Assembly (NCBI GenBank): GCA_947596085.1 | Contig: CANQEW010000005.1 | Coordinates: forward strand, 1 to 64,000 | Direction: 5' to 3' | DNA: 64,000 nt | DNA from: an uncultured Clostridia bacterium | GTDB taxonomy: Bacteria > Bacillota > Clostridia > Christensenellales > Aristaeellaceae | Shown: piece after piece, positions 1 to 64,000 of the stretch | Position numbering within the stretch: position 1 is the stretch's first letter | How the letters are laid out: the number at the start of each line of letters is the position of its first letter | Translations under genes and position numbers: made by a program | The notes under the pieces: model-generated | What the model was told of the DNA's origin: nothing | Seen by the model: only the letters and a program-made list of their open reading frames with translations | The model's database searches: none

Positions 1-30
1 GAGCTTGATGCGGATCTTCTGGTTGGCCAT
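1..30 (-). CDS. rpsJ: 30S ribosomal protein S10, first 10 codons only
   Basis: Only the start of the gene is inside the window. Reading leftward from position 30 the ten codons give MANQKIRIKL, the characteristic beginning of ribosomal protein S10, a small-subunit protein and (as NusE) a partner in transcription antitermination. A strong ribosome site (AGGAGGAGA) lies about 8 bases upstream of the ATG. In most Firmicutes rpsJ heads the large S10 ribosomal-protein operon, so that operon probably continues to the left of the window. The identification rests on a short but distinctive peptide plus the strong promoter and long leader in front of it. Confidence 0.85.
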   Translation of the reverse strand, partial: MANQKIRIKL

Positions 31-253
31 TTTCTCTCCTCCTGTTGAACTCATGCACACGCTGCCGGGCGTGTCCTCTATTTTTTTCTTGCGACGGGCA
101 TGAGCTCCGTCGTCCGATTGATGCGGACTGGTCCCCGAAAATTCCCGGCGCGCCCGCGCCGCAACCTCCCGGTTCATCCCTGTCGCCACGGCGGTCATCT
201 CTCCGCGCGCAAACCGGCATTTTTGCGCAAAAATCCCAACCCGCAGCTTTTTT

Positions 254-282
254 ATTATACCTCGGATATCGTGAAATTGCAA
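254..282 (-). promoter_or_regulatory. Sigma-A promoter for rpsJ
   Basis: On the minus strand TTGCAA (282-277), a 17-base spacer and TATAAT (259-254). Transcription would start near 247 and leave a leader of about 215 bases before rpsJ. The leader holds small hairpins (for example ACACGC/GCGTGT near 54-72) and could carry ribosomal-protein autoregulation, but I recognise no known leader motif. Confidence 0.75.
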
Positions 283-304
283 GAAAAAGCTTTCCGGAAA
301 TCGG

Positions 305-330
305 AAAAAGCCGGGAAAATCCGGCTTTTT
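305..330 (-). terminator. Terminator downstream of dnaE
   Basis: AAAAAGCCGG (305-314) and CCGGCTTTTT (321-330) form a perfect 10-bp stem with a 6-base loop; read leftward it ends in a T-rich arm. It lies between the dnaE stop (455) and the rpsJ promoter (282), so it separates the two transcripts. The A/T-rich arms make it usable in either direction. The rest of the 31-454 gap holds only the rpsJ leader and its promoter. Confidence 0.75.
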
Positions 331-454
331 ATCAAATTCTTAACGGAAAAAACGGCGGTTTTCCACCCAATCGCGTTTTAAGAAACGCCCGGAGCCGTGT
401 TCGTCAGAATCTGCTCCTTCGCACGGGAACACGCCCGGGAACGTGTGCGCCGTA

Positions 455-3400
455 CTATTGCAGCACGACGGAATCCGGACCGAGCAGATTTGCCAGCGCG
501 CCAAAGTCGTAGCCCTCGTCCACCCAGAGGCCGGAATCGAGCTTCCGCACGTTGCGCGCGCCGTCCGCGCCGATCTCCACCAGCACCACCGGAATGCGCC
601 CCGGCGTCTCGGACAGGATGGCGATCACCCGATCATGCTGCTCCGGCGCGAGCTTGAGGCAGAGCCGGCGCTCGCTCTTTGCCCGGGGCGCGCGGCCTCG
701 CGCCGGAAGCGCGCGCGGCATGGGCGCGTCCAGCGACGCGCCGCGCAGGGGCTCCATGTCCTCCAGCAGCAGGCGGATGTCCAGCGTGTTCTCATCCTTT
801 TCGCTCACGGACAGCCGGCCCGTCATCAGCACGGGCTCCTCGGTGGCGAGATCGCGTCCGAGGCGCTCGTATACCTTCGGGAACACCAGCACCTCCACCG
901 AGCCGAAAAGGTCCTCCAGCGTGACGAAGCTCATCATCGCGCCGCCCTTGCTGGCCTTCATCTTGCGCCCTGCGATCAGTCCGCCCATGCGCACCATGCG
1001 GCCGTCGTAGCTCATGCCGCGATCCTCGCGCTCGGGAAACTCGCTCAGAAGCTGGGTATTGACCTCGAGCTTGGCCAGCTCCCCGGCGAACTCGTCCAGC
1101 GGGTGGCCGGAGATGAACACGCCTGTGACCTCGTGCTCCATCTTGAGCAGTTCGGGAAAGCTGTAGTCCTCCACATCCGGCATCGGCGGGGGCGGCGCCT
1201 TGACGGCGCTCTCCCCCATGTCGAACAGCGAAATTTGACCGGAGAGCACGCTCCGCTGCTGGCGCGCCGCGCCGTCCATCGCGCGCTCGAACACGAGGAT
1301 CTTCTGCCGCCGCGAGCCCGGAAGCCGGTCGAAGGCTCCGGCGCGGATCAGGCTCTCCACGCCCTTCTTGTTGAGCTGGCTTCCGGCATTGCGGTCGATG
1401 AAGTCGTACAGATCCGCATAGGGGCCGCCGCGCGCGCGCTCGGCCACCAGCGCGTCCACCACGCCGTGGCCCAGGTTTTTGACCGCCTCCAGCCCGAAGC
1501 GCACGCCCTTCTTGCCGTCCTGCCAGCCCACGGAGAACTTCGTCTCGCTCTCGTTCACATCCGGCGGCAGCACGGGGATGCCCCGCCTGCGCAGGCTCTG
1601 GATGTAGTAGGCCACCTTCGCGGTGTTGCCGGTCATGGAGTTCATCAGCGCCGCCATGAACTCCACCGGATAGTGCAGCTTCAGATACGCGGTCTGCACT
1701 GCGACCACCGCATAGGCTGCCGCGTGGGACTTGTTGAAGGCGTAGCTGGCGAAGGCGGTCATCTCATCGAAGAGCTGTTCGGCGACGTTCGCCGGAATGC
1801 CCCGCCGCACGCAGCCGGGCACGATGATCTCCCCGTCTTCCTCCAATCCGTAAATGAAATTTGTCTTCTCCTTCGCCATTATCTCGTACTTCTTCTTGGC
1901 CATGGCGCGGCGCACCAAATCGCTCCGGCCCATGGAGAAGCCCGCCAGGTCACGCACGATCTGCATCACCTGCTCCTGGTACACCATACAGCCGTAGGTG
2001 ACGTCGAGAATCGGCTTCAATTCCGGGGTGAGATAGCGCACACTGGTCGGATCCTGCTTGCCCGCCACGTAACGGGGAATCGACTCCATCGGCCCGGGCC
2101 GGTACAGCGAGATCGCCGCGATCACGTCCTCGAAATTGCCGGGGCGCATGTTCTGCAAAAACGCGCGCATGCCGCCGGATTCGAGCTGGAACACGCCGTC
2201 GGTGTCGCCGTCGGAAATCATGGCGTACACGCCCGGATCATCCAGCGGGATCTCTTCGGTCACGATCTTCGGCCCGCCGTTCGCCTCCACCAGCGCCTCG
2301 GCGTCCATGATGACGTTGAGCGTGCGCAGGCCAAGGAAGTCCATCTTCAACAGGCCCAGCGCCTCCACGTCGCCCATGGGAAACTGGGTGGTGATGACGT
2401 CGTCGTTCTTTTGCAGCGGCAGGTAGTCCACCACGGGCTTCGCGGTGATCAGCACGCCCGCCGCGTGGGTCGAGGCGTTGCGCGGCATGCCCTCCAGCTT
2501 GCGCGCCATGTCCACCATGCGGTGCACCTGCTCGTCGTTTTCGTAGTTCTTGCGCAACTCGGGGCTGATCTTGAGCGCGCGCTCCAATGTCATGCCCAGC
2601 TCGAAGGGGATCGTCTTGGCGATGGCGTCCGTCTGCTGGTAGCTCATGCCCAGCACGCGGCCCACGTCCCGCAGCACCGCCTTGGCCGCCATCGTGCCGA
2701 AAGTGATGATCTGCGCCACGTGGTCCGCGCCGTAGCGCTCCTTGACGTACTCGATCACCTGGCCGCGCCGTTCGTAATCGAAGTCGCAGTCGATATCGGG
2801 CATGGAGATGCGCTCGGGGTTCAAAAAGCGCTCGAAGAGCAGGTTGTACTTGAGGGGGTCGATCTCGGTAATGCCCAGGGAGTAGGCCACGATGGAGCCC
2901 GCGCCGCTGCCGCGCCCCGGCCCCACGCCCACCCCGTGAGTCTTGGCGTAGTGAATGAAGTCCCAGACGATCAGAAAATAGTCCACGTAGCCCATGGACT
3001 GAATCACGCCCAGCTCGTAGTCCAGCCGCGCGCGCACGTCGGCCCTGCCGGGCTCATAGAGCCTGGCGATCCCCTCCTCGCAGAGCCCGCGCAGGTAGGC
3101 AAAGTCGTCCGTAACGCCCTCGGGCAGCGGATACTTCGGCAGATGAGTGGTGGAGAAGTCGAACTCCACATTGCAGCGCTTCGCCACCTCCGCCGTGCGC
3201 TCCACCGCGTCGCGGAAGTTCGGAAACGCCGCGAGCATCTCCTCCTCGGATTTGACGTAGAGCTGATCGGTGCGCATGCGCATCCGGTTCTCGTCCTGCA
3301 GCGTCTTGCCGGTCTGGATGCACATCAGCACCTCCTGCATCTCGGCGTCGCCGCGCTCGAGGTAGTGGCAGTCGTTGGTGCAGACCATGGGGATGTCCAA

Positions 3401-3976
3401 CTCCCGGGCGAGCTTCACCAGGCCGGGCAGAATCTGCTTCTGCTCGAGCAGGCCGTGATCCTGCAATTCAATGTAAAAGTGATCCGAACCGAAGATATCC
3501 AGATAGCGCCGTGCCATGGCGCGCGCGTCGTTCTCGCGGCGGTCGAGCAGCAGCTTGGGAATGTCGCCCGACAGGCAGGCGGAGAGCGCGATCAGCCCCT
3601 CGTGGTACTTCTCCAGCAGCGCGTAATCGACGCGCGGGCGGTAGTAGTAGCCGCGCACCCAGCCCTCGCTCACCAGCGCGGACAGGTTCTGATACCCCTG
3701 CTGGTTCTCGCACAGCAGGATCAGGTGGCTGTAGTCGCGATTGTGGGAGGTTTTGTTGTCCATGTCGGGGCAGACGTACACCTCGCAGCCGATGACCGGG
3801 TGGATGCCTTCGGCCTTCGCCGCGCGGTAAAAGTCCAGCACGCCGTACATCACGCCGTGGTCGGTGATGGCGCAGGACTCCATGCCCAGCTCCTTCAGCC
3901 GCTTCATCAGCGGCTTGATCCGGCACGCGCCGTCCAGCAGCGAATACTCCGTGTGCAGGTGCAGGTGCGCGAACAC
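455..3976 (-). CDS. dnaE: DNA polymerase III alpha subunit (DnaE)
   Basis: Replicative or lagging-strand DNA polymerase of the C family, 1173 residues, close to the usual 1100-1170. The N-terminal PHP domain begins at once with HLHLHTEYS (about residues 4-12). The palm carries a glycine-rich GPGRGSGAGS segment (about 350) and the catalytic PDIDCDF motif (about 391-397). An OB-fold (VRMGGLIAG onward) lies near residue 1010. I chose the GTG at 3976 because homologues start two or three residues before the HLH motif and GAGGGAGAGGGGG precedes it; an upstream frame to 4267 is open but crosses the promoter. In most Firmicutes DnaE works beside PolC; no PolC is in this window. It is transcribed alone, with a terminator at 305-330. 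Confidence 0.95.
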   Translation of the reverse strand: MFAHLHLHTEYSLLDGACRIKPLMKRLKELGMESCAITDHGVMYGVLDFYRAAKAEGIHPVIGCEVYVCPDMDNKTSHNRDYSHLILLCENQQGYQNLSALVSEGWVRGYYYRPRVDYALLEKYHEGLIALSACLSGDIPKLLLDRRENDARAMARRYLDIFGSDHFYIELQDHGLLEQKQILPGLVKLARELDIPMVCTNDCHYLERGDAEMQEVLMCIQTGKTLQDENRMRMRTDQLYVKSEEEMLAAFPNFRDAVERTAEVAKRCNVEFDFSTTHLPKYPLPEGVTDDFAYLRGLCEEGIARLYEPGRADVRARLDYELGVIQSMGYVDYFLIVWDFIHYAKTHGVGVGPGRGSGAGSIVAYSLGITEIDPLKYNLLFERFLNPERISMPDIDCDFDYERRGQVIEYVKERYGADHVAQIITFGTMAAKAVLRDVGRVLGMSYQQTDAIAKTIPFELGMTLERALKISPELRKNYENDEQVHRMVDMARKLEGMPRNASTHAAGVLITAKPVVDYLPLQKNDDVITTQFPMGDVEALGLLKMDFLGLRTLNVIMDAEALVEANGGPKIVTEEIPLDDPGVYAMISDGDTDGVFQLESGGMRAFLQNMRPGNFEDVIAAISLYRPGPMESIPRYVAGKQDPTSVRYLTPELKPILDVTYGCMVYQEQVMQIVRDLAGFSMGRSDLVRRAMAKKKYEIMAKEKTNFIYGLEEDGEIIVPGCVRRGIPANVAEQLFDEMTAFASYAFNKSHAAAYAVVAVQTAYLKLHYPVEFMAALMNSMTGNTAKVAYYIQSLRRRGIPVLPPDVNESETKFSVGWQDGKKGVRFGLEAVKNLGHGVVDALVAERARGGPYADLYDFIDRNAGSQLNKKGVESLIRAGAFDRLPGSRRQKILVFERAMDGAARQQRSVLSGQISLFDMGESAVKAPPPPMPDVEDYSFPELLKMEHEVTGVFISGHPLDEFAGELAKLEVNTQLLSEFPEREDRGMSYDGRMVRMGGLIAGRKMKASKGGAMMSFVTLEDLFGSVEVLVFPKVYERLGRDLATEEPVLMTGRLSVSEKDENTLDIRLLLEDMEPLRGASLDAPMPRALPARGRAPRAKSERRLCLKLAPEQHDRVIAILSETPGRIPVVLVEIGADGARNVRKLDSGLWVDEGYDFGALANLLGPDSVVLQ

Positions 3977-4007
3977 ATACAGTCCCCCTCTCCCTCGCTT
4001 TTCTTTC

Positions 4008-4036
4008 AGTTTAGCACAGAATTCCAAGCGCCGCAA
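4008..4036 (-). promoter_or_regulatory. Extended -10 promoter for dnaE
   Basis: Minus strand TTGCGG (4036-4031), a 17-base spacer and TAAACT (4013-4008) preceded by TGC, an extended -10. It lies 30-60 bases in front of the dnaE GTG, which also supports that start over the longer upstream frame. It is divergent from the ABC-F promoter at 4074. Confidence 0.55.
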
Positions 4037-4073
4037 CGTTTTTTTGCCAGCCGCGCGCCAATTTGCGCAGCGC

Positions 4074-4102
4074 TTGACAATTTCTCCGGAACGTGATATA
4101 TT
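4074..4102 (+). promoter_or_regulatory. Consensus sigma-A promoter for the ABC-F leader
   Basis: TTGACA (4074-4079), a 17-base spacer and TATATT (4097-4102). Transcription should begin near 4109, about 240 bases before the ABC-F start codon. A near-perfect promoter in front of such a long leader fits a gene held off by attenuation instead of by a repressor. Confidence 0.85.
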
Positions 4103-4131
4103 TTGACCAGAAAACTGAGAGGGATGGGAAG

Positions 4132-4155
4132 ATGCGCAACAATTCTCGCAGGTAA
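4132..4155 (+). CDS. 7-codon leader ORF (MRNNSRR) upstream of the ABC-F gene
   Basis: ATG at 4132, seven codons reading MRNNSRR, then TAA at 4153-4155. A GAGAGGGATGGGAAG stretch directly upstream can serve as ribosome site, and the ORF begins about 23 bases after the predicted transcription start. Its last codons (4144-4152) are complementary to 4203-4210, which can in turn pair with the 3' arm of the attenuator at 4299-4306. Leader peptides of this size control many ribosome-protection and efflux genes: a drug-stalled ribosome changes RNA folding. A longer overlapping frame starts at 4125, so the choice is an inference. Confidence 0.6.
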   Translation: MRNNSRR

Positions 4156-4202
4156 AACTCAAAGGGCAAGGCGACATGCTCATCGATGCTTCGCTGCGCC
4201 CA

Positions 4203-4309
4203 CCGCGGGAAAGTTGTGTGTCTATTCGTCTCATATCGCATATCGTCATGTCCCCTGCCGGGGACATGGCCGCATCCTGTGAGCCGCGAGATTTGCTTTC
4301 TCGCGGCTC
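4203..4309 (+). promoter_or_regulatory. Transcription attenuator of the ABC-F gene
   Basis: The terminator stem is GAGCCGCGAGA (4281-4291) with TCTCGCGGCTC (4299-4309): 11 perfect pairs, 7-base loop, followed by the U-rich TTCGTCTGTTC. CCGCGGGA (4203-4210) can pair either with TCTCGCGG (4299-4306), blocking the terminator, or with the leader-ORF tail TCTCGC-A-GG (4144-4152). A separate perfect 9-bp hairpin, CATGTCCCC/GGGGACATG, sits at 4247-4268. These alternatives are what a ribosome-sensing attenuator needs. Folding and function are inferred. Confidence 0.65.
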
Positions 4310-4348
4310 TTCGTCTGTTCATTCGCAGTACAAAAGGAGGATGCGTTC

Positions 4349-5809
4349 ATGTCAACGATTCGGATCGAAAACCTGACCTTCGCCTATCCGGGCAGCGCGG
4401 AAAACGTCTTTGAAAACCTGAACCTTCAACTCGACAGCGACTGGAAGCTCGGCCTCGTGGGCCGCAACGGCAGGGGGAAGACGACGCTTCTGAACCTCCT
4501 TCTCGGCAGGTACGAATACCGCGGGAGGATCGCTTCCACCGTGGCGTTCGAATCCTTTCCCTGTCGGGTGGAGGAACCGGCCCTGCCCGCCGGGGATGTG
4601 CTCGCTCGAATCTGCCCGAACGCGCGGGAGTGGCAGTGGAACCGGGAGCTGTCCCTGCTGGAGGTCGCGCCCGAGGTGCTGGACGCGCCCTTCGAAGCGC
4701 TCTCCGAGGGCGAGCGGACGAAGGTGCTGCTCGCCGCGCTGTTCCTCAACGAGGGACGCTTTCCGCTGATCGACGAGCCCACCAACCACCTGGACGCCCG
4801 GGCGCGGGAGAAGGTATCGGCGTACCTCCGCCGGCAGCGGGGATTCCTGCTCGTCTCCCACGACCGCCGCTTTCTGGACGGCTGCGTCGACCACGTCCTC
4901 TCGCTGAATCGCTCGGATGTGGAGCTGCGCGGTGGAAGCTTCTCCGCCTGGTTTTCGGACTTCGAGCAGCGCCAGGAGGCCGAGCGGGAGCGGGACGAGC
5001 GCCTGCGCCGGGATATCGGCCGCATGAAGCAGGCGGCGCGGCGCACGGCGGGCTGGGCCGACAAGGTCGAGGCTTCCAAGATCGGCGCCGGGGACAAGGG
5101 TTACGTGGGACACAAGTCGGCGAAGATGATGCAGCGCGCGAAGGCCATCGAGGTCCGGCAACAGCGGGCCATCGATCAGCGCTCGGAGCTTCTGCGCAAC
5201 GCCGAGACCGCCGGGGAATTGAAGCTCTCCCCCCTCGCCCACCGCGCAGACGTGTTGGTCGCCTATGAGGGCGTGGTCGTTCGCTACGGCGCGCGCAGCG
5301 TCAATGCCCCCATTGCCTTCGAGGTTCGCCGGGGGGAGCGAATCGCCCTGGACGGCGGCAACGGAAGCGGCAAGAGCAGCCTGCTCAAGCTCCTTCTGGG
5401 CGAGCCCATCGCGCACGAGGGCAGTGTTCGAATCGCTTCCGGGCTCGCAGTCTCCTACGTTCCGCAGGGCACCGGGCACATGCAGGGAAGCCTCGCCGGA
5501 TTCGCCCGGGAGCATTGCTTGGACGAAAGCCTGTTCAAGGCGATCCTGCGCAAGATGGGCTTCGAGCGCGGCCAGTTTGAGCGCGACCTGCGAAAGTTCT
5601 CCGAGGGACAAAAAAAGAAGGTGCTGCTCGCCCGCAGCCTCTGCGAGCGCGCCCACCTCTACGTCTGGGACGAGCCGTTGAACTACATCGACCTCTACTC
5701 CCGCATCCAGATCGAGCGGCTGATCCTCGAATTTTCACCCACCATGCTCTTCGTGGAGCACGACGCCGCGTTTCGGGAGAAGGCCGCCACGCGAATCGTG
5801 CGGCTCTGA
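4349..5809 (+). CDS. ABC-F ribosome-protection protein, Lsa-like
   Basis: A cytoplasmic 486-residue protein with two ABC ATPase domains and no membrane segments, so not a transporter. Domain 1 has Walker A GRNGRGKTT (38-46), signature LSEGE and IDEPTNHLD. Domain 2 has Walker A GGNGSGKSS (about 335), signature FSEGQ and the unusual WDEPLNYID in place of DEPTNHLD. That second motif, the length and the opening residues match the Lsa/Vga-type ABC-F family, which removes lincosamides, streptogramin A and pleuromutilins from the ribosome. The linker between domains (about 190-290) is charged, as in the drug-reaching arm. RBS AAAGGAGG precedes the ATG. The leader ORF and attenuator upstream fit drug-induced expression. 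Substrate range cannot be read from sequence. Confidence 0.85.
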   Translation: MSTIRIENLTFAYPGSAENVFENLNLQLDSDWKLGLVGRNGRGKTTLLNLLLGRYEYRGRIASTVAFESFPCRVEEPALPAGDVLARICPNAREWQWNRELSLLEVAPEVLDAPFEALSEGERTKVLLAALFLNEGRFPLIDEPTNHLDARAREKVSAYLRRQRGFLLVSHDRRFLDGCVDHVLSLNRSDVELRGGSFSAWFSDFEQRQEAERERDERLRRDIGRMKQAARRTAGWADKVEASKIGAGDKGYVGHKSAKMMQRAKAIEVRQQRAIDQRSELLRNAETAGELKLSPLAHRADVLVAYEGVVVRYGARSVNAPIAFEVRRGERIALDGGNGSGKSSLLKLLLGEPIAHEGSVRIASGLAVSYVPQGTGHMQGSLAGFAREHCLDESLFKAILRKMGFERGQFERDLRKFSEGQKKKVLLARSLCERAHLYVWDEPLNYIDLYSRIQIERLILEFSPTMLFVEHDAAFREKAATRIVRL

Positions 5810-5839
5810 CGCGGATTCTCCGCTGCGGCGGTTATTCGT

Positions 5840-6190
5840 TCACCCCAGCCTTATGTAGGGCCGCGCGGCCTCCAGCTTCGCCTCTCCGATGCCGGGCACG
5901 TCGTCCAGAGCGTCGATGCTTGAGAACGGCCCGTGCTCCTCCCGGTACGCGACGATGGCCTCCGCCAGCGCGGGGCCAATGCCCGGCAATTCGTCGAGCT
6001 GCTCGACGGTGGCGGAGTTCACGTCGATGCGCTCCGCGCGCTCCAGCGCCTCCATTGAGACGGAATGAACCGGCGCCGCGGACTGCGCCCGCGGCTGCCG
6101 GTTCAGCCAGAGGAACAGCGAAAGCGCGAACAGCAGCCCCAGGGCGGCCGCGATCAGCCATCCCTCGCCAAAGCTTCTGCCGCGCTTCAT
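5840..6190 (-). CDS. comEA: ComEA-type helix-hairpin-helix protein
   Basis: 116 residues: a membrane anchor at about 11-30, a short linker, then a DNA-binding tandem helix-hairpin-helix domain (IDVNSATVEQLDELPGIG at about 55-72 and DDVPGIG at about 98-104). This is the ComEA domain, which outside the membrane binds incoming double-stranded DNA during competence. It lacks the SLBB domain of longer ComEA proteins, so it is a short form. RBS AAGGAGCG precedes the ATG. It begins 9 bases after the spore lipoprotein gene stops, so the two are probably cotranscribed. No comEC/comEB is adjacent, so a role in DNA uptake is plausible but not shown. Confidence 0.8.
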   Translation of the reverse strand: MKRGRSFGEGWLIAAALGLLFALSLFLWLNRQPRAQSAAPVHSVSMEALERAERIDVNSATVEQLDELPGIGPALAEAIVAYREEHGPFSSIDALDDVPGIGEAKLEAARPYIRLG

Positions 6191-6199
6191 CGTCGCTCC

Positions 6200-6763
6200 T
6201 TATCTGAGGGTCGTGGCGTTGCGCACGATCTCCTCGATGTCCTCCTTCAGCGTGTCCAGATCCTTGCCCAGCGAGGTGCGCTCGGACAGCTCGTACACTT
6301 CGCTCACGTCGCCGTCGTCCGCGGTGACCGCCACGGTGGTGATGCGCGGATCGGCGGCCATGACCTCCGCCGCAACCATCTCGCGAATGCGCTCGGTCAT
6401 CTCACCCTGATAGGCGCGGTCAAAGCGCACGCCCACCAGCGCGGTGTCGCCGGTCACGACCACGCGGGCCTCGGAAATCTCGGAGATCTGGCTGATGCGG
6501 GCCTCCACCTGGGAGGCGTCGCGCGTCCAGTCAAAGCTGCCGGACGCGCTGCCGGCGCTCTGTCCGCCCTCCGTATCCCGCTGGGTCGAACCCTGCCGGG
6601 CGGCGGCGCTCGGTTCCGGCGACGGGCGGCCCGGATCCGCGTCGTTCGCGCTGTCGAGCAGCATTCCCCTGCCGCCCTCGTTCATGCAGCCGGTGGCCGT
6701 CACGCCGACGATCAGCACCAGCGCCAGTACAAGAAACATTCTCTGCAGCTTGCGATTGTTCAT
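6200..6763 (-). CDS. YhcN/YlaJ-family sporulation lipoprotein
   Basis: 187 residues with a lipoprotein signal peptide (hydrophobic stretch then TATGC, Cys at about residue 26), a low-complexity linker, and a C-terminal domain of the YhcN/YlaJ type (about 100-187), whose members are lipoproteins of the spore inner membrane and affect germination or outgrowth. I chose the second ATG (6763) because the AAGGAGG ribosome site is only one base from the first (6772) and about ten from the second. The promoter in front looks like a forespore sigma factor promoter (6788-6818), which fits the family. comEA follows 9 bases later. Confidence 0.75.
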   Translation of the reverse strand: MNNRKLQRMFLVLALVLIVGVTATGCMNEGGRGMLLDSANDADPGRPSPEPSAAARQGSTQRDTEGGQSAGSASGSFDWTRDASQVEARISQISEISEARVVVTGDTALVGVRFDRAYQGEMTERIREMVAAEVMAADPRITTVAVTADDGDVSEVYELSERTSLGKDLDTLKEDIEEIVRNATTLR

Positions 6764-6787
6764 GGCTTCCATTCCTCCTTGTACGCC

Positions 6788-6818
6788 TATTATGAGCGTT
6801 TCGGGAGGGAAGAATACA
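6788..6818 (-). promoter_or_regulatory. Forespore sigma G/F-type promoter for the spore lipoprotein
   Basis: Minus strand TGTATT (6818-6813), an 18-base spacer and CATAATA (6794-6788). This resembles the Bacillus subtilis sigma G consensus (TGAATA, 17-18, CATACTA) and not sigma A (no TTGACA-like box at the right distance). B. subtilis yhcN is itself forespore expressed, so promoter and gene agree. Confidence 0.55.
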
Positions 6819-6845
6819 CAGGAAGGAATCGCCGCGGCGAAAAAT

Positions 6846-8501
6846 CTAGTCCGTTTCCCGGTAGAAGCAGCATCCGCCGATGAATTCGCGCAGCAGCGAA
6901 TTTACCGGAATCTCATCCTCCACGTCGGCGGTCTGAATGTAGTTCAAAAACTTCACCAGCCGGTTTGCCAGCGTGTAGTGGGGGCTGCTGGGCGTCACGG
7001 CCCGCAGCGCCGGGTAGGCGTACTTCTTCATGATGGAGAGCTCGTAGGTCAACGACGAATTGAACATCACGTCGGCCTCCTCCTGATAGGGGAAGATGTA
7101 GTTCTCCTCGCCCCGGCGCACGCTCTTCCACATGGCAATGGTGTCCTCGGGCGGCGTGCCCCGGAACTGATGGTCGCGCACGATGCGCCGCAGGAGCCGC
7201 GCGTCGGTGGTGCGGATGCGGTTGTGATCGTCCAGGTTGAGCATCGTGAGCGCGCTGATGTAAATCTTGAACTTTAACTTGCGGTCGATGCCCTCGGTCA
7301 ACCGCTCGTTGAGGCCGTGGATGCCCTCGACGATGATGGGCTGGCCCGGTTCCACGCGGAACGGATGCGTGACCTTCAGCCGCTTTCCGATGTTGAAGTC
7401 GAAGGTGGGCATCTCCACCGTCTCGCCCGCCATCAGGCGCTTCAAATGATCGGCGAACAGCGCCGTGTCCAGCGCGTCCACCCGCTCCAGATCGGGCGCG
7501 CCGTCGCTCTCCAACGGCAGGGTGTCCCGGTCGAGGTAGTAGTCGTCCATGGAGAGCTTCACCGGACGCAGGCCCTGCACCCGAAGCGCGATGTTCAGCC
7601 GGTGCGCGAAGGTCGTCTTGCCGGAGGACGACGGCCCAGCCACCAGAATCAGCCGCGCGCCGGACGCCACGAAGCGGTCCGCGATGGACTGAATCTTGCG
7701 CTCCTGCAGCGCCTCGTTCACGCGGATGAACTCCCGCAGACGGTGGTTGACCACCATCTCGTTCAGATCGGCGGCGTTTTCGCAGCCGAGGATGCGGTTC
7801 CACTCGGCGGTCTCCTGATACACGCGCCAGAGCTTGGGCAGCTCCCGGAACTCCGCCGGGCGCGACGGGTCGTCCGCGTCGGGCTGCATCATCACCACGC
7901 CGGGGTCGCACGGCACCAGCGAGAACACGTCCACCGCGCCCGTGGACGGCACCATCGCGCCGTAGAAGTAGTCCTCCGGACCGTCGCCGATGCGATAGAG
8001 CGTAAAATGGCCGTACTGGCGATAGTTGAGGATCCGCAGCCGGTCGGTCTGACCGGTGCGGGCAAAGTACTCCTGCGCGCGGTCGGTGGTCACGGCGCTG
8101 CGCTCCACGGGCAGATCCGCCGCCGCCAGCGCGCGCATCTCACGCTCCACCGCCGAAATGAACTCCGGCGCCATCGGCCCCTCCCGCAGCGCGATGTAGA
8201 GCCCGCTCCCATAGGAGTGCTCAATGCGCACGTGCGCGGCGGGATCGACCCGGTGCGCGGCGGTGATAAACAGCAGCTGCAGGGAGCGCTCGTAGATGCG
8301 CCGGCCCTCCTCGTCCCGGAAGGTCAGTATGTGCGCGTGCGCGTACTCCTCCGCCGGCTCGCCCAGCGCGCAGGTGCGCCCCTGCACAGATATGCCCAGC
8401 GGCCGCACCGGCCGCAGCTTCTCCGGCAGCAGCCCGCAGGCCTCCAGCCAGCTCGCGCCGCTCTCGCAGCAGATTTCGTATCCGTCCAGCTTCAAATACA
8501 C
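6846..8501 (-). CDS. Nucleoside (uridine) kinase-like protein with a TGS/ThrRS-like N-terminus
   Basis: 551 residues. The C-terminal half is a P-loop kinase of the uridine kinase/phosphoribulokinase type: Walker A GPSSSGKTT at about 287-295, then SMDDYYLD and a VEGIHGLN segment. The N-terminal half resembles the TGS and second additional domains of threonyl-tRNA synthetase, an arrangement known in clostridial and Thermotoga Udk-like kinases. The reaction would be phosphorylation of a nucleoside; the substrate is unproven. GTG 8501 is chosen because GGGAGG ends 7 bases before it. The ATG at 8507 touches the ribosome site, and the ATG further up overlaps the -10 box. It sits alone between its own promoter and the spore lipoprotein gene. 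Confidence 0.75.
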   Translation of the reverse strand: MYLKLDGYEICCESGASWLEACGLLPEKLRPVRPLGISVQGRTCALGEPAEEYAHAHILTFRDEEGRRIYERSLQLLFITAAHRVDPAAHVRIEHSYGSGLYIALREGPMAPEFISAVEREMRALAAADLPVERSAVTTDRAQEYFARTGQTDRLRILNYRQYGHFTLYRIGDGPEDYFYGAMVPSTGAVDVFSLVPCDPGVVMMQPDADDPSRPAEFRELPKLWRVYQETAEWNRILGCENAADLNEMVVNHRLREFIRVNEALQERKIQSIADRFVASGARLILVAGPSSSGKTTFAHRLNIALRVQGLRPVKLSMDDYYLDRDTLPLESDGAPDLERVDALDTALFADHLKRLMAGETVEMPTFDFNIGKRLKVTHPFRVEPGQPIIVEGIHGLNERLTEGIDRKLKFKIYISALTMLNLDDHNRIRTTDARLLRRIVRDHQFRGTPPEDTIAMWKSVRRGEENYIFPYQEEADVMFNSSLTYELSIMKKYAYPALRAVTPSSPHYTLANRLVKFLNYIQTADVEDEIPVNSLLREFIGGCCFYRETD

Positions 8502-8532
8502 GCGCATCCCTCCCGGTAAACGGCTTTTTTTC

Positions 8533-8562
8533 ATTATATCACGCCGGGAAGCGATCATGCAA
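8533..8562 (-). promoter_or_regulatory. Sigma-A promoter for the nucleoside kinase gene
   Basis: Minus strand TTGCAT (8562-8557), an 18-base spacer and TATAAT (8538-8533). The -10 overlaps an in-frame ATG, which rules that ATG out as the normal start and favours the GTG at 8501. Confidence 0.6.
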
Positions 8563-8643
8563 GAAGCGGAAGCGCTTTGTCTCCCCTTCTTCATCCGAAT
8601 TGGACCACCCGCGGCGCACCCCGCGCGGGAGATGAAAGAATAC

Positions 8644-8672
8644 TTGACACTTTGGTATTTATCGCCTATAAT
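8644..8672 (+). promoter_or_regulatory. Consensus sigma-A promoter for the chromate transporter pair
   Basis: TTGACA (8644-8649), exactly 17 bases, TATAAT (8667-8672). It is about 57 bases in front of the first chrA-type gene and divergent from the kinase gene. Confidence 0.85.
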
Positions 8673-8728
8673 CAAAATAGAATTTTGTACGCATCGTTGG
8701 AAAACGCGCGGCGAAGGGGGAATCGGGC

Positions 8729-9307
8729 ATGACGGAGGTCGATACGCGGAAGAAGTTCCGCACGCTGTTTCTCTCCACGCTGCAGCTGAGCGCGCTGACC
8801 TTCGGCGGCGGCTTCGTCATCATTCCGCTGATGCGCCGCAAGTTCGTGGAGGAGCTCCACTGGATCGACGAACAGGAGATGCTCGACCTCACCGCCATCG
8901 CCCAGTCCTCCCCCGGCGCGATCGCCGTCAACGCCTCGATTCTCGTGGGCTACCGAGTGGCGGGCGTGCCGGGTGCGCTGGTCACGGTGCTGGGCACGGT
9001 GCTGCCGCCGCTGGTCATCATATCGGTGATCTCGCTGTTCTACGCGGCGTTTCGCGACAACCGCATCGTCAGCATGGCCATGACCGGCATGCTCGCAGGC
9101 GTGGCCGCGGTGATCTTCGACGTGGTTCTCAACTTGTGTAGAAACATACTGAAACTGAAGCGCGCGCTGCCCGTGCTGGTGATGATCGGCGCGTTCGCCG
9201 CCACGCGCTTCTTCAACGTCAATATCCTGCTGATCATCCTCGTCTGCGGCGCGATCGGCGCGGTGGATACGCTGCGCGGCCGTCGAAAGGGGGCGGGCGG
9301 CAAGTGA
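8729..9307 (+). CDS. Chromate transporter family protein, first half-size subunit
   Basis: 192 residues, strongly hydrophobic with about six membrane segments. It has the chromate-transporter motif FGGGFVIIPLM near residues 22-32 and the QSSPGAIAVNASILVGYRVAG segment of the family near 57-77. Full-length ChrA proteins are about 400 residues with two such halves; here the halves are separate genes, the short-chain (bidomain split) form in which the two proteins work together in opposite orientation. ChrA members export chromate in proteobacteria, but for short-chain Firmicute pairs the substrate is often unknown. The stop overlaps the start of the second half by four bases (GTGA), so the pair is translationally coupled. 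Confidence 0.85.
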   Translation: MTEVDTRKKFRTLFLSTLQLSALTFGGGFVIIPLMRRKFVEELHWIDEQEMLDLTAIAQSSPGAIAVNASILVGYRVAGVPGALVTVLGTVLPPLVIISVISLFYAAFRDNRIVSMAMTGMLAGVAAVIFDVVLNLCRNILKLKRALPVLVMIGAFAATRFFNVNILLIILVCGAIGAVDTLRGRRKGAGGK

Positions 9308-9876
9308 TCCTCCTGCAGCTGTTCTGGAGCTTCATACAGATCGGCCTGTTCTCCATCGGCGGCGGCTATGCGGCCATGCCGCTGATCCAGCAGCAGGTGG
9401 TCGATCTGCATCCCTGGCTCACGATGACGCAGTTTGCCGACATCATGACCATCGCCGAAATGACGCCGGGGCCCATCGCCATCAACTCCGCCACGTTCGT
9501 GGGCATCCGCATCGCCGGACTGCCGGGCGCGCTGATCGCCACGGCCGGTTGCGTGCTGCCCAGCTGCGTGATCGTGCTGCTGCTGGCCTTCGTTTACTAT
9601 AAATATCAGGGCCTGACGCTGGTGCAGGGCATCCTGTCCGGCCTGCGCCCGGCGGTGATCGCCATGATCGCTTCGGCGGGGCTTTCGCTGCTGATCCTCT
9701 CCCTCTACGGCCAGCGCGCGCTGCCCCCCGCCACCGAACTCGGAAACATCGATCTCGCCGCGGCGGGCATCTTCGCGGTCGCGCTGTTCGCGTTGCGCAA
9801 GTGGAAGCCCAGCCCGATGTGGGTGATGCTCGGCGCCGGCGCCGCGGGCGTGATTTTGTACTCCGTCTTTCCTTGA
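9304..9876 (+). CDS. Chromate transporter family protein, second half-size subunit
   Basis: 190 residues, the partner of the preceding gene. It begins at a GTG inside the GTGA overlap. It carries the same family motifs in the order expected for one half of ChrA: FSIGGGYAAMPLIQQQVV near 16-33 and EMTPGPIAINSATFVGIRIAG near 57-77, followed by hydrophobic helices. Two tandem short ChrA proteins usually form a heterodimer in the cytoplasmic membrane. The stop codon lies inside the -35 box of the next promoter (9873-9878), so the MFS gene is a separate unit. Anion specificity is not determined. Confidence 0.85.
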   Translation: MILLQLFWSFIQIGLFSIGGGYAAMPLIQQQVVDLHPWLTMTQFADIMTIAEMTPGPIAINSATFVGIRIAGLPGALIATAGCVLPSCVIVLLLAFVYYKYQGLTLVQGILSGLRPAVIAMIASAGLSLLILSLYGQRALPPATELGNIDLAAAGIFAVALFALRKWKPSPMWVMLGAGAAGVILYSVFP

Positions 9877-9901
9877 CGCGCCGCGCGAGCGATGCTATAA
9901 T
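9873..9901 (+). promoter_or_regulatory. Sigma-A promoter for the MFS leader
   Basis: TTGACG (9873-9878), a 17-base spacer and TATAAT (9896-9901). The -35 box overlaps the stop of the preceding gene. Transcription should start near 9908, giving a leader of about 140 bases in front of the MFS gene. Confidence 0.8.
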
Positions 9902-9931
9902 GTCCCCAACAATCGGAAAGGTCGCTTTGAC

Positions 9932-9955
9932 ATGAGGAACTTCAATATACGTTGA
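9932..9955 (+). CDS. 7-codon leader ORF (MRNFNIR) upstream of the MFS gene
   Basis: ATG at 9932, seven codons reading MRNFNIR, TGA at 9953-9955. A GGAAAGG ribosome site lies 11 bases upstream. The stop codon sits inside the 5' arm of a long hairpin (9951-9965 with 10017-10031) whose 3' arm ends directly before the MFS ribosome site. A ribosome held at the last codons would keep that hairpin open. Like the ABC-F leader ORF it has seven codons and begins MRN. Translation has not been shown. Confidence 0.55.
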   Translation: MRNFNIR

Positions 9956-10031
9956 TTCAGTTGAACAACCATTGCGCGCGGATGGGTCACCCTCATCCCT
10001 GTTGATGTGCGCCCATTTCAACTGACTCAAC
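9951..10031 (+). promoter_or_regulatory. Long leader hairpin in front of the MFS gene
   Basis: GTTGATTCAGTTGAA (9951-9965) pairs with TTCAACTGACTCAAC (10017-10031) at 14 of 15 positions. The enclosed 51 bases contain a second hairpin, GGATGGG (9980-9986) with CCTCATCC (9991-9998, one G-T pair). The outer stem stops one base before the ribosome site AAAGGA (10033-10038), and no U-run follows, so control would be on translation initiation and not termination. Confidence 0.65.
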
Positions 10032-10048
10032 GAAAGGAATGTTTCCCC

Positions 10049-11209
10049 ATGCAAAAATACAGGCGAAATCTGCCCATTTTATATCTCATTTCCCTCTTCG
10101 ACGGCATGTGCTTTTACGCCTCCATCGCCAGCCTCTACCGCCAGGCGGCGGGATTGAACCTCGCGCAGATCGCGCTCATCGAAGCCATATCCTTCCTCAT
10201 GTCCCTGGCGCTGGAGCTGCCCTGGGGCGTCGTCGCCGACCGCATCGGCTACCGCAAGACGATGATCCTAAGCTGCGGCGTGTTTTTCGCCTCGAAGCTG
10301 GTATTCTGGCGGGCGAACAGCTTCGGCGACTTCCTGCTGGAGCGCTTCCTGCTGAGCACAGCGGTAGCGGGGCTGTCCGGCGTGAACGAGAGCATGCTCT
10401 ATCTCTCCGCCGGCGAAGAACATAGCCAGCGCGCCTTCGGTGTCTGCTCGGCGCTGGGCCAGGCGGGACTGCTGTTCTCCGCCGTCGTCTACGCGCGCTT
10501 CATGAGCGGTCAGTACCGGCTGGCAGCGCTGTGCACGGCTGTCAGCTACGGCATCCTCTTCCTTTTGAGCTTCTTTCTCGTGGAGGTGCGCGGCGAGGAG
10601 CAGCGGCAGCGCACAAACCTGAATAGCTTCCTCGACTGCCTGCGCGATACGCTGGGCAAGCGAAAACTGCTCGTGTTCCTGCTGGGATTCACGATGTATG
10701 ACATCGCCGTCGCGACGACGGTCACCTGGCTGAGCCAGAACCTCTACCTGCGCGCGGGCATGACGGACGCCGGCATCGGCTGGGTCTACCTGCTGGTCCC
10801 GCTGGCGGGGATGATGGGCGCAATGTCCGAGCGGCTCACGAGGAAGCTGGGCGAGGGCCGCTTCGGGGCGCTGGTGTTCGCGTTCTCCGGCATCGCCTGC
10901 GCGCTGCTGGCGCTCCCGGGAAGCGCGGCGCTGGCGGTGAGCTGCGTGACGCTGGTGGCTGGTGGGAACGCGCTGATCGGGCCGCTGCTGGCGCAGATCC
11001 AGAATCGGGAGGTCACCGCCGACGATCGCGCCACGCAGTTGAGCGCCTTCACCATGATCCAGGACGTGACCGCCGCCTGCGCCAGCGCCGCCTATGGCCG
11101 CGTGGCCGACGCATCCCTCACCGCCGCGATGCTGACCTGCGCCGCCGCTTGCGGAGTAGGCTGGATATGCTTCGCGGTATATAAGCGAAGGAAAGCACCG
11201 AGCGCGTAA
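10049..11209 (+). CDS. MFS transporter, probable drug efflux
   Basis: 386 residues with about 12 hydrophobic segments and the MFS loop 2-3 signature GVVADRIGYRKTM at about residues 64-76. This places it in the major facilitator superfamily of proton-driven transporters in the cytoplasmic membrane. The ATG at 10049 follows AAAGGA at a spacing of 10. It is a single-gene unit behind its own promoter, leader ORF and hairpin. Leader control of this kind is typical of ribosome-targeting-drug resistance genes (for example mef and erm), so I infer efflux of an antibiotic that affects translation. The protein alone does not identify the substrate. Confidence 0.75.
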   Translation: MQKYRRNLPILYLISLFDGMCFYASIASLYRQAAGLNLAQIALIEAISFLMSLALELPWGVVADRIGYRKTMILSCGVFFASKLVFWRANSFGDFLLERFLLSTAVAGLSGVNESMLYLSAGEEHSQRAFGVCSALGQAGLLFSAVVYARFMSGQYRLAALCTAVSYGILFLLSFFLVEVRGEEQRQRTNLNSFLDCLRDTLGKRKLLVFLLGFTMYDIAVATTVTWLSQNLYLRAGMTDAGIGWVYLLVPLAGMMGAMSERLTRKLGEGRFGALVFAFSGIACALLALPGSAALAVSCVTLVAGGNALIGPLLAQIQNREVTADDRATQLSAFTMIQDVTAACASAAYGRVADASLTAAMLTCAAACGVGWICFAVYKRRKAPSA

Positions 11210-11258
11210 GTCCTTCTAGGCGCACCAAATCGACCCCACAGTCGAAACGCAACGCAGA

Positions 11259-11289
11259 CCTTTGGTCCCATGAATCATGGGGCCAAAGG
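11259..11289. repeat. Perfect-looking hairpin CCTTTGG/CCAAAGG with CCCATG core
   Basis: CCTTTGG T CCCATG (11259-11272), loop AAT, CATGGG G CCAAAGG (11276-11289): 14 pairs including one G-T. It lies downstream of the MFS gene and 34 bases before repeat copy 1. Its CCCAT...ATGGG apex recalls the loops of the cluster at 61.3 kb. It may also act as a terminator, though no T-run follows. Confidence 0.55.
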
Positions 11290-11322
11290 CCGTCATCAAA
11301 AACGCGGCAGCCGAACGGGATT

Positions 11323-11490
11323 CCAAAGGGTCAATGACCCTTTGGCGGGTCTGGGCAGCGCCCAGCGTAACCCCAGGCGGCCCGCATCCAAGCCCAAGCC
11401 GCATAAATTCGGCCGATCACTTTACCCTTCCCAAAAGCGGGCCGCCGCGGCGAGTTTTTGGCTTGGAAAGCGTTGCTTTCCAAGCCAAAA
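11323..11490 (-). repeat. Dispersed multi-hairpin repeat, copy 1
   Basis: Inverted relative to copies 2 and 3. Parts in order: hairpin B CCAAAGGGTC/GACCCTTTGG (11323-11345); mini-hairpin CTGGGC/GCCCAG (11351-11365); GGCGGCCCGC (11376-11385) paired with GCGGGCCGCC (11437-11446) around a variable 51-base insert; hairpin A of 16 perfect pairs, TTTTGGCTTGGAAAGC with its complement and loop GTT (11456-11490). The whole 11210-11702 gap holds no gene: besides this copy and the hairpin at 11259 there is only an AT-richer stretch and the terminator at 11592. Confidence 0.8.
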
Positions 11491-11591
11491 GAGCCGCAGC
11501 AAACTCTCTTTCTCCAATCGCCGAGGCGTTCCTTTCTTAATTATGTTCTTTAATATCCTCGCAAATAATCTCCGGCGCTAAAGCGACAAAA

Positions 11592-11635
11592 GGAGGGGAT
11601 CTCCAAGGGACGACACCGTCCCAGAGACCCCCTCC
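11592..11635 (-). terminator. Terminator of the ABC exporter operon
   Basis: GGAGGGG (11592-11598) pairs with CCCCTCC (11629-11635), with an inner GGGACG/CGTCCC hairpin. On the minus strand the stem is followed by TTTTGTCGCTTT. It lies about 70 bases past the stop of the exporter operon. Confidence 0.7.
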
Positions 11636-11702
11636 GCATTATTCTTCTCAAATCCTCCGAAACGCTTCGACGCTGCTTGCTGCGACCGCAAGCGCCCCAG
11701 CC

Positions 11703-13604
11703 TCACTCCAACTCAAACGCGCCGGTATACAACTGATAGTATGTCCCCCGCTCCTCGATCAGCTTCTCGTGGCTGCCGCGCTCGATGATGCGGCCGTGAT
11801 CGAGCACCATGATGACGTCCGAATTCTTGACCGTGGACAGCCGGTGGGCGATCACGAACACCGTCCTGCCCTCCATCAGCTTGTCCATGCCCCGCTGCAC
11901 GATGGCCTCGGTGCGGGTATCAATGGAGCTGGTCGCCTCGTCCAGAATCATCACCGGCGGGTCGGCCACCGCCGCGCGGGCGATGGCGATCAGCTGGCGC
12001 TGGCCCTGGGACAGGTTCGAGCCGTTGTTGGTCAGCTCCGTATCGTAGCCATCGGGCAGGCGGGTGATGAAGTCGTCCGCGCCCGAGAGCTTCGCCGCGG
12101 CGACGCACTCCTCGTCCGTGGCGTCCAGCTTGCCGTAGCGGATGTTTTCCATCACGCTGCCGGTGAACAGGTTCGTCTCCTGCAATACGATGCCCAGCGA
12201 GCGGCGCAGGTCGCTCTTGCGAATCTTGTTGATGTTGATGCCATCGTAGCGGATCTTGCCGTCCTCAATGTCGTAGAAACGGTTGATCAGGTTCGTGATG
12301 GTGGTCTTGCCCGCGCCGGTCGCGCCCACAAAGGCCACCTTCTGGCCCGGCTCGGCGTAGACGGACACGTCGTACAGAACCTGATGCCCCTCGCGATAGG
12401 AGAAGTCCACGTTCACCAGGCGTACGTCGCCCTTGAGCTCGGTGTAGGTCACGCTGCCGTCGGCCTGATGCGGGTGCTTCCACGCCCACAGGCCGGTATG
12501 CTCCCGCGTCTCGACCAACTCGCCGTTCGAATCGCGCTTCGCGTTGACCAGCGTGACGTATCCCTCGTCGGCCTCGGGCGCCTCGTCCATCAGCTTGAAG
12601 ATGCGCTGAGCGCCGGCGATGCCCATCACGATGGCGTTGATCTGCTGGGACGCCTCGTTGACGTTTCCGGTGAATTGCTTGGTCATGTTCATGAACGGCA
12701 CGATGATGCTGATGTTGAACGCCAGACCCGACAGGCTCAGGTTGGGCAGGCCCGACAGCAGGAACAGTCCGCCCGCCACGGCCACCAGCACGTAGGTGAT
12801 GTTGCCGATGTTCATGATGATGGGACCGAGGATGTTGGCGTAGGCGTGAGCCTTGGCGCTGTCCTCGAAGAGCGCGTCGTTGAGCTTGTCGAAGTCAGCC
12901 TCACTGGCGGCCTCGTGGCTGAACACCTTGACCACCTTCTGGCCGTTCATCATCTCCTGGATGAAGCCCTCGGCCGCGCCCAGCGAGCGCTGCTGACGCA
13001 CGAAATACTTGGTGCTGCCGCCGCCAACCTTGCGGGATACGAACAGCATCGCCGCCACGCCCACCAGCACCACCAGCGTCATCCACACGCTGTAGTAGAG
13101 CATGATCGCCAGCACGCACAGGATCAGCATCCCCGAGCGCAGCAGCGCCGGCAGCGCCTGCGAGACGAGCTGGCGCAGCGTGTCGATGTCGTTGGTGTAG
13201 TGGCTCATGATGTCGCCGTGCTTGTGCGTGTCGAAGTAGCGGATGGGCAGATTCTGCATGCCGTCGAACATGCGCCTGCGCATCTTGTTCAAAAAGCCCT
13301 GGGTCATGTAGGCCATCAGCTGGGTGTAGGCTCCGATGGCGATGATCGACACCACGTACAGCGCGATCAGCAGCATCACCATCGGCACGATCTCCGCCGA
13401 CGCCGAGGCCCAGTCGCCGCTCTCGATCCAGCGCTGGATCACCGCGACCACCCGCTGAATGAATATCGCCGGGATCGCCGCCGTGGCGGCGGAGATCAGA
13501 ATGCACACCGCCGTCACCGGCGCGAGCACCGGATAGGACTCAAACAGCGACTTGAGGATGCGCCCGAAGGTGCCCTGCCCGCGTTGTTCAGGCCGTCTGC
13601 TCAT
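11703..13604 (-). CDS. ABC exporter, membrane-ATPase fusion (second half of heterodimer)
   Basis: 633 residues: an N-terminal six-helix ABC type-1 exporter domain (about 20-320), a linker, and a nucleotide-binding domain with Walker A GATGAGKTT (about 426), signature LSQGQ and Walker B MILDEATSSID with the catalytic Glu intact. Its start overlaps the end of the partner gene by 17 bases, so the two are cotranslated. A linker insertion at about 345-385 between the two domains makes it longer than the partner. Such pairs (BmrCD, LmrCD, TM287/288 type) export drugs or lipids from the cytoplasmic membrane. The specific substrate is unknown. Confidence 0.9.
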   Translation of the reverse strand: MSRRPEQRGQGTFGRILKSLFESYPVLAPVTAVCILISAATAAIPAIFIQRVVAVIQRWIESGDWASASAEIVPMVMLLIALYVVSIIAIGAYTQLMAYMTQGFLNKMRRRMFDGMQNLPIRYFDTHKHGDIMSHYTNDIDTLRQLVSQALPALLRSGMLILCVLAIMLYYSVWMTLVVLVGVAAMLFVSRKVGGGSTKYFVRQQRSLGAAEGFIQEMMNGQKVVKVFSHEAASEADFDKLNDALFEDSAKAHAYANILGPIIMNIGNITYVLVAVAGGLFLLSGLPNLSLSGLAFNISIIVPFMNMTKQFTGNVNEASQQINAIVMGIAGAQRIFKLMDEAPEADEGYVTLVNAKRDSNGELVETREHTGLWAWKHPHQADGSVTYTELKGDVRLVNVDFSYREGHQVLYDVSVYAEPGQKVAFVGATGAGKTTITNLINRFYDIEDGKIRYDGININKIRKSDLRRSLGIVLQETNLFTGSVMENIRYGKLDATDEECVAAAKLSGADDFITRLPDGYDTELTNNGSNLSQGQRQLIAIARAAVADPPVMILDEATSSIDTRTEAIVQRGMDKLMEGRTVFVIAHRLSTVKNSDVIMVLDHGRIIERGSHEKLIEERGTYYQLYTGAFELE

Positions 13605-15339
13605 CTTCGCCGCCTCCCCTCGTCTGCTGCTCGTAGATCTCGCGGTAGATCTCGCAGCGCTCCATCAGCTCCGCGTGGACGCCCATGTCGGAGATCTTGC
13701 CGTTTTCCATCACCAGAATGAGGTCCGCGTCCTGCACCGACGCCACGCGCTGCGCGATGATGATCTTCGTCGTATCCGGAATGAAGCTGCGGAAGCCTTC
13801 GCGAATCAGCGCGTCGGTGCGGGTGTCCACCGCGCTGGTGGAGTCGTCCAGGATCAGCACCTTCGGCTTCTTCAAGAGCGCGCGGGCGATGCACAGCCGC
13901 TGCTTCTGTCCGCCGGAGACGTTCGTGCCGCCCTGCTCGATCCAGGTGTCGTAGCCCTTGGGGAAGGCGCGCACGAAGTCGTCCGCCTGGGCCAGCCTGC
14001 ACGCCGCGACGATCTCCTCGTCCGTGGCGTTCGGGTTGCCCCAGCGCAGGTTCTCCCTGATGGTGCCGGAGAACAGCTCGTTCTTCTGCAGCACCATCGC
14101 CACCGCGCCGCGCAGGGCGTCCAGATCGTAGTCGCGCACGTCCACGCCGCCGACCTTCACGCTGCCCTCGGTGGCGTCGTACAGGCGCGGAATGAGCTGC
14201 ACCAGCGACGACTTGCTCGAGCCCGTGCCGCCCAGCACGCCCACCGTCATGCCCGAGCGGATGTGCAGGTCGATGTCGTCGAGCGCGTACCGCTTCGCGG
14301 ACGCTGCGTACTTGAAGCGCACGTCCTCAAAGTCGATGGAGCCGTCCCTGACCTCATAGACCGGATGCTCCGGATTGCGCAGGGCGCTCTCCTCGTTCAG
14401 CACCTCGCAGATGCGCTTGGCCGACTCGCTGGACATGGTGATCATCACATAGATCATCGACAGCATCATCAGCGACATCAGGATCTGCATGCCATAAGTG
14501 AGCATCGCGGAGATCTGGCCCACGTTGACCAGCGAGCCGTGGCTGGTAATCGCCATGCGCGAGCCCACCAGCAGCACGAAGCCCATGTTGAAGTACAGGC
14601 ACAGCTGCATCAGCGGCGTGTTCAGCGCCACGATGCGCTCAGCCCGCGTGAAGTCCCGGCGGATGTTCTCGGAGGCCGCGCCGAACTTCTGCTTCTCGTA
14701 CTCCTCCCGCGAGAAGCCCTTGACCACGCGCATGGCCCGCACGTTCTCCTCGATGGATTCGTTCATCCGGTCGTACTTGCGGAACACGCTGCGGAACGCC
14801 GGCATCGCCTTGCGCGCCACCATCAGCAGCCCGAACACCAACACCGGCACGATCACCACGAAGGTCGTCGCCAGCCTGCCCGCCATGATGTAGGCCATCA
14901 CGATGGAGAACACGAACATCATCGGCGCGCGAACCGCCGTGCGGATGATCATCATGAAGGACATCTGCACGTTGGAGACGTCCGTGGTCATGCGCGTCAC
15001 CAGCGAGGCCGAGGAGAACTTGTCGATGTTCTCAAAGGAAAAGGTGTCGATCCTGCGAAAGATGTCGTGGCGCAGGTTGCGCGCGAAGCCCGCCGAGGCG
15101 CGCGCGCAGGTGAAGCCCGCCGCGCCGCCGCACAGCAGCGAAACGATGGCCATGGCCGTCAGCACGCCGCCCATGACGAGCACCTCCCGCATGGCCGCGT
15201 TCGCGCTGATGCGGTTCACCAGATCGGCGATGATGTACGGAATCAGCACGTCGATCACCGCCTCCAGCACGATCAACACCAGCGTATACAGCGTAGGCCG
15301 CTTGAACTCCCGCACGCAGCCCGCCAGCCGTCTGAGCAT
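13588..15339 (-). CDS. ABC exporter, membrane-ATPase fusion (first half of heterodimer)
   Basis: 583 residues: six-helix exporter domain (about 15-300) and an ATPase domain with Walker A GGTGSSKSS (about 368), signature VSGGQ and Walker B LILDDSTSAVD. The residue after the Walker B aspartate is Asp, not the usual catalytic Glu. This marks the degenerate ATP site found in one half of asymmetric heterodimers such as BmrC or TM287. The ATG at 15339 follows GTGAGGAAAAC; longer in-frame starts run back through the promoter and are not credible. The promoter -10 (TATAAT, 15394-15389) is about 50 bases upstream. No leader ORF is visible here, unlike B. subtilis bmrCD. Confidence 0.9.
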   Translation of the reverse strand: MLRRLAGCVREFKRPTLYTLVLIVLEAVIDVLIPYIIADLVNRISANAAMREVLVMGGVLTAMAIVSLLCGGAAGFTCARASAGFARNLRHDIFRRIDTFSFENIDKFSSASLVTRMTTDVSNVQMSFMMIIRTAVRAPMMFVFSIVMAYIMAGRLATTFVVIVPVLVFGLLMVARKAMPAFRSVFRKYDRMNESIEENVRAMRVVKGFSREEYEKQKFGAASENIRRDFTRAERIVALNTPLMQLCLYFNMGFVLLVGSRMAITSHGSLVNVGQISAMLTYGMQILMSLMMLSMIYVMITMSSESAKRICEVLNEESALRNPEHPVYEVRDGSIDFEDVRFKYAASAKRYALDDIDLHIRSGMTVGVLGGTGSSKSSLVQLIPRLYDATEGSVKVGGVDVRDYDLDALRGAVAMVLQKNELFSGTIRENLRWGNPNATDEEIVAACRLAQADDFVRAFPKGYDTWIEQGGTNVSGGQKQRLCIARALLKKPKVLILDDSTSAVDTRTDALIREGFRSFIPDTTKIIIAQRVASVQDADLILVMENGKISDMGVHAELMERCEIYREIYEQQTRGGGEDEQTA

Positions 15340-15388
15340 GTTTTCCTCACTCCAATCCTCCGCGCGGAACCGCCCGCGCGTCTTCCAC

Positions 15389-15394
15389 ATTATA
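15389..15394 (-). promoter_or_regulatory. -10 box for the ABC exporter operon
   Basis: TATAAT on the minus strand (15394-15389) about 50 bases before the first exporter gene. No good -35 box lies 16-18 bases upstream, so the promoter may be weak or activator-dependent. Confidence 0.45.
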
Positions 15395-15493
15395 CCGCCC
15401 CATTGTAAAGAAACGCCGAAGGAAGTTTGTCGCGGAAGTTGAAAGCGGATTGCGTCTGCCGCAAAACTTAATCTGCCCTTCATTGACGCTCCA

Positions 15494-15522
15494 TTGACAC
15501 CACATGCCCGCCGTGCTAGAAT
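15494..15522 (+). promoter_or_regulatory. Sigma-A promoter of the pyr operon
   Basis: TTGACA (15494-15499), a 17-base spacer and TAGAAT (15517-15522). The predicted start near 15529 leaves only about 14 bases before pyrC. There is therefore no room for the PyrR attenuators seen in Bacillus pyr operons. An additional TTGACG lies at 15483. Confidence 0.8.
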
Positions 15523-15542
15523 AAGCAAACGACACAGGGAGC

Positions 15543-16778
15543 GTGATCGACTTGCTGAAGGGCGCGATTCTGGACGCACAGGTCTGCTCGGGCGGACGAT
15601 TGACGGGGCGAGATTTTTCCTTTTCCTGTCTGTCCGAATCCCGAACGCTTCCCATTGAATTGCAAGGGCTTGCCGTTTTTCCCGGCTTCGCGGATGTGCA
15701 CGTGCACTTCCGCGAGCCGGGTTTTTCATATAAGGAAACCATCGCCACCGGCAGCCGCGCGGCGGCCCGGGGCGGGTGCGCGGTGGTCTGCGCCATGCCG
15801 AATTTGAACCCCGTTCCGGACAGCGTGGAGCATCTCGCGCCCCAGCTCGAAGCCATCCGCCGGGGCGCGGCGATCCGCGTGCTTCCCTACGGCGCGATCA
15901 CCAGGGGCGAGCGCGGCGAGGAGCTGGCTGACATGGCCGCGCTCGCACCCTTCGTCTGCGCGTTCTCCGACGACGGCCGGGGCGTGCAGAGCGCGGACAT
16001 GATGCGGGAGGCGATGCGCAGGGCCAAGTCGCTGGGCAAGCTGATCGCCGCCCACTGCGAGGACAACGCGCTCCTGAACGGCGGCTGCATCCACGACGGC
16101 GCCTACGCTCGCGCCCACGGGCACCGGGGCATCTCCTCCGAGAGCGAGTGGCGGCAGATCGAGCGCGATTTAAAGCTGGTGCGCGAGACAGGCTGCGGCT
16201 ACCACGTCTGCCACATCTCCACGAAGGAGAGCGTGGCGCTGATTCGAAGGGCGAAGGCCGAGGGGCTGAACGTGAGCTGCGAGACCGGCCCGCACTACCT
16301 GCTGCTGGACGATTCGATGCTTCAGGAGGACGGCCGCTTCAAGATGAATCCGCCCATCCGTGACAGGGCCGACCGGGAGGCGCTTCTCGAGGGCCTTTGC
16401 GACGGCACCATCGACATGATCGCCACCGACCACGCGCCCCACAGCGCCGAAGAAAAGTCGAAGGGGCTCTCCGGCAGCCTGATGGGCGTGGTGGGCGTCG
16501 AGACGGCGTTCCCGTTGCTCTACACCTATCTGGTAAAGAAGGGAATCATTTCTCTGGAAAAGCTCGTCGCGCTCATGCACGACAACCCGTGCCGGCGCTT
16601 CGGCATCGAGCTTCCGACGGAGCAAAACTTCACCGCGTTCGACCTTAACGCGGAGTATGAGATCGACCCGGCGGAGTTTCTGTCCAAGGGCAGATCGACG
16701 CCGTTCGCGGGTTGGCGCGTCAACGGGCGCTGCAAGCTCACCGTGGCGGGCGGCAAGCTCGCCTACATCGAGGAATAG
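15543..16778 (+). CDS. pyrC: Dihydroorotase
   Basis: 411 residues, class I dihydroorotase, the zinc amidohydrolase that cyclises carbamoyl-aspartate to dihydroorotate (third step of UMP synthesis). The metal motif DVHVHFREPG is at about 49-58. AHCEDN, HISTKE and TDHAPH supply further metal and catalytic residues in the expected order. The GTG start is the furthest upstream consistent with the promoter; its ribosome site AGGGAG is very close (2 bases), and a TTG at 15552 has better spacing, so the exact start is uncertain. It is the first gene of the operon, 18 bases before carB. Confidence 0.93.
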   Translation: MIDLLKGAILDAQVCSGGRLTGRDFSFSCLSESRTLPIELQGLAVFPGFADVHVHFREPGFSYKETIATGSRAAARGGCAVVCAMPNLNPVPDSVEHLAPQLEAIRRGAAIRVLPYGAITRGERGEELADMAALAPFVCAFSDDGRGVQSADMMREAMRRAKSLGKLIAAHCEDNALLNGGCIHDGAYARAHGHRGISSESEWRQIERDLKLVRETGCGYHVCHISTKESVALIRRAKAEGLNVSCETGPHYLLLDDSMLQEDGRFKMNPPIRDRADREALLEGLCDGTIDMIATDHAPHSAEEKSKGLSGSLMGVVGVETAFPLLYTYLVKKGIISLEKLVALMHDNPCRRFGIELPTEQNFTAFDLNAEYEIDPAEFLSKGRSTPFAGWRVNGRCKLTVAGGKLAYIEE

Positions 16779-16796
16779 GAGAGGGAGAACGCACAC

Positions 16797-19700
16797 ATGG
16801 CAAAGCGCACGGATTTGAAGAAGATCATGATCATCGGCTCGGGCCCCATCGTGATCGGGCAGGCGGCGGAATTCGACTACGCGGGCACGCAGGCCTGCCT
16901 GGCCCTCAAGGAGGAGGGCTATGAGGTGGTGCTGGTGAACTCCAACCCCGCCACCATCATGACCGACACCTCCATCGCCGACAAGGTGTACATGGAGCCG
17001 CTGACTGAGGAATACGTGGCGCGCATCCTGCGCTACGAGCGCCCGGACGCGATCATCCCCGGCATCGGCGGCCAGACGGGCCTGAACCTCGCGGTGCAGC
17101 TGGAGAAGTCCGGCGTGCTCAGGGAATGCCAGGTGGAGCTTCTGGGCACCAGCAGCGCGAGCATCGAGAAGGCCGAGGATCGCGAGCTCTTCAAGGAGCT
17201 CTGCCAGGAGATCGGCGAGCCGGTCATCCCGTCCCAGATCACCTATTCCATCGAAGAAGCGGTGAAGGCGGCGGAGGCCATCGGCTATCCGGTCGTGCTG
17301 CGTCCCGCGTTCACGCTGGGCGGCACCGGCGGCGGCTTCGCCTACGACGAGGCCGAGCTGCGCGAGGTGGGCAACGCGGCGTTCAAGCTGTCGCCCGTGC
17401 ACCAGGTGCTGGTGGAAAAGAGCGTGCGCGGCTACAAGGAGATCGAGTTCGAGGTCATGCGCGACGGAACCGACCACGCCATCACCATCTGCGGCATGGA
17501 AAACGTCGATCCCGTGGGCGTGCACACCGGCGACTCCATCGTGGTCGCGCCCATCATGTCGCTCAACGGCCACGATTTGAAGATGCTCAACGACTCCGCC
17601 TTGAAGATCATCAAGGCTTTGAAGGTCGAGGGCGGCTGCAACGTGCAGTTCGCGCTGCACCCGCAGACCTCCGAATACTTTCTGATTGAAGTCAACCCCC
17701 GCGTGTCGCGCTCGTCCGCGCTGGCGAGCAAGGCCAGCGGCTACCCCATTGCCCGCGTGACGGCAAAGATCGCCGTGGGCATGCGGTTGGAGGACATCCG
17801 GATCGCCAACACCACCGCCGTCTTCGAGCCGAGCCTCGACTACGTGGTCGCCAAGCTGCCCCGCTTCCCCTTCGACAAGTTCACCGACGCCAACAACCGC
17901 CTAGGCACCCAGATGAAGGCCACCGGCGAGGTCATGGCCATCGGCGCGACACTGGAGGAGTGCCTGCTGAAGGCCGCGCGCTCTCTGGAGATCGGCGTGT
18001 GCCACCTGCACATGAAGAAGTTCGACAGCTGGTCGAAGGAGGAGCTTCTCAAGTACGTCTCCGACTTCCGCGACGACGCGATCTACGCCGTGGCCCAGGC
18101 GCTGCGGCTGGGCGCGACCGTGGACGAGCTGTTCCGGACGACCGAAATCACGCCTCTGTTCCTGGAGGCCGTGAAGCGCATCACCGACCAGGAACCCGCC
18201 GTCGCCGCCCACCCCTTCGATCTGGAAGCGATGAAGGCGGCGAAGAAGCTGGGCTTCTCGGACAAGTACATCGCCCAGCTCTGGAAGTGCCCGGAGACGA
18301 AGGTCTGGGAGTTCCGCCGGGACAACGGGGTCTTCCCCTTCTTCCGCATGGTGGACACCGCCCACACCGGCGCGTACATCCCCTACTTCTATTCCAGCTA
18401 CCAGGGCGAGAACCAGTCCGTCGTCACGGATCGCCCGAAGACGGTGGTGCTGGGCGCGGGCCCGATCCGCATCGGCCAGGGCGTGGAGTTCGACTATTCC
18501 ACCGTGCACGCGGTGACCACCATCCGCCGCGCGGGCTACGAATCCATCATCATCAACAACAACCCCGAGACCGTCTCCACCGACTACACCACGGCGGACA
18601 AGCTCTACTTCGAGCCGCTGACCGCCGAGGACGTGATGAACATCCTGACCTATGAGAAGGCGGGGAATGTGATCGCCTCGCTGGGCGGCCAGACCGCCAT
18701 CAACCTGGCCCAGCCGCTGCACGACCGGGGTGTGGAGATCATCGGCACCAGCGTGGAGGCCATCGAGCGCGCCGAGAACCGCGACGCCTTCGAAAAGATC
18801 CTCGAGGAGCTGCGCATCCCCCAGTCCGAGGGCCGCGCGGTGACGAACATCGAGGACGGCGTGCGGACGGCCGCGGAGATCGGCTATCCGGTGCTGGTGC
18901 GCCCGAGCTTCGTGCTGGGCGGCCGTGCGATGCAGATCGTCACCAACGAGGAGCAGCTTCGCCACTACCTGAAGACCGCCGTGGAGATCGACGCGGACAA
19001 GCCCGTGCTGGTGGACCACTACATCCTGGGCAAGGAGGTCGAGGTGGACGCCATCTGCGACGGCCGCAACGTGTTCGTGCCGGGCATCATGGAATTGGTG
19101 GAGCGCACCGGCGTGCACAGCGGCGACTCGATCAGCGTCTATCCCGCGTTCAGCATTTCGAACAAGGTCAAGGGCACGATCCTGGACTACTCCAAGCGAC
19201 TGGGCCTGGGCCTGGGAATCGTGGGCATCTACAACATCCAGTTCATCGTGGATCGGGAAGAAAACGTCTACATCATCGAGGTCAACCCGCGCTCGTCGCG
19301 CACGGTGCCGTTCCTCTCGAAGGCCACGGGCTGGTCGCTGGCGGACATCGCCACGAACGTCATCCTCGGCAAGTCGCTCAAGGAGCAGGGCATCTTCGAT
19401 CTCTATCCGCCGGAGAAGAAGCGCTGGTATGTGAAGGTTCCCGTGTTCTCCTTCAACAAGTTGCGGGGCCTGGACACCTACCTCTCCCCGGAGATGAAGT
19501 CCACCGGCGAGGCCATCGGCTACGACGGCAAGCTCTACCGCGCGCTGTACAAGGCGCTGCAGGCCAGCGGCATGCAATTGACCAACCACGGCGCGGTACT
19601 TGCCACCATCGCCAATAAGGACCAGGAGGAGGCGTTGCCGCTGATCCGCCGCTTCTACCACCTGGGCTTCAACATCGAGGCCACCGAGGGCACGGCGGAG

Positions 19701-19973
19701 TTCTTGAAAAAGCACGGCATCCGCACCCACGTTCTGAAGAAAATCAGCGAGGGCAGCGACGACATCCCGGACGCGCTGCGCTCCGGCCGCATCGCCTACG
19801 TCATCAACACCCGCAACATCGGCTCCACCAGTCAGGCGCGCGACGGCTTCATGATTCGAAGGCTGTCGGTGGAGAACAACGTGAGCTCCTTCACCTCGCT
19901 GGACACGGTCAAGGTGCTGCTGGATGTGCTGGAGGAGACGACCTTCGCCATCTCCACCATCGACAGGGAGTGA
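16797..19973 (+). CDS. carB: Carbamoyl-phosphate synthase large subunit
   Basis: 1058 residues, the usual length. Two homologous ATP-grasp halves each start with a dinucleotide-like motif (IGSGPIVIGQAAEFDYAG at about 13-30 and LGAGPIRIGQGVEFDYS at about 551-567), with a C-terminal MGS-like allosteric domain (about 930-1058). It makes carbamoyl phosphate from bicarbonate, ATP and ammonia. Ammonia normally comes from the glutaminase subunit CarA, which is not in this operon or window and must be encoded elsewhere. RBS GGAGAGGGAG precedes the ATG. It is followed after three bases by pyrK. Confidence 0.96.
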   Translation: MAKRTDLKKIMIIGSGPIVIGQAAEFDYAGTQACLALKEEGYEVVLVNSNPATIMTDTSIADKVYMEPLTEEYVARILRYERPDAIIPGIGGQTGLNLAVQLEKSGVLRECQVELLGTSSASIEKAEDRELFKELCQEIGEPVIPSQITYSIEEAVKAAEAIGYPVVLRPAFTLGGTGGGFAYDEAELREVGNAAFKLSPVHQVLVEKSVRGYKEIEFEVMRDGTDHAITICGMENVDPVGVHTGDSIVVAPIMSLNGHDLKMLNDSALKIIKALKVEGGCNVQFALHPQTSEYFLIEVNPRVSRSSALASKASGYPIARVTAKIAVGMRLEDIRIANTTAVFEPSLDYVVAKLPRFPFDKFTDANNRLGTQMKATGEVMAIGATLEECLLKAARSLEIGVCHLHMKKFDSWSKEELLKYVSDFRDDAIYAVAQALRLGATVDELFRTTEITPLFLEAVKRITDQEPAVAAHPFDLEAMKAAKKLGFSDKYIAQLWKCPETKVWEFRRDNGVFPFFRMVDTAHTGAYIPYFYSSYQGENQSVVTDRPKTVVLGAGPIRIGQGVEFDYSTVHAVTTIRRAGYESIIINNNPETVSTDYTTADKLYFEPLTAEDVMNILTYEKAGNVIASLGGQTAINLAQPLHDRGVEIIGTSVEAIERAENRDAFEKILEELRIPQSEGRAVTNIEDGVRTAAEIGYPVLVRPSFVLGGRAMQIVTNEEQLRHYLKTAVEIDADKPVLVDHYILGKEVEVDAICDGRNVFVPGIMELVERTGVHSGDSISVYPAFSISNKVKGTILDYSKRLGLGLGIVGIYNIQFIVDREENVYIIEVNPRSSRTVPFLSKATGWSLADIATNVILGKSLKEQGIFDLYPPEKKRWYVKVPVFSFNKLRGLDTYLSPEMKSTGEAIGYDGKLYRALYKALQASGMQLTNHGAVLATIANKDQEEALPLIRRFYHLGFNIEATEGTAEFLKKHGIRTHVLKKISEGSDDIPDALRSGRIAYVINTRNIGSTSQARDGFMIRRLSVENNVSSFTSLDTVKVLLDVLEETTFAISTIDRE

Positions 19974-19976
19974 ACC

Positions 19977-20705
19977 ATGCGGCAGGGCATATTTGAAATT
20001 TTTTCCAACCGGGCGCTGACCGCGAACGTATACGAACTGAAGCTGCGCGGCGATACGGGCGCGTTCACCGCGCCCGGCCAGTTCGCGCAGATCCGCCTCG
20101 ACGGCTTCTTCCTGCGCAGGCCCATCTCCGTCTGCGACTTGGACGGGGACGCGCTCACGCTGATCTACAAGGCGGTCGGCCGGGGCACGGAGGCCATGAC
20201 GAAGCTCGCCCCCGGCGCGAAGCTCGACCTGCTCACGGGGCTGGGCAACGGCTACGACCTCTCCCTCTGCGGCGATGCCCCGCTGCTGATCGGCGGTGGC
20301 GCGGGCGTGCCGCCGATGTACCTGCTGGCGAAGCGGCTGATCGCGGCCGGACGCCGCGCGACCGCGATTCTCGGCTTTAACACGGCCGCGGAAGTGTTGT
20401 ATGAGGACGAGTTTCACGCCCTAGGGGCGGATGTCCGCGTGACCACGGTCGACGGTTCCCGCGGCGCGAAGGGCTTCGTCACCGACGCGCTGCCCGAAGC
20501 GTACAGCCACGTGTGCGCCTGCGGCCCGGAGCCGATGCTGCGCGCGGTTTACCGCGCGACGAACACCTCCGGCCAGTTCAGCTTCGAGGAGCGCATGGGC
20601 TGCGGCTTCGGCGCGTGCATGGGCTGCAGCTGCGAGACGAAGTACGGCTCCAAGCGCATCTGCGTGGACGGGCCGGTGCTGAAAAAGGAGGAGATCCTAT
20701 GGTGA
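19977..20705 (+). CDS. pyrK: Dihydroorotate dehydrogenase B, electron-transfer subunit
   Basis: 242 residues. The N-terminal ferredoxin-reductase-like FAD domain contains FFLRRPISVCD (about 43-53). It is followed by the NAD-binding segment LLIGGGAGVPPMYLLA (about 102-117). The C-terminus carries the 2Fe-2S cysteine cluster MGCGFGACMGCSC with a last Cys in RICVDG. PyrK passes electrons from the flavin of PyrD to NAD+. Its stop overlaps the pyrD start by seven bases and AAGGAGG lies inside its last codons, showing tight coupling with pyrD. Confidence 0.93.
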   Translation: MRQGIFEIFSNRALTANVYELKLRGDTGAFTAPGQFAQIRLDGFFLRRPISVCDLDGDALTLIYKAVGRGTEAMTKLAPGAKLDLLTGLGNGYDLSLCGDAPLLIGGGAGVPPMYLLAKRLIAAGRRATAILGFNTAAEVLYEDEFHALGADVRVTTVDGSRGAKGFVTDALPEAYSHVCACGPEPMLRAVYRATNTSGQFSFEERMGCGFGACMGCSCETKYGSKRICVDGPVLKKEEILW

Positions 20706-21610
20706 ACACGAAGGTCTCCCTCTGCGGAATCGAGCTCGACAATCCCATCATTCCGGCCTCCGGCACCTTCGGCTACGGCGCAGAATTCGCAAAGCTCTAC
20801 GACATCGACTGCCTGGGAACCTTCTCCTTCAAGGGCACGACCCGCGAGCCGCGCTTCGGCAACCCCACCCCCCGCATCGCGGAGGCGCCGGGCGGCATGC
20901 TCAACTCCGTCGGGTTGCAAAACCCCGGAATTGACCACGTGATCGAGCACGAGCTGCCGGAGATGAAGCGCTACTTCCACAAGCCGGTCATGGCCAACGT
21001 CAGCGGCTTTTCGGTGGAGGAGTTCGCCGAGGTCTGCGGGCGGCTGGACACCTGTGAGCAGGTGGGCTGGCTGGAGGTCAACATCAGCTGCCCGAACGTC
21101 CACGGCGGCGGCATGAGCTTCGGCACCGACGCGAAGATGGCCGCGCGGGTCACTTCCGCCGTGAAGCGCGCGACCCGCAAGCCCGTCCTCATGAAGCTTT
21201 CCCCCAACGTGACCGACATCGCGGAGATCGCGCGCGCCTGCGCGGACGCGGGCGCGGACGGAATCAGCCTCATCAATACGCTGATGGGCATGCGCATCGA
21301 CCCGCGCCGCCGCGCGCCCATCCTCGCCAACAGGACCGGCGGGCTGTCGGGCGGGGCCGTGTTCCCGATCGCGCTGCGCATGGTCTGGCAGGTGTACGAG
21401 GTGGTGGACGTTCCCATCGTCGGGCTGGGCGGCGTGCGAAGTGCCGAGGACGCGATTGAAATGATGCTGGCCGGAGCCACGGCGGTGGAGGTCGGCGCGG
21501 AAAATCTGGTCAATCCCTTCGCCTGCCGGAACATCGTAAATGAGCTCCCGGCCGCGATGGAAAAGTACGGAATCAGGGATTTAAACGAAATCATCGGAGG
21601 TGCGCATTGA
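20699..21610 (+). CDS. pyrD: Dihydroorotate dehydrogenase B, catalytic subunit
   Basis: 303 residues, class 1B enzyme: an FMN TIM barrel that oxidises dihydroorotate to orotate. Seen motifs are the N-terminal NPIIPASGTFGYG (about 14-26), NISCPNVHGGG (about 132-142) and the FMN-binding VGLGGVRSAEDA near 240. The ATG at 20699 sits inside the pyrK end, with AAGGAGG (20684-20690) eight bases upstream; a much longer open frame to 20513 only overlaps pyrK. Pairing with pyrK confirms the NAD-dependent 1B type. Confidence 0.95.
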   Translation: MVNTKVSLCGIELDNPIIPASGTFGYGAEFAKLYDIDCLGTFSFKGTTREPRFGNPTPRIAEAPGGMLNSVGLQNPGIDHVIEHELPEMKRYFHKPVMANVSGFSVEEFAEVCGRLDTCEQVGWLEVNISCPNVHGGGMSFGTDAKMAARVTSAVKRATRKPVLMKLSPNVTDIAEIARACADAGADGISLINTLMGMRIDPRRRAPILANRTGGLSGGAVFPIALRMVWQVYEVVDVPIVGLGGVRSAEDAIEMMLAGATAVEVGAENLVNPFACRNIVNELPAAMEKYGIRDLNEIIGGAH

Positions 21611-21611
21611 C

Positions 21612-22310
21612 ATGGGACGCGACGTGATCATCGCCTGCGACTTCGCCAGCCGCGAGCAGACGCTCGCCTTTCTGGATCCGTTTGAGCGGGAGAAGCCGTT
21701 TGTCAAGATTGGCATGGAGCTCTACTACGCCGAGGGCCCGCAGATCGTGCGGGAGATCAAGGCGCGCGGGCACAAAATCTTCCTCGATTTGAAGCTGCAC
21801 GATATCCCGAACACGGTCAAAAAGGCCATGGCGGTGCTGTCCCGGCTGGACGTGGACATCTGCAACCTGCACTGCGCGGGCACCGTGGCCATGATGGAGG
21901 CGGCGCTGGAGGGACTGACCCGCCCGGACGGCACGCGGCCACTGCTGATCGGCGTGACGCAGCTAACTTCCACCGATCAGGCGCGCATGGAGCGGGATCT
22001 GTGGATTCACGCGCCCATCGACGAAGTCATCCTGCACTACGCGGAGAACGCCAGGGCTGCCGGCCTGGACGGCGTGGTCTGCTCGCCGCTGGAAGCGGGC
22101 GCCGTGCACGGGCGCTGCGGGGCGGAGTTTCTCACCGTCACGCCCGGCGTGCGCTTCGCGGACGGCGACGTGGGCGACCAGGTGCGCGTGACCACCCCCG
22201 CTCGGGCGAAGGAGCTGGGCTCGGACTACATCGTGGTCGGCCGGCCGATCACCGCGGCGAAGGACCCGGTGGCCGCCTACCGCCGCTGCGTGGAAGAATT
22301 CGTGGGTTGA
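21612..22310 (+). CDS. pyrF: Orotidine 5'-phosphate decarboxylase
   Basis: 232 residues. It decarboxylates OMP to UMP, the last step of the pathway. The catalytic DLKLHDIPNTV motif is at about 61-71, and GVTQLTS and VVGRPIT (phosphate-binding loop) follow in order. I chose the ATG at 21612, one base after the pyrD stop, because GGAGG (21597-21601) is well spaced before it. A GTG at 21600 is an alternative that would add four residues. Confidence 0.94.
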   Translation: MGRDVIIACDFASREQTLAFLDPFEREKPFVKIGMELYYAEGPQIVREIKARGHKIFLDLKLHDIPNTVKKAMAVLSRLDVDICNLHCAGTVAMMEAALEGLTRPDGTRPLLIGVTQLTSTDQARMERDLWIHAPIDEVILHYAENARAAGLDGVVCSPLEAGAVHGRCGAEFLTVTPGVRFADGDVGDQVRVTTPARAKELGSDYIVVGRPITAAKDPVAAYRRCVEEFVG

Positions 22311-22322
22311 GGAGGAAATGAC

Positions 22323-22970
22323 ATGAAGGAACGCATCGCGAAGGATTTGCTGAAGATTAAGGCCGTGTTCTTCCGCCCGGAGGAGCCCTTCACCTGGGCG
22401 AGCGGCATCAAGAGCCCCGTGTACTGCGACAACCGCCTGACGCTCACGGACGTTGAAGTGCGCGGCGACGTGGAGAACGGCCTGGCCGCCCTCATCCGCG
22501 AACATTATCCCGACGTCGAGGTCCTGATGGGCACCAGCACGGCGGGCATCGCCCACGCGGCGATCACCGGCCACCTGCTGGACCTGCCGATGGGCTACGT
22601 GCGCTCCGGCGCGAAGGATCACGGCAGAAAGAACCAGATCGAGGGCAGGCTGCTGCCGGGCCAGAAGGTCGTGGTCGTCGAGGATCTGATCTCTACTGGC
22701 GGCAGCGTGTTGGAAGTCGTGGAGATTCTGCGCGAGGCCGGGGCCGAGGTGCTCGGCGTAGCGAGCATCTTCACCTACGGCATGAAGAAAGGACTGGAGC
22801 GCCTGGCGGCGGCGAACGTCGTCAACCACAGCCTGACCGACTTCGATACCATCGCCCGCATCGCGGCGGAGGAGGGCTACATCCGGCCCGAGGACGTGGC
22901 GCGGCTGATCGCGTTCCGGAACAATCCGTCGGATGAGAGCTGGATCAACGGCAATGGAGGCAACGCATGA
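22323..22970 (+). CDS. pyrE: Orotate phosphoribosyltransferase
   Basis: 215 residues. It joins orotate and PRPP to OMP. The PRPP-binding signature [13 protein letters not shown] is at about 117-129, and the N-terminal region has the family [14 protein letters not shown] segment (about 26-39). RBS GGAGGAAATGAC precedes the ATG, 12 bases after pyrF. The stop overlaps the pyrB start by four bases (ATGA). Confidence 0.95.
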
Positions 22971-23884
22971 GAAATCTGATCGACATCATGGAGCTTTCCG
23001 TGGAGGAACTGCAGGAGCTCATCGACCGGGCGATGGACATCATCGCCAACCCGGAGAAGTACGCCCACGTCTGCGCGGGCAAGAAGCTGGCGACGCTGTT
23101 CTTTGAGCCGTCCACGCGCACGCGGCTGAGCTTCGAGGCCGCGATGTACGAGTTGGGCGGCCATGTGCTGGGCTTCTCCGAGGCCCAGTCCAGCTCCGCC
23201 AGCAAGGGCGAGAGCGTCAGCGACACGGTGCGCGTCGTGGGCTGTTACGCGGACATCATCGCCATGCGCCACCCCAAGGAGGGCGCGCCTCTGGTGGCCT
23301 CCCGCAAGGCGGGCATCCCGGTGATCAACGCCGGCGACGGCGGCCACAACCACCCCACCCAGACGCTGGCGGACCTTCTGACCATCTACCGCGAGAAGGG
23401 ACGGCTGACCGACATGACCATCGGCGTGTGCGGCGACTTGAAGTTCGGCCGCACGGTGCATTCGCTGGTGTCGGCGATGTCGCGCTATCCGGGCGTGCGG
23501 TTCGTGATGATCTCCCCCGAGGAATTGAAGATTCCCAAATACATACTGACCGACGTGCTCGACCCCAAGGGCATCGAGTACGAGGAGGTCACCAGCCTCG
23601 AGGGCGCCATGCCGAAGCTGGACATTCTGTACATGACCCGCGTGCAGCGCGAGCGCTTCTTCAACGAGGCCGATTACGTGCGCCTGAAGGACAGCTACAT
23701 CCTCACCCCGGACAAGCTCAAGACCGCGAAGAACGATCTGTGCATCCTGCACCCGCTGCCGCGCGTCAATGAAATCTCCGTCGCGGTGGACGACGATCCC
23801 CGGGCGTGCTACTTCAAGCAGGCGCTCAACGGCAAGTACATGCGCATGGCGCTGATCCTGAAACTGTTGGAGGTGGACGTATGA
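22967..23884 (+). CDS. pyrB: Aspartate carbamoyltransferase catalytic subunit
   Basis: 305 residues. It condenses carbamoyl phosphate and aspartate. The carbamoyl-phosphate loop [14 protein letters not shown] is at about 46-59, and [10 protein letters not shown] (about 123-132) and HPLPR (about 262-266) complete the active site. The length is that of the PyrBI class that works with a separate regulatory chain, and pyrI follows directly with an ATGA overlap. Confidence 0.96.
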
Positions 23885-24309
23885 TTATCGGACAGATCAA
23901 GGACGGCATCGTGCTGGACCACATCACCGCGGGCCGCGGCATGTACATCTACGACATCCTGGGCCTGGGCAAGCTGGACTGCACCGTGGCGATGATCAAG
24001 AACGCCGAAAGCACGAAGCTGGGCAAGAAGGACATCATCAAGGTGGGCCAGGTGATCGATCTGGACTTCGACGTGCTGGGCTACATCGACCCGGGCATCA
24101 CGGTCAACATCATCCGCGACGGCAAGCGCCAGAAGCGCCAGACGCTGAAACTGCCGGAGCGGGTCGTCGGCATCATCAAGTGCAAGAATCCGCGCTGCAT
24201 CACCTCGGTGGAGCAGGAACTGACGCAGGAGTTCAAGCTGGTGAATCCGGAAAAGAAGCTCTACCGCTGCATCTATTGCGAGAGCGCCGCGCCGAAGATC
24301 GAATCCTAA
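23881..24309 (+). CDS. pyrI: Aspartate carbamoyltransferase regulatory subunit
   Basis: 142 residues. The N-terminal allosteric domain binds nucleotides (CTP/ATP in E. coli). The C-terminal zinc domain has all four cysteines, spaced as CKNPRC and CIYC (about 102-133), which dock to PyrB. The start ATG lies in the overlap with pyrB; an in-frame upstream extension runs only through pyrB. Its presence means that feedback inhibition by end product is likely the main control of the pathway here, which fits the lack of a PyrR leader. Confidence 0.94.
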
Positions 24310-24328
24310 AACGCCCTCGCGCGCATCG

Positions 24329-24359
24329 CCGGCGCCGCGGCTCTTCGCCGCGGCGCCGG
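24329..24359. terminator. Terminator of the pyr operon, probably bidirectional
   Basis: CCGGCGCCGCGG (24329-24340) and CCGCGGCGCCGG (24348-24359): 12 perfect pairs, 7-base loop. It fills the space between the convergent pyrI and XRE genes. The T-run is weak on both sides. Confidence 0.7.
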
Positions 24360-24623
24360 TCATTCGCTTTCGCACATCCCTTCAAACAGCGCCTGAACGG
24401 GCACGTTCAATATCTCCGCGATCGCCTGCAATTCAATGTCCGTCACAATGCGCGCGCCGCTCTCGATGCGGGAAATCGAGCCCCGGCAGACGTAGACCGC
24501 CATCGTCTCCAATTTGATCGACAGCTCCTTTTGCGTCAGCTTCGCGCGCTCGCGGGCCAGTCGTATGTTCCGGCCCGTGACGTTCATCGCCGCGTGTTCC
24601 TGCTTATCTAAAATCCTTTTCAT
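24360..24623 (-). CDS. XRE-family helix-turn-helix regulator
   Basis: 87 residues, nearly all one Cro/C1-type HTH domain: GRNIRLARERAKLTQKEL (about 17-34), SISRIESGARIV and IAEILNVPVQALFEG. It is a DNA-binding repressor or activator without an extra sensor domain. It is transcribed away from the unknown gene at 24739. Between them lies a perfect palindrome (24689-24706) overlapping its own -35 region, so autoregulation and control of the neighbour are likely. The start could also be the ATG twelve codons in (MNVTGRN), because neither has a strong ribosome site. Confidence 0.85.
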   Translation of the reverse strand: MKRILDKQEHAAMNVTGRNIRLARERAKLTQKELSIKLETMAVYVCRGSISRIESGARIVTDIELQAIAEILNVPVQALFEGMCESE

Positions 24624-24642
24624 CCAATTTCACCGCAATGTC

Positions 24643-24672
24643 TTGATTTAGGACACGGGTTTAGATTATACT
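24643..24672 (+). promoter_or_regulatory. Promoter pair between the XRE gene and its neighbour
   Basis: Plus strand: TTGATT (24643-24648), an 18-base spacer and TATACT (24667-24672) towards the gene at 24739. Minus strand: TATAAT at 24670-24665 towards the XRE gene, sharing the same ATTATAC bases, with its -35 region inside the palindrome at 24689-24706. The two promoters face each other and cannot easily be occupied together. Confidence 0.55.
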
Positions 24673-24688
24673 AAGGTCGCGGCCTTCA

Positions 24689-24706
24689 TGTCCTATTGAT
24701 AGGACA
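24689..24706. promoter_or_regulatory. Palindromic operator TGTCCTAT-TG-ATAGGACA
   Basis: Perfect 8+2+8 inverted repeat just downstream of the plus-strand start site. A matching half-site, TTTAGGACA, lies at 24647-24655. Size and placement are typical of an XRE dimer operator; the binding protein is inferred to be the product of 24360-24623. Confidence 0.65.
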
Positions 24707-24738
24707 AATCTCGGAGAATTGGATGAGGGAGGACAAAA

Positions 24739-25239
24739 ATGCGGTTCCACGACGTTTGGAAGGGTGAGGCATACTTCCTTCCGCCGGAGGGCGGGCTGTG
24801 GTCGCTGCGCCGCGCGACATGCCGGGCGCTCCGCGAAGGCGCGGAGGCGCTCCCCTTCGCGGTGACGCGCGAGGCGGACTACTACCCCGGCGTTTTAGAC
24901 GCGCTGCTCGGCGATATGGAAAAGCTCCGCCGCGAACTGCGCCCATACCGAGACGAGATGTCGGACAACGACGGTGGGGTACTCCGCTGCGTCGCCCTCT
25001 GGGAGATGGGGCGGCGGACGGGGGCGCTCCTCCACCAGAGCGGCGATGAGATCACGGCGGCGTTTCTGCCGCTGTTGACGGTGGACGCCGCCGCCCGGGA
25101 GCGGGAGGCGGCGCGGCGATTGCGCGCGCTGGCCCGGGAGGCGGAGGACGTTCCGCTCCGGCTTGAGCGGCCCATCCCGCCCGGCGTCTGGCGGCTGAGC
25201 GATCTGCTTCAGGGCCTCTCGGACCGGCTGGATTCCTGA
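24739..25239 (+). CDS. Protein of unknown function controlled with the XRE gene
   Basis: 166 residues, soluble, Arg- and Leu-rich. The start ATG follows GAGGGAGGACAAAA. I do not recognise a family. The middle (about 95-145) is helical and rich in Arg/Ala/Glu (REREAARRLRALAREAE), suggesting a helix bundle or coiled coil. There are no membrane segments, signal peptide, Cys pairs or obvious catalytic motif. It shares an operator region with a small XRE regulator and is followed by a strong terminator, so the two form a self-contained pair. A toxin-antitoxin pair is possible, but the gene is long for a toxin and no toxin motif is visible. Confidence 0.7.
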   Translation: MRFHDVWKGEAYFLPPEGGLWSLRRATCRALREGAEALPFAVTREADYYPGVLDALLGDMEKLRRELRPYRDEMSDNDGGVLRCVALWEMGRRTGALLHQSGDEITAAFLPLLTVDAAAREREAARRLRALAREAEDVPLRLERPIPPGVWRLSDLLQGLSDRLDS

Positions 25240-25252
25240 ACTTCACAAGTGC

Positions 25253-25285
25253 GGGGCCACGTTCGCGCGGAACATGGCCCCTTTT
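25253..25285 (+). terminator. Terminator between the unknown gene and bceB
   Basis: GGGGCCA (25253-25259) pairs with TGGCCCC (25275-25281), with an inner GTTC/GAAC, followed by TTTT. It sits between two convergent genes and has its T-run on the plus strand. Confidence 0.75.
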
Positions 25286-25306
25286 CCGGTTCTTTATGTC
25301 TTTTTC

Positions 25307-27334
25307 TTACGCTCGCGCGCCGTCCACGATGCGGTTGTAGGCGCGGGCGGTGAACAGGTACACGGCGATGTAGAGAATCGCGAACACGCCGAAGCAGCCC
25401 AGCGTGGAGCGGGCGTAGAGCATGGTGTCGCTCATGCCGAAGGCCAGCAGCAGCCACTTCATCATCGGGAAGGCGAAGGCCGTGTGCACCGCCGCTGCAA
25501 GCAGCGGCAGGAAGAACACCGTCAGCACCTGCGAGCGGATGGACGAGCGCACCTCGGTGCGCGTCATGCCCACCTTGCGCATGATTTCGAAGCGTCCGGC
25601 ATCGTCCATGCCCTCGGACACCTGCTTGTAGTAGATGATCGTCACCGTCACCATCACGAACAGGAAGCCGAGGAACATGCCGATGAAGAACAACGATGCG
25701 TACAGCGGCAGGTAGTCCGTCCGGTAGTCCACCTCCCGGCAGCTGGCGGTGGAGATGGGCGCGTACTTCGAGTTCGTGCCGCTCTCCTTATTCGCGAACG
25801 CGCGCACGGCCTGCTCGCACTCGTACTTCTCGTCCGCGCTGCCGCTCAGGTCGAAGCGCATGTCCCGGTGCAGGGAGCCCGCGAACCTGCCGTAGGCATC
25901 CTTCTGGATCTCATACACGCGCGCGAGCATCTCCGCATCCGGCAACACCATCGCCAGCTCCCGCGTCTCGATGGTGTCCTGGCTGCGCAGGATCGGAAAA
26001 CCGTCGATGGGCACAAGCTTCAGGTGCAGATCACTGATGTTCAGCCGCTCGATGGGTTCGCCGCTCTCGCACCAGGCCAGCGCCTCCCCGGGCTCCAGCT
26101 CGACCTCCGTTCCGGTGATGCGCTCGTAGTCGTCCAGCTGGAAAGCGCGGATGGTCAGCAGTTCGTCCACCTTCACGCCCTCGCGCACGCCGAAGTCGAG
26201 CGTCGCGCCGTCGTCCTCGATCCTCGTGGTGAAGCTCACCGTGTCGTAGATCTGCTCGTTCTCGATCTTCAGGCCCTGCTCGGCCACGATCTCGCGGATG
26301 CGCGCCCAGCTGGCCTCGCAATTCTCCGGCTGCCGCGTGCCCTCGTAGTTGACCTTGCAGATCACGTCGCTGGGGTGCATGCCGTTGACGATGTCGTCCA
26401 GCCCGGCGTAGAGACAGAAGGTGGTGGACACGGTGACCAGCACCATCGTCGATAGGATGCAGATGCTCGCCAGACCCATGGCGTTGCGCTTCATGCGGTA
26501 GAGCATCCCGGACACGGACACGAAGTGGTTTGTGCGGTAGTAGTAGCGCTTGTTCCGGCGCAGCATCTTCAAAAACACGATGCTGAACGCGGTGAACAGG
26601 AAGTAGGTGCCGAAGATGACCAGGATCACCGCGATGAAGAAGTTGGTGAGTGCGTTGTACACGTCCGCGGTGCGGATGGACATCGCGTATCCCGCGGCCA
26701 GCAGGATCAGCCCCAGCATAGCCAGCACCCAGCGGGACTTGGGCTCGCGCTCGCCCATGCTCTCGCTGTGCAGAAGTTCCACGGGCCGCGAGCGGTGAAT
26801 CACCGCCAGGTTCTTCAGCAGCGTCAGCAGGAAGATGCCCAGAAACAGCGCGAGCGTCACCATCAGCGAAACCGGATTGAACCCGATGCGCAGGTCGGTG
26901 CTGCCGTGGAGCATGCGCACGATGATCATCTGCGCCAGCTTTGTGAACACCAGCGCCCCCGCCGCGCCCGCGGCGAACGATATCAGCGCCGTGTAGAGCG
27001 TCTCCCACATCAGCACCAGCGCGATGTGGCGCTTCTCCATGCCGAGGATGTTATACAGGCCGAATTCCTTCTTGCGGTGGCGGATGATCACGCCGTTGGT
27101 GTAGAACAGCAATATCGCCGAGAAGATGGCCACCACCACCGCGCCCAGGCTGAGCGTGGTCACGATGTCGGTGCCGCCGTTGAGCCGGGCGACGCTCTCG
27201 TCGAGGCCCAGCGCGACGAGCATCTGAAACATCATCACCGTGCCCGCGCAGGCCAGCAGGTAGGGCAGGTAGATGCGGAAGTTCTTGCGCAGCGCCGAGG
27301 CCGCGAGCTTGGGATACAGGGCGAGCTTACGCAT
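25307..27334 (-). CDS. bceB: BceB-type ABC permease (antimicrobial peptide detoxification)
   Basis: 675 residues with the BceB layout of ten membrane segments: one near the N-terminus, FtsX-like groups at about 55-310, a large extracellular domain (about 320-510), and three C-terminal segments. Together with BceA it forms the transporter that frees lipid II-cycle intermediates from peptide antibiotics such as bacitracin and that also signals to the BceS kinase. The large extracellular loop is the specificity part. ATG 27334 lies inside the end of bceA (8-base overlap), with GGTGAGAAGA upstream. Confidence 0.88.
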   Translation of the reverse strand: MRKLALYPKLAASALRKNFRIYLPYLLACAGTVMMFQMLVALGLDESVARLNGGTDIVTTLSLGAVVVAIFSAILLFYTNGVIIRHRKKEFGLYNILGMEKRHIALVLMWETLYTALISFAAGAAGALVFTKLAQMIIVRMLHGSTDLRIGFNPVSLMVTLALFLGIFLLTLLKNLAVIHRSRPVELLHSESMGEREPKSRWVLAMLGLILLAAGYAMSIRTADVYNALTNFFIAVILVIFGTYFLFTAFSIVFLKMLRRNKRYYYRTNHFVSVSGMLYRMKRNAMGLASICILSTMVLVTVSTTFCLYAGLDDIVNGMHPSDVICKVNYEGTRQPENCEASWARIREIVAEQGLKIENEQIYDTVSFTTRIEDDGATLDFGVREGVKVDELLTIRAFQLDDYERITGTEVELEPGEALAWCESGEPIERLNISDLHLKLVPIDGFPILRSQDTIETRELAMVLPDAEMLARVYEIQKDAYGRFAGSLHRDMRFDLSGSADEKYECEQAVRAFANKESGTNSKYAPISTASCREVDYRTDYLPLYASLFFIGMFLGFLFVMVTVTIIYYKQVSEGMDDAGRFEIMRKVGMTRTEVRSSIRSQVLTVFFLPLLAAAVHTAFAFPMMKWLLLAFGMSDTMLYARSTLGCFGVFAILYIAVYLFTARAYNRIVDGARA

Positions 27335-28094
27335 TCTTCTCACCGCCCGTCGCGAGAAGGGTCAGGGTATCGCTGATCGTCTGATACAGCATCTCGTCGG
27401 TGCCGTCGCCGCGATAGATCTGGTGAAAGATCGCGCCGTCGCGAATGAACAGCACCCGGGAGGCGTGGCTGGCCGCGCGCACGGAGTGGGTGACCATCAG
27501 GATCGTCTGCCCGGAGCGGTTCACCCGGGAGAAGAGTTCGAGCAGCTGATCGGTGGCGCGGGAGTCCAGCGCGCCGGTGGGTTCGTCGGCCAGCACGAGC
27601 TGGGGCTTGGTGATCAGCGCCCGGGCCACGGCCGCGCGCTGCTTCTGGCCGCCCGATACCTCGTAGGGATACTTCTCCAATATCTCCGAGATGCCCAGCA
27701 TCTTGGCGATGGGGTTGATCGCCGCCTCCATGTCCGTCACGCGCCTGCCCGCCAGCACCAGCGGCAGGTAGATGTTATCGCGCAGGGAGAAGTTATCCAG
27801 CAAGTTGAAGTCCTGGAACACAAAGCCCAGGTTATCCCGGCGGAACGCGGAGATTTGCTTGTCCTTGATGGAGTTGAGGCTGCGGCCGTTGAGCACCACG
27901 TCGCCCGAGGTGGGCCGGTCGAGCGCCGCCAGGATGTTGAGGAGAGTCGTCTTGCCCGAGCCGGATTCGCCCATGATCGCCACGTACTCGCCCCGCTCCA
28001 CCTTGAAGTTGACGTCGGTCAGCGCCTGCACGCGGCTGCCGCCGAAGCGGGTGGTATAGATCTTCTGCACATGCTGCACGTCGAGTATCGCCAT
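27327..28094 (-). CDS. bceA: BceA-type ABC ATPase
   Basis: 255 residues, one ATPase domain: Walker A GESGSGKTT (42-50), Q-loop FQDFNLL, signature VSGGQKQ and Walker B LVLADEPTGALD. This is the MacB/LolD-like type used with FtsX permeases. RBS AAAGGAGG lies before the ATG. It is cotranslated with bceB. Its promoter has a weak -35 and direct repeats upstream, matching induction by the BceR-like regulator encoded just beyond repeat copy 2. Confidence 0.92.
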   Translation of the reverse strand: MAILDVQHVQKIYTTRFGGSRVQALTDVNFKVERGEYVAIMGESGSGKTTLLNILAALDRPTSGDVVLNGRSLNSIKDKQISAFRRDNLGFVFQDFNLLDNFSLRDNIYLPLVLAGRRVTDMEAAINPIAKMLGISEILEKYPYEVSGGQKQRAAVARALITKPQLVLADEPTGALDSRATDQLLELFSRVNRSGQTILMVTHSVRAASHASRVLFIRDGAIFHQIYRGDGTDEMLYQTISDTLTLLATGGEKNA

Positions 28095-28125
28095 ATGAAA
28101 TATCCTCCTTTACTCTTGCGCTATC

Positions 28126-28191
28126 AGCATAGCAGAAGTGGGGTGTTATCCGCCATTTTTCCGGCTTACATTTCCCTGTGCGAAGCTTACA
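28126..28191 (-). promoter_or_regulatory. bceA promoter with TGTAAGC direct repeats
   Basis: Minus strand -10 TATGCT (28131-28126) without a recognisable -35. Upstream are two direct repeats TGTAAGC (28191-28185 and 28170-28164) starting exactly 21 bases apart, two helical turns. OmpR/PhoB-type regulators bind such repeats, so this is the likely site of the BceR-like protein. The remainder of the 28095-28472 gap is repeat copy 2. Confidence 0.55.
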
Positions 28192-28253
28192 GATTCGTCA
28201 CATGGCGGTTGGGTGGGAAGGTGCGCGATGTTTTTGGGGAGTTTGTGCGGCTG

Positions 28254-28421
28254 TTTTGCCGGGGGAAGCGAATGCTTCCCCCGGCAAAAAGCGCCGAGGC
28301 GGCCCGCGCTTGGTTTTGGAGGGAGGGTTGTTTGTTTTGTTGGATGTTTGTTTGATGGCGCGGGCCGCTTGGGGTTACGCTGGGCTCTGCCCAGACCCGC
28401 TTAAGAACCTGAGGTTCTTAA
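28254..28421 (+). repeat. Dispersed multi-hairpin repeat, copy 2
   Basis: Hairpin A: TTTTGCCGGGGGAAGC with its complement, 16 perfect pairs and loop GAAT (28254-28289). Then GCGGCCCGCGC (28299-28309) paired with GCGCGGGCCGC (28358-28368) around a 48-base T/G-rich insert, mini-hairpin CTGGGC-TCT-GCCCAG (28380-28394), and hairpin B TTAAGAACC/GGTTCTTAA (28401-28421). It has the same order of parts as copies 1 and 3, but hairpin B is unrelated in sequence. It lies between the kinase gene and the bceA promoter, splitting what is often a contiguous bceRSAB cluster. Confidence 0.8.
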
Positions 28422-28472
28422 GAATCTCCCTTTGGCTGCCGCCCCGCTGAACGAAGGATATTCCATGAAAGA

Positions 28473-29456
28473 TTACTCCAGATCCAGTCGGGAGGTGGAG
28501 AGGTCGATGCGCACTTCGGTGCCTTCGCCGCGCTTCGAGCGAATCTCGAAGCCATGGTTCAGGCGCTCCAGCACCCGGCGGCAGAGGTACAGCCCCAGTC
28601 CGCTGGCGTTCTCTCCCTCCCGGCCATTGCGCCCGGTGAAGCCGCTCTCGGTGACCCTGGGCAGGTCCTCGGCCGGGATGCCCACGCCCGTGTCCCGAAT
28701 GCGCAGCACCGCGCCATCCATGTCGATGCGCACGCGTCCGCCCGGCGGCGTATACTTGAGCGCGTTCGACAGGATCTGTCCGATCACGAAGCCCAGCCAT
28801 TTCTCGTCGGTGAGCGCCGTGAAGCCCGTCTCCTCGTACTCCAGCGCGATTCTGCCCCGGATGAACTGGCTCGACGCCGCGCGCAGTTCGCTCCGCAGGA
28901 TGCCGTCCAGCGGACAGCGGCGGATCAGATAATCGGTGGAGTCCGAGTCGAGTCGGATGTAGCAGAGCACCATTTCCACATACTGTTCCACGCGCCGCAG
29001 TTCCACCCGCAGCTCGTCCGCGTCCGCGCCATCCATGCCGGACAGGATCAGCCGCATGGCGGCGATGGGCGTCTTGACCTGATGCGCCCAGAGGGTATAG
29101 TAGTCAGTGAGCGCGACGTACTTCTCCCGGCGCGCCAGATCGCCGCGCAGCCGGATGTCCCGCAATTCGCGCAGGATCGCCTGGTAGCGCGCCTCGATCT
29201 CGCCCGCTGGCGCCGGCAGCGCGTCCGCCGCCTCCTCCGCGTTTTCCAGCAGCTTTTCCAGATGGGCGCAGCGCCTGGCGAAGCGCACGTAGTCCACCGC
29301 CAGCAGCGCAAGGCCAATCATCGCGCAGATCAGCAGCGCGTAGCCCACCGCGTCCGTCGGTAGTCCGCACAGCCAGAACACCAGTGCGAACACGGCGGAA
29401 AACGCGAGGAGCGTCGCCGCGCCCAGCCAATGGGTTTTAAGATAGCGTCCGAGCAT
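28473..29456 (-). CDS. bceS: BceS-type intramembrane-sensing histidine kinase
   Basis: 327 residues. Two membrane segments near the N-terminus (about 12-30 and 36-54) are separated by only a few residues, the hallmark of kinases that sense through a partner transporter instead of an external domain. The H-box WAHQVKTPIAAMRL places the phosphoacceptor His at about 128. The N-box QILSNALKYT is near 227 and the G-boxes DTGVGIP and GLGLYLC follow. The partner would be BceAB. The gene starts 22 bases after the response regulator gene stops and is cotranscribed with it. Confidence 0.88.
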   Translation of the reverse strand: MLGRYLKTHWLGAATLLAFSAVFALVFWLCGLPTDAVGYALLICAMIGLALLAVDYVRFARRCAHLEKLLENAEEAADALPAPAGEIEARYQAILRELRDIRLRGDLARREKYVALTDYYTLWAHQVKTPIAAMRLILSGMDGADADELRVELRRVEQYVEMVLCYIRLDSDSTDYLIRRCPLDGILRSELRAASSQFIRGRIALEYEETGFTALTDEKWLGFVIGQILSNALKYTPPGGRVRIDMDGAVLRIRDTGVGIPAEDLPRVTESGFTGRNGREGENASGLGLYLCRRVLERLNHGFEIRSKRGEGTEVRIDLSTSRLDLE

Positions 29457-29478
29457 GTCTTCCTCCTCGCGCTTCGAT

Positions 29479-30153
29479 TCACGGTTCGATCAGGTATCCC
29501 ATGCCCTTCCTGGTGGCAATGAAGTCGGTCAGCCCCGCCGCCTCCAGCTTGCGGCGCAGCCGCGCCACGTTGACCGTCAGCGTGTTTTCGTCCACAAAGC
29601 AGTCGGTCTCCCACAGCCTGCGCATCAGCTCCTCGCGGCTCACCACCGCCCCTTTGGCGCGCATGAGCGTGACGAGTATGCGGCATTCGTTGCGGCTCAG
29701 GTCGATTCGCTCGCCCCGATAGTTCAAGCTCGCGTCCGACGCGTTGAGAATCGCGCCCCGGCACTCCATCAGCTCCGACTGGCCCGCGTAGTCGTAGGCG
29801 CGGCGCAGAAGCGCTTGGATCTTCGCCATCAGCACGTTCAGGTCGAAGGGCTTAGCGATGAAGTCGTCGCCGCCCATGTTCATGGCCATGACGATGTTCA
29901 TGTTGTCCGAGACCGACGAGACGAAGATCACCGGCACGCTGGACAGCTTGCGGATCTCCGCGCACCAGTGATAGCCGTTGCGGCCGGGCAGCATGACGTC
30001 CAGCAGCACCAGCTGCGGATCGAAGGCGGCGAACTCGGCGGCCACGTCGGTAAAGTCCGCGCACACCCGCGCCTCGAAGCCCCAGCTTTCGATGTGCTTC
30101 TGCATGGCCGCGGCGATGGCGCGGTCGTCCTCCACGATGAAGATGCGGTACAT
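29479..30153 (-). CDS. bceR: BceR-type response regulator (OmpR family)
   Basis: 224 residues: a receiver domain (1-115) with acidic pocket EDD, phosphoacceptor Asp52 in LLDVMLP and Lys in the AKPFD motif, then a winged-helix DNA-binding domain (about 130-224) ending FIATRKGMGYLIEP. It should activate the bceA promoter through the TGTAAGC repeats at 28164-28191. RBS GGGGAGGAAACC precedes the ATG, and a sigma-A promoter (TTGCGC-17-TATAAT) lies 45-70 bases upstream. Confidence 0.9.
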   Translation of the reverse strand: MYRIFIVEDDRAIAAAMQKHIESWGFEARVCADFTDVAAEFAAFDPQLVLLDVMLPGRNGYHWCAEIRKLSSVPVIFVSSVSDNMNIVMAMNMGGDDFIAKPFDLNVLMAKIQALLRRAYDYAGQSELMECRGAILNASDASLNYRGERIDLSRNECRILVTLMRAKGAVVSREELMRRLWETDCFVDENTLTVNVARLRRKLEAAGLTDFIATRKGMGYLIEP

Positions 30154-30196
30154 GGTTTCCTCCCCACGGCAACAATTTCAACGTCCCATGCGTCAA

Positions 30197-30225
30197 ATTA
30201 TACAGAAATCCGCGCCCCGGCGCAA
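30197..30225 (-). promoter_or_regulatory. Sigma-A promoter of the response regulator/kinase operon
   Basis: Minus strand TTGCGC (30225-30220), a 17-base spacer and TATAAT (30202-30197). Confidence 0.65.
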
Positions 30226-30332
30226 GGCTTTGGGCGAAATCGAAATTCTCCGGCTGATAGAAATCGCGCGAAATCGCCGAAAAAACCGCGCAACTTTCGG
30301 TTGAATCGCTTTTCTTTGAGGCGGGAATGTGG

Positions 30333-30338
30333 TATACT
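30333..30338 (+). promoter_or_regulatory. -10 box of the nfeD-floA operon
   Basis: TATACT, with only a poor -35 match (TTTTCT at 30310-30315) 17 bases upstream. Transcription would start near 30345, close before the ribosome site AAAGGGGGG. The weak -35 could mean an alternative sigma factor, but I see no sigma W consensus. Confidence 0.45.
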
Positions 30339-30362
30339 GAATTTAACAAAGGGGGGATTCGC

Positions 30363-30854
30363 ATGATCGCACTGCTATTGAGCCACCCCATCGAATGGGC
30401 GCTGCTGATTCTGGGCTTCGCGCTGCTGGTGGTGGAGATGTGCGTGCCGGGCTTCGGCGTGCCGGGCGTGCTGGGAATCGGGCTGTCCGTGCTGGCGCTG
30501 TACCGCATGGGCCCGCCGCCGGCGCTGCTGCTGGCCATCGTGGGCGCGTACGTGCTGCTCCTGTTGATCGCGCTGATCGTCTGGATGCGAAGGCTGAACG
30601 GGAAAGGCGCGTTCAAGTCGAAGCTGGTGCTCGACGCGGTCTCCACCCGCCCGGCGCCCGCCGACGAGGCCGCCGATCTGAGCCGCTTCGCCGGAAGGAC
30701 CGGCGCGGCGCACACGCCGCTGCGCCCCGCGGGCATCGCGGAGATCGACGGCGCGCGGCTGAACGTCGTGACCGAGGGGGACTACATCGAGGCGGGCGCG
30801 CCCGTGAAAGTCGAGCGCGTGGAGGGCAACCGCGTCGTCGTTGCGAGAACATAA
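30363..30854 (+). CDS. NfeD-like membrane protein
   Basis: 163 residues. Two or three membrane segments occupy residues 1-78 (one with VVEMCVPGFGVPGVLGIGL, the NfeD signature). They are followed by a cytosolic OB-fold (about 105-163) with PAGIAEIDGARLNVVTEGDYIEAGAPVKV. Short NfeD proteins stand next to flotillin-like genes and take part in membrane microdomain organisation. This one lacks the N-terminal ClpP-like protease domain of long NfeD. The ATG at 30363 follows AAAGGGGGG. floA begins 27 bases after the stop. Confidence 0.85.
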   Translation: MIALLLSHPIEWALLILGFALLVVEMCVPGFGVPGVLGIGLSVLALYRMGPPPALLLAIVGAYVLLLLIALIVWMRRLNGKGAFKSKLVLDAVSTRPAPADEAADLSRFAGRTGAAHTPLRPAGIAEIDGARLNVVTEGDYIEAGAPVKVERVEGNRVVVART

Positions 30855-30881
30855 AAACGAACCGGGAAAGGGGCAGAAAAC

Positions 30882-31877
30882 ATGCAATTTGAATTGGTAT
30901 TCTTCGCGGTCATCATCGTACTGGTCGTCATCCTTCTGACGGTATTCTTCCGCTTCTTCCCGATCGGGCTGTGGATTTCCGCCGCCGCGTCGGGCGTGCA
31001 CATCTCGATCTTCTCCATGGTGGGCATGCGCTTCCGCCGCATCGACCCGCGCAAGGTCGTGCTGCCGATGATCAAGGCCACCAAGGCCGGGCTCAAGGTC
31101 AACATGAACGAACTGGAGGCCCACCTGCTGGCGGGCGGCAGCGTGGACCGCGTCGTGGACGCGCTGATCGCCGCCCAGAGCGCGCAGATTCCGCTGGAAT
31201 TCGAGCAGAGCCGCGCCATCGACCTGGCCGGACGCGACGTGCTGGAGGCGGTGAAGATGTCGGTCAACCCGAAGGTGATCGAGACGCCCGTGGTGGCGGC
31301 CATCGCCAAGAACGGCATCGAACTGCGCGCCAAGGCCCGCGTCACCGTGCGCGCCAACATCGACCGCCTGGTGGGTGGTGCCGGCGAGGAGACGATCATC
31401 GCCCGCGTTGGCGAGGGCATCGTCACCACCATCGGCTCGTCGCAGACCCACTCCGAGGTGCTGGAGAACCCCGACCTGATCAGCCACACCGTGCTGGGCA
31501 AGGGCCTCGACGCGGGCACCGCGTTCGAGATTCTCTCCATCGACATCGCCGACGTGGACGTGGGCCGCAACGTGGGCGCGCAGCTGCAGATGGATCAGGC
31601 CGAGGCCGACCGCCGCATCGCGCAGGCCAAGGCTGAGGAGCGCCGCGCGATGGCCGTGGCGCAGGAGCAGGAAATGATCGCCGCCGTGCAGGAGATGCGC
31701 GCGAAGGTGGTCGAGGCCGAGGCCGAGGTGCCCAAGGCCATGGCCGAGGCGCTCCGCTCCGGCAAGCTGGGCGTGATGGACTACTATCAGATGCAAAACG
31801 TAGTTTCCGACACTCACATGCGCGAGGCCATCGCGGGCGGCGACGGCGAACGCAAGGGCGACGTCAAGAAGCAGTAA
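30882..31877 (+). CDS. floA: Flotillin-like protein FloA
   Basis: 331 residues. An N-terminal membrane hairpin (about 4-48) is followed by the SPFH/band-7 domain ([19 protein letters not shown] onward) and a coiled-coil region rich in Ala, Glu and Gln (about 240-305). Length and sequence match B. subtilis FloA (YqfA), which scaffolds functional membrane microdomains for signalling, secretion and cell-wall enzymes. RBS GGGAAAGGGG precedes the ATG. The pair with an NfeD gene is the conserved context. Confidence 0.95.
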
Positions 31878-31913
31878 ATCCATGATTCGAAACGCGAAAG
31901 GGAGGCGGTTTTT

Positions 31914-32447
31914 GTGGACGGACTGATCGCCCTGTTCATCATCATCGGCATCGTCAACGCCGTCACCTCCTCCAGCAAAAAGAAGAAGCGGAAGGCGGAA
32001 AAGCGCGCGTTCCGGGCCGCGCGGCGGGCGCAGGCCGGGCGAACGCCGCCTATGGCCGCGGCACAGACTGCCGGGGAATTCATTCCGCCGCGTGAGGTCG
32101 CGCCACGGACGGAAGCGGCAAGGGCCGTCCAGCCGCAAGCAGCCGCGCCCCATGCGGAAGCGGCAAGGCCCGCCCAACCGCAAGTAGTCGCGCCGGAGCG
32201 CGCGCCCCGGCCCATTGAGCCCGTCCGCGACGGCGAGGGGAGAACCTCCACGCAAGGCGAGAGCGAGGCAGAGCACGACGAACACCGCCGCCAGGTGCGC
32301 GCCGAGGAGGCGCGGCTCCGCCAGGCGCGCGAGGTGCTGCGCGATTCGCGCGCGGAGTATCTGAGAAAGCTCCGAACCGCCGTGGTCATGAGCGAGGTAT
32401 TGAACAAACCCGTATCGCTGCGCCCGAGAACGGGATTGCACCGATAG
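31914..32447 (+). CDS. Third gene of the flotillin operon, unknown function
   Basis: 177 residues starting with GTG. A short membrane helix (about 3-17, LIALFIIIGIVNAV) is followed directly by a Lys/Arg cluster (KKKKRKAEKR), giving an inside-facing anchor. Next comes a low-complexity Pro/Ala/Gln region with an imperfect internal repeat (EAARAVQPQAAAPHAEAARPAQPQ), then a charged helical segment (about 115-155). I recognise no family. Its position 36 bases after floA and before the operon terminator suggests a membrane-tethered accessory or scaffold-binding protein. The low-complexity centre is likely disordered. Confidence 0.75.
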   Translation: MDGLIALFIIIGIVNAVTSSSKKKKRKAEKRAFRAARRAQAGRTPPMAAAQTAGEFIPPREVAPRTEAARAVQPQAAAPHAEAARPAQPQVVAPERAPRPIEPVRDGEGRTSTQGESEAEHDEHRRQVRAEEARLRQAREVLRDSRAEYLRKLRTAVVMSEVLNKPVSLRPRTGLHR

Positions 32448-32457
32448 AGCCCATCGG

Positions 32458-32487
32458 GGCCGCCGCAGAGTCTGCGGCGGCCTTTTT
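32458..32487 (+). terminator. Terminator of the nfeD-floA operon
   Basis: GGCCGCCGC (32458-32466) pairs with GCGGCGGCC (32474-32482), followed by TTTTTC. A textbook intrinsic terminator. Confidence 0.9.
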
Positions 32488-32612
32488 CAATCCGGCCGGA
32501 TTTGGTCGATCCATCCTCCCCGCGCGCCCTCCCCCGCCGGTGGGCGCGGGAAAGCTTCGCCAATTTTTCACAAGATTGTCCAGTTTCGCCGCCCACGTTC
32601 GGGCGACGGCGA

Positions 32613-32641
32613 TTGAAAGCGGCGCGAAAAAGCGATATAAT
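32613..32641 (+). promoter_or_regulatory. Sigma-A promoter of the LCP gene
   Basis: TTGAAA (32613-32618), a 17-base spacer and TATAAT (32636-32641). Confidence 0.85.
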
Positions 32642-32688
32642 GAGACTATCCATATTTGTCAATTCCCTTACGAAAGGAAGGTTGTCCC

Positions 32689-34059
32689 TTGCCTGAATAT
32701 CGCTCCTATGACCGCGATCCGCGTCAGCCCATTCATACGAATTCCACCGTCAGCGGCCCCCAGCCGGGCATTCGGCGCGCTTCCGGCGCGTCCCGGCCCG
32801 CTCCGCGCCCGCAGGGCGCGCGTCCCGCGCCGCGTCCGCAGAATCGGAGGCCCGCGGGAAGCCGGCCGCCCCAGGGCCGCCGTCCCGCGCCGCGCCGCCG
32901 CAGGCGGGGCGTGCAGCCGCGCTTCTTCGCATTCGTAGCGGTGGCCGTCGTTCTGGTCATCGCGCTGGTATTTGCCATCGGCGGCGGCAGAGACAAGCCG
33001 GTCGAGGTGCAAAGCCTTCCCAGCGTCGCGCCAAACGGCGGTATGAGCAACGTCACCATCTCCAGCCAGACGCCGGATCCCAACGCGCCGCAGACGGCCG
33101 CGCCCATGACCGCGCCGGACGCGAACGCTTTCGCAGCCGATGACGAGGAGCAGGATAACGTGCCCGTCATTTCCGCCGCCGAGCAGGTGCAGGTATCCCC
33201 GGAGCAGCTGAACGTCAACACCGCGCTGCCCAGCGAGTGGCTGAATGTACTGCTTCTGGGCACGGACGAGCGCAACCTCAACGAGCCCGCGCGCACGGAT
33301 ACCATGATCATCGCGTCCATCAACACCACCACGGGCGCGGTCAAACTGACCTCGCTGCTGCGCGATACCGCCGTAAAGTTCACCGATCTTCCAAACGCGG
33401 AATACAACAACCAATACTTCCGCCTGAACGCGGCCAACTACTTCGGCGGCCCGCTGTACGCGATCAAGACCATTAATCAGTGCTTCAACATGAACATCCA
33501 ATACTACGCCTCGGTCAACTTCTACGGCTTCACCCGCATCGCCGAGGCGCTGGGCGGCATCGACGTGGATCTGACCGAAGCCGAGATGAACGAGCTCAAC
33601 AAGAAGCAGTATCAGCAAGCCAAGGCCGCGCTGACCGCCGGCGTGGATGAATCCGGCATCATCAACGAGACGCTGACCACCTACGGCCCGAACACCCACT
33701 TGAACGGCCGCCAGACGCTGGCCTACGCCCGCATCCGCTACGTGGACAGCGACTTCGCCCGCACCGAGCGCCAGCGCGCGGTCATCGTCAAGCTGATGGA
33801 GAAGCTGCGCGGCAAGAGCGCGGCGGAGATCATCGCGCTGCTGATGAACCTGGCCGGCAACGTCACCACCAACATGGATCTGGAGACCGTCAGCCAGATC
33901 GCCGTCACGGTGCTCTCCAGCGGCCTCTCCAATGTGGACACGCTGCACCTGCCCAAGAGCGGCACCTACACCATCGAACGCCGCAATGATCAGGAGATGA
34001 TCTACGACACCGACTGGGAGAAGAACGCCCAGCTTCTGTACAACTTCATCTACGCGTAA
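32689..34059 (+). CDS. LytR-CpsA-Psr (LCP) family protein
   Basis: 456 residues from a TTG start. AAAGGAAGG ends seven bases before TTG 32689, while an in-frame ATG at 32656 has no ribosome site. A very basic, Pro/Arg-rich cytoplasmic tail (about 1-78) is followed by one membrane helix (about 82-102), a linker and the extracellular LCP domain (about 170-440). The domain holds LLLGTDER, RTDTMIIASIN, SLLRDT and the later ARIRYVDSDFARTERQR, whose Arg and Asp residues bind the pyrophosphate of the lipid substrate. LCP enzymes attach teichoic acids or capsule sugars to peptidoglycan. The long basic tail is unusual. Confidence 0.9.
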   Translation: MPEYRSYDRDPRQPIHTNSTVSGPQPGIRRASGASRPAPRPQGARPAPRPQNRRPAGSRPPQGRRPAPRRRRRGVQPRFFAFVAVAVVLVIALVFAIGGGRDKPVEVQSLPSVAPNGGMSNVTISSQTPDPNAPQTAAPMTAPDANAFAADDEEQDNVPVISAAEQVQVSPEQLNVNTALPSEWLNVLLLGTDERNLNEPARTDTMIIASINTTTGAVKLTSLLRDTAVKFTDLPNAEYNNQYFRLNAANYFGGPLYAIKTINQCFNMNIQYYASVNFYGFTRIAEALGGIDVDLTEAEMNELNKKQYQQAKAALTAGVDESGIINETLTTYGPNTHLNGRQTLAYARIRYVDSDFARTERQRAVIVKLMEKLRGKSAAEIIALLMNLAGNVTTNMDLETVSQIAVTVLSSGLSNVDTLHLPKSGTYTIERRNDQEMIYDTDWEKNAQLLYNFIYA

Positions 34060-34077
34060 GTGCCATCGCAAAGCCAG

Positions 34078-34101
34078 CCGCCCGAACGCATGTCCGGGCG
34101 G
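34078..34101 (+). terminator. Terminator after the LCP gene
   Basis: CCGCCCG (34078-34084) pairs with CGGGCGG (34095-34101), followed by CCTCGTTTATTG. Further small GC hairpins occur up to 34175, ahead of the convergent hydrolase gene. Confidence 0.65.
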
Positions 34102-34215
34102 CCTCGTTTATTGAATTACCTTACCGAGACCCACCGACTCAACGCCGGCGGTTCTCTGCCGCCGCCAGGGAAAGCATTTCCTGCCGCATCGCGTGGGGAA
34201 CGCTGTACGCGCGCT

Positions 34216-35130
34216 TCACCTCAGATGCGCGCAGAGGAAATCGACGCCCGCCGCCAACGCAGCCTCGCGGCCCTCGTCATAGATCATCTCAAAGCCGTGC
34301 ACCGACTTCTTGCCGCCGATCAGCACCAGCTCCGAAGTCGACTCCGCATAGGCCGTCTCCAGCGCTTCCACGGAGTACGTGTAGGGCACCGTCTTGTCGT
34401 TCAGGCCATGAATGATCATCACGTCGCCGGTGTAGCCGGCAATCTCGCCCATGAGATCCAAATCATAAGCATCGCGCGCATAGATCGCGCCGAGGGTGCC
34501 CATCGCGCTCTCGAAGGTATCGCCGGTGATTTCATTGATGTCCGAGACAAACTCGTGCAGGTCATCCACGATGCACAGCGCCGGATACACCAGCACCATC
34601 GCCTTCACCTCGTCCGGGCGTTTCGCCGCTGTCAGTGCGCTCACCGCGCCTCCCTGACTCTGGCCCAGCAGAAAGAGGCTCTCCGCATCCACGAAGGACT
34701 GGGCTTTCACGAAGTCCACCACCGAGTTGAGGTCGCTGACCTCGGTCAGCAGGGACATCTGCATATAATCGCCGTCGCTGGCGGAATTCATGCCCCCGCC
34801 GCAGAAGTCGAAGGCATAGGCCACGAAGCCCTGGGCGGTCACCGCCTCGGGCCACTTGGCGCGCTCCACCATGTCCGCTTTAGAGCCCAGACCATGACTC
34901 ATGACGACGGTGGGATAGGTCCGACTGGGGTCGAAGTTTTCGGGATAATAGAAGCGGCCAAAGATGTTCATCTCACCGTTCTTGCACCAGCGCACCTCGG
35001 AGCGGTATCCCTCGAGTTCGGTCACATATCCTTCCGCGAGCGTCGGGTCCGGCTCCTCCGCCTCCTCGGCCAGTGCAAACGCGCACAGCCCCAGCGCCAG
35101 CATCAACAGCATTGCCAACAGTTTTTCCAT
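34216..35130 (-). CDS. Secreted alpha/beta hydrolase
   Basis: 304 residues. A signal peptide ends at about residue 21 (LCAFALAEE), with no lipobox cysteine at the cleavage site. The mature part is an alpha/beta hydrolase: MSHGLGSKAD near the oxyanion region, nucleophile Ser in GQSQGG (about 157), Asp in IIHGLNDKTVP and His in SVHGFEM, giving a complete catalytic triad. An acyl or ester substrate is likely but cannot be named. I chose the ATG at 35130 because AGGGGAGG precedes it; the earlier ATG would extend the signal peptide oddly. It is a single gene, convergent with the LCP gene. Confidence 0.85.
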   Translation of the reverse strand: MEKLLAMLLMLALGLCAFALAEEAEEPDPTLAEGYVTELEGYRSEVRWCKNGEMNIFGRFYYPENFDPSRTYPTVVMSHGLGSKADMVERAKWPEAVTAQGFVAYAFDFCGGGMNSASDGDYMQMSLLTEVSDLNSVVDFVKAQSFVDAESLFLLGQSQGGAVSALTAAKRPDEVKAMVLVYPALCIVDDLHEFVSDINEITGDTFESAMGTLGAIYARDAYDLDLMGEIAGYTGDVMIIHGLNDKTVPYTYSVEALETAYAESTSELVLIGGKKSVHGFEMIYDEGREAALAAGVDFLCAHLR

Positions 35131-35365
35131 GGTGATTCCTCCCCTTTGCACTTTATGCTTCAATCATACCACATTTTTCATTCCGCAGATGCAAATGCGC
35201 GCCAACGGTCGAGGAACGTGCGCAGACGGTCGCCATCCACGACGCGCTCCAAAACCAACGCTCGCAACCGCGAACTCGCGTCATCCCCGGGCAATACGTA
35301 CAACCCTTCCGATATAAAGAGCTTTGCAGCTATCGCAATGCGCCGGAATCCGTCAATCTCCGCCC

Positions 35366-35394
35366 TTGCAAAGCGCTGGTAAATCGGTTATAAT
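35366..35394 (+). promoter_or_regulatory. Sigma-A promoter of the CBS gene
   Basis: TTGCAA (35366-35371), a 17-base spacer and TATAAT (35389-35394), about 22 bases before the gene. The rest of 35131-35365 shows no feature I can support. Confidence 0.8.
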
Positions 35395-35416
35395 GCATAT
35401 ACAAGGAGGTGACTCC

Positions 35417-35830
35417 ATGAACGTAGCTTTCTTCCTGAAGCCCAAATCCGAGGTGTTCTACCTCCAGGACAGCATGCCGCTGGCCCGCGCGCTGCACCAG
35501 ATGCGGCTGAGCGGCTACACCTCCGTGCCGGTGATCGACCGGGACGGCCGCTACGTCGGCGCGGTGAACGAGGGCGACTTTCTGCGCGCGCTGGCGCGCA
35601 CGGACGGCGAACACCTGCAGCTCGCCATCGCGTCCGACGCGGAGTGCAAGCGCGTGCGCGACATCCTGAGCCGGGACCGCAACCCCTCCGGCCGCATCGA
35701 CGAGCCCGTGGAGGTGTTGGTGTCCCGCACCGCCGGACAGAACTTCCTGCCCATCGTGGACGATCGCGGCGTGTTCATCGGCATTGTGACCCGCCGCAAC
35801 GTGATCCGCTACTTCCTCGAATCGAGATAG
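35417..35830 (+). CDS. CBS-domain protein
   Basis: 137 residues, essentially one pair of CBS domains (Bateman module) and nothing else. The first repeat holds SGYTSVPVIDRDGRYVGAVNEGDFLRAL (about 32-59), the second QNFLPIVDDRGVFIGIVTRRNVIRYFLE (about 108-135). Such stand-alone modules bind adenine nucleotides or c-di-AMP and regulate partner proteins; CBS proteins of the CbpB type are c-di-AMP receptors in Firmicutes. AAGGAGGTGA precedes the ATG. It is a single-gene unit between its own promoter and a strong terminator. Confidence 0.85.
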   Translation: MNVAFFLKPKSEVFYLQDSMPLARALHQMRLSGYTSVPVIDRDGRYVGAVNEGDFLRALARTDGEHLQLAIASDAECKRVRDILSRDRNPSGRIDEPVEVLVSRTAGQNFLPIVDDRGVFIGIVTRRNVIRYFLESR

Positions 35831-35843
35831 AGAACGCTTGCGA

Positions 35844-35878
35844 AAGGGCGCGGCTCCCGTCGCTGGAGCCGCGCCCTT
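35844..35878 (+). terminator. Terminator of the CBS gene
   Basis: AAGGGCGCGGCTCC (35844-35857) and GGAGCCGCGCCCTT (35865-35878): 14 perfect pairs, 7-base loop. Confidence 0.85.
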
Positions 35879-35923
35879 CTGCGAGCCGCGTTACCCGAGA
35901 CAAATTCCCCGGAGGGAACTGCA

Positions 35924-37237
35924 ATGGAATTGATCCTCTCCTTCGCGATCTTCATGGCGGCCATGATCGTCAGCCTGATTCGCGGCGTGACCATGGCGCT
36001 GCCCCTGGCGCTGGGCCTCGCCTGCTTCGCCGTCGTGGCGCTGCGGCGGGGCTTTCCCCTAGGGGATGTGGCGCGGATGTTCGCGAAGGGCGCGTGGGAG
36101 TCGCGCGTGGTGGTGATCGTGATGCTGCTGATCGGCTGCCTGACCGCGCTCTGGCGGCAGACCGGCACCATCGCCTTCTTCACCTACTACGGCGTGAAGC
36201 TGATCCCGCCCGCACTGTTTCTGCCGGCGGCGTTCGCGTTGAGCGCGCTGATGAGCTACGCGCTGGGCACCTGCTTCGGCGTGGCGGCCACCATCGGCGT
36301 GATTCTGATGACCATCGCCCGGGCCAGCGGCGTGAACCTCGCGCTGGTGGGCGGCGCGGTGATGTCCGGGCTGTACGTGGGCGACCGGGGCTCCCCCGCC
36401 GCCTCCAGCGCGAGCCTCGTGGCCAACGAGACGCGCACCGACGTGAGCGAAAACATCCGACTGATGCTGCCCTCGTCCATCCTGCCGCTGGCGCTGTGCG
36501 CGCTGCTCTATCTGGCGCTGTCGCGCTTCGCGCGCCCGGAGGCGGTGGACGGCAGCCTGATCGCGAGCTTTGGCGAGGAGTTCCGTCTCTCCCCCTGGTG
36601 CCTGCTGCCCACGATTCTGCTGCTGGCGCCGGCCTTCGCGGGGCTGGACATCAAGCGGGTCATGGCCGTCAACATCGCCGCCTCCGCCGCGCTGGCGCTT
36701 CTGCTGCAGGGCGCGGCCCTTCCGGACGTGCTGCGCATGACGGTGATGGGCTACGTCCCCCGCGACGCGGCGCTCGCGCCCATCCTCTCGGGCGGCGGCG
36801 CGGTTTCCATGCTGGAGGTGGAGGCGCTGTTGCTGCTCTCCAGCGGCCTGTCCGGCATCTTTGAGGGCACGCGGATGCTCGCCTCCGTGGAGGGCGCGTT
36901 CGAGCGGCTCGCCCGGAGGGCCGGCCGCTTCCCGGCGATGGTCGCCGCGAGCCTGCTCGCCTCCGCCGTGTTCTGCAACCAGACCATCGGCGTCATCATG
37001 TGCCGCCAGTGCATGTCGCGCTGCTACGGCTCCGACCACGCGGGCCGGCTCGATTTGATGCTCGACATCGAAAACTCCGTGATCACGCTGGCGGGGCTGG
37101 TGCCCTGGTGCATCGCGTGCGGCGTGCCCCTCAGGATGATGGGCTGCGGATTGAGCGCGCTGCCTTTCGCCGCCTATCTGTACCTGATTCCGCTGTGCTG
37201 GCAGTTTTCGCTGATGAAGCGCCGCCGCGCGGCATAG
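35924..37237 (+). CDS. NhaC-family sodium/proton antiporter
   Basis: 437 residues with about 11-12 membrane helices. Family features include ALGTCFGVAATIGVIL (about 106-121), SGLYVGDRGSPAASSASLVA near 148-167, and the later CNQTIGVIMCRQ and DIENSVITLAGLVPW. NhaC proteins exchange Na+ for H+ or exchange small metabolites (malate/lactate type). RBS CCGGAGGGAA precedes the ATG. It is followed after 38 bases by the CDF transporter and probably cotranscribed with it, so the two may form an ion-homeostasis pair. The exchanged ion is not determined by sequence. Confidence 0.85.
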   Translation: MELILSFAIFMAAMIVSLIRGVTMALPLALGLACFAVVALRRGFPLGDVARMFAKGAWESRVVVIVMLLIGCLTALWRQTGTIAFFTYYGVKLIPPALFLPAAFALSALMSYALGTCFGVAATIGVILMTIARASGVNLALVGGAVMSGLYVGDRGSPAASSASLVANETRTDVSENIRLMLPSSILPLALCALLYLALSRFARPEAVDGSLIASFGEEFRLSPWCLLPTILLLAPAFAGLDIKRVMAVNIAASAALALLLQGAALPDVLRMTVMGYVPRDAALAPILSGGGAVSMLEVEALLLLSSGLSGIFEGTRMLASVEGAFERLARRAGRFPAMVAASLLASAVFCNQTIGVIMCRQCMSRCYGSDHAGRLDLMLDIENSVITLAGLVPWCIACGVPLRMMGCGLSALPFAAYLYLIPLCWQFSLMKRRRAA

Positions 37238-37275
37238 ACTGACAAAAACGCCAAACGGCCGAGGGTGAACATTCA

Positions 37276-38427
37276 ATGATCCGCTTTCTCGCAAAAAGAA
37301 TCATAAAGGACAGCCAACAGACCGGTGATCCGTCGGTGCGCCGGGCCTGGGGCGCGCTCTGCGGCGCGGTAGGCATACTGCTCAACCTCCTGCTCTTCGG
37401 CGGGAAGGCGCTGGCCGGAGCGGTCAGCGGCTCCATCGCCGTGACGGCGGACGCGTTCAACAACCTGTCCGACGCGCTCTCGTCGGTCATCGCCCTCTCG
37501 GGCTTCTGGCTCTCGGCGCGCAGGCCCGACCGCGATCATCCCTACGGCCACCGCCGCTACGAGTACATCGCCGGACTGATCGTCTCGCTGGCGATTCTGC
37601 TGATGGGGCTCAATCTGGCGCGCGACTGCGTGGGGCGCATTCTCTCCCCCGCGCCGGTGGAGTTCGGCGCGCTTCCGGCCTGCATCCTGGCCGTCTCAAT
37701 CCTCGTCAAGCTCTACATGGCGCTCTACAACCGCTCGATCGGGCGGGAGATTCAGTCCGCAACGCTCGCGGCCACGGCCACGGACAGCCTTTCCGACGCG
37801 GTTGCGACGACGGCGGTGCTCGCATCAATGCTGATCGCGCACTTCACCGGGCGCAACATTGACGCCTGGGCCGGCGCGGCGGTGTCGCTGCTGATCCTCT
37901 GGGCGGGCATAAGCTCCCTCCGGGAGACGATCAGCCCGCTGCTGGGCAAGGCTCCCGACCCCGAATTCGTGCGCCGCGTGGAGGAGATCGTGACCGCCTG
38001 CCCGGAGATTCTGGGCATGCACGATTTGATGGTGCACGACTACGGCGCGGGCCGGGCGGTGATCTCCCTGCACGCCGAGGTGCGCGCCGACGGCGAGCTG
38101 ATGGCGCTGCACGAGGCCATCGACCAGGTGGAACGCCGCCTGCGGGATGAGCTGGGCTGCTCCGCCACCATCCACATGGACCCCGTGTCCGTCAGCGATG
38201 AGGACGGCGCGCTGCGGGAGCGCATCGAAGCCCGCGCCCGCGAGGAACTCGGGCGGGGCGTGAACCTGCACGACTTCCGCCGCGAGTCCGGCGCGCAGCT
38301 CTCCTTCGACGCCGCCATCCCCTATGAACTCTCCATGAGCGACGAGGACGCGTGCGCCGTTCTGACGCGCATCGCCCGCGATCTGTGCCCGGAGTGCGAG
38401 CCTCAGATCACGGTAGATCGCGTATAA
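37276..38427 (+). CDS. Cation diffusion facilitator (CDF) transporter
   Basis: 383 residues: six membrane helices (about 28-215) and a cytosolic ferredoxin-like domain (about 220-383, longer than the usual 90-residue domain). The metal-site motifs are DAFNNLSDA in helix 2 and TDSLSDA in helix 5, both of the (D/N)xxxD type, and the DHPYGHRRYEY loop is typical of CDF proteins. These export Zn2+, Mn2+, Fe2+ or Co2+ by proton antiport. The N rather than H in the first motif argues against a strict Zn type and fits Mn-like members, but this is weak evidence. Confidence 0.88.
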   Translation: MIRFLAKRIIKDSQQTGDPSVRRAWGALCGAVGILLNLLLFGGKALAGAVSGSIAVTADAFNNLSDALSSVIALSGFWLSARRPDRDHPYGHRRYEYIAGLIVSLAILLMGLNLARDCVGRILSPAPVEFGALPACILAVSILVKLYMALYNRSIGREIQSATLAATATDSLSDAVATTAVLASMLIAHFTGRNIDAWAGAAVSLLILWAGISSLRETISPLLGKAPDPEFVRRVEEIVTACPEILGMHDLMVHDYGAGRAVISLHAEVRADGELMALHEAIDQVERRLRDELGCSATIHMDPVSVSDEDGALRERIEARAREELGRGVNLHDFRRESGAQLSFDAAIPYELSMSDEDACAVLTRIARDLCPECEPQITVDRV

Positions 38428-38454
38428 CTTTCATCTGACACACCGCACATGGAA

Positions 38455-38492
38455 CAGCGCCCATCCGAACATGATCGTTCGGATGGGCGCTG
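38455..38492. terminator. Bidirectional terminator between CDF and aroE genes
   Basis: CAGCGCCCATCCGAAC (38455-38470) and GTTCGGATGGGCGCTG (38477-38492): 16 perfect pairs, 6-base loop, between convergent genes. Confidence 0.8.
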
Positions 38493-38508
38493 CCGTTGTA
38501 CTCGGAGG

Positions 38509-39369
38509 TTATGCCTCCTCAAATTCCCGCTTCAGCGCATCGTACATCACGTCGCGGGGCGCCTTCTCGCCCGTCCAGAGCTCAAAGTTCAGCGCGCCCT
38601 GGTTGACCAGCATGCCCAATCCCGTGAGCACGCGCGCGCCGCGCGCCTCCGCCTTCTTCAGAAACAACGGCATCGCGGGGTTGAACACCACGTCGCAGAC
38701 CAGCATACCCGGCGCGATGTCCTCGTAGCGCACGTCGGGGCACGCGTCCACGTCGGGGAACAGCCCCACGCAGGTGGCATTGATCAGGATGTCCGTGTCC
38801 GCCGGAATGGCCGCCGTGCCCCGCCAGGGCAGGTAATCCGCCCGCGCGGGCGTGTTCTCGGCAATGGTGCGAACCAGCTCCGCGCCGCGGCCTTCGTTTC
38901 GGTTGATGATATGGATCGCCGCCGCGCCCGCCAGCGCGCACTCCACGCCGATGGCCTTCGCCGCGCCGCCAGCGCCCAGTATGGTCACGACCTTACCCGT
39001 GAGCGATTCACCCGCGTCGGTCAGGGAGCGCACGAAGCCCTTGCCATCGGTGTTCTCGCCGATCAGCCTGCCGTCGCGCGCGATCACGGTGTTCACCGCG
39101 CCGATGATGCGCGCCGCCTCGCTCAGCTCGTCCAGATACTGAATGACCTCGATCTTGTGGGGCATGGTGAGGTTCACGCCGCGCATTCCCACCGCGCGCA
39201 TGCCACGAATCGCGTCGGCCAGATCCTCCACCGCCACGCGGCAGGTGAGGTAGCGCCAGTCCAGCCCGGCGGCGGCAAAGCCCGCCTCCTCCAGCACGCC
39301 GGTGGGGTTGCCGTCCACCGGATCGCCGAACACGCCCACGAGCTCGGCCCGATAGTTCTTATCCGCCAT
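38509..39369 (-). CDS. aroE: Shikimate dehydrogenase
   Basis: 286 residues. It reduces 3-dehydroshikimate to shikimate with NADPH in aromatic amino-acid synthesis. Seen are the substrate region GNPTGVLEEAGF (a variant of the usual NPxxHN...), NLTMPHK with the catalytic Lys (about 68-74), NTVIARDGRLIGENTDGKGF (about 95-114) and the nucleotide-binding ILGAGGAAKAI (about 134-144). The variation at the shikimate-binding N-terminus (lacking SxS) means a quinate/shikimate dehydrogenase-like paralogue cannot be excluded. No other aro gene is nearby; it follows the DUF4867 gene by 19 bases. Confidence 0.85.
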   Translation of the reverse strand: MADKNYRAELVGVFGDPVDGNPTGVLEEAGFAAAGLDWRYLTCRVAVEDLADAIRGMRAVGMRGVNLTMPHKIEVIQYLDELSEAARIIGAVNTVIARDGRLIGENTDGKGFVRSLTDAGESLTGKVVTILGAGGAAKAIGVECALAGAAAIHIINRNEGRGAELVRTIAENTPARADYLPWRGTAAIPADTDILINATCVGLFPDVDACPDVRYEDIAPGMLVCDVVFNPAMPLFLKKAEARGARVLTGLGMLVNQGALNFELWTGEKAPRDVMYDALKREFEEA

Positions 39370-39388
39370 GTGGATCCCGCCTTCCGCG

Positions 39389-40018
39389 TCAGTCGTAGAT
39401 CGCGTGGTTCTCGCCCACCAGCGCGACCACCGCGCCGCCCTTGGCCTCCGGGGAGTCCGGATGCGGCAGCAGCCACTTGTTCGTAGCGGTCAACAGGCGC
39501 GACTCGCCCGCCGGATCGGGCTTGAATTTGAGCTCGGAATTCGTGCCCCGGGGCAGCACCACCACGCAGCGGAACTTGCCGCCCGCGTTGATCGGCGCGT
39601 AGTGCAGCGAGGTTCCATACACCTCGATCAGCGTTCCCTTCGGCGCGAGGAATGCCTCCACCTTGGCGGTGTCGTAGGTGTAGTTCTCGAAGTCGATGTC
39701 GCCCTCTTTGCCCAGCAGCAGGATCAGATCCGTGCAGGCCAGATTGACCTCGCTGTCGCGATGGTACTCCAGGCAGTTCATCACGTGATTGTCGCCGTTG
39801 CAGTAGCCGATTTCGATGGGCATGCCGCCGTAGAGCTGATCGGAGAACGCCTGGAAGATGGGCAGTGCCTCCAGCGCCGGGTCGGAGGCCACGTACACCG
39901 TGCCGCCGTCCGGGCAGGGCGTCTTCTCCATCGCCGCCTCGAGGGCCGCCAGATCGAAGCCTTTGATCACCTTGCCGTAGGGCGCGAACGCCGCGTCGAA
40001 CACCGATTGAATTTTCAT
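39389..40018 (-). CDS. DUF4867-family protein
   Basis: 209 residues, soluble. It has the sequence character of the DUF4867 family, a cupin-like fold of unknown function: EIGYCNGDNHVMNCLEYHRDSEVNLACTD in two blocks (about 70-100), LIEVYGTSLHYAP and KFRCVVVLPRG further on. Conserved His and Glu residues in the first block could bind a metal. The ATG at 40018 follows AAGGAGG by seven bases; a longer in-frame start crosses the -10 box (TATAAT at 40058-40053). It is probably cotranscribed with aroE, but a functional link is not evident. Confidence 0.75.
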   Translation of the reverse strand: MKIQSVFDAAFAPYGKVIKGFDLAALEAAMEKTPCPDGGTVYVASDPALEALPIFQAFSDQLYGGMPIEIGYCNGDNHVMNCLEYHRDSEVNLACTDLILLLGKEGDIDFENYTYDTAKVEAFLAPKGTLIEVYGTSLHYAPINAGGKFRCVVVLPRGTNSELKFKPDPAGESRLLTATNKWLLPHPDSPEAKGGAVVALVGENHAIYD

Positions 40019-40131
40019 GTGATTTCCTCCTTCGCGTTGATTTGCTGCTTCCATTATAAAGCATTTTCGCGAAAAAGTACAGCGCAAAATCTCAACCGAA
40101 ACTTCACTTACATCCGCCGCTCGCGCGATGC

Positions 40132-40137
40132 TATAAT
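40132..40137 (+). promoter_or_regulatory. -10 box of the MATE gene
   Basis: TATAAT at 40132-40137. A -35 is weak (CTTACA 19 bases upstream). Transcription would start near 40144, four bases before the leader hairpin. Confidence 0.6.
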
Positions 40138-40147
40138 AACCTCAACA

Positions 40148-40201
40148 GCGCGCTGCATCCACTGCGTAAGTCCAACTGGATGCGGCGCGCCGTTTTGTTT
40201 T
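40148..40201 (+). terminator. Terminator-like hairpin in the MATE leader
   Basis: GCGCGCTGCATCC (40148-40160) pairs with GGATGCGGCGCGC (40178-40190), 13 pairs with one T-G, loop 17 bases, followed by CGTTTTGTTTT. It lies between the promoter and the ribosome site, so it should stop transcription before the exporter unless relieved. No leader ORF can be seen. Confidence 0.65.
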
Positions 40202-40222
40202 GGCTTCAAGGAGGAAACAGAG

Positions 40223-41635
40223 ATGGAAAACCGGACCAACAACTTTCTCGAAACCCAGCCCGTCGGCGCGCTGATGCGCAGATACGCGATTCCCTGTGTG
40301 ATTTCGCTGTTGGTGGCGGCGCTGTACAATATCGTCGATCAGCTCTTCATCGCCAACGCGGCCTATCTGGGCTCCCACGGCAACGCCGCCAACACGGTGG
40401 TGTTCCCGCTGACGGTCATCGCGCTGGCCATCGCCGTGATGATCGGCGACGGCTGCTGCGCGTTCGTGAGCATCTGCCTGGGCTCCGACCGGCGGGAGGA
40501 TGCCCATCGCAGCGTGGGCAACGCCGCGGCGCTGTGCGTGCTGTCGAGCCTGCTGCTCACCGCCGTCTATCTGATCTTCGACGACGAAATTCTCACCCTG
40601 TTCGGCGGCCGTGTGAACGCCGAAACCTTCGCCTGTGCGAAGGAGTACTTCTTCTGGATCGCGCTGGGCGTGCCCTTCTACATGTTCGGCCAGGCGATGA
40701 ACCCGGTGATCCGCTCGGACGGCAGCCCGAAGTTCGCGATGGCCTCCACCCTCGCCGGCGCGCTGGTGAACATCGTGCTCGATCCCCTGTTCATCTTCGG
40801 CTTCCGCTGGGGCATGATGGGCGCGGCCGTGGCCACCGTGCTCGGCCAGGTGCTGACCGCCGCGCTGGCACTCTGGTATCTCTGCCGCATGAAATCGGTG
40901 CGGCTTTCGCGCGCCAGCTTCCGCCCGAGCGCCGCGGTGATCGGCCGGACGCTTTCGCTGGGCGTCTGCTCCTTCCTCTCGCAGATTTCGCTGGTGGCGG
41001 CGATGGCGGCCATCAACAACATGCTGCGCCAGTACGGCGCGGCGGACGCGGTGTTCGGCCAGCCGCAGTACGCCCAAATCCCGATGGCGGTGGTGGGCAT
41101 CGTAATGAAGTTCTTTCAGATCGTGATCTCCATCGCCGTGGGCATGGCGGCGGGCTGCATCCCCATCGTGGGCTACAATGTGGGGGCGAACCGCCCCGAC
41201 CGGGCGCTCGCGCTGCTCAAGCGGCTGCTGCTGTGCGAGGCTGCCGTGGGAGCCGTGGCGCTGGGGATCGTCGAACTCTTCCCCCGCGCGCTCATCAATC
41301 TCTTTGGCGCGGCCAACGAGAGCGCGTACTACACGAGCTTTGCCGTGCGCTCGTTCCGCGTGTACCTGTCGATGATGATGCTGGCCACGGTGAACAAGGC
41401 GGCGTTCATCTATCTGCAGTCCCTCGGCAAGGCGTTCAGCTCGACGATGCTCTCCATGGTGCGCGAGGTGGCGTTCGGCGTGGGCCTGGCGCTGCTTCTG
41501 CCCCGCTTCTTCGCGCTGGACGGCGTGCTCTATTCGATGCCCGTCTCCGACATACTCACCTTCGCCATCACACTGATCGTGCTCCGGCACACGGTGCGAT
41601 TCCTCAAATCCGGAAACCCGCGTCACGCGATGTAA
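40223..41635 (+). CDS. MATE-family multidrug exporter
   Basis: 470 residues with 12 membrane helices in two similar halves. Family landmarks are YNIVDQLFIA (about 34-43), GDGCCAFVSICLG (about 76-88), GQAMNPVIRSDGSPKFAMAS (about 157-176) and DPLFIFGFRWGMMGAAVATV near 190-209. It resembles the NorM/MepA group, exporting cationic drugs by Na+ or H+ antiport. The ATG at 40223 follows AAGGAGGAAA; the open frame extends far upstream but through the promoter and the neighbouring gene. It is a single-gene unit with a terminator-like hairpin in its leader. Confidence 0.9.
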   Translation: MENRTNNFLETQPVGALMRRYAIPCVISLLVAALYNIVDQLFIANAAYLGSHGNAANTVVFPLTVIALAIAVMIGDGCCAFVSICLGSDRREDAHRSVGNAAALCVLSSLLLTAVYLIFDDEILTLFGGRVNAETFACAKEYFFWIALGVPFYMFGQAMNPVIRSDGSPKFAMASTLAGALVNIVLDPLFIFGFRWGMMGAAVATVLGQVLTAALALWYLCRMKSVRLSRASFRPSAAVIGRTLSLGVCSFLSQISLVAAMAAINNMLRQYGAADAVFGQPQYAQIPMAVVGIVMKFFQIVISIAVGMAAGCIPIVGYNVGANRPDRALALLKRLLLCEAAVGAVALGIVELFPRALINLFGAANESAYYTSFAVRSFRVYLSMMMLATVNKAAFIYLQSLGKAFSSTMLSMVREVAFGVGLALLLPRFFALDGVLYSMPVSDILTFAITLIVLRHTVRFLKSGNPRHAM

Positions 41636-41675
41636 CGCGGGGCGCGCGACGTGGCAATGGGTCTCCGCGAGCGCC

Positions 41676-42263
41676 TCATCCGGCCAAAATGGCGTACACG
41701 CATTCCAGCAACGTCAGGGCCAGGGCGATGTTGATGGGGCGGTAGTGCCGAAGATAGATCTTCTGGATCGCCATTCCCGCGCCGATCCACGCCGAGGTCG
41801 CGATGGTTCCCAGGGTGGCGATTCCGAGCTCAAAGAGGATCAGCACCCACAGGGACGTGCTGTAGTCCGTCACATATCCGGTCAGGGCCGTGATGCCGAA
41901 CAGGTAGATCTTCACGTTGACGAATTGCAGCACGAATCCCTTCCAGAAGGACGCCGCCTTGTCCGCGTCGCCCTCGTCCGGGCGGCTGATCGCGATATGA
42001 ATCGCCAGCCACAGGATGTACGCGGCGCCGACGTACTTCATCACCCCCAGCATGCTCGGCAGAAAGCTGCTAACGCCGTAGACGAACACCGCGCAAATCA
42101 GTTCGACGACGTAGTATCCCGCGAATATGCCGAGGAACAGGGGGCTGCCCTTCTTCCAGCCGTAGTTGGTTACGGTGTTCAGCGCGAGTATGTTCCCCGG
42201 ACCGGGAGTGAACGCGTTGATGATGGAAAACAACAGCAGATGACCGATCGCATAGCCAGGCAT
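41676..42263 (-). CDS. LysE/RhtB-family amino-acid exporter
   Basis: 195 residues, six hydrophobic segments. It carries the family N-terminal motif AFTPGPGNILAL (about 17-28) and the central helix pair, with WKGFVLQFVNVKIYLFGITAL near 107-127. LysE-type proteins export amino acids (lysine, arginine, threonine, homoserine) and protect against overload. RBS AAGGAGG precedes the ATG. It lies directly downstream of a LysR-type gene. Its promoter (-10 TATAAT at 42293-42288) lacks a -35 and has an operator centred near -67 that overlaps the regulator gene's stop codon. Confidence 0.88.
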   Translation of the reverse strand: MPGYAIGHLLLFSIINAFTPGPGNILALNTVTNYGWKKGSPLFLGIFAGYYVVELICAVFVYGVSSFLPSMLGVMKYVGAAYILWLAIHIAISRPDEGDADKAASFWKGFVLQFVNVKIYLFGITALTGYVTDYSTSLWVLILFELGIATLGTIATSAWIGAGMAIQKIYLRHYRPINIALALTLLECVYAILAG

Positions 42264-42287
42264 AAGCGGCGCCTCCTTCCGCTCATC

Positions 42288-42355
42288 ATTATACAGCGGC
42301 GGAGCGTGCGATAGGTAATATTGTTTATGTATGACTTTTTATAGGATTTTCCTAT
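42288..42355 (-). promoter_or_regulatory. lysE promoter with LysR-type operator ATAGGA-TTT-TCCTAT
   Basis: -10 TATAAT (42293-42288), no clear -35. The perfect inverted repeat ATAGGA-TTT-TCCTAT lies at 42341-42355, centred about 67 bases upstream of the predicted start, and a further ATAGG half-site at 42311-42315 lies near -35. This is the standard two-site layout of LysR activators. Confidence 0.65.
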
Positions 42356-43260
42356 GTATCATTTCGCCGATACTGCAATAGAGCATCAATGTAAATCTCG
42401 CTCAGTTCCGACAGCTTCCGGTCCCGGTTCAGGAGATAGCCGATCCGCATGGTTTCCTCCTCCTCGAGGGGGATGGAGACAATCGAATCGCCGTGCAGGT
42501 ATTTGGGGAATATCCCGCTGGAAATCGTATAGCCGTCCAGTCCGATCATGAGATTTACGATCGCGGCCCGGTCGCTGATCTTGATGCTCTTGTCCACGGT
42601 TTCATCGCTGAACAGTTCTTCCGCGAAATCCGAGGACGCATAGGCGCCCTGCACGAAGCTCAGCCGGGGATAGGGCTTCAGATCCTTCAGCGTCAATTTC
42701 TCCCGCTCTGCCAGCGGGTGCTCCCTGCGCAGGAAAACGTGCGGAGCCGCTCTGAACAGTTCGTGGAACTCCAGATCGCATTCCTCAAAGCTCCTTCGCA
42801 GCACATTTTCATTGCGCTCGCAGAGGTAGAGGACCCCCAGATCGCAAAAGCGATTCCTGACATCTTCGATGATCTGATGCGTCTGCGTCTCGTTCAGTAT
42901 GAATTCGTACCGCTCCTGTCCGAATCGCTGCACCAGTTCCACAAAGGCGTTCGCCGCGAAGGTGTAATGCTGCGTGGACACGCAAAAGCGCGTCTTGGCC
43001 GGCCGGTCGCTCACATATCTGGATTCCAGCAGTTCCATCTGCTGCACGACCTGTCTGGCGTATCCCAGGAATTCCATGCCCTCGGCCGTCAGCGCGACGC
43101 CCGTGCGGCAACGGTTAAAAATCGTGATCTTGGCTTCCCGTTCCACTTCCCTGATGGCTTCGGACAGGCTGGGCTGCGAAATGAACCGCGCCTTGGCGGC
43201 CTCGGTGATCGAGCCCTTCTCCGCGACGGTGATCAGGTATCTCAATTGCTGCAGTGTCAT
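42352..43260 (-). CDS. LysR-type transcriptional regulator 1
   Basis: 302 residues: N-terminal winged HTH (TLQQLRYLITVAEKGSITEAA onward, 2-60), linker helix, and a substrate-binding domain with two lobes (about 90-295). Its neighbours are a PQ-loop-like membrane gene upstream and lysE downstream, and both have the same ATAGGA...TCCTAT palindrome near -65, so it is very likely their activator. The ligand would be an amino acid or related metabolite. I chose ATG 43260 because GGGAGAG is suitably spaced before it; ATG 43266 is an alternative. Confidence 0.88.
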   Translation of the reverse strand: MTLQQLRYLITVAEKGSITEAAKARFISQPSLSEAIREVEREAKITIFNRCRTGVALTAEGMEFLGYARQVVQQMELLESRYVSDRPAKTRFCVSTQHYTFAANAFVELVQRFGQERYEFILNETQTHQIIEDVRNRFCDLGVLYLCERNENVLRRSFEECDLEFHELFRAAPHVFLRREHPLAEREKLTLKDLKPYPRLSFVQGAYASSDFAEELFSDETVDKSIKISDRAAIVNLMIGLDGYTISSGIFPKYLHGDSIVSIPLEEEETMRIGYLLNRDRKLSELSEIYIDALLQYRRNDT

Positions 43261-43323
43261 ATTCATCTCTCCCATCGGCATTTCCATTATAGATTGGAAT
43301 CCGGCCGAACGCAAGCCCGGCAA

Positions 43324-43366
43324 AAGCGGAAGTCCGCGTCACGTCATGTGGCGCGGACTTCCGCTT
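43324..43366 (-). terminator. Terminator after the PQ-loop-like gene
   Basis: AAGCGGAAGTCCGCG (43324-43338) and CGCGGACTTCCGCTT (43352-43366): 15 perfect pairs. On the minus strand the last arm runs into TTTTG. It separates the membrane-protein gene from the LysR gene. Confidence 0.75.
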
Positions 43367-43377
43367 CTGAAAACCCA

Positions 43378-43653
43378 TTACGCTTTATGCTGATGGTCGC
43401 TGTGCAGGTTGATGAAATACACGATCAGGTTCGCCGTCACGAACACCAGATTCAGCAGGTAGATCGCGAGCACGTAGCTATAGTTACCGGACATGACCTT
43501 GGCCGAGATGCCCGCGATATAGCCGGTGATGATGAGCAGAATGAAGGGCAGGCTCATGGCCTTCGCGCTATGGGCCTTGATGTTCTTCACGACCGACATC
43601 GGCCAGGACAGCCCAAAGCAGATCAGCATCACGGATTCGAAAATTTCAACCAT
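43378..43653 (-). CDS. Small PQ-loop-like (SemiSWEET-like) membrane protein
   Basis: 91 residues with three predicted membrane helices (about 4-20, 33-52, 60-82). The first loop WPMSVVKNIKAHSAKAMSLPF has the pattern of a PQ-loop/SemiSWEET protein (Pro in the helix break, then basic residues and Ser-Leu-Pro), although Gln of the PQ pair is Met here. Half-size PQ-loop proteins form dimers that carry sugars or other small solutes. The promoter (TTTACA-16-TACAAT) has a perfect 18-base palindrome near -65. The RBS is AAGGGGG. Substrate unknown; coregulation with a LysE exporter hints at an amino-acid or peptide related solute. Confidence 0.7.
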   Translation of the reverse strand: MVEIFESVMLICFGLSWPMSVVKNIKAHSAKAMSLPFILLIITGYIAGISAKVMSGNYSYVLAIYLLNLVFVTANLIVYFINLHSDHQHKA

Positions 43654-43687
43654 TTCGTCGTTTCCCCCTTGCTTTCGTTGCGCATCT

Positions 43688-43754
43688 ATTGTATCATAAT
43701 TTTTATGGATGTAAAATATCGAATAATGATTAAATATATAGGATATATCCTATA
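43688..43754 (-). promoter_or_regulatory. Promoter with LysR-type operator for the PQ-loop-like gene
   Basis: Minus strand TTTACA (43715-43710), a 16-base spacer and TACAAT (43693-43688). The perfect 18-base palindrome TATAGGATATATCCTATA (43737-43754) is centred about 65 bases upstream of the start. It shares ATAGGA...TCCTAT with the lysE operator. This AT-rich patch is the left part of the 43654-44067 gap; the right part is repeat copy 3. Confidence 0.7.
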
Positions 43755-43822
43755 ATAATGCGGCAGTGGGGCTGGTTTAAAAGCTATGGATGTACATAAA
43801 TTAAAAAAGTTAGTGGCGGCTG

Positions 43823-44003
43823 TTTCGGTTTGGAAAGCTTTGCTTTCCAAACCGAAAAGCGCAGCGGCGGCCCGCCATGGATGGCGATGCAAGGTTGGTA
43901 CGGAATGTCCGGCTTGATTGCTTCGCGGGCCGCCGGGGTAAGCTGGGCGCTGCCCAGACCCACCAAAGGGGCATCGCCCCTTTGGAATCCCGGCTGCTGC
44001 CGC
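43823..44003 (+). repeat. Dispersed multi-hairpin repeat, copy 3
   Basis: Hairpin A: TTTCGGTTTGGAAAGC with its complement, 16 perfect pairs, loop TTT (43823-43857). Then GGCGGCCCGC (43866-43875) paired with GCGGGCCGCC (43925-43934) around a 49-base insert, mini-hairpin CTGGGC-GCT-GCCCAG (43943-43957), hairpin B CCAAAGGGGC-ATC-GCCCCTTTGG (43963-43985), and AATCCCGGCTGCTGCCGCG. Same order as copy 2. It lies between two LysR regions with no gene inside. Confidence 0.8.
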
Positions 44004-44067
44004 GCTTAGGCGCGGGGTCTAGGGATTGACTGATGTGCACATTGGAACCAATGGATTGGAGGGAATC

Positions 44068-44943
44068 ATGGAATTACAGCAGCTTCGTTACTTTCTGGAG
44101 GTGGCACGCACCCAGCACATGACCCGCAGCGCCGAACGTCTACACATCGCCCAGCCATCGCTATCGCAGTCCATCAAGCGTTTGGAGTGGGAACTGGGGG
44201 TGGCATTATTCGCGTCGCGTGGGCGCAACATCGTACTCACCGAACAGGGCAAGTTCCTGCGCGACCGCCTCGAGCCCATCCTCGACCGGCTGGACGCGCT
44301 GCCCGAGCAGCTTCGCGCGCTGAATGATCCGGAACGCACGACGCTGCGGTTACACGTGACCGCCGCCACGCGCCTGGTCTCTGAGGCGATCATCGCCTAC
44401 CGCCGCGAACATGAAAAGCTGGGCTTTCAATTCCTACAGGCGGAGGACGCGCACCTATTCGACATCAGCGTCGAGGGGCGCTCCGCGCTTGCCGCCGCGC
44501 CGGAAGGCGCGTTTCAATTGGACGAGCCCATCTACCTGGCCGTGCCCGACTCGCCGCGCTTCGCGGGCGTGCATCGCGCGCGACTGGCGGATTTCCGCGA
44601 GGCAAAGTTCATCAGCCTGATCGCGCAGAAGCAGTTTCGGCAGGACTGCGACCGCTTTTGCGCCGAGGCGGGCTTCAGCCCGCGCATTTCCTTCGAGAGC
44701 GACAGTCCGGAGACGGTGCGCAACATGATCGCCGCGCACATGGGCGTGGGCTTCTGGCCGGCGTTCACCTGGGGCGAGCTGCGGGGCGAGGGCATGAAGC
44801 TGTTGGAGCTCTCTGAGCCCGAATGCCGGCGCGGCATCTTGATCCGTCGCGGGCAAAACCGCGTGGATTCCCGCGCGGTCGATCACTTCTATGCATTTTT
44901 ATGCGAATGGTTTACCCGCAGGGCGCGGGAGGCGGGCCGGTAG
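44068..44943 (+). CDS. LysR-type transcriptional regulator 2
   Basis: 291 residues. N-terminal HTH MELQQLRYFLEVARTQHMTRSAERLHIAQPS in the usual register (1-31), then a linker helix and a two-lobe substrate domain ending near 285. ATG 44068 has GGAGGGAATC in front. The neighbour on the right is a convergent peptide-binding protein gene, and on the left is only repeat copy 3, so no target gene suggests itself. It is not closely similar to the LysR gene at 42352 outside the HTH. The family is clear; the regulon is unknown. Confidence 0.88.
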   Translation: MELQQLRYFLEVARTQHMTRSAERLHIAQPSLSQSIKRLEWELGVALFASRGRNIVLTEQGKFLRDRLEPILDRLDALPEQLRALNDPERTTLRLHVTAATRLVSEAIIAYRREHEKLGFQFLQAEDAHLFDISVEGRSALAAAPEGAFQLDEPIYLAVPDSPRFAGVHRARLADFREAKFISLIAQKQFRQDCDRFCAEAGFSPRISFESDSPETVRNMIAAHMGVGFWPAFTWGELRGEGMKLLELSEPECRRGILIRRGQNRVDSRAVDHFYAFLCEWFTRRAREAGR

Positions 44944-44973
44944 GCGCGCGCGAAACTTCGCCGCGATGGGCGG

Positions 44974-46548
44974 CTAGTTGGTCATGAATTCGATGCCGTT
45001 GAGCATATCTCCCACGCGCAATCCGCTGAGGCCCCCCAGCGAGCGCTTGGACAGCACCGTGCCGTTGCGGAACACCAGGCCCAGCAGCGGCAGCCGCTCC
45101 ACCACCAGCATTTGTATCTGACTATAGATGGAGCGCAATTCCTCCTCGGTCTGCGCCGTTGCGACCTGTGCGAGCAGCAGCTCCATATCGTCGTTTCGGA
45201 AGCTGTTCATATTCAGGGTTCCGCCTGCCTTCAAAAGCGGCGAGAGATCCGGTATCTCACTCAGCTGAATGCCCACCAGCGCCAGATCGTAATTGCCGTT
45301 CTTGATCTCCTGCACGCACTTCGACTTGGTGTACACCGTCACCCGTGCATTCACGCCCACCTGCTGAAGATAGGACGCCACGAGATCCGCCGCGTTCTCG
45401 CGAACGTTGCTCGTCGGCTCGTTATAGGTGACGATGTTCACCGTGAGATCGCGCAGGATCACGCTTTCAATTTTATTGAGCATGCCGTCGCCGGTGAGAT
45501 CCTTCCAGCCGCACTCCAACAGCAGCTGCAGCGCGCGCTCCGGGCTATAGTAGTACACGGCGCTTTGGCTCTCGTACAGCCATCCGCCGGGATTGACCGG
45601 CACCTCGCACTGCACGCCCATGCCCAGATAGGCGTTCTCCGCGATGGACGCGCGGTCCAGCGCGTACATCACCGCCTGGCGCATCCGAATGTCGCCCATC
45701 ACGCTGGTATCCTGCAAATTCGGGATCAGCATTTCGTAATTGTTGGTCTGGTAGTCCATGCTGGTCAGATCGGCCAGCTTGCGGTTGACCGCCGCCTTGT
45801 TCGACTGCGTGCAGAGAATGTTGATCTCATTGGTGCGCAGTGCCTCCAGCGCGTCGCCGCTGTCGGCGTAGTTGACCGCCGCGACGCTGTGAATCTGGGG
45901 GTCCTTCTTCCACCACAGCGGATTGGCCTCCAGCCGCACGCCGATGCCCGTGTAGTATTGCGTATACCAGTACGGGCCCGTGCCGCGGGGCATGGCGTCG
46001 GCGATGGTGGAGCTCTGCACCACGGGGAAGGTCATCGCGTAGAGCGCACCGTAACCGGACATGCGGAAGGTCACGCGCAGCGTGCGCTCATCCACAGCCT
46101 CCATCTCCTTGATCAGCGAAACGCGGCCGTAGTAGGGGTTGTCCTCGCTGCCGTTCAAGAAGCGCTGGTAGCTCGTCACCACCTCCATCGCCGTGAGCGG
46201 CGCGCCGTTGTGGAACACGATGCCCGAGCGCAGCGTAAACGTCCAGGTGCTGCCATCCTTCGTCCAGCTGTCGGCCAGCAGCGGAACGGGCTTCATGTCG
46301 TCGTCCAGCTCCACCACGGATTCAAACACCAACTGGTTCAGGCTCACCAGATCACGCTCCGTGCACAAGAACGGATTGATCTCCACACCGCGCGCGGCCA
46401 CGTAGCCCAGCCGCAGGTCCGCGTCCATGTTGATGGTGGGCTGAACGAAGTAGTCGCCCTCGATGGCCGGGGCTTCCTCCGCCAGCGCCGCGCAGGGCAG
46501 CAGCAGGCACAGCAGCAACGCCAGCGCGCGCCTAGCGCCCATCCGCAT
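44974..46548 (-). CDS. Extracellular solute-binding protein, family 5 (peptide type)
   Basis: 524 residues. A signal peptide ends at about residue 24 (CAALAEE) without a lipobox cysteine at the cleavage point, then a family 5 binding-protein fold: LADSWTKDGSTWTFTLRSGIVFHNG (in two blocks, about 82-106), VSLIKEMEAVDERTLRVTF, and the later MRQAVMYALDR typical of OppA/DppA proteins. It would bind oligopeptides or similar for an ABC importer, but no Opp permease or ATPase gene is adjacent, so it is an orphan here or serves another purpose. The start overlaps the transglycosylase gene by 17 bases and has no strong ribosome site, suggesting translational coupling; the exact start is uncertain. Confidence 0.82.
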   Translation of the reverse strand: MRMGARRALALLLCLLLPCAALAEEAPAIEGDYFVQPTINMDADLRLGYVAARGVEINPFLCTERDLVSLNQLVFESVVELDDDMKPVPLLADSWTKDGSTWTFTLRSGIVFHNGAPLTAMEVVTSYQRFLNGSEDNPYYGRVSLIKEMEAVDERTLRVTFRMSGYGALYAMTFPVVQSSTIADAMPRGTGPYWYTQYYTGIGVRLEANPLWWKKDPQIHSVAAVNYADSGDALEALRTNEINILCTQSNKAAVNRKLADLTSMDYQTNNYEMLIPNLQDTSVMGDIRMRQAVMYALDRASIAENAYLGMGVQCEVPVNPGGWLYESQSAVYYYSPERALQLLLECGWKDLTGDGMLNKIESVILRDLTVNIVTYNEPTSNVRENAADLVASYLQQVGVNARVTVYTKSKCVQEIKNGNYDLALVGIQLSEIPDLSPLLKAGGTLNMNSFRNDDMELLLAQVATAQTEEELRSIYSQIQMLVVERLPLLGLVFRNGTVLSKRSLGGLSGLRVGDMLNGIEFMTN

Positions 46549-47209
46549 GCTCTGTAAGATTGACCCCGTAGATCTCCTTGTACTTATCATAGAAATTCAA
46601 CACTCGCTCTATGTACGTATTCGCGTTTTCGCCGGGAATGACCGCGAGCGTCCGGCCGTCCGGGCTGTACGCGGGATCCTTGAGCCATCGATCCACATCG
46701 CCCTGTCCGGAGTGATAAGCCACGGAGCTGCACGTCATGTCGCCGTTGTAGCGGTTCATCAGAAAGCCCATGTACCAGCAGCCGTAGCGGATGTTCGTCG
46801 CGGGGTCGTAGAGGCAGCCCTCCGTGTAGGTATCCCCGAACTTGCCCGCGATCCACTCGCCGGTCTCGGGCATGATCTGCATCAATCCCTGCGCGTTCAC
46901 GCCGGACGTCGCGTCCGCGCGGAAGCTGGATTCCGACATGATGATCGCCGCGATGTAGCAGGGTTCCAGCCCCTGCTCCCCCGCGTACTGCTGAATCAGC
47001 TCCCGGTACGCGATGGGATACGCCTGCAGCGTCTCTCTCAGCAGGCGGTCGCGCTTGACGTTGCCGTACCATGCAACCAATCCCACCGCCAGCGCGACTA
47101 CCAACAGCGCCGCCAATACCTTTCCCCACGCGCTCCGCCGCCTGCGCCTGCGCCGCCGGGGACGCGGCGGGGGCTGGCGGTAGCGCTCATAGCCCGTTCT
47201 TCTCTGCAT
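46532..47209 (-). CDS. Membrane-anchored lytic transglycosylase (SLT type)
   Basis: 225 residues. A very basic N-terminal tail (RPRRRRRRRR at about 17-26) precedes one membrane helix (about 30-48) and then an extracytoplasmic SLT/goose-lysozyme-like domain. The catalytic Glu is in MSESSFRAD (about 91), followed by NAQGLMQIMPETG and the VAYHSGQGDVDRWL active-site wall. It cleaves peptidoglycan glycan strands with anhydro-muropeptide formation. RBS GGAGG precedes ATG 47209, 14 bases after coaE. Operon order is polA-coaE-this gene-binding protein. Confidence 0.9.
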   Translation of the reverse strand: MQRRTGYERYRQPPPRPRRRRRRRRSAWGKVLAALLVVALAVGLVAWYGNVKRDRLLRETLQAYPIAYRELIQQYAGEQGLEPCYIAAIIMSESSFRADATSGVNAQGLMQIMPETGEWIAGKFGDTYTEGCLYDPATNIRYGCWYMGFLMNRYNGDMTCSSVAYHSGQGDVDRWLKDPAYSPDGRTLAVIPGENANTYIERVLNFYDKYKEIYGVNLTEHADGR

Positions 47210-47223
47210 ACTTCCTCCGTAAC

Positions 47224-47832
47224 TCATCCGGCGCGTGAGCGCAGGGCCTCGTACAGGCGCCGCAGCTCGGCCCGTGTCTCCTCGATGGGGCGGGCGCTGT
47301 CGATCGCGTGTGTGGCGCGCGCGTCGCGCTCCGCCATCGGCATCTGATTCGCGATGCGCGCGCGCACCTGCGTCTCGGTGAGGCCGTCGCGCTCCCGCAC
47401 GCGCGCGATCTGCGCCTCCTCGGGGGCGCTCATCGCCCAGGTTTCGTCGCAGAGCGCGTCCATGCCGCTCTCGAACAGCAGCGGCACATCCAGCACCACC
47501 ACCGGCGCGTCCGCCTCCGCGATCTCCCGGCGCGCCTCCGTCCAGACCAGCGGATGAATGATTCCCTCCAGCCGCCGCTTCGCGTCCGGGTTCGCGAACG
47601 CGACCTCCGCCAGCGCGGCGCGGTCGAGCGCGCCGTCCGGCGCGAACACCCGTGCGCCGAACTCGCGGCGGATCGCCGGCAGCGCCGCTCCGCCCGGCTC
47701 GGTCAGCGCGCGGGAAATGGCGTCCGCGTCGACGTGCGCCGCGCCCAGCGAAGCGAGATAGCGCGCGGCCTCGCTCTTCCCGCAGCCGATGCCGCCGGTC
47801 AATCCCAGCACCAGGGGCCTACTTGCATTCAC
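47224..47832 (-). CDS. coaE: Dephospho-CoA kinase
   Basis: 202 residues. It phosphorylates dephospho-CoA, the last step of coenzyme A synthesis. P-loop GGIGCGKS at 13-20, AHVDADAISR (about 32-41), the HPLVW segment (about 92-96) and VVLDVPLLFESG (about 111-122) are all in place. It starts with GTG inside the last codons of polA (14-base overlap), so it depends on polA translation. The polA-coaE arrangement is common in Firmicutes. Confidence 0.94.
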   Translation of the reverse strand: MNASRPLVLGLTGGIGCGKSEAARYLASLGAAHVDADAISRALTEPGGAALPAIRREFGARVFAPDGALDRAALAEVAFANPDAKRRLEGIIHPLVWTEARREIAEADAPVVVLDVPLLFESGMDALCDETWAMSAPEEAQIARVRERDGLTETQVRARIANQMPMAERDARATHAIDSARPIEETRAELRRLYEALRSRAG

Positions 47833-50401
47833 GCCAGTTCGCCCCCATGCTCACATCCGCGCGCAGCGGCACGTCGAGCGCAATCACGCCCTCCATGCAC
47901 TCCCGTAGCAGCGAAGCGGCCTCGTCCGCCTCGGCCTCGGGGGCCTCCAGGATCAGTTCGTCGTGCACCTGCAGGATCAGCTTCGCCTCCAGCCCGCGCC
48001 TGCGCAGCTCCTCGTCCACGCGAATCATCGCCAGCTTGATGATGTCCGCCGCCGTGCCCTGAATGGGGCTGTTCATGGCGCAGCGCTCGCCGAAGGAGCG
48101 CAGATTGTAGTTGCCGCTGAGCATCTCCGGAATGTAGCGCCTGCGGCCCATCAGCGTCAGCGCGTAGCCCCGCTCCCGGGCCTCCTTCACGGAGCTGTCC
48201 ATGTACGCCTTCACGCCCGGATAGCGGGCGAAGTAGCGCGCGATGAAGTCCTTCGCCTCGGCGCGGCTGACGCCGATGTTCTTCGCCAGCGCGAAGTCCG
48301 ATATGCCGTAAACGATGCCGAAGTTCACCGCTTTGCACGCCGAGCGCATCTGGTGCGTCACCGCCTCGAGCGGCACGCCGTAGACCTCCGCCGCCGTGCG
48401 GGCGTGAATGTCCTCGCCGGCGTTGAAGGCGGCGATCATCGTCTCGTCCCCGGCGATGTGCGCCAGCACGCGCAGCTCAATCTGGGAGTAGTCCGCGTCC
48501 ACCAGCACGCAGCCGGGCCGGGCGATGAACGCGCCGCGAATCTCCCGCCCGATCTCCGTGCGCACCGGAATGTTCTGCAGGTTCGGCTCGTTGGAGCTCA
48601 ACCGCCCGGTGGCCGTGGCGACCTGATCGAAGCGCGTATGCACCCGCCCCCGCTCGTCGCGCAGCTGAATCAGCGAGTCGATGTAGGTGGAACGCAGCTT
48701 CTGATACTTGCGGTACTCCAGAATCTTCCCGCAGATGGGGTACTTCTCCGCCAGCCCTTCCAGCACCTCGGCGTTGGTGGAGTAGCCCCGGTGGTTCTTC
48801 TTCTGGGCCGGGATGCCCATGCGCTCGAAGAGCACCTCCGCGAGCTGCTTGGGCGAGTTCAGGTTGAACTGGCCGCCCGCCTCCTCGTAGATCTCCCGGG
48901 AGAGGCGGACGATCTCCGCGTCGAAGTCCAGCCCCAGCGCGCGCAGCTCGTCCGCGTCCACCAGGAAGCCCTCCCGCTCCATATCCCGGAGCACGAAGGC
49001 CAGCGGCGTCTCCACATCCCGGAAGATCCGCTCCACGTCCTGCACGCGCATCAGCTCCCGCTGCCGCTCCGCCAGCGCGTGCAGCGCGCGGGCGGGGCAC
49101 TGCGCGAAGCCTTCGATACCTTCTTCCCCGCAGAGCGCCTCCGCCTCGAAGGAATTCCGCTGGGGATTGAGCACGTAGGCCGCCAGCATCACGTCGAAGG
49201 CCCGGTCCCGAAGCGGGGTCACGTCCGCGGGCAGCGCCTTGACGTTCCAGAGCTCCACCCGCTCGAAGCACTCGAACAGGCCCGCCGCGGCGGCGAGCGC
49301 CTCCTCGGCCTCGATGCCCGCGCTCAACAGATCGCCGCCGAGGGGCACGCGCAGGCTCGCGCCCTCCGTCGCCAGCGTGAAGTCCGCGCCCAGGTGCAGC
49401 GCGATCCACGCGCCGCCGGGCAGCTCCGCGCAGCGCGCGCGCAGCGCCTCCAGGCTCGTCAGCTCCTCCACCTTCACCCGGGAAACCGGATTGTGCACCA
49501 CCGGCAGCGCCTCCGCAGCCGCGTCCGGCGACAGCGCGCGCACCGTCTCGTACAGCTTCTTGGCCGCGACGTTCATGCCCAGCTCCTTCAAGCGGGGCAC
49601 GCCCCGGATCAGCCTGCCGAGCTTCCAGTTCTCAAAATCCGCCTCCATAGGCGCGGCGCGCACGATCTCCGCCAGCTTCCGGCTCATGCGCGCCTGCTCC
49701 GCGCCGCCGAGCAGCCGCTCGCGCAGCTTGCCCTTCTCCCCCGCGTCCGCGCCGGCCAGCACGCCCTCGAGGCTGCCATAGGTCTGGATCAGCCGCAGCG
49801 CCGTCTTTTCGCCCACGCCCGCCACGCCGGGGATGTTATCCGAAGTATCGCCCATCAGCGACTTCACGTCAATCAGCTGTTCGGGCGACACGCCATAGTG
49901 CTCGCGCACGTAGTCCGGCGTGACCAGGCAGGTGTCGCTGATGCCCTTGCGGGTATAGAGTATGGAGGTGTTCTCCCCGGCGAGCTGGAACGAATCCCGG
50001 TCGCCCGTGACGAGCAGCACCGGCCGCCCCTCGGCCTCGCAGCGCTTGGAGACGGTGCCGAGAATGTCGTCGGCCTCGTAGCCGGGGCACTCGAGAATCG
50101 GAATCTCCATGCACGCGATCAGCTCGCGGATGATGGGATCCTGCGCGCGCAGATCGTCGGGCATGGGCTTGCGGGTGGCCTTGTAGCCGTCGAAAATCTC
50201 CTTTCGGAAGGTGGGCTCATGCATATCGAAGGCGACGGCCAGTCCGTCGGGCCGCTCGTCGGCGATGACTTTGAACAGCATCATCATGAAGCCGTGCACC
50301 GCGTTGGTGGGCGTGCCGTCCGGCGCGCTCATCGGCGCCTGCAGCGCATGATAGGCGCGGTACATCAGGCTGTATCCGTCCAGCAGAACCAGGCTTCCCA
50401 T
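47819..50401 (-). CDS. polA: DNA polymerase I
   Basis: 860 residues. The N-terminal 5'-nuclease domain (1-290; DGYSLMYRAYHAL, GYEADDILGT, GDRDSFQL, SLMGDTSDNIPGVAGVGEKTA) is followed by a degenerate 3'-5' exonuclease domain (about 310-460) in which I find no DxE metal motif, so proofreading is probably absent, as in Bacillus/Thermus Pol I. The polymerase domain has motif A DADYSQIELR (about 634), motif B (KAVNFGIVYG) and motif C QVHDELI (about 812). It repairs DNA and processes Okazaki fragments. ATG 50401 has GGGGGG upstream, and the -10 TATAAT is 36 bases before it. Confidence 0.96.
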   Translation of the reverse strand: MGSLVLLDGYSLMYRAYHALQAPMSAPDGTPTNAVHGFMMMLFKVIADERPDGLAVAFDMHEPTFRKEIFDGYKATRKPMPDDLRAQDPIIRELIACMEIPILECPGYEADDILGTVSKRCEAEGRPVLLVTGDRDSFQLAGENTSILYTRKGISDTCLVTPDYVREHYGVSPEQLIDVKSLMGDTSDNIPGVAGVGEKTALRLIQTYGSLEGVLAGADAGEKGKLRERLLGGAEQARMSRKLAEIVRAAPMEADFENWKLGRLIRGVPRLKELGMNVAAKKLYETVRALSPDAAAEALPVVHNPVSRVKVEELTSLEALRARCAELPGGAWIALHLGADFTLATEGASLRVPLGGDLLSAGIEAEEALAAAAGLFECFERVELWNVKALPADVTPLRDRAFDVMLAAYVLNPQRNSFEAEALCGEEGIEGFAQCPARALHALAERQRELMRVQDVERIFRDVETPLAFVLRDMEREGFLVDADELRALGLDFDAEIVRLSREIYEEAGGQFNLNSPKQLAEVLFERMGIPAQKKNHRGYSTNAEVLEGLAEKYPICGKILEYRKYQKLRSTYIDSLIQLRDERGRVHTRFDQVATATGRLSSNEPNLQNIPVRTEIGREIRGAFIARPGCVLVDADYSQIELRVLAHIAGDETMIAAFNAGEDIHARTAAEVYGVPLEAVTHQMRSACKAVNFGIVYGISDFALAKNIGVSRAEAKDFIARYFARYPGVKAYMDSSVKEARERGYALTLMGRRRYIPEMLSGNYNLRSFGERCAMNSPIQGTAADIIKLAMIRVDEELRRRGLEAKLILQVHDELILEAPEAEADEAASLLRECMEGVIALDVPLRADVSMGANWRECK

Positions 50402-50436
50402 CGAAAGGCCCCCCTTTTTGAGCACAATCCCATTGT

Positions 50437-50465
50437 ATTATACCAAAATGCGTGACAAATAGCAA
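50437..50465 (-). promoter_or_regulatory. Sigma-A promoter of the polA operon
   Basis: Minus strand TTGCTA (50465-50460), a 17-base spacer and TATAAT (50442-50437). The plus-strand stretch from here to 50850 (about 385 bases) contains no gene, repeat or motif I can support. Confidence 0.65.
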
Positions 50466-50850
50466 ACGCTCTATGGAAACCCTTTGTGAAAAAACTTGCC
50501 GCGGCGAAATCATCTGCCGAACGCCGCGCAATATCGACAGGGCAATCGCTCACGGCGATCGCGTTCTCACTTTTGCGATCCATGCCAGAGTTTCACAAAT
50601 CCAAAGCCAGGGGTTCTGCGAACATATTCTAAAATGTACTTTCATTTCGCCTGCGCCCGGGCGTTTGGGCGGCCGCGCGGGCAGCGGGTTCATCGGGCGA
50701 AAAACTCAATGCTTTCGTCTATACCTTCCCAGCCAGAAGCGGATCTGAGAAGATAACAGATGTGTCCGATTCTCCTTTCCGTTTCTTCATCCCGCTTTTC
50801 GATATGGGATGCAATCCCGCAATCTCGCACGGATTTAACAATGCGCACGC

Positions 50851-50879
50851 TTGACAGGACGCTCTGTTACGGATATAAT
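50851..50879 (+). promoter_or_regulatory. Consensus sigma-A promoter of the T-box operon
   Basis: TTGACA (50851-50856), a 17-base spacer and TATAAT (50874-50879). Start expected near 50886. Confidence 0.85.
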
Positions 50880-50885
50880 AATTCT

Positions 50886-51203
50886 TAATTCGAGCGTTTG
50901 TATCCGAATATATTTCGGAAAACGAAAAGGCGACGACCGGGAAGTAGTAATTCGGCGCTTCCGCGGCTTTCAGAGAGCCCCGTGGCTGGAAAGGGGCAGC
51001 CGCTGCCGGGTGAATTCATCCCGCAGGCCTCCCGCTGAAGGCGGACGAAATCCGCTGCGTAGGCGCAGACGGCCGCTCCCCGTTATCGGAGCGGGGCGGA
51101 GCGCAGGCTTCGTCCGACGAGGTTCGGATTTTGGTCCGAACGAATTCGAGGTGGTACCGCGTAACTTACGCCCTCGGCACGGCTGTGCGTGCCGAGGGCG
51201 TTT
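50886..51203 (+). ncRNA. T-box riboswitch, specifier UUC (phenylalanine)
   Basis: The conserved T-box AGGTGGTACCGCG is at 51149-51161. The terminator CGCCCTCGGCACG/CGTGCCGAGGGCG (51169-51200) has 13 perfect pairs and a T-rich tail. Stem I shows CGGGA-AGTA on the 5' side (about 50938-50947) and GTGAA-TTC-A-TCCCG on the 3' side (51010-51023), the usual frame around the specifier codon, with the AGAGAGCC and TGGCTGGAAA elements between. The specifier is therefore TTC (51015-51017), phenylalanine. Uncharged tRNA-Phe would let the downstream ABC transporter genes be transcribed. The class is certain; the codon assignment rests on pattern alignment. Confidence 0.88.
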
Positions 51204-51264
51204 GTGCTTTCAGGGAGTTCGAAATCTTTTCCCCGAAGGCAAATTATTCAAGGAGGAATTATCC

Positions 51265-52215
51265 ATGAAAAAGATCCTGTCCGTACTGATCGCTCTCATG
51301 CTCGTGCTGTCCGTCGCCGCGATGGCCGAGGAGCAGACCTACAACATCGGCATCTGCCAGCTGGTGCAGCATCCCGCGCTGGACCTCGCCACCCAGGGCT
51401 TCAAGGACGCAATCGCCGAGAAGCTGGGCGACGCCGCCGTCATCGACGAGCAGAACGCCTCCGGCGATTCCGCCATGTGCACCACCATCATCAACACCTT
51501 CGTCTCCAATGACGTCGACCTGATCATGGCCAACGCCACCGCCCCGCTGCAGGCCGCGCAGGCTGCCACCGACACTATCCCGGTGCTGGGCACCTCCATC
51601 ACCGACTACGGCAGCGCGCTGGGCATTGACGACTGGACCGGCACCACCGGCATCAACATCTCCGGCACCACGGACCTCGCGCCGCTGGACGGCCAGGCCG
51701 CGATGATCCAGGAGCTGTTCCCGGACGCCAAGAACGTGGGCCTGATCTACTGCTCCGCCGAGGCGAACTCCATCTATCAGATCACTGTGATCAAGGGCTA
51801 CCTCGAGGAGATGGGCTACACCTGCACCGAGTACGCCTTCACTGACTCCAACGACGTGTCCTCCGTCGTGCAGAACGCCTGCGACGGCAGCGACGTACTC
51901 TACGTGCCCACCGATAACACCGCCGCTTCCTGCACCGAAGCCATCCGCAACGTGGTTGAGCCCGCGGGCAAGCCCGTGGTCGCCGGCGAGGAAGGCATCT
52001 GCTCCGGCTGCGGCGTCGCCACGCTGACCATCAGCTACTACGACATCGGCTACGCCACTGGCGAAATGGCCTATGAGATCCTGGTCAACGGCGCGGACGT
52101 GTCCACCATGCCGGTGCAGCCCGCCCCGCAGTTCACCAAGAAGTACAACGCCGAGATGTGCGAGGCGCTGGGCATCACCATCCCCGAGGGCTACGAGCCT
52201 ATCGAGGCCGCTTAA
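51265..52215 (+). CDS. ABC transporter substrate-binding protein, TrpX type
   Basis: 316 residues. A signal peptide (cleavage near VAAMAEE) lacks a lipobox. The mature protein is of the ABC_sub_bind family, a two-lobe periplasmic-binding fold: YNIGICQLVQHPALD (about 25-39), QNASGDSAM, TTDLAPLDGQ, VVAGEEGICSGCGVATL. Relatives (TrpX) belong to aromatic amino-acid importers in Firmicutes. ATG 51265 has AAGGAGG (51250-51256); the open frame upstream runs through the T-box RNA. The Phe-specifier T-box in front argues that this transporter brings in phenylalanine or its precursors. Confidence 0.88.
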   Translation: MKKILSVLIALMLVLSVAAMAEEQTYNIGICQLVQHPALDLATQGFKDAIAEKLGDAAVIDEQNASGDSAMCTTIINTFVSNDVDLIMANATAPLQAAQAATDTIPVLGTSITDYGSALGIDDWTGTTGINISGTTDLAPLDGQAAMIQELFPDAKNVGLIYCSAEANSIYQITVIKGYLEEMGYTCTEYAFTDSNDVSSVVQNACDGSDVLYVPTDNTAASCTEAIRNVVEPAGKPVVAGEEGICSGCGVATLTISYYDIGYATGEMAYEILVNGADVSTMPVQPAPQFTKKYNAEMCEALGITIPEGYEPIEAA

Positions 52216-52289
52216 TCCGACCGAACCGAAGAGAGCAGTGGTTCGCCCACTGTTCTCTTCGCTTATTCTGAAAGTTGGGGGAAAGTGCA

Positions 52290-53210
52290 TTGAATCTCTC
52301 TACTCTGTTCAACGCCATGCCCGGCGCGATCGCCCAGGGGCTGATCTGGGGCATCATGGCCATCGGCGTGTACATCACCTACCGGGTGCTGGATTACGCC
52401 GATCTGACCGTCGACGGCACGATGGCCACCGGCGGCGCGGTGTGCATCATGTTGATGATGAACGGCGTGAACGTCTGGATCGCGCTGTTGTGCTCCATAC
52501 TGGCGGGCATGCTGGCGGGCCTCGCCACGGGTATCTTCCACACTGCCATGGGCATCCCGCCCATACTGGCGGGCATACTGACCCAGCTCTCGCTCTACTC
52601 CATCAACCTGACGATCATGCAAGGCAAGGCCAACCAGGCCGTCAGCGTGACCAAGTTCAACCTGATCGTGAGCTCCCGCTACGTGCGCGAACTCTCGCTG
52701 AACAACCCGATCTTCATCTCGCTGATCTTTACAGCGGTGCTGATCGCGGTGCTGTACTGGTTCTTCGGCCGCGAGATGGGCGCCGCGTTGCGCGCCACCG
52801 GCGCGAACGAGGCCATGTCCCGGGCACAGGGCATCAACACCAACTTCTGCAAGATTCTGGGCCTAATGCTCTCCAACGGCACCGTGGCGCTGGCTTCGGC
52901 GCTGTTCTCCCACTATCAGGGCTTCGTGGACGTGAACATGGGCCGCGGCGCGATCGTCATCGGCCTGGCCGCGGTCATCATCAGCCAGGTGATCTTCGGC
53001 CGCTTCTTCCGCAACTTCGCGCTGAAGCTGGCGGGCGTGTCGCTGGGCGCGGTGATCTACTACATCGTGATCCAGATCGTGCTCTGGCTGGGCCTGGACA
53101 CGAACCTGCTCAAGCTGCTGTCCGCGCTGATCGTGGCGGTGTTCCTCGCCATCCCCTTCTGGAAGAGCAAGCTCAACAGTATGCGGAAGGGAGGCGTGCC
53201 CCGTGCTTGA
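52290..53210 (+). CDS. ABC transporter permease, TrpY type
   Basis: 306 residues with about eight membrane helices, of the branched-chain/ribose-like permease superfamily. It has ITYRVLDYADLTVDGTMATGGA (in two blocks, about 29-50), the motif of the permeases paired with ABC_sub_bind proteins, and the cytosolic coupling loop GAALRATGANEAMSRAQGI near 165-183. The likely start is TTG 52290, with GGGGGAAA seven bases upstream; an alternative TTG is at 52275. The stop overlaps the ATPase start by eight bases. Confidence 0.88.
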   Translation: MNLSTLFNAMPGAIAQGLIWGIMAIGVYITYRVLDYADLTVDGTMATGGAVCIMLMMNGVNVWIALLCSILAGMLAGLATGIFHTAMGIPPILAGILTQLSLYSINLTIMQGKANQAVSVTKFNLIVSSRYVRELSLNNPIFISLIFTAVLIAVLYWFFGREMGAALRATGANEAMSRAQGINTNFCKILGLMLSNGTVALASALFSHYQGFVDVNMGRGAIVIGLAAVIISQVIFGRFFRNFALKLAGVSLGAVIYYIVIQIVLWLGLDTNLLKLLSALIVAVFLAIPFWKSKLNSMRKGGVPRA

Positions 53211-53997
53211 CATCACCAATCTGCGCAAGACCTTCAACGCGCGCACGGTAAACGAAAAGGTCGCCCTCGCGGGCGTGAACCTGCATCTGGACGACGGCGA
53301 CTTCGTGACCGTCATCGGCGGCAACGGCGCGGGCAAGTCTACCACGCTGAACGCCATCGCGGGCGTGTGGCCCGTGGATTCCGGCAAGATCGTGATCGAC
53401 GGAACCGACGTCACCAATCTGTCCGAGCACAAGCGCGCCTTCCTGTTAGGCCGCGTGTTCCAGGACCCCATGACCGGCACCGCCGCCTCCATGCAAATTG
53501 AGGAGAATCTCGCTCTCGCCGCGCGCCGCGGCCAGCCGCGCACGCTGCGGCCGGGCATCACCCGCGCCGAGCGCGAAGGCTATCGCGAGAAGCTCAGGAT
53601 GCTGGGCCTCGGCCTGGAGGACCGCATGACCACGAAAGTGGGCCTGCTCTCCGGCGGCCAGCGCCAGGCGCTGACTCTGCTGATGGCGACGCTCAAGCAG
53701 CCCAAGATGCTGCTGCTGGACGAACACACCGCCGCCCTCGACCCGCGCACCGCGGCCAAGGTGCTCGAAATCTCCCGGCAGATCATCGAGGAAAACCACC
53801 TGATGACCATGATGGTGACCCACAACATGCGCGACGCCATCGCCTATGGCAATCGACTGATCATGATGCACGAGGGCCGCATCATACTGGATATCCGCGG
53901 CGAGGAAAAGAAGAATCTGACCGTGGAAGCGCTGCTGGAGCAGTTCGCCCGGGTCAGCGGCGACGAGTTCGTCAACGACCGCGCGCTGTTGAGCTGA
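53203..53997 (+). CDS. ABC transporter ATPase, TrpZ type
   Basis: 264 residues with one ATPase domain starting from a GTG. Walker A GGNGAGKST (about 39-47), Q-loop FQDPMTGT, signature LSGGQRQ and Walker B MLLLDEHTAALD. The His in DEHTAALD in place of DEPT is characteristic of the ATPases that go with ABC_sub_bind transporters. It completes the importer with the two preceding genes, and its stop shares a base with the next start. Confidence 0.9.
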   Translation: MLDITNLRKTFNARTVNEKVALAGVNLHLDDGDFVTVIGGNGAGKSTTLNAIAGVWPVDSGKIVIDGTDVTNLSEHKRAFLLGRVFQDPMTGTAASMQIEENLALAARRGQPRTLRPGITRAEREGYREKLRMLGLGLEDRMTTKVGLLSGGQRQALTLLMATLKQPKMLLLDEHTAALDPRTAAKVLEISRQIIEENHLMTMMVTHNMRDAIAYGNRLIMMHEGRIILDIRGEEKKNLTVEALLEQFARVSGDEFVNDRALLS

Positions 53998-54614
53998 TGC
54001 GGACGAACAATTACGAAATTGCGAAGGATCAGGCGCGCAAGCTGTTCCTCAACTGGGACCAGGCGCGCATGATCGAGCGCTGCAAGCTGAACGCCGACGG
54101 GGAGTATCTCTACCTCCCCTTCCTTGGTCAGCCCTTCCGCATCGTTCGCGCGACCGGCGCGGCCGAAAATCTGGCGACCGGCGCGGAGGCGAACTTCGAA
54201 GAGGCGCTATCGATCTACGACTACCTCTGCCGCGAGCTGCCCCCGCCGGGCATGGCCGGACAGTGGAAGCCGGTGGGCGCGCTGCGCGGCGCGGGCCAGA
54301 CCAGCCCCAGCGCAGGCGACTTCCATCAGCGGTACGCGGAGCGCTTTCAGCAGCGCCTGCCCGCGCTGCGCAGGGCGCTGGCGGAGCTGGGCGGCCCCTT
54401 CCCCGTGGGCGACGTTGCCTGCCGGTTCCCCGTGTTCGACGGCTTTGACGCGGTGTTTCAGTTCTGGGAGGGCGACGAGGAATTTCCGCCCTCGGCACGC
54501 TTCCTCTGGGACGACAATACGCCCGACTACCTGAAATTCGAAACTACCTTTTATGTGATGGGCTGCTTTCTGGAGCTCCTGGAGCGCAGAATCGCTGAAA
54601 TCGACGCGGACTGA
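53997..54614 (+). CDS. DUF3786-family protein
   Basis: 205 residues, soluble. The N-terminus NYEIAKDQARKLFLNWDQARMIERC and the GEYLYLPFLGQPFRI segment (about 31-45) match the DUF3786 family, found in anaerobes and often near corrinoid or metal-enzyme genes; its function is unknown. The start codon shares a base with the stop of the ATPase gene (TGATG), so it is in the same operon as the T-box transporter. Whether it has anything to do with transport is unclear. Family confidence is moderate. Confidence 0.7.
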   Translation: MRTNNYEIAKDQARKLFLNWDQARMIERCKLNADGEYLYLPFLGQPFRIVRATGAAENLATGAEANFEEALSIYDYLCRELPPPGMAGQWKPVGALRGAGQTSPSAGDFHQRYAERFQQRLPALRRALAELGGPFPVGDVACRFPVFDGFDAVFQFWEGDEEFPPSARFLWDDNTPDYLKFETTFYVMGCFLELLERRIAEIDAD

Positions 54615-54623
54615 AAAAAACAA

Positions 54624-54653
54624 TTGAACAAATCTCCCGCCTTATGGTATAAT
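54624..54653 (+). promoter_or_regulatory. Sigma-A promoter of the FGGY kinase gene
   Basis: TTGAAC (54624-54629), an 18-base spacer and TATAAT (54648-54653). Confidence 0.75.
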
Positions 54654-54691
54654 GTTACCAGCAATAACTGTAAGGCAGGAGGTTTTTTCTT

Positions 54692-56269
54692 ATGGGTATG
54701 AATTTTCAAAAGGCTGTGCTGGGCATCGAGTTTGGCTCCACCCGCATCAAGGCCGTACTGATCGACGAGAACCACGTGCCGGTGGCCTCCGGCGCGCACG
54801 ACTGGGAGAACCAGCTGGTGGACGGCGTGTGGACTTACAGCCTGGACGCGATCTGGGACGGCCTGCGCGACTGCTACGCCGACCTCAAGCGCGACGTAAA
54901 GGAGAAGTTCGGCGCGACGCTTACGACGATCGGCGCGATCGGCTTCAGCGCCATGATGCACGGCTACATGGCTTTCGACGCGAAAGGGACGCTGCTCGCG
55001 CCCTTCCGCACCTGGCGCAACACCATCACCGGCCCCGCCGCCGCGGAGTTGACGAAGCTTTTCAATTACAACATCCCCCAGCGCTGGAGCATCTCCCACC
55101 TGTACCAAGCCATCCTCAACGGCGAGGATCACGTGAAGGACATCGCCTTCTTCACAACGCTGGCGGGCTACATCCACTGGCAGCTCACCGGCAGGAAGGC
55201 GCTGGGCATCGGCGACGCTTCCGGCATGCTGCCCATCGACCCTGAGACCAAGGCCTTCTATCCGGAGATGATTGAGAAGTTCGACGCGCTGGTCGCGCCG
55301 AAGGGCTATCCCTGGAAGCTGGGCGCGATCCTGCCCGAGGTGCTCTGCGCGGGCGAGGACGCGGGCAAGCTGACCGCCGAGGGCGCGAAGCTGCTCGATC
55401 CCGACGGCGACCTGCAGCCCGGCATTCCGCTCTGCCCGCCCGAGGGCGACGCGGGTACCGGCATGACCGCCACCAACTCCATCGCCAAGCGCACCGGCAA
55501 CATCTCGGCGGGCACCTCGGTATTCGCGATGATCGTGCTGGAAAAGGCGCTCAAGAACGTGCACGAGGAGATCGACCTGGTCACCACCCCCACCGGCAGC
55601 CTGGTGGCGATGGTACACTGCAACAACTGCACCTCCGACCTGAACGCCTGGGCGGGCGTGTTCCGGGAGTTCGCCGACGCCATCGGCGCGAAGATCGACG
55701 CGAACACGCTCTACGGCAGCATCTTAAACAGCGCGCTGACCGCTGACCCCGACTGCGGCGGCGTGATGACCTACGGTTACTTCTCCGGCGAGCACGTGAC
55801 CGGCTTTGAGGAGGGCCGCCCGCTGATGGTGCGCATGCCCGACGCCCGGTTCACGCTGGGCAACTTCGCCCGCGCCGTGGTGTTCTCTGCGCTGGGCGCG
55901 ATCAAGATCGGCATGAACATCCTCGACGCCGAGGGCGTGAAGGTGGACCGCATGACCGGCCACGGCGGCCTGTACAAGACCCCCGTCGTGGGCCAGAAGC
56001 TCACCGCCGCCTGCTTCAATGCCCCCGTCACCGTGATGGAGACCGCCGGCGAGGGCGGCGCCTGGGGCATCGCGCTGCTGGCCGAGTACATGCTCAACAA
56101 AGCTGAAGGCGAGACGCTGGACGACTATCTGAACAATAAGGTGTTCGCGGGCATGAAGAGCAGCGTGCTCGAGCCCGACGCGAAGGACGTCGCGGGCTTC
56201 AACAAGTTCATGGAGCGTTACGTGGCCGCCCTGCCCGCCGAGCGTGCCGCCGTGGAAACCATGAAGTAA
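54692..56269 (+). CDS. FGGY-family carbohydrate kinase
   Basis: 525 residues with two actin-like domains. The N-terminal phosphate motif [14 protein letters not shown] is at about 12-25. The catalytic-region [20 protein letters not shown] is near 91-110. The C-terminal FGGY-type nucleotide-binding loop ([20 protein letters not shown], about 420-440) includes the GGG-like turn. FGGY kinases phosphorylate sugars or polyols (xylulose, ribulose, glycerol, others). The ribose-type ABC importer encoded from 57686 would supply a pentose-like substrate, but no isomerase or epimerase gene is adjacent, so the substrate stays open. RBS GCAGGAGG precedes the ATG; its own promoter and terminator make it one unit. 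Confidence 0.85.
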
Positions 56270-56301
56270 TCGCAAGCCAATCGAGAAAATATCGTCTGAA
56301 A

Positions 56302-56326
56302 GGGGCCCGTCCTCGCGGCGGGCCCC
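56302..56326 (+). terminator. Terminator after the FGGY kinase gene
   Basis: GGGGCCCG (56302-56309) pairs with CGGGCCCC (56319-56326), followed by GCATCGCTTTT. Confidence 0.75.
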
Positions 56327-56353
56327 GCATCGCTTTTAAAAGGAGTTTTCGCC

Positions 56354-57121
56354 ATGTCCACCGCCGCCAGAGTCGTCAACTACATCGTGCTCGCACTGGG
56401 AATCGCCATGATCGGCTACTACCTCGCGCTGGGCTTCGCCGTGCGCTTCGGTCAGTCGATGCAGTTTCTCTGGCTGTTGGGAGGGCTGCTGTGCGTCGCG
56501 CGCTTCGCCTTCTGGCGCTGGGCGGATCGCGCGGGGCGGCTCCCGTCGTCGCCGCTGCTGCTGCCGCTGCGCGTCGCGCTGCTGGCGGCGGTGCTGTTCT
56601 TTTTGGCCGCGGAGGTGCTGATCCTGCTGCCCGGCCTGCGCGAGGCCCCGGCGGGACTCGACTACATCGTGGTGCTCGGCGCGCGGGTCAACGGCACGGT
56701 CCCCAGCGGCGCGCTGCGCAACCGCACGGACGCGGCGCGGGACTACCTGGAGGCCAATCCGAACACCCTCGCCGTGCTCTCCGGCGGACGGGGCGCGGGC
56801 GAGGACATCACGGAGGCGCGGTGCATGTTTGATCGCCTGACCGCCGCGGGCGTCGACCCGGCGCGGCTGATCCTGGAGGAGCGCTCCACGGACACCGCGG
56901 AGAACCTGCGTTTCAGCCGGGAATTTGTTCCGGCGGAGGCCAGCGTCGGGTTGGTCACCAACAACTTCCACATCTGCCGCGCGCTGGGACTGGCCAAGAA
57001 CCTCGGCTGGCACGTGGAAGCCGTTCCGGTGTTCACAACGGCCATTTCGTTTCCCCACTACATGATGCGCGAGTTCATCGGCGTGTTCTACGAGCTCCTG
57101 CGGGGCAATATGAAAATCTAA
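56354..57121 (+). CDS. YdcF/SanA-like DUF218 membrane protein
   Basis: 255 residues. Three membrane helices (about 8-28, 37-52, 68-92) precede an extracytoplasmic or cytosolic DUF218 domain: YIVVLGARVNGTVPSGALRNRTDAA (in two blocks, about 103-127), LSGGRGAGEDITEA, ILEERSTDTAENLRFS and LVTNNFHICRALGLAKN. The domain occurs in SanA/YdcF proteins linked to envelope integrity and vancomycin tolerance; biochemical activity is unsettled. RBS AAAGGAG precedes the ATG. It may be read through from the kinase gene despite the terminator in between. Confidence 0.82.
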   Translation: MSTAARVVNYIVLALGIAMIGYYLALGFAVRFGQSMQFLWLLGGLLCVARFAFWRWADRAGRLPSSPLLLPLRVALLAAVLFFLAAEVLILLPGLREAPAGLDYIVVLGARVNGTVPSGALRNRTDAARDYLEANPNTLAVLSGGRGAGEDITEARCMFDRLTAAGVDPARLILEERSTDTAENLRFSREFVPAEASVGLVTNNFHICRALGLAKNLGWHVEAVPVFTTAISFPHYMMREFIGVFYELLRGNMKI

Positions 57122-57349
57122 TCCATAAGCGCCTTGGGTTGAGATGCGACGCGCACGAGTTTTCTTGAAGCCCGCGTAGGTCGATTCATTGCTCGGCGCG
57201 TTGGACGATCATTTTTTCAATAGGAGCGGCATTGGATGAGATAAATCATTCGAAAAAGAAAAAACTTTTCGCTCCACGTTCATTTGCGGAGCGTGAAATG
57301 AATCGCCGCATTTTTGCGCCGCAGAATCAGTCATTTCGCGACAGAATTT

Positions 57350-57360
57350 AAGGAGGTGAT
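57350..57360 (+). other. Isolated perfect Shine-Dalgarno-like sequence in an AT-rich stretch
   Basis: AAGGAGGTGAT matches the complement of the 16S rRNA 3' end at all 11 bases. No good start codon follows at proper spacing. The 57122-57685 gap is noticeably more AT-rich than its surroundings from about 57220 to 57530. An open frame of 70 codons (57314-57526) runs through it, but has no family resemblance and I do not call it a gene. The right end is the promoter and leader of the sugar transporter. Confidence 0.35.
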
Positions 57361-57497
57361 AAACTCAAATCCAAAGCCGTACCTGTTGAAATGTTCCAAT
57401 TTATTATCGTCATTTTTTATTCTTGTGCGGGATGGCAAAAAAATGCCGCCGCCAATTATTATTCTTGGGAAACAATCAAAAAAAGTGATCTCAAGTA

Positions 57498-57527
57498 TTG
57501 ACGTGAGAGTAAAATTTGCGCTATAAT
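57498..57527 (+). promoter_or_regulatory. Sigma-A promoter of the ribose-type ABC operon
   Basis: TTGACG (57498-57503), an 18-base spacer and TATAAT (57522-57527). Start near 57534 leaves a leader of about 150 bases, containing a small CCCCTCGG...GGGGG hairpin followed by CTTTTG near 57626-57650 that could attenuate. Confidence 0.75.
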
Positions 57528-57685
57528 GATACAGGTAATTGAATCAAGTGCCGAGTGTTTGAAAGAATTGTCGTGAAATGACTGATTTTGCGACAGGGCG
57601 AACGGCTCGCGCACGTTACGCATCCCCTCGGTTATACGGGGGCTTTTGCCCTTGGAATAACAAATATTTAAGGAGGTTTTCTACA

Positions 57686-58597
57686 ATGAAGAAAGTCCTG
57701 GTTCTTGCTCTGGCTCTGATGCTGGTGCTGGGCACCTGCGCGTTCGCGGAGGGCGACAAGCTCGGCTACACCTGCATGGACGGCACCAATCCCTTCTTTG
57801 TGGCGCTGGAGGGCGCGATCCGCGAGGTCGTCGAGGCCAATGGTGACGAGCTGATCTCCCTGGATCCCCAGAACAGCAATGAAACGCAGCTTGCTCAGGT
57901 TGAGGACATGATCTCCCAGGGTATCGTCGCGATGTTTGTCAACCCCGTTGACCGCGACGGCATCACCCCCGCTCTGGACGCGCTCGAGGCCGCTGGCATC
58001 CCGATGTTCGGCTTCGACACCGAGGTCACCGACATCGACAAGCTCGTGACCTATGCTGGCTCCGATAACTACAACGCCGGTTATGTCTGCGGCCTTGACC
58101 TGGTCGAGAAGTGCCCGGACGGCGGCCCGATCATCGTTCTGGATTCCCCGACGATGCAGTCCGTTGTGGACCGCACCGACGGCTTCCTGGCGGCCATCGA
58201 GGGCCACGGCTTTGAGGTCGTCGCCCAAATCGACTCCATGGGCAACCAGGAGCAGGGCAACCTGAACGGCACCGATGCGCTGACCGCCCATCCCGACGCG
58301 GTTTGCATCTTCGGCGGCAATGATCCGACGGCTCTGGGCGCGCAGGCTGCCGCTGAGGCCGCTGGCTCCACCGCTCTGATCTACGGCGTTGACGGCTCCC
58401 CGGACATCAAGGCTCTGATCGCGGACGGCAAGGTGACCGGCACCGGCGCTCAGTCCCCGATGACCATCGGCAAGACCATCGCTGAGCTGTACTACAAGTG
58501 GAAGGCCGGCGAGGAGATCGAGTCTCGCTATCCCATCGAGACCTTCATGATCAACTCCGACAACATCGACGAGTACAACAACGGCGGCTGGCAATAA
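57686..58597 (+). CDS. Ribose-type (family 1) sugar-binding protein
   Basis: 303 residues. A signal peptide ends near CAFAEG (about 21) with no lipobox at the cleavage point. The mature two-lobe PBP1 fold has LGYTCMDGTNPFFVALEGAIRE in two blocks (about 26-47), DPQNSNETQLAQVEDMISQGI (about 61-80), PVDRDG, GFDTEV, GSDNYNAG and GVDGSPDIKALIADGKVTGT near 262-281, all as in RbsB. It should deliver ribose or a similar sugar to the permease. RBS AAGGAGG precedes ATG 57686. A GC hairpin after the gene probably gives it higher expression than the next two genes. Confidence 0.92.
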   Translation: MKKVLVLALALMLVLGTCAFAEGDKLGYTCMDGTNPFFVALEGAIREVVEANGDELISLDPQNSNETQLAQVEDMISQGIVAMFVNPVDRDGITPALDALEAAGIPMFGFDTEVTDIDKLVTYAGSDNYNAGYVCGLDLVEKCPDGGPIIVLDSPTMQSVVDRTDGFLAAIEGHGFEVVAQIDSMGNQEQGNLNGTDALTAHPDAVCIFGGNDPTALGAQAAAEAAGSTALIYGVDGSPDIKALIADGKVTGTGAQSPMTIGKTIAELYYKWKAGEEIESRYPIETFMINSDNIDEYNNGGWQ

Positions 58598-58625
58598 GCC
58601 GAAACCCGCGTTTGTATGACGCGCA

Positions 58626-58649
58626 CCCCGGCGGCTCTCGCCGCCGGGG
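58626..58649 (+). terminator. Intra-operon hairpin after the binding-protein gene
   Basis: CCCCGGCGGC (58626-58635), loop TCTC, GCCGCCGGGG (58640-58649), 10 perfect pairs, no T-run. It likely acts as a partial terminator or 3' mRNA stabiliser, making more binding protein than membrane components. Confidence 0.65.
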
Positions 58650-58761
58650 CGCAAAGTTCGAAGAGTGGCTTTGTTCTCTCAGAGCAAAGCCGCTTTTCGA
58701 ATCGGGCTTCCCATTCGAGTTCCGGTTGAGTTCCAGAAACAAGAAACGGTGGTGAGACTCA

Positions 58762-60282
58762 GTGAGCGAATACTTGCTCGAAATGAAAAACATCTGTAAA
58801 TCATTTCCGGGCGTCAAGGCTCTGCAAAGCGTGGATTTCCAGCTCAAGTCCGGCGAGATTCATGCGCTGCTGGGCGAGAATGGCGCCGGTAAATCGACGC
58901 TGATCAAGGTTCTGGGCGGCATCTACCATCCGGAGGAGGGCAAAATCTTCATCGATGGCAAGGAGGTTGCCATCACGAGCGTCAACAGCGCCCGCGACAA
59001 CGGCATCTCCATCATCCATCAGGAGCTCGTGCTCGTCCCCCACATGACCGTCGCCGAGAACATCTTCCTGGGCCGCGAGCCCATGGGCAAGTTCGGCGTC
59101 AACCGCGTCCAGATGAGCCACGACGCTCAGCGGATGCTGGACACCTTCGATCTGGGCATCGACGCCGACAGCCAGATCGCCGATCTGAGCATCGCCCAGC
59201 AGCAGCTGGTGGAGATCGTCAAGGCGATCTCGTTCAACTGCCGCATTCTCGTGATGGACGAGCCCACCTCCTCCATCTCCGACCGCGAGGTCGCGCATCT
59301 GTTTGAAATCATGCGCGATCTGGCCAAGAAGGGCGTCGGCATCATCTATATCTCCCACAAGATGAGCGAGCTGGACGAGGTGTGCGACCGCGTGACGGTG
59401 CTGCGAGACGGCACCTACGTGGGCACCCGCGTCGTCGCCGACACTCCCAGGGACGCGCTGATCGCCATGATGGTCGGCCGCGAGCTGAATCAGTATTACA
59501 CTCGCGACCACGTCAAGTCCACCGACGTCGTGCTCAAGTGCGTGGACATCGACGATGGCAAGAAGCGCCATAAGCGCGTCGATCACGTGAGCTTCGAGGT
59601 GCGCAAGGGCGAGATCGTGGGCTTTGCCGGTCTGGTCGGCGCGGGCCGCAGCGAGACCATGCAGTGCCTGTTCGGCCTGACTCCCGGCTCCACCGGCGAG
59701 GTATACATCGAGGGCCAGAAGGTGCACATCCGCAACGCGGTGGACGCCATGCGCCACGGCATCTCTCTGGTGCCGGAGGACCGCAAGCTGGAGGGCCTCT
59801 ACCACGTGCAGAGCGTGCGCTTCAATTCCACCATCGAGGTGCTGCACGAGTTCATCGCGCACTTGCATGTGAACGAAACCCGCGAGGCGCAGATCACGCA
59901 GGAGTTCATCGACAAGATGCGCACCAAGACGCCGTCGCAGGATCAGACCGTGGGCAACCTCTCGGGCGGCAACCAGCAGAAGGTCATGATCGGCCGCTGG
60001 CTGGCCACCAACCCGAAGCTTTTGATCCTGGACGAGCCCACCCGCGGCGTGGACGTCGGCGCGAAGGCCGAGATCTACGAGATCATGAACGAGCTGACCA
60101 AGCAGGGCGTCTCGATCATCATGATCTCCTCGGAGCTGCCGGAGATCATCAACATGGCGGACCGCGTGTACGTCATGTACGAGGGCAGGGTCACCGGCTG
60201 CATCGACTACGAGAACCTCAGCCAGGAGGCCATCATGAAGCTCGCGACACTAGAAACGGCAGGAGGACAGAGCAATGGTTGA
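58762..60282 (+). CDS. Ribose-type sugar ABC transporter ATPase (RbsA-like)
   Basis: 506 residues with two ABC domains, as in RbsA/MglA. Domain 1: Walker A GENGAGKST (about 35-43), signature LSIAQ, Walker B LVMDEPTSSIS. Domain 2 starts near 250: its Walker A is degenerate (GLVGAGRSE), normal for this family, with signature LSGGN and Walker B LILDEPTRGVD. It energises sugar import. It starts at GTG 58762, 164 bases after the binding-protein gene. Its stop overlaps the permease start by eight bases. Confidence 0.93.
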   Translation: MSEYLLEMKNICKSFPGVKALQSVDFQLKSGEIHALLGENGAGKSTLIKVLGGIYHPEEGKIFIDGKEVAITSVNSARDNGISIIHQELVLVPHMTVAENIFLGREPMGKFGVNRVQMSHDAQRMLDTFDLGIDADSQIADLSIAQQQLVEIVKAISFNCRILVMDEPTSSISDREVAHLFEIMRDLAKKGVGIIYISHKMSELDEVCDRVTVLRDGTYVGTRVVADTPRDALIAMMVGRELNQYYTRDHVKSTDVVLKCVDIDDGKKRHKRVDHVSFEVRKGEIVGFAGLVGAGRSETMQCLFGLTPGSTGEVYIEGQKVHIRNAVDAMRHGISLVPEDRKLEGLYHVQSVRFNSTIEVLHEFIAHLHVNETREAQITQEFIDKMRTKTPSQDQTVGNLSGGNQQKVMIGRWLATNPKLLILDEPTRGVDVGAKAEIYEIMNELTKQGVSIIMISSELPEIINMADRVYVMYEGRVTGCIDYENLSQEAIMKLATLETAGGQSNG

Positions 60283-61246
60283 AAGAATCGGCAAGAGCGT
60301 AAAACGCTACTTTAAGGACAACCTCGGCATACTGTGCGCGCTGATCGCCATGGTGCTGTTTTTGTACATCTTCCCGCGCACCCACAGCACGTTCCTCACC
60401 AAGACCAACATCTTCAACGTGCTTCGCCAGAACGCGCCGAACCTGCTGCTCTCCTGCGGCATGACGATGGTCATCATCCTGGGCGGCATCGACCTGTCCG
60501 TCGGCTCCATCATCGCCATGTCCGGCGTGCTGGGCGCGGGCGCCGTGGTCTGGGGCGGCGCGCCCGAGATCGTCGGCATCCTCGTGGCGGTGCTGTCCGG
60601 CCTGCTGTTCGGCCTGTGCAACGGCTTCATCATCGCCAAGACGCAGATCCCGCCGTTCATCGTGACGCTGGCCTCGATGAACATCGCCAAGGGCATCGCC
60701 TACGTGTTCTCCGGCGGCAAGCCGATCCGTTGCATGACCGACGCCTGGAAGTTCCTGGGCGCGGGCTTCGTGGCCGGCATCCCCACCCCGGTGATCACGA
60801 TGTTCGTGGTGTTCATCATCTCGGTGCTGTTCCTGAACCGCACGCGGCTGGGCCGTCACATCTACGCGGTGGGCGGCAACGACACGGCGGCGAAGTTCTC
60901 GGGCATCAGCACGGCGAAGGTCAAGTTCGTGGTGTACAGCTTCAGCGGCCTGATGGCGGGCCTGGCGGGCATCACGATTGCCTCGCGCCTGTATTCCGGC
61001 ACGTGCAGGTCGGGCGACGGCGCTGAGATGGACGCCATTGCGGCGGTGGTCGTGGGCGGCACGTCCATGTCCGGCGGCTCCGGCCGCCTGGGCGGCACGC
61101 TGATCGGCGCGCTGATCATCGGCATACTGACCAACGGCCTGAACCTGATGGGCGTCAACTCCGACTGGCAGTACATCATCAAGGGCGCGGTCATTCTGCT
61201 GGCCGTGTATGTGGACTTCCTGCGGAGCAACAAGAAGGCGAAATAG
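60275..61246 (+). CDS. Ribose-type sugar ABC transporter permease (RbsC-like)
   Basis: 323 residues with about eight to ten membrane helices. RbsC-family motifs are GMTMVIILGGIDLSVGSIIA (about 65-84), GGNDTAAKFSGIS near 200-212 and MDAIAAVVVGGTSMSGGSGRLGG near 251-273. It forms the membrane channel with the preceding ATPase. The sugar could be ribose, galactose, xylose or another; the neighbouring FGGY kinase suggests a pentose or ketose. The operon ends here, followed by the hairpin cluster. Confidence 0.93.
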   Translation: MVERIGKSVKRYFKDNLGILCALIAMVLFLYIFPRTHSTFLTKTNIFNVLRQNAPNLLLSCGMTMVIILGGIDLSVGSIIAMSGVLGAGAVVWGGAPEIVGILVAVLSGLLFGLCNGFIIAKTQIPPFIVTLASMNIAKGIAYVFSGGKPIRCMTDAWKFLGAGFVAGIPTPVITMFVVFIISVLFLNRTRLGRHIYAVGGNDTAAKFSGISTAKVKFVVYSFSGLMAGLAGITIASRLYSGTCRSGDGAEMDAIAAVVVGGTSMSGGSGRLGGTLIGALIIGILTNGLNLMGVNSDWQYIIKGAVILLAVYVDFLRSNKKAK

Positions 61247-61292
61247 TCGGGTCGGCAGGGCCGACGGCCTCCTGCTGCCGCGTTTGAGCGAC

Positions 61293-61573
61293 GGGCTTTT
61301 GACCCCATAGATTCGAGGGTCAAAAGCCCTGCGTTGATTCGTCGATTGTTTGCAATGTACGAAGTACGAAATCCGACCCCACATATTCAAGGGCCGGATT
61401 TCTTGCGCCTTTTTTAGCTTCTTTGCCAGCTTTAACACCCTTCCGATACAACGCATGTAACGTAGAAATCTGACCCTCAAACCTATGGGGTCAGATTTCG
61501 TGCTTCGTACTTCGTTTTCATTCGATGCGCGGCACAGGCCTTCCGGTCCTTGAATCTATGGGGCCGGAAGGCC
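61293..61573. repeat. Cluster of four hairpins with a shared loop
   Basis: H1 61293-61329 (stem GGGCTTTTGACCC), H2 61368-61402 (stem GAAATCCGACCC, one mismatch, T-run after it), H3 61465-61499 (stem GAAATCTGACCC), H4 61537-61573 (stem GGCCTTCCGGTCC, one T-G). Each has an 11-base loop: CATAGATTCGA, CACATATTCAA, and on the opposite strand CATAGGTTTGA and CATAGATTCAA. H3 and H4 are thus inverted relative to H1 and H2. H2 and H3 also share the flank GTACGAAG-ACGAAATC in inverted orientation. The cluster fills the 61247-61606 gap between convergent genes; no gene is in it. Confidence 0.8.
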
Positions 61574-61606
61574 TGCGCTCAGGCACGGCAGTTAGCGGAG
61601 GCCGGT

Positions 61607-63334
61607 TTACAGCCTGCAATCGAGTTCCTTGAGCGCGCTCACCACATAGTCATAGATGAAGTCCTCGGCCTCGTCCATGGGCTTCTTCTCCTGCATGGAT
61701 TTGTCGCGGGCGGAGATTTCGATGGTGCCGTTCTTGAGACCCTTGGGGCTGACGACCACGCGGAGCGGCACGCCGAAGAGATCGGCGTCGGAGAACATCA
61801 CGCCCGCGCTCACCGGGCGGTCGTCCCAGAGTACCTCCACGCCGCGCGCGGTCAGTCCGTCGTAGAGCTTCTGGCTCATGGCGGCGACATCTTCGTTGTC
61901 GGCGCGCAGGGAGCAGATTTCCACGTGCCAGGGCGCGATGGAGATCGGCCAGATCGGGCCGTAGTCGTCGCGATGCGCCTCGCACACCGCCGCCGCCAGG
62001 CGGCCGACGCCGATGCCGTAGCAGCCCATGATCGGGTTCTTGAGGCTGCCGTCCGCGTCCACGTAGGTGAGGTTCATGCTCTCGCTGTACTTCTTGCCGA
62101 GCTGGAAGATGTTGCCCACCTCGATGCCGCGGGAGGTGTACACGCTCTTTTTGCCGCACACCGGGCAGATGCCGCCGTCCACAGCCTTCGCCACGTCCAC
62201 GTACTCCACGTCGCCCATCTCGCGGGGGATGTTGAAGCCGATGTAGTGCTTCTCCGCCTCGTTCGCGCCGGTGGCGAACCAATTGACGCCCTGCAGCGAC
62301 TTGTCATAGACGATCTTCACGCCCTCGGGCAGGCCCTTCGGGCCGATGGACCCGGCGTGCAGACCGCAGTCCTCGGTGATCTCGCCGGGGTGCACCTCGG
62401 CCTTCAGGTAGTTGCGCAGCTTGGTCTCGTTCACGTCCAGATCGCCGCGCACGAACACCACGACGAACTGATCCGTCAGGTTCTCCTGGTACACCACGGC
62501 CTTGCACGTCGCCTTGGGATCGATGTGAATAAACTCGCACAGCTCTTCGATGGTCTTGACGCCGGGCGTGGAGATCTTTTCGAGCGGCTTGAGCTCGCCC
62601 GGCTCGTTGTCAATGATGCAGGGCGCGGCCTCCATGTTGGCGCGGTAGTCGCAGTCGTGGCAGAGCACGATGGTGTCCTCGCCCACGGGCGTGAGCAGCA
62701 TGTACTCATGGGAAACCTTGCCGCCCATCATGCCGCTGTCGGAGGCGACCGCCACGACCTCGGGCACGCCGCAGCGCCGATAGATGCGGTTGTATGCTTC
62801 GTAGCACTCCATATAGTAGCGCTCCAGATCCTCCTGGGAGGTATGGAAGGAGTAGCCATCCTTCATGCGGAACTCGCGCACGCGAATCAGTCCGCCGCGG
62901 CAGCGGGGTTCGTCGCGGAACTTGGTCTGGATCTGATAGATCATGAAGGGGTACTGGGTGTAGGAATCCATCACGTCGCGCACGAAGTGAGTGGCGGCCT
63001 CCTCGTGGGTCATGCCGAGCACCATGTCCGCGCCGGAGCGGTCCTTGAAGCGCAGCAGCTCGCTGCCGATGCTGTCGAAGCGGCCGGACTCCTTCCACAG
63101 CGTCGCGGGCATCGCGACCGGGAACTGCACCTCCTGGCCGCCGATGCGATCCATCTCCTCGCGCATGATCTTCTCAATCTTGTTGGTGATGCGGCTGGTG
63201 ATCGGGAACAGCGTGAAGATACCGTTGCCCACGGGCTTGATGTAGCCGCCGCGCATCATCAGCGCCTGACTGGCGATCTGGCAATCGGCGGGGGTCTCCT
63301 TGTAGCGCTTGGAAACGAGATTTCTGACCTTCAT
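61607..63334 (-). CDS. proS: Prolyl-tRNA synthetase
   Basis: 575 residues, bacterial-type ProRS with an editing (INS) domain between motifs 2 and 3. Class II motif 1 lies around EMDRIGGQEVQFPVAMP (about 70-86), motif 2 around KFRDEPRCRGGLIRVREF (about 136-153), and motif 3 GCYGIGVGRLAAA near 440-452. The INS domain (about 225-400) removes mischarged Ala-tRNA-Pro. The anticodon-binding domain is at the C-terminus. ATG 63334 has AGGAGG upstream. Expression is governed by a T-box in the leader. Confidence 0.96.
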   Translation of the reverse strand: MKVRNLVSKRYKETPADCQIASQALMMRGGYIKPVGNGIFTLFPITSRITNKIEKIMREEMDRIGGQEVQFPVAMPATLWKESGRFDSIGSELLRFKDRSGADMVLGMTHEEAATHFVRDVMDSYTQYPFMIYQIQTKFRDEPRCRGGLIRVREFRMKDGYSFHTSQEDLERYYMECYEAYNRIYRRCGVPEVVAVASDSGMMGGKVSHEYMLLTPVGEDTIVLCHDCDYRANMEAAPCIIDNEPGELKPLEKISTPGVKTIEELCEFIHIDPKATCKAVVYQENLTDQFVVVFVRGDLDVNETKLRNYLKAEVHPGEITEDCGLHAGSIGPKGLPEGVKIVYDKSLQGVNWFATGANEAEKHYIGFNIPREMGDVEYVDVAKAVDGGICPVCGKKSVYTSRGIEVGNIFQLGKKYSESMNLTYVDADGSLKNPIMGCYGIGVGRLAAAVCEAHRDDYGPIWPISIAPWHVEICSLRADNEDVAAMSQKLYDGLTARGVEVLWDDRPVSAGVMFSDADLFGVPLRVVVSPKGLKNGTIEISARDKSMQEKKPMDEAEDFIYDYVVSALKELDCRL

Positions 63335-63344
63335 ACATTCATCC

Positions 63345-63574
63345 TCCTGAATAAAAACACCTCCGCCCCGCGCAGGGGCGAAGGATTGCTTCGCGGTACC
63401 ACCTTGCAAAATACTCATGCGCCCTGTAACGGGAGCGCCCGGCGGGGTTTCGCAAGGCTGCGCGTTCCCCCGCGAACTCGGGAGGCCGGGGCGCCTCTCT
63501 CCCCTGCCGCGCGCCTTCCAGCCGCGTGCGCGCTCTCTAAGGACAGGAAAAAGCCGCCTTCTCCGTCAACGTTC
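63345..63574 (-). ncRNA. T-box riboswitch in front of proS
   Basis: The conserved AAGGTGGTACCGCGA is at 63405-63391 on the minus strand. The terminator CGCCCC/GGGGCG (63380-63364) runs into GGAGGTGTTTTTATT. Upstream are AGAGAGC and GGCTGGAAG elements of stem I. The specifier should be a proline codon. A C-rich GCGCCCCGGCC stretch just before the closing CTCC of stem I contains CCC and CCG, but I cannot fix the frame. Promoter TTGCAT-16-TATAAT lies at 63608-63581. This fills most of the gap before the next gene. Confidence 0.9.
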
Positions 63575-63580
63575 CCTATC

Positions 63581-63608
63581 ATTATAACAGAAAGGGCGGC
63601 AAATGCAA
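63581..63608 (-). promoter_or_regulatory. Sigma-A promoter of the proS T-box operon
   Basis: Minus strand TTGCAT (63608-63603), a 16-base spacer and TATAAT (63586-63581). Confidence 0.65.
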
Positions 63609-63633
63609 GTGAAAATTTGGTTGCGTAGTGGGA

Positions 63634-64000
63634 TTAGACGGAATAGGGATTGGGTTTGAAGAACAGCGAAACCAAATCGACCAGCCAGCCGATTCCAAGC
63701 AATCCGACGGTGCAGAGATAGAGTATGCCCATCCCTTTCTTCCCTTCATAAAACTTGTGCGCTCCAAAAATGCCCAGGAACAAGCAGAGGAAAAAGGCGG
63801 CCCATTTGTTCCTTTTTCTTCCCGGATAGCGTCCATAGCCGCCGTTGCGATTCTGATTGACATTGGTGTTGACATTTGCGCTCGTATTGGAATTGTTGAT
63901 CACGATATTGGGCTGCTGCGTTTGCGCCTTTTCACTGCGCAACTCCTCCACCTGTCCGCCGCACGCAGGACATACCACTGCCTGAACGGGAATCCGCGCG
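63634..64000 (-). CDS. TM2-domain protein with zinc-ribbon N-terminus, 5' end outside the window
   Basis: The frame stays open to the window edge. At the right end it reads ARIPVQAVVCPACGGQV, so a GTG at 63978 is probably not the start: the visible CPAC looks like the second half of a zinc ribbon whose first Cys pair lies beyond 64000. After a Gln/Asn-rich linker (NTSANVNTNVNQNRNGG) comes a basic patch (PGRKRNK) and a TM2 domain: two membrane helices with LFLGIFGAHKFYEGKKGMGIL and IGWLVDLVSLFF. TM2 proteins are small membrane proteins of mostly unknown function. The encoded protein ends at 63634. Confidence 0.8.
   Translation of the reverse strand, partial: ARIPVQAVVCPACGGQVEELRSEKAQTQQPNIVINNSNTSANVNTNVNQNRNGGYGRYPGRKRNKWAAFFLCLFLGIFGAHKFYEGKKGMGILYLCTVGLLGIGWLVDLVSLFFKPNPYSV

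Follow-up and report, generated by a model that had tools for sequence, protein, structure and literature searches.

The four hairpins at positions 61293-61575 of the window (the whole stretch of 64,000 nt analyzed here) are two copies of a modular repeat of about 150 nt, which we call X-A-B, arranged tail to tail. Copies of the repeat number in the dozens in this gut-type Clostridia genome and occur in its relatives too. The reading that we prefer, with a probability of roughly 0.55, is that X-A-B is a modular, interspersed palindromic repeat that is restricted to one lineage, sits at the ends of transcripts, is similar to BOX and REP elements, and has spread by copying and recombination. If this is correct, a single repeat family sits within a base or two of the stop codons of tens of unrelated genes, and its three palindromes undergo complete changes of sequence without loss of perfect pairing on either strand. 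The family would then be a candidate common 3'-end transcript element in a poorly studied Clostridia family, and would make it testable how interspersed palindromes keep their arms in step and how repeats reach gene ends. Our literature search, which barely covered subscription journals and is weak evidence on this point, returned papers on REP and BOX elements and no description of the X-A-B family.

Two tail-to-tail elements between convergent genes

The gap of 360 nt between an ABC permease gene and the convergent proS gene is filled entirely by two X-A-B copies, as listed below. Comparisons were made with two related species, G001 and G002, in addition to the window's own genome (G000); G002 is a metagenome-assembled genome (MAG), Lapin-001 bin9, from an uncultured Clostridia bacterium. 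R1 denotes a covariance model of the hairpin.

60275..61246, + strand: ABC permease gene (PF02653, E 3.3e-42); element 1 starts at its stop codon
61244..61246, + strand: TAG stop codon of the ABC permease gene, read from the sequence
61251..61265, + strand: X palindrome of element 1, GTCGGC-AGG-GCCGAC, read from the sequence; same design in most of the 88 elements from this genome and G002
61266..61282, + strand: X tail of element 1, GGCCTCCTGCTGCCGCG; exact match, conserved across copies
61293..61329, + strand: H1, hairpin A of element 1, GGGCTTTTGACCC - CATAGATTCGA - GGGTCAAAAGCCC (stem - loop - stem); 13/13 stem pairs; R1, E 7.4e-17
61330..61367, + strand: A-B spacer of element 1
61368..61402, + strand: H2, hairpin B of element 1, GAAATCCGACCC - CACATATTCAA - GGGCCGGATTTC; 11/12 stem pairs (a single A.C); R1, E 9.9e-15
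61465..61499, - strand: H3, hairpin B of element 2, GAAATCTGACCC - CATAGGTTTGA - GGGTCAGATTTC; 12/12 stem pairs; R1, E 3.3e-15
61535..61575, - strand: H4, hairpin A of element 2, CAGGCCTTCCGGCCC - CATAGATTCAA - GGACCGGAAGGCCTG; 14/15 Watson-Crick pairs; R1, E 4.5e-15
61577..61606, - strand: degenerate X module of element 2 (ACCGGCCTCCGCTAACTGCCGTGCCTGAGC), read from the sequence; directly behind the proS stop codon
61607..63418, - strand: proS-type prolyl-tRNA synthetase gene (PF00587, PF04073, PF03129); element 2 starts at its stop codon

The original prediction described four hairpins with one conserved 11-base loop and unrelated stems. All four hairpins are present, H1 and H2 reading on the plus strand and H3 and H4 on the minus strand, and the RNA folding z-scores are strong (-4.5 and -5.7). 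The rest of that description needs correction: the loops are alike and not identical, with 6 of 11 positions invariant among the four, and H2 and H3 share one stem type (GAAATCYGACCC, nearly identical) while H1 and H4 have another, so that the four stems are not all unrelated. Comparison of the X tail of element 2 (CTAACTGCCGTG) with the consensus CTGCTGCCGCG showed it to be degenerate. The window gave no Rfam match at the gathering threshold, and a tRNA scan of it found nothing.

Anatomy of the element

In X-A-B, three palindromes follow one another in a fixed order and at fixed distances, and their flanks are conserved. The X palindrome is short, most often 6 bp around a 3-nt loop (GGG, AGT or AGG in 80 of the 88 elements from the window's genome and G002), and is followed by YTGCTGCCGCG. 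Downstream come GCGAC, which forms the upstream flank of hairpin A, hairpin A itself, a stem of 13 bp that mostly has GGACT at its outer end, then TGCG, about 37 nt of spacer, and the 12-bp hairpin B, with GAAATC or GACCTC as its outer end, which is preceded by GAC/CAC and has TTCG or TGCG behind it. In 90 elements, the centers of the A and B loops are separated by 71-75 nt; this is close to seven turns of B-DNA and would place both loops on one face. In a third of the copies an additional module Y (CGCGGCAGCAG..., with more hairpins) stands behind X-A-B, and in about one third A-B is flanked by the inverted pair CTGCTGCCGCG/CGCGGCAGCAG. Pairing of these two sequences as the outer stem of a single fold was considered and rejected, since only about one third of the copies have the pair and since at least one G002 copy, L089, has an altered X tail (CTGCTTCGCCG) with an unaltered partner.

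Copy number and distribution

A search for CCCCATAGATTCRAGGG with at most three mismatches returned 42 sites in the 3.1-Mb genome of the window, against 3 for a reversed-pattern control, so the hairpins are not a chance occurrence and the loop motif is not confined to the window locus. R1 gave 59 matches in this genome, a count that takes in weak matches and reverse-strand readings of identical hairpins, about 36 being strong and distinct; the sister genome G002 had 146 (about 140) and G001 had 20. The view of H1-H4 as members of a multi-copy family, with loops much more alike than stems and with stems that stay paired, is supported. Across the family, R1 matches were found in 9 of 150 genomes, in the genera g1 and g17 plus a single match in g2.

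A second model, R2, which combines flanks and hairpin, was run on 297 genomes of the order and added G007, of genus g6. There the elements form tandem arrays of about 121 nt, in which flanks and module order are kept while stems and loops are wholly different; the conserved loop is therefore a trait of the family at the level of the genus and not of the whole element. The X motif rises above its control chiefly in g1, g17, G007 and G022, and its occurrence inside a genus is patchy. Among the sampled relatives, then, X-A-B has a patchy distribution limited to a few genera of one family. Viral contigs searched with two patterns gave no match, and hence no sign of carriage by phages. In the window's genome, three X-A-B copies repeated in tandem every 234 nt (L037/L171, contig 54, 17902-18484) reach the contig end, and tandem repeats of this kind may break the assembly.

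Placement at gene ends

Elements start at the stop codon of the gene that closes a transcription unit and run in the sense direction. In most cases the first base of the X palindrome coincides with the third stop base or comes directly after the codon, and in most gene-linked copies hairpin A follows the stop codon at about 41-43 nt. With gene ends called by a simple codon score, so that individual cases may be wrong, 34 of 43 element-bearing ends have a TAG stop codon compared with 67 of 368 others (Fisher p = 1.4e-15), and a close co-directional gene follows none of the 43 but 152 of the 368. Much of the TAG excess is explained by X starting at or behind the third stop base. Some copies, a minority, are not preceded by a gene end; the TAG ahead of X is the stop codon, and in these copies it is not kept. 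Ordinary insertion does not account for the exact placement at stop codons. We favor either selection for the register, or recombination between existing stop-adjacent palindromes, as its source.

In having hairpins directly behind genes at the ends of transcription units, X-A-B resembles SPRITE elements and intrinsic terminators, but it differs from both in having three hairpins with conserved flanks and loops instead of one. A reading of H1-H4 as intrinsic terminators found no support: no clear U-tract or terminator-like match was found at H1-H4, and terminator-like sites are about equally common at element-bearing ends (7/43) and at other ends (23/215). On the mRNA, the tandem hairpins may act as a 3'-end block, by protecting the end, by forming a barrier to polymerase or by processing; between convergent genes, two copies would serve both transcripts. 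In G007, one X-A-B copy (L289) seems to be fused into the 3' end of a coding gene, where it stands in place of the final codons. The orthologues of this gene end are intact in G000 and G002, a possible case of insertion into coding sequence.

Pairing and covariation

In a set of 25 copies, 95% of the cells are paired and 74 are double-change cells, against 20.4 +/- 4.2 in shuffles, none of 500 shuffles being as high; each cell here stands for a copy and not for an independent event. One alignment was excluded because loops of 9 and 11 nt stood together in it and threw the inner pairs out of register. In a larger set of 23 A hairpins, selected in part for their pairing, 99.7% are paired and there are 64 double changes. 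Among 1,444 pairs the mismatches comprise 8 GU, 7 AC and 7 others, in hairpins from a finder whose demand for good pairing lowers the overall number and penalizes GU and AC equally. The near equality of GU and AC, with no GU excess, indicates that constraint or correction acts equally on both strands, and the strand-symmetric mismatches give no support for selection specifically on the sense RNA. Within the genus, the loops are far less variable than the stem middles. We propose that the stem sequence is free provided that pairing holds because it is the structure, and perhaps also the loop, that is recognized.

The hairpin loop may be read by some protein or RNA. One version of this idea holds that an RNA-binding protein or a small RNA recognizes the loop CATAGATYCRA in 3' untranslated regions and controls the stability or termination of many transcripts. 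The sense orientation at transcript ends, anchored to the stop codon, and the restrained variation of the loops relative to the mid-stem agree with such a signal, but loop classes change freely (GTAGATTAT, CATAAGGCCGA, GGCAAGAAT), the loops of genus g6 are unrelated, GU pairs are not favored over AC mismatches, and the window has no Rfam match. We consider such an RNA signal unlikely.

Reassortment of hairpins and proposed copying of elements

At the window locus, the orthologous sites in G001 and G002 have no X-A-B and carry other hairpins instead, while at the groEL gene end X-A-B is present in all three species with stems that are different but paired. The orthologous elements L164 and L184 have identical or nearly identical stems. 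In another pair, L166 and L190, the B stem is identical and the A hairpin has been swapped, loop included. Elements of G002 that are one or two spacer differences apart can differ in the entire A hairpin, the two arms and the loop class having changed together. Of 11 A hairpins seen repeatedly, 9 are each found alongside at least two different B hairpins, and the linkage of A and B is still above chance. Loops fall into a few discrete classes that switch while the stem stays, so that one stem is seen with more than one loop class. The hairpins reassort between copies as cassettes. A single identical B stem, nearly always with one loop, is common to 21 G002 copies, which points to recent copying. 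The family may accordingly be pictured as spreading via copying together with recombination or gene conversion between copies.

These comparisons bear on the original prediction, which looked on each hairpin as if neighboring sequence had been duplicated in inverted form around a mobile loop. In its favor, the loops of H1-H4 are more alike than their stems, but no arm recurs nearby, apart from the same-type likeness of H2 and H3, and the copies also share long flanks (X, GCGAC, TGCG and the spacer of about 37 nt) that are common to the whole family. Orthologous elements, moreover, keep their stems (L164/L184, and B of L166/L190). Nor is it supported that the loop is the conserved, mobile part, as loops switch in discrete classes on kept stems and G007 keeps the flanks with entirely other stems and loops. 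We find this model hardly credible.

A neutral origin is a more serious competitor, although we regard it as doubtful. It supposes that template switching during replication rewrites one arm from the other and that gene conversion shuffles the result, with no benefit to the cell. The joint change of both arms with hardly any one-sided intermediates, the strand symmetry of the mismatches and the swapping of whole hairpins between near-identical flanks are in line with such a process. It leaves unexplained, however, why the register with the stop codon is exact, why TAG is in excess, why operon interiors lack the element beyond what simple avoidance would give, and why the loops and outer stem pairs are conserved. 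A long shot, in our estimation, is that some unknown machinery installs and rewrites whole hairpins exactly at stop codons, for example by an mRNA-guided, reverse-transcription or template-switch route; the hairpins would then be exchangeable cassettes with freely variable stems, and the loop an address for a trans-acting factor.

Comparison with known systems

The closest known kinds of element are BOX (PMC3049150) and REP/BIME (PMC3733652, PMC8266576). X-A-B shares with MITEs its non-coding nature, its many copies and its inverted repeats (CTGCTGCCGCG ... CGCGGCAGCAG around A-B in about one third of copies). As for terminal inverted repeats, the pair CTGCTGCCGCG/CGCGGCAGCA flanks A-B in 32 of 88 copies and does not stand at the element ends. 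Neither a target-site duplication nor a matching transposase was identified, the orthologous empty sites being too diverged to define a junction.

With REP/BIME elements and REPtrons (TnpAREP/RAYT; PMC3733652, PMC8266576), X-A-B has in common high-copy extragenic palindromes, complementary stem changes, and dimers and tandem groups. It differs in its loops of 9-11 nt, where those of REP are mostly 2-4 nt, and in the direct order and fixed spacing of A and B. We examined whether X-A-B might be a single-stranded DNA mobile element of the REP/RAYT type, moved by an HUH (Y1) transposase that reads the hairpin loop and flank, with the stem sequence irrelevant as long as it is paired. The perfect, strand-symmetric palindromes, the near-identical recent copies and the Y1_Tnp matches in the window's own genome are compatible with this, as is the report that group-3 TnpAREP proteins act on perfect palindromes and that some read loop bases (PMC8266576). 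On the other hand, the Y1 copies of the own genome are all broken, and the loop motif is absent near them; G002, rich in elements, has no more than a scrap of 22 residues at the end of a contig; G018 and G061 have hairpins and no Y1 match; and many genomes that bear Y1 lack the element. The presence of Y1_Tnp thus does not track X-A-B, so that the HUH-type nuclease partner that had been suggested for the hairpins is not supported, and no intact Y1 transposase was found together with the element as in a REPtron, in genomes that are incomplete MAGs, whose gaps limit this result. Hairpins A and B also lack the GTAG/CGTC tag. Since neither the tag nor the transposase was found, X-A-B is not filed as REP, and transposition of the REP/RAYT type appears rather improbable.

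X-A-B works like a BOX-type modular repeat. The BOX elements of Streptococcus pneumoniae are built of modules in the order boxA-boxB-boxC (PMC3049150), and X-A-B resembles them as a short modular interspersed repeat with strong secondary structure and many copies, without a self-encoded protein. The two further share tandem amplification of modules and a preference for convergent gene ends. Modular order of the BOX kind was found in 90 elements, and tandem X-A-B copies in contig 54 of the window's genome and in G007. X-A-B is distinguished from BOX by its plan of three palindromes, its start at stop codons, and its stems that are variable yet paired. The likeness described here is one of design; at the level of sequence, the Rfam scan of the window gave no match.

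Related palindromic modules

Elsewhere in the window, a related multi-hairpin module occupies positions 11247-11500. It comprises an A-like hairpin, CCTTTGGTCCCATG-aat-CATGGGGCCAAAGG, followed by GCGGCAGC and GGGATTCCAAAGGGTC-aat-GACCCTTTGG, and continues with TCTGGGCAGCGCCCAG, GCGGCCCGC...GCGGGCCGC and TTTTGGCTTGGAAAGC-gtt-GCTTTCCAAGCCAAAA. Two more copies of its downstream modules, at 28254-28440 and 43812-44012, have the opposite order and different, perfectly paired stems. In three G002 copies (L096, L097 and L100), a different palindromic element (AAGGTTGGAAACCC... / AAGGTTGAATTCCC...) is inserted in the loop of hairpin A or in a hairpin of the Y module.
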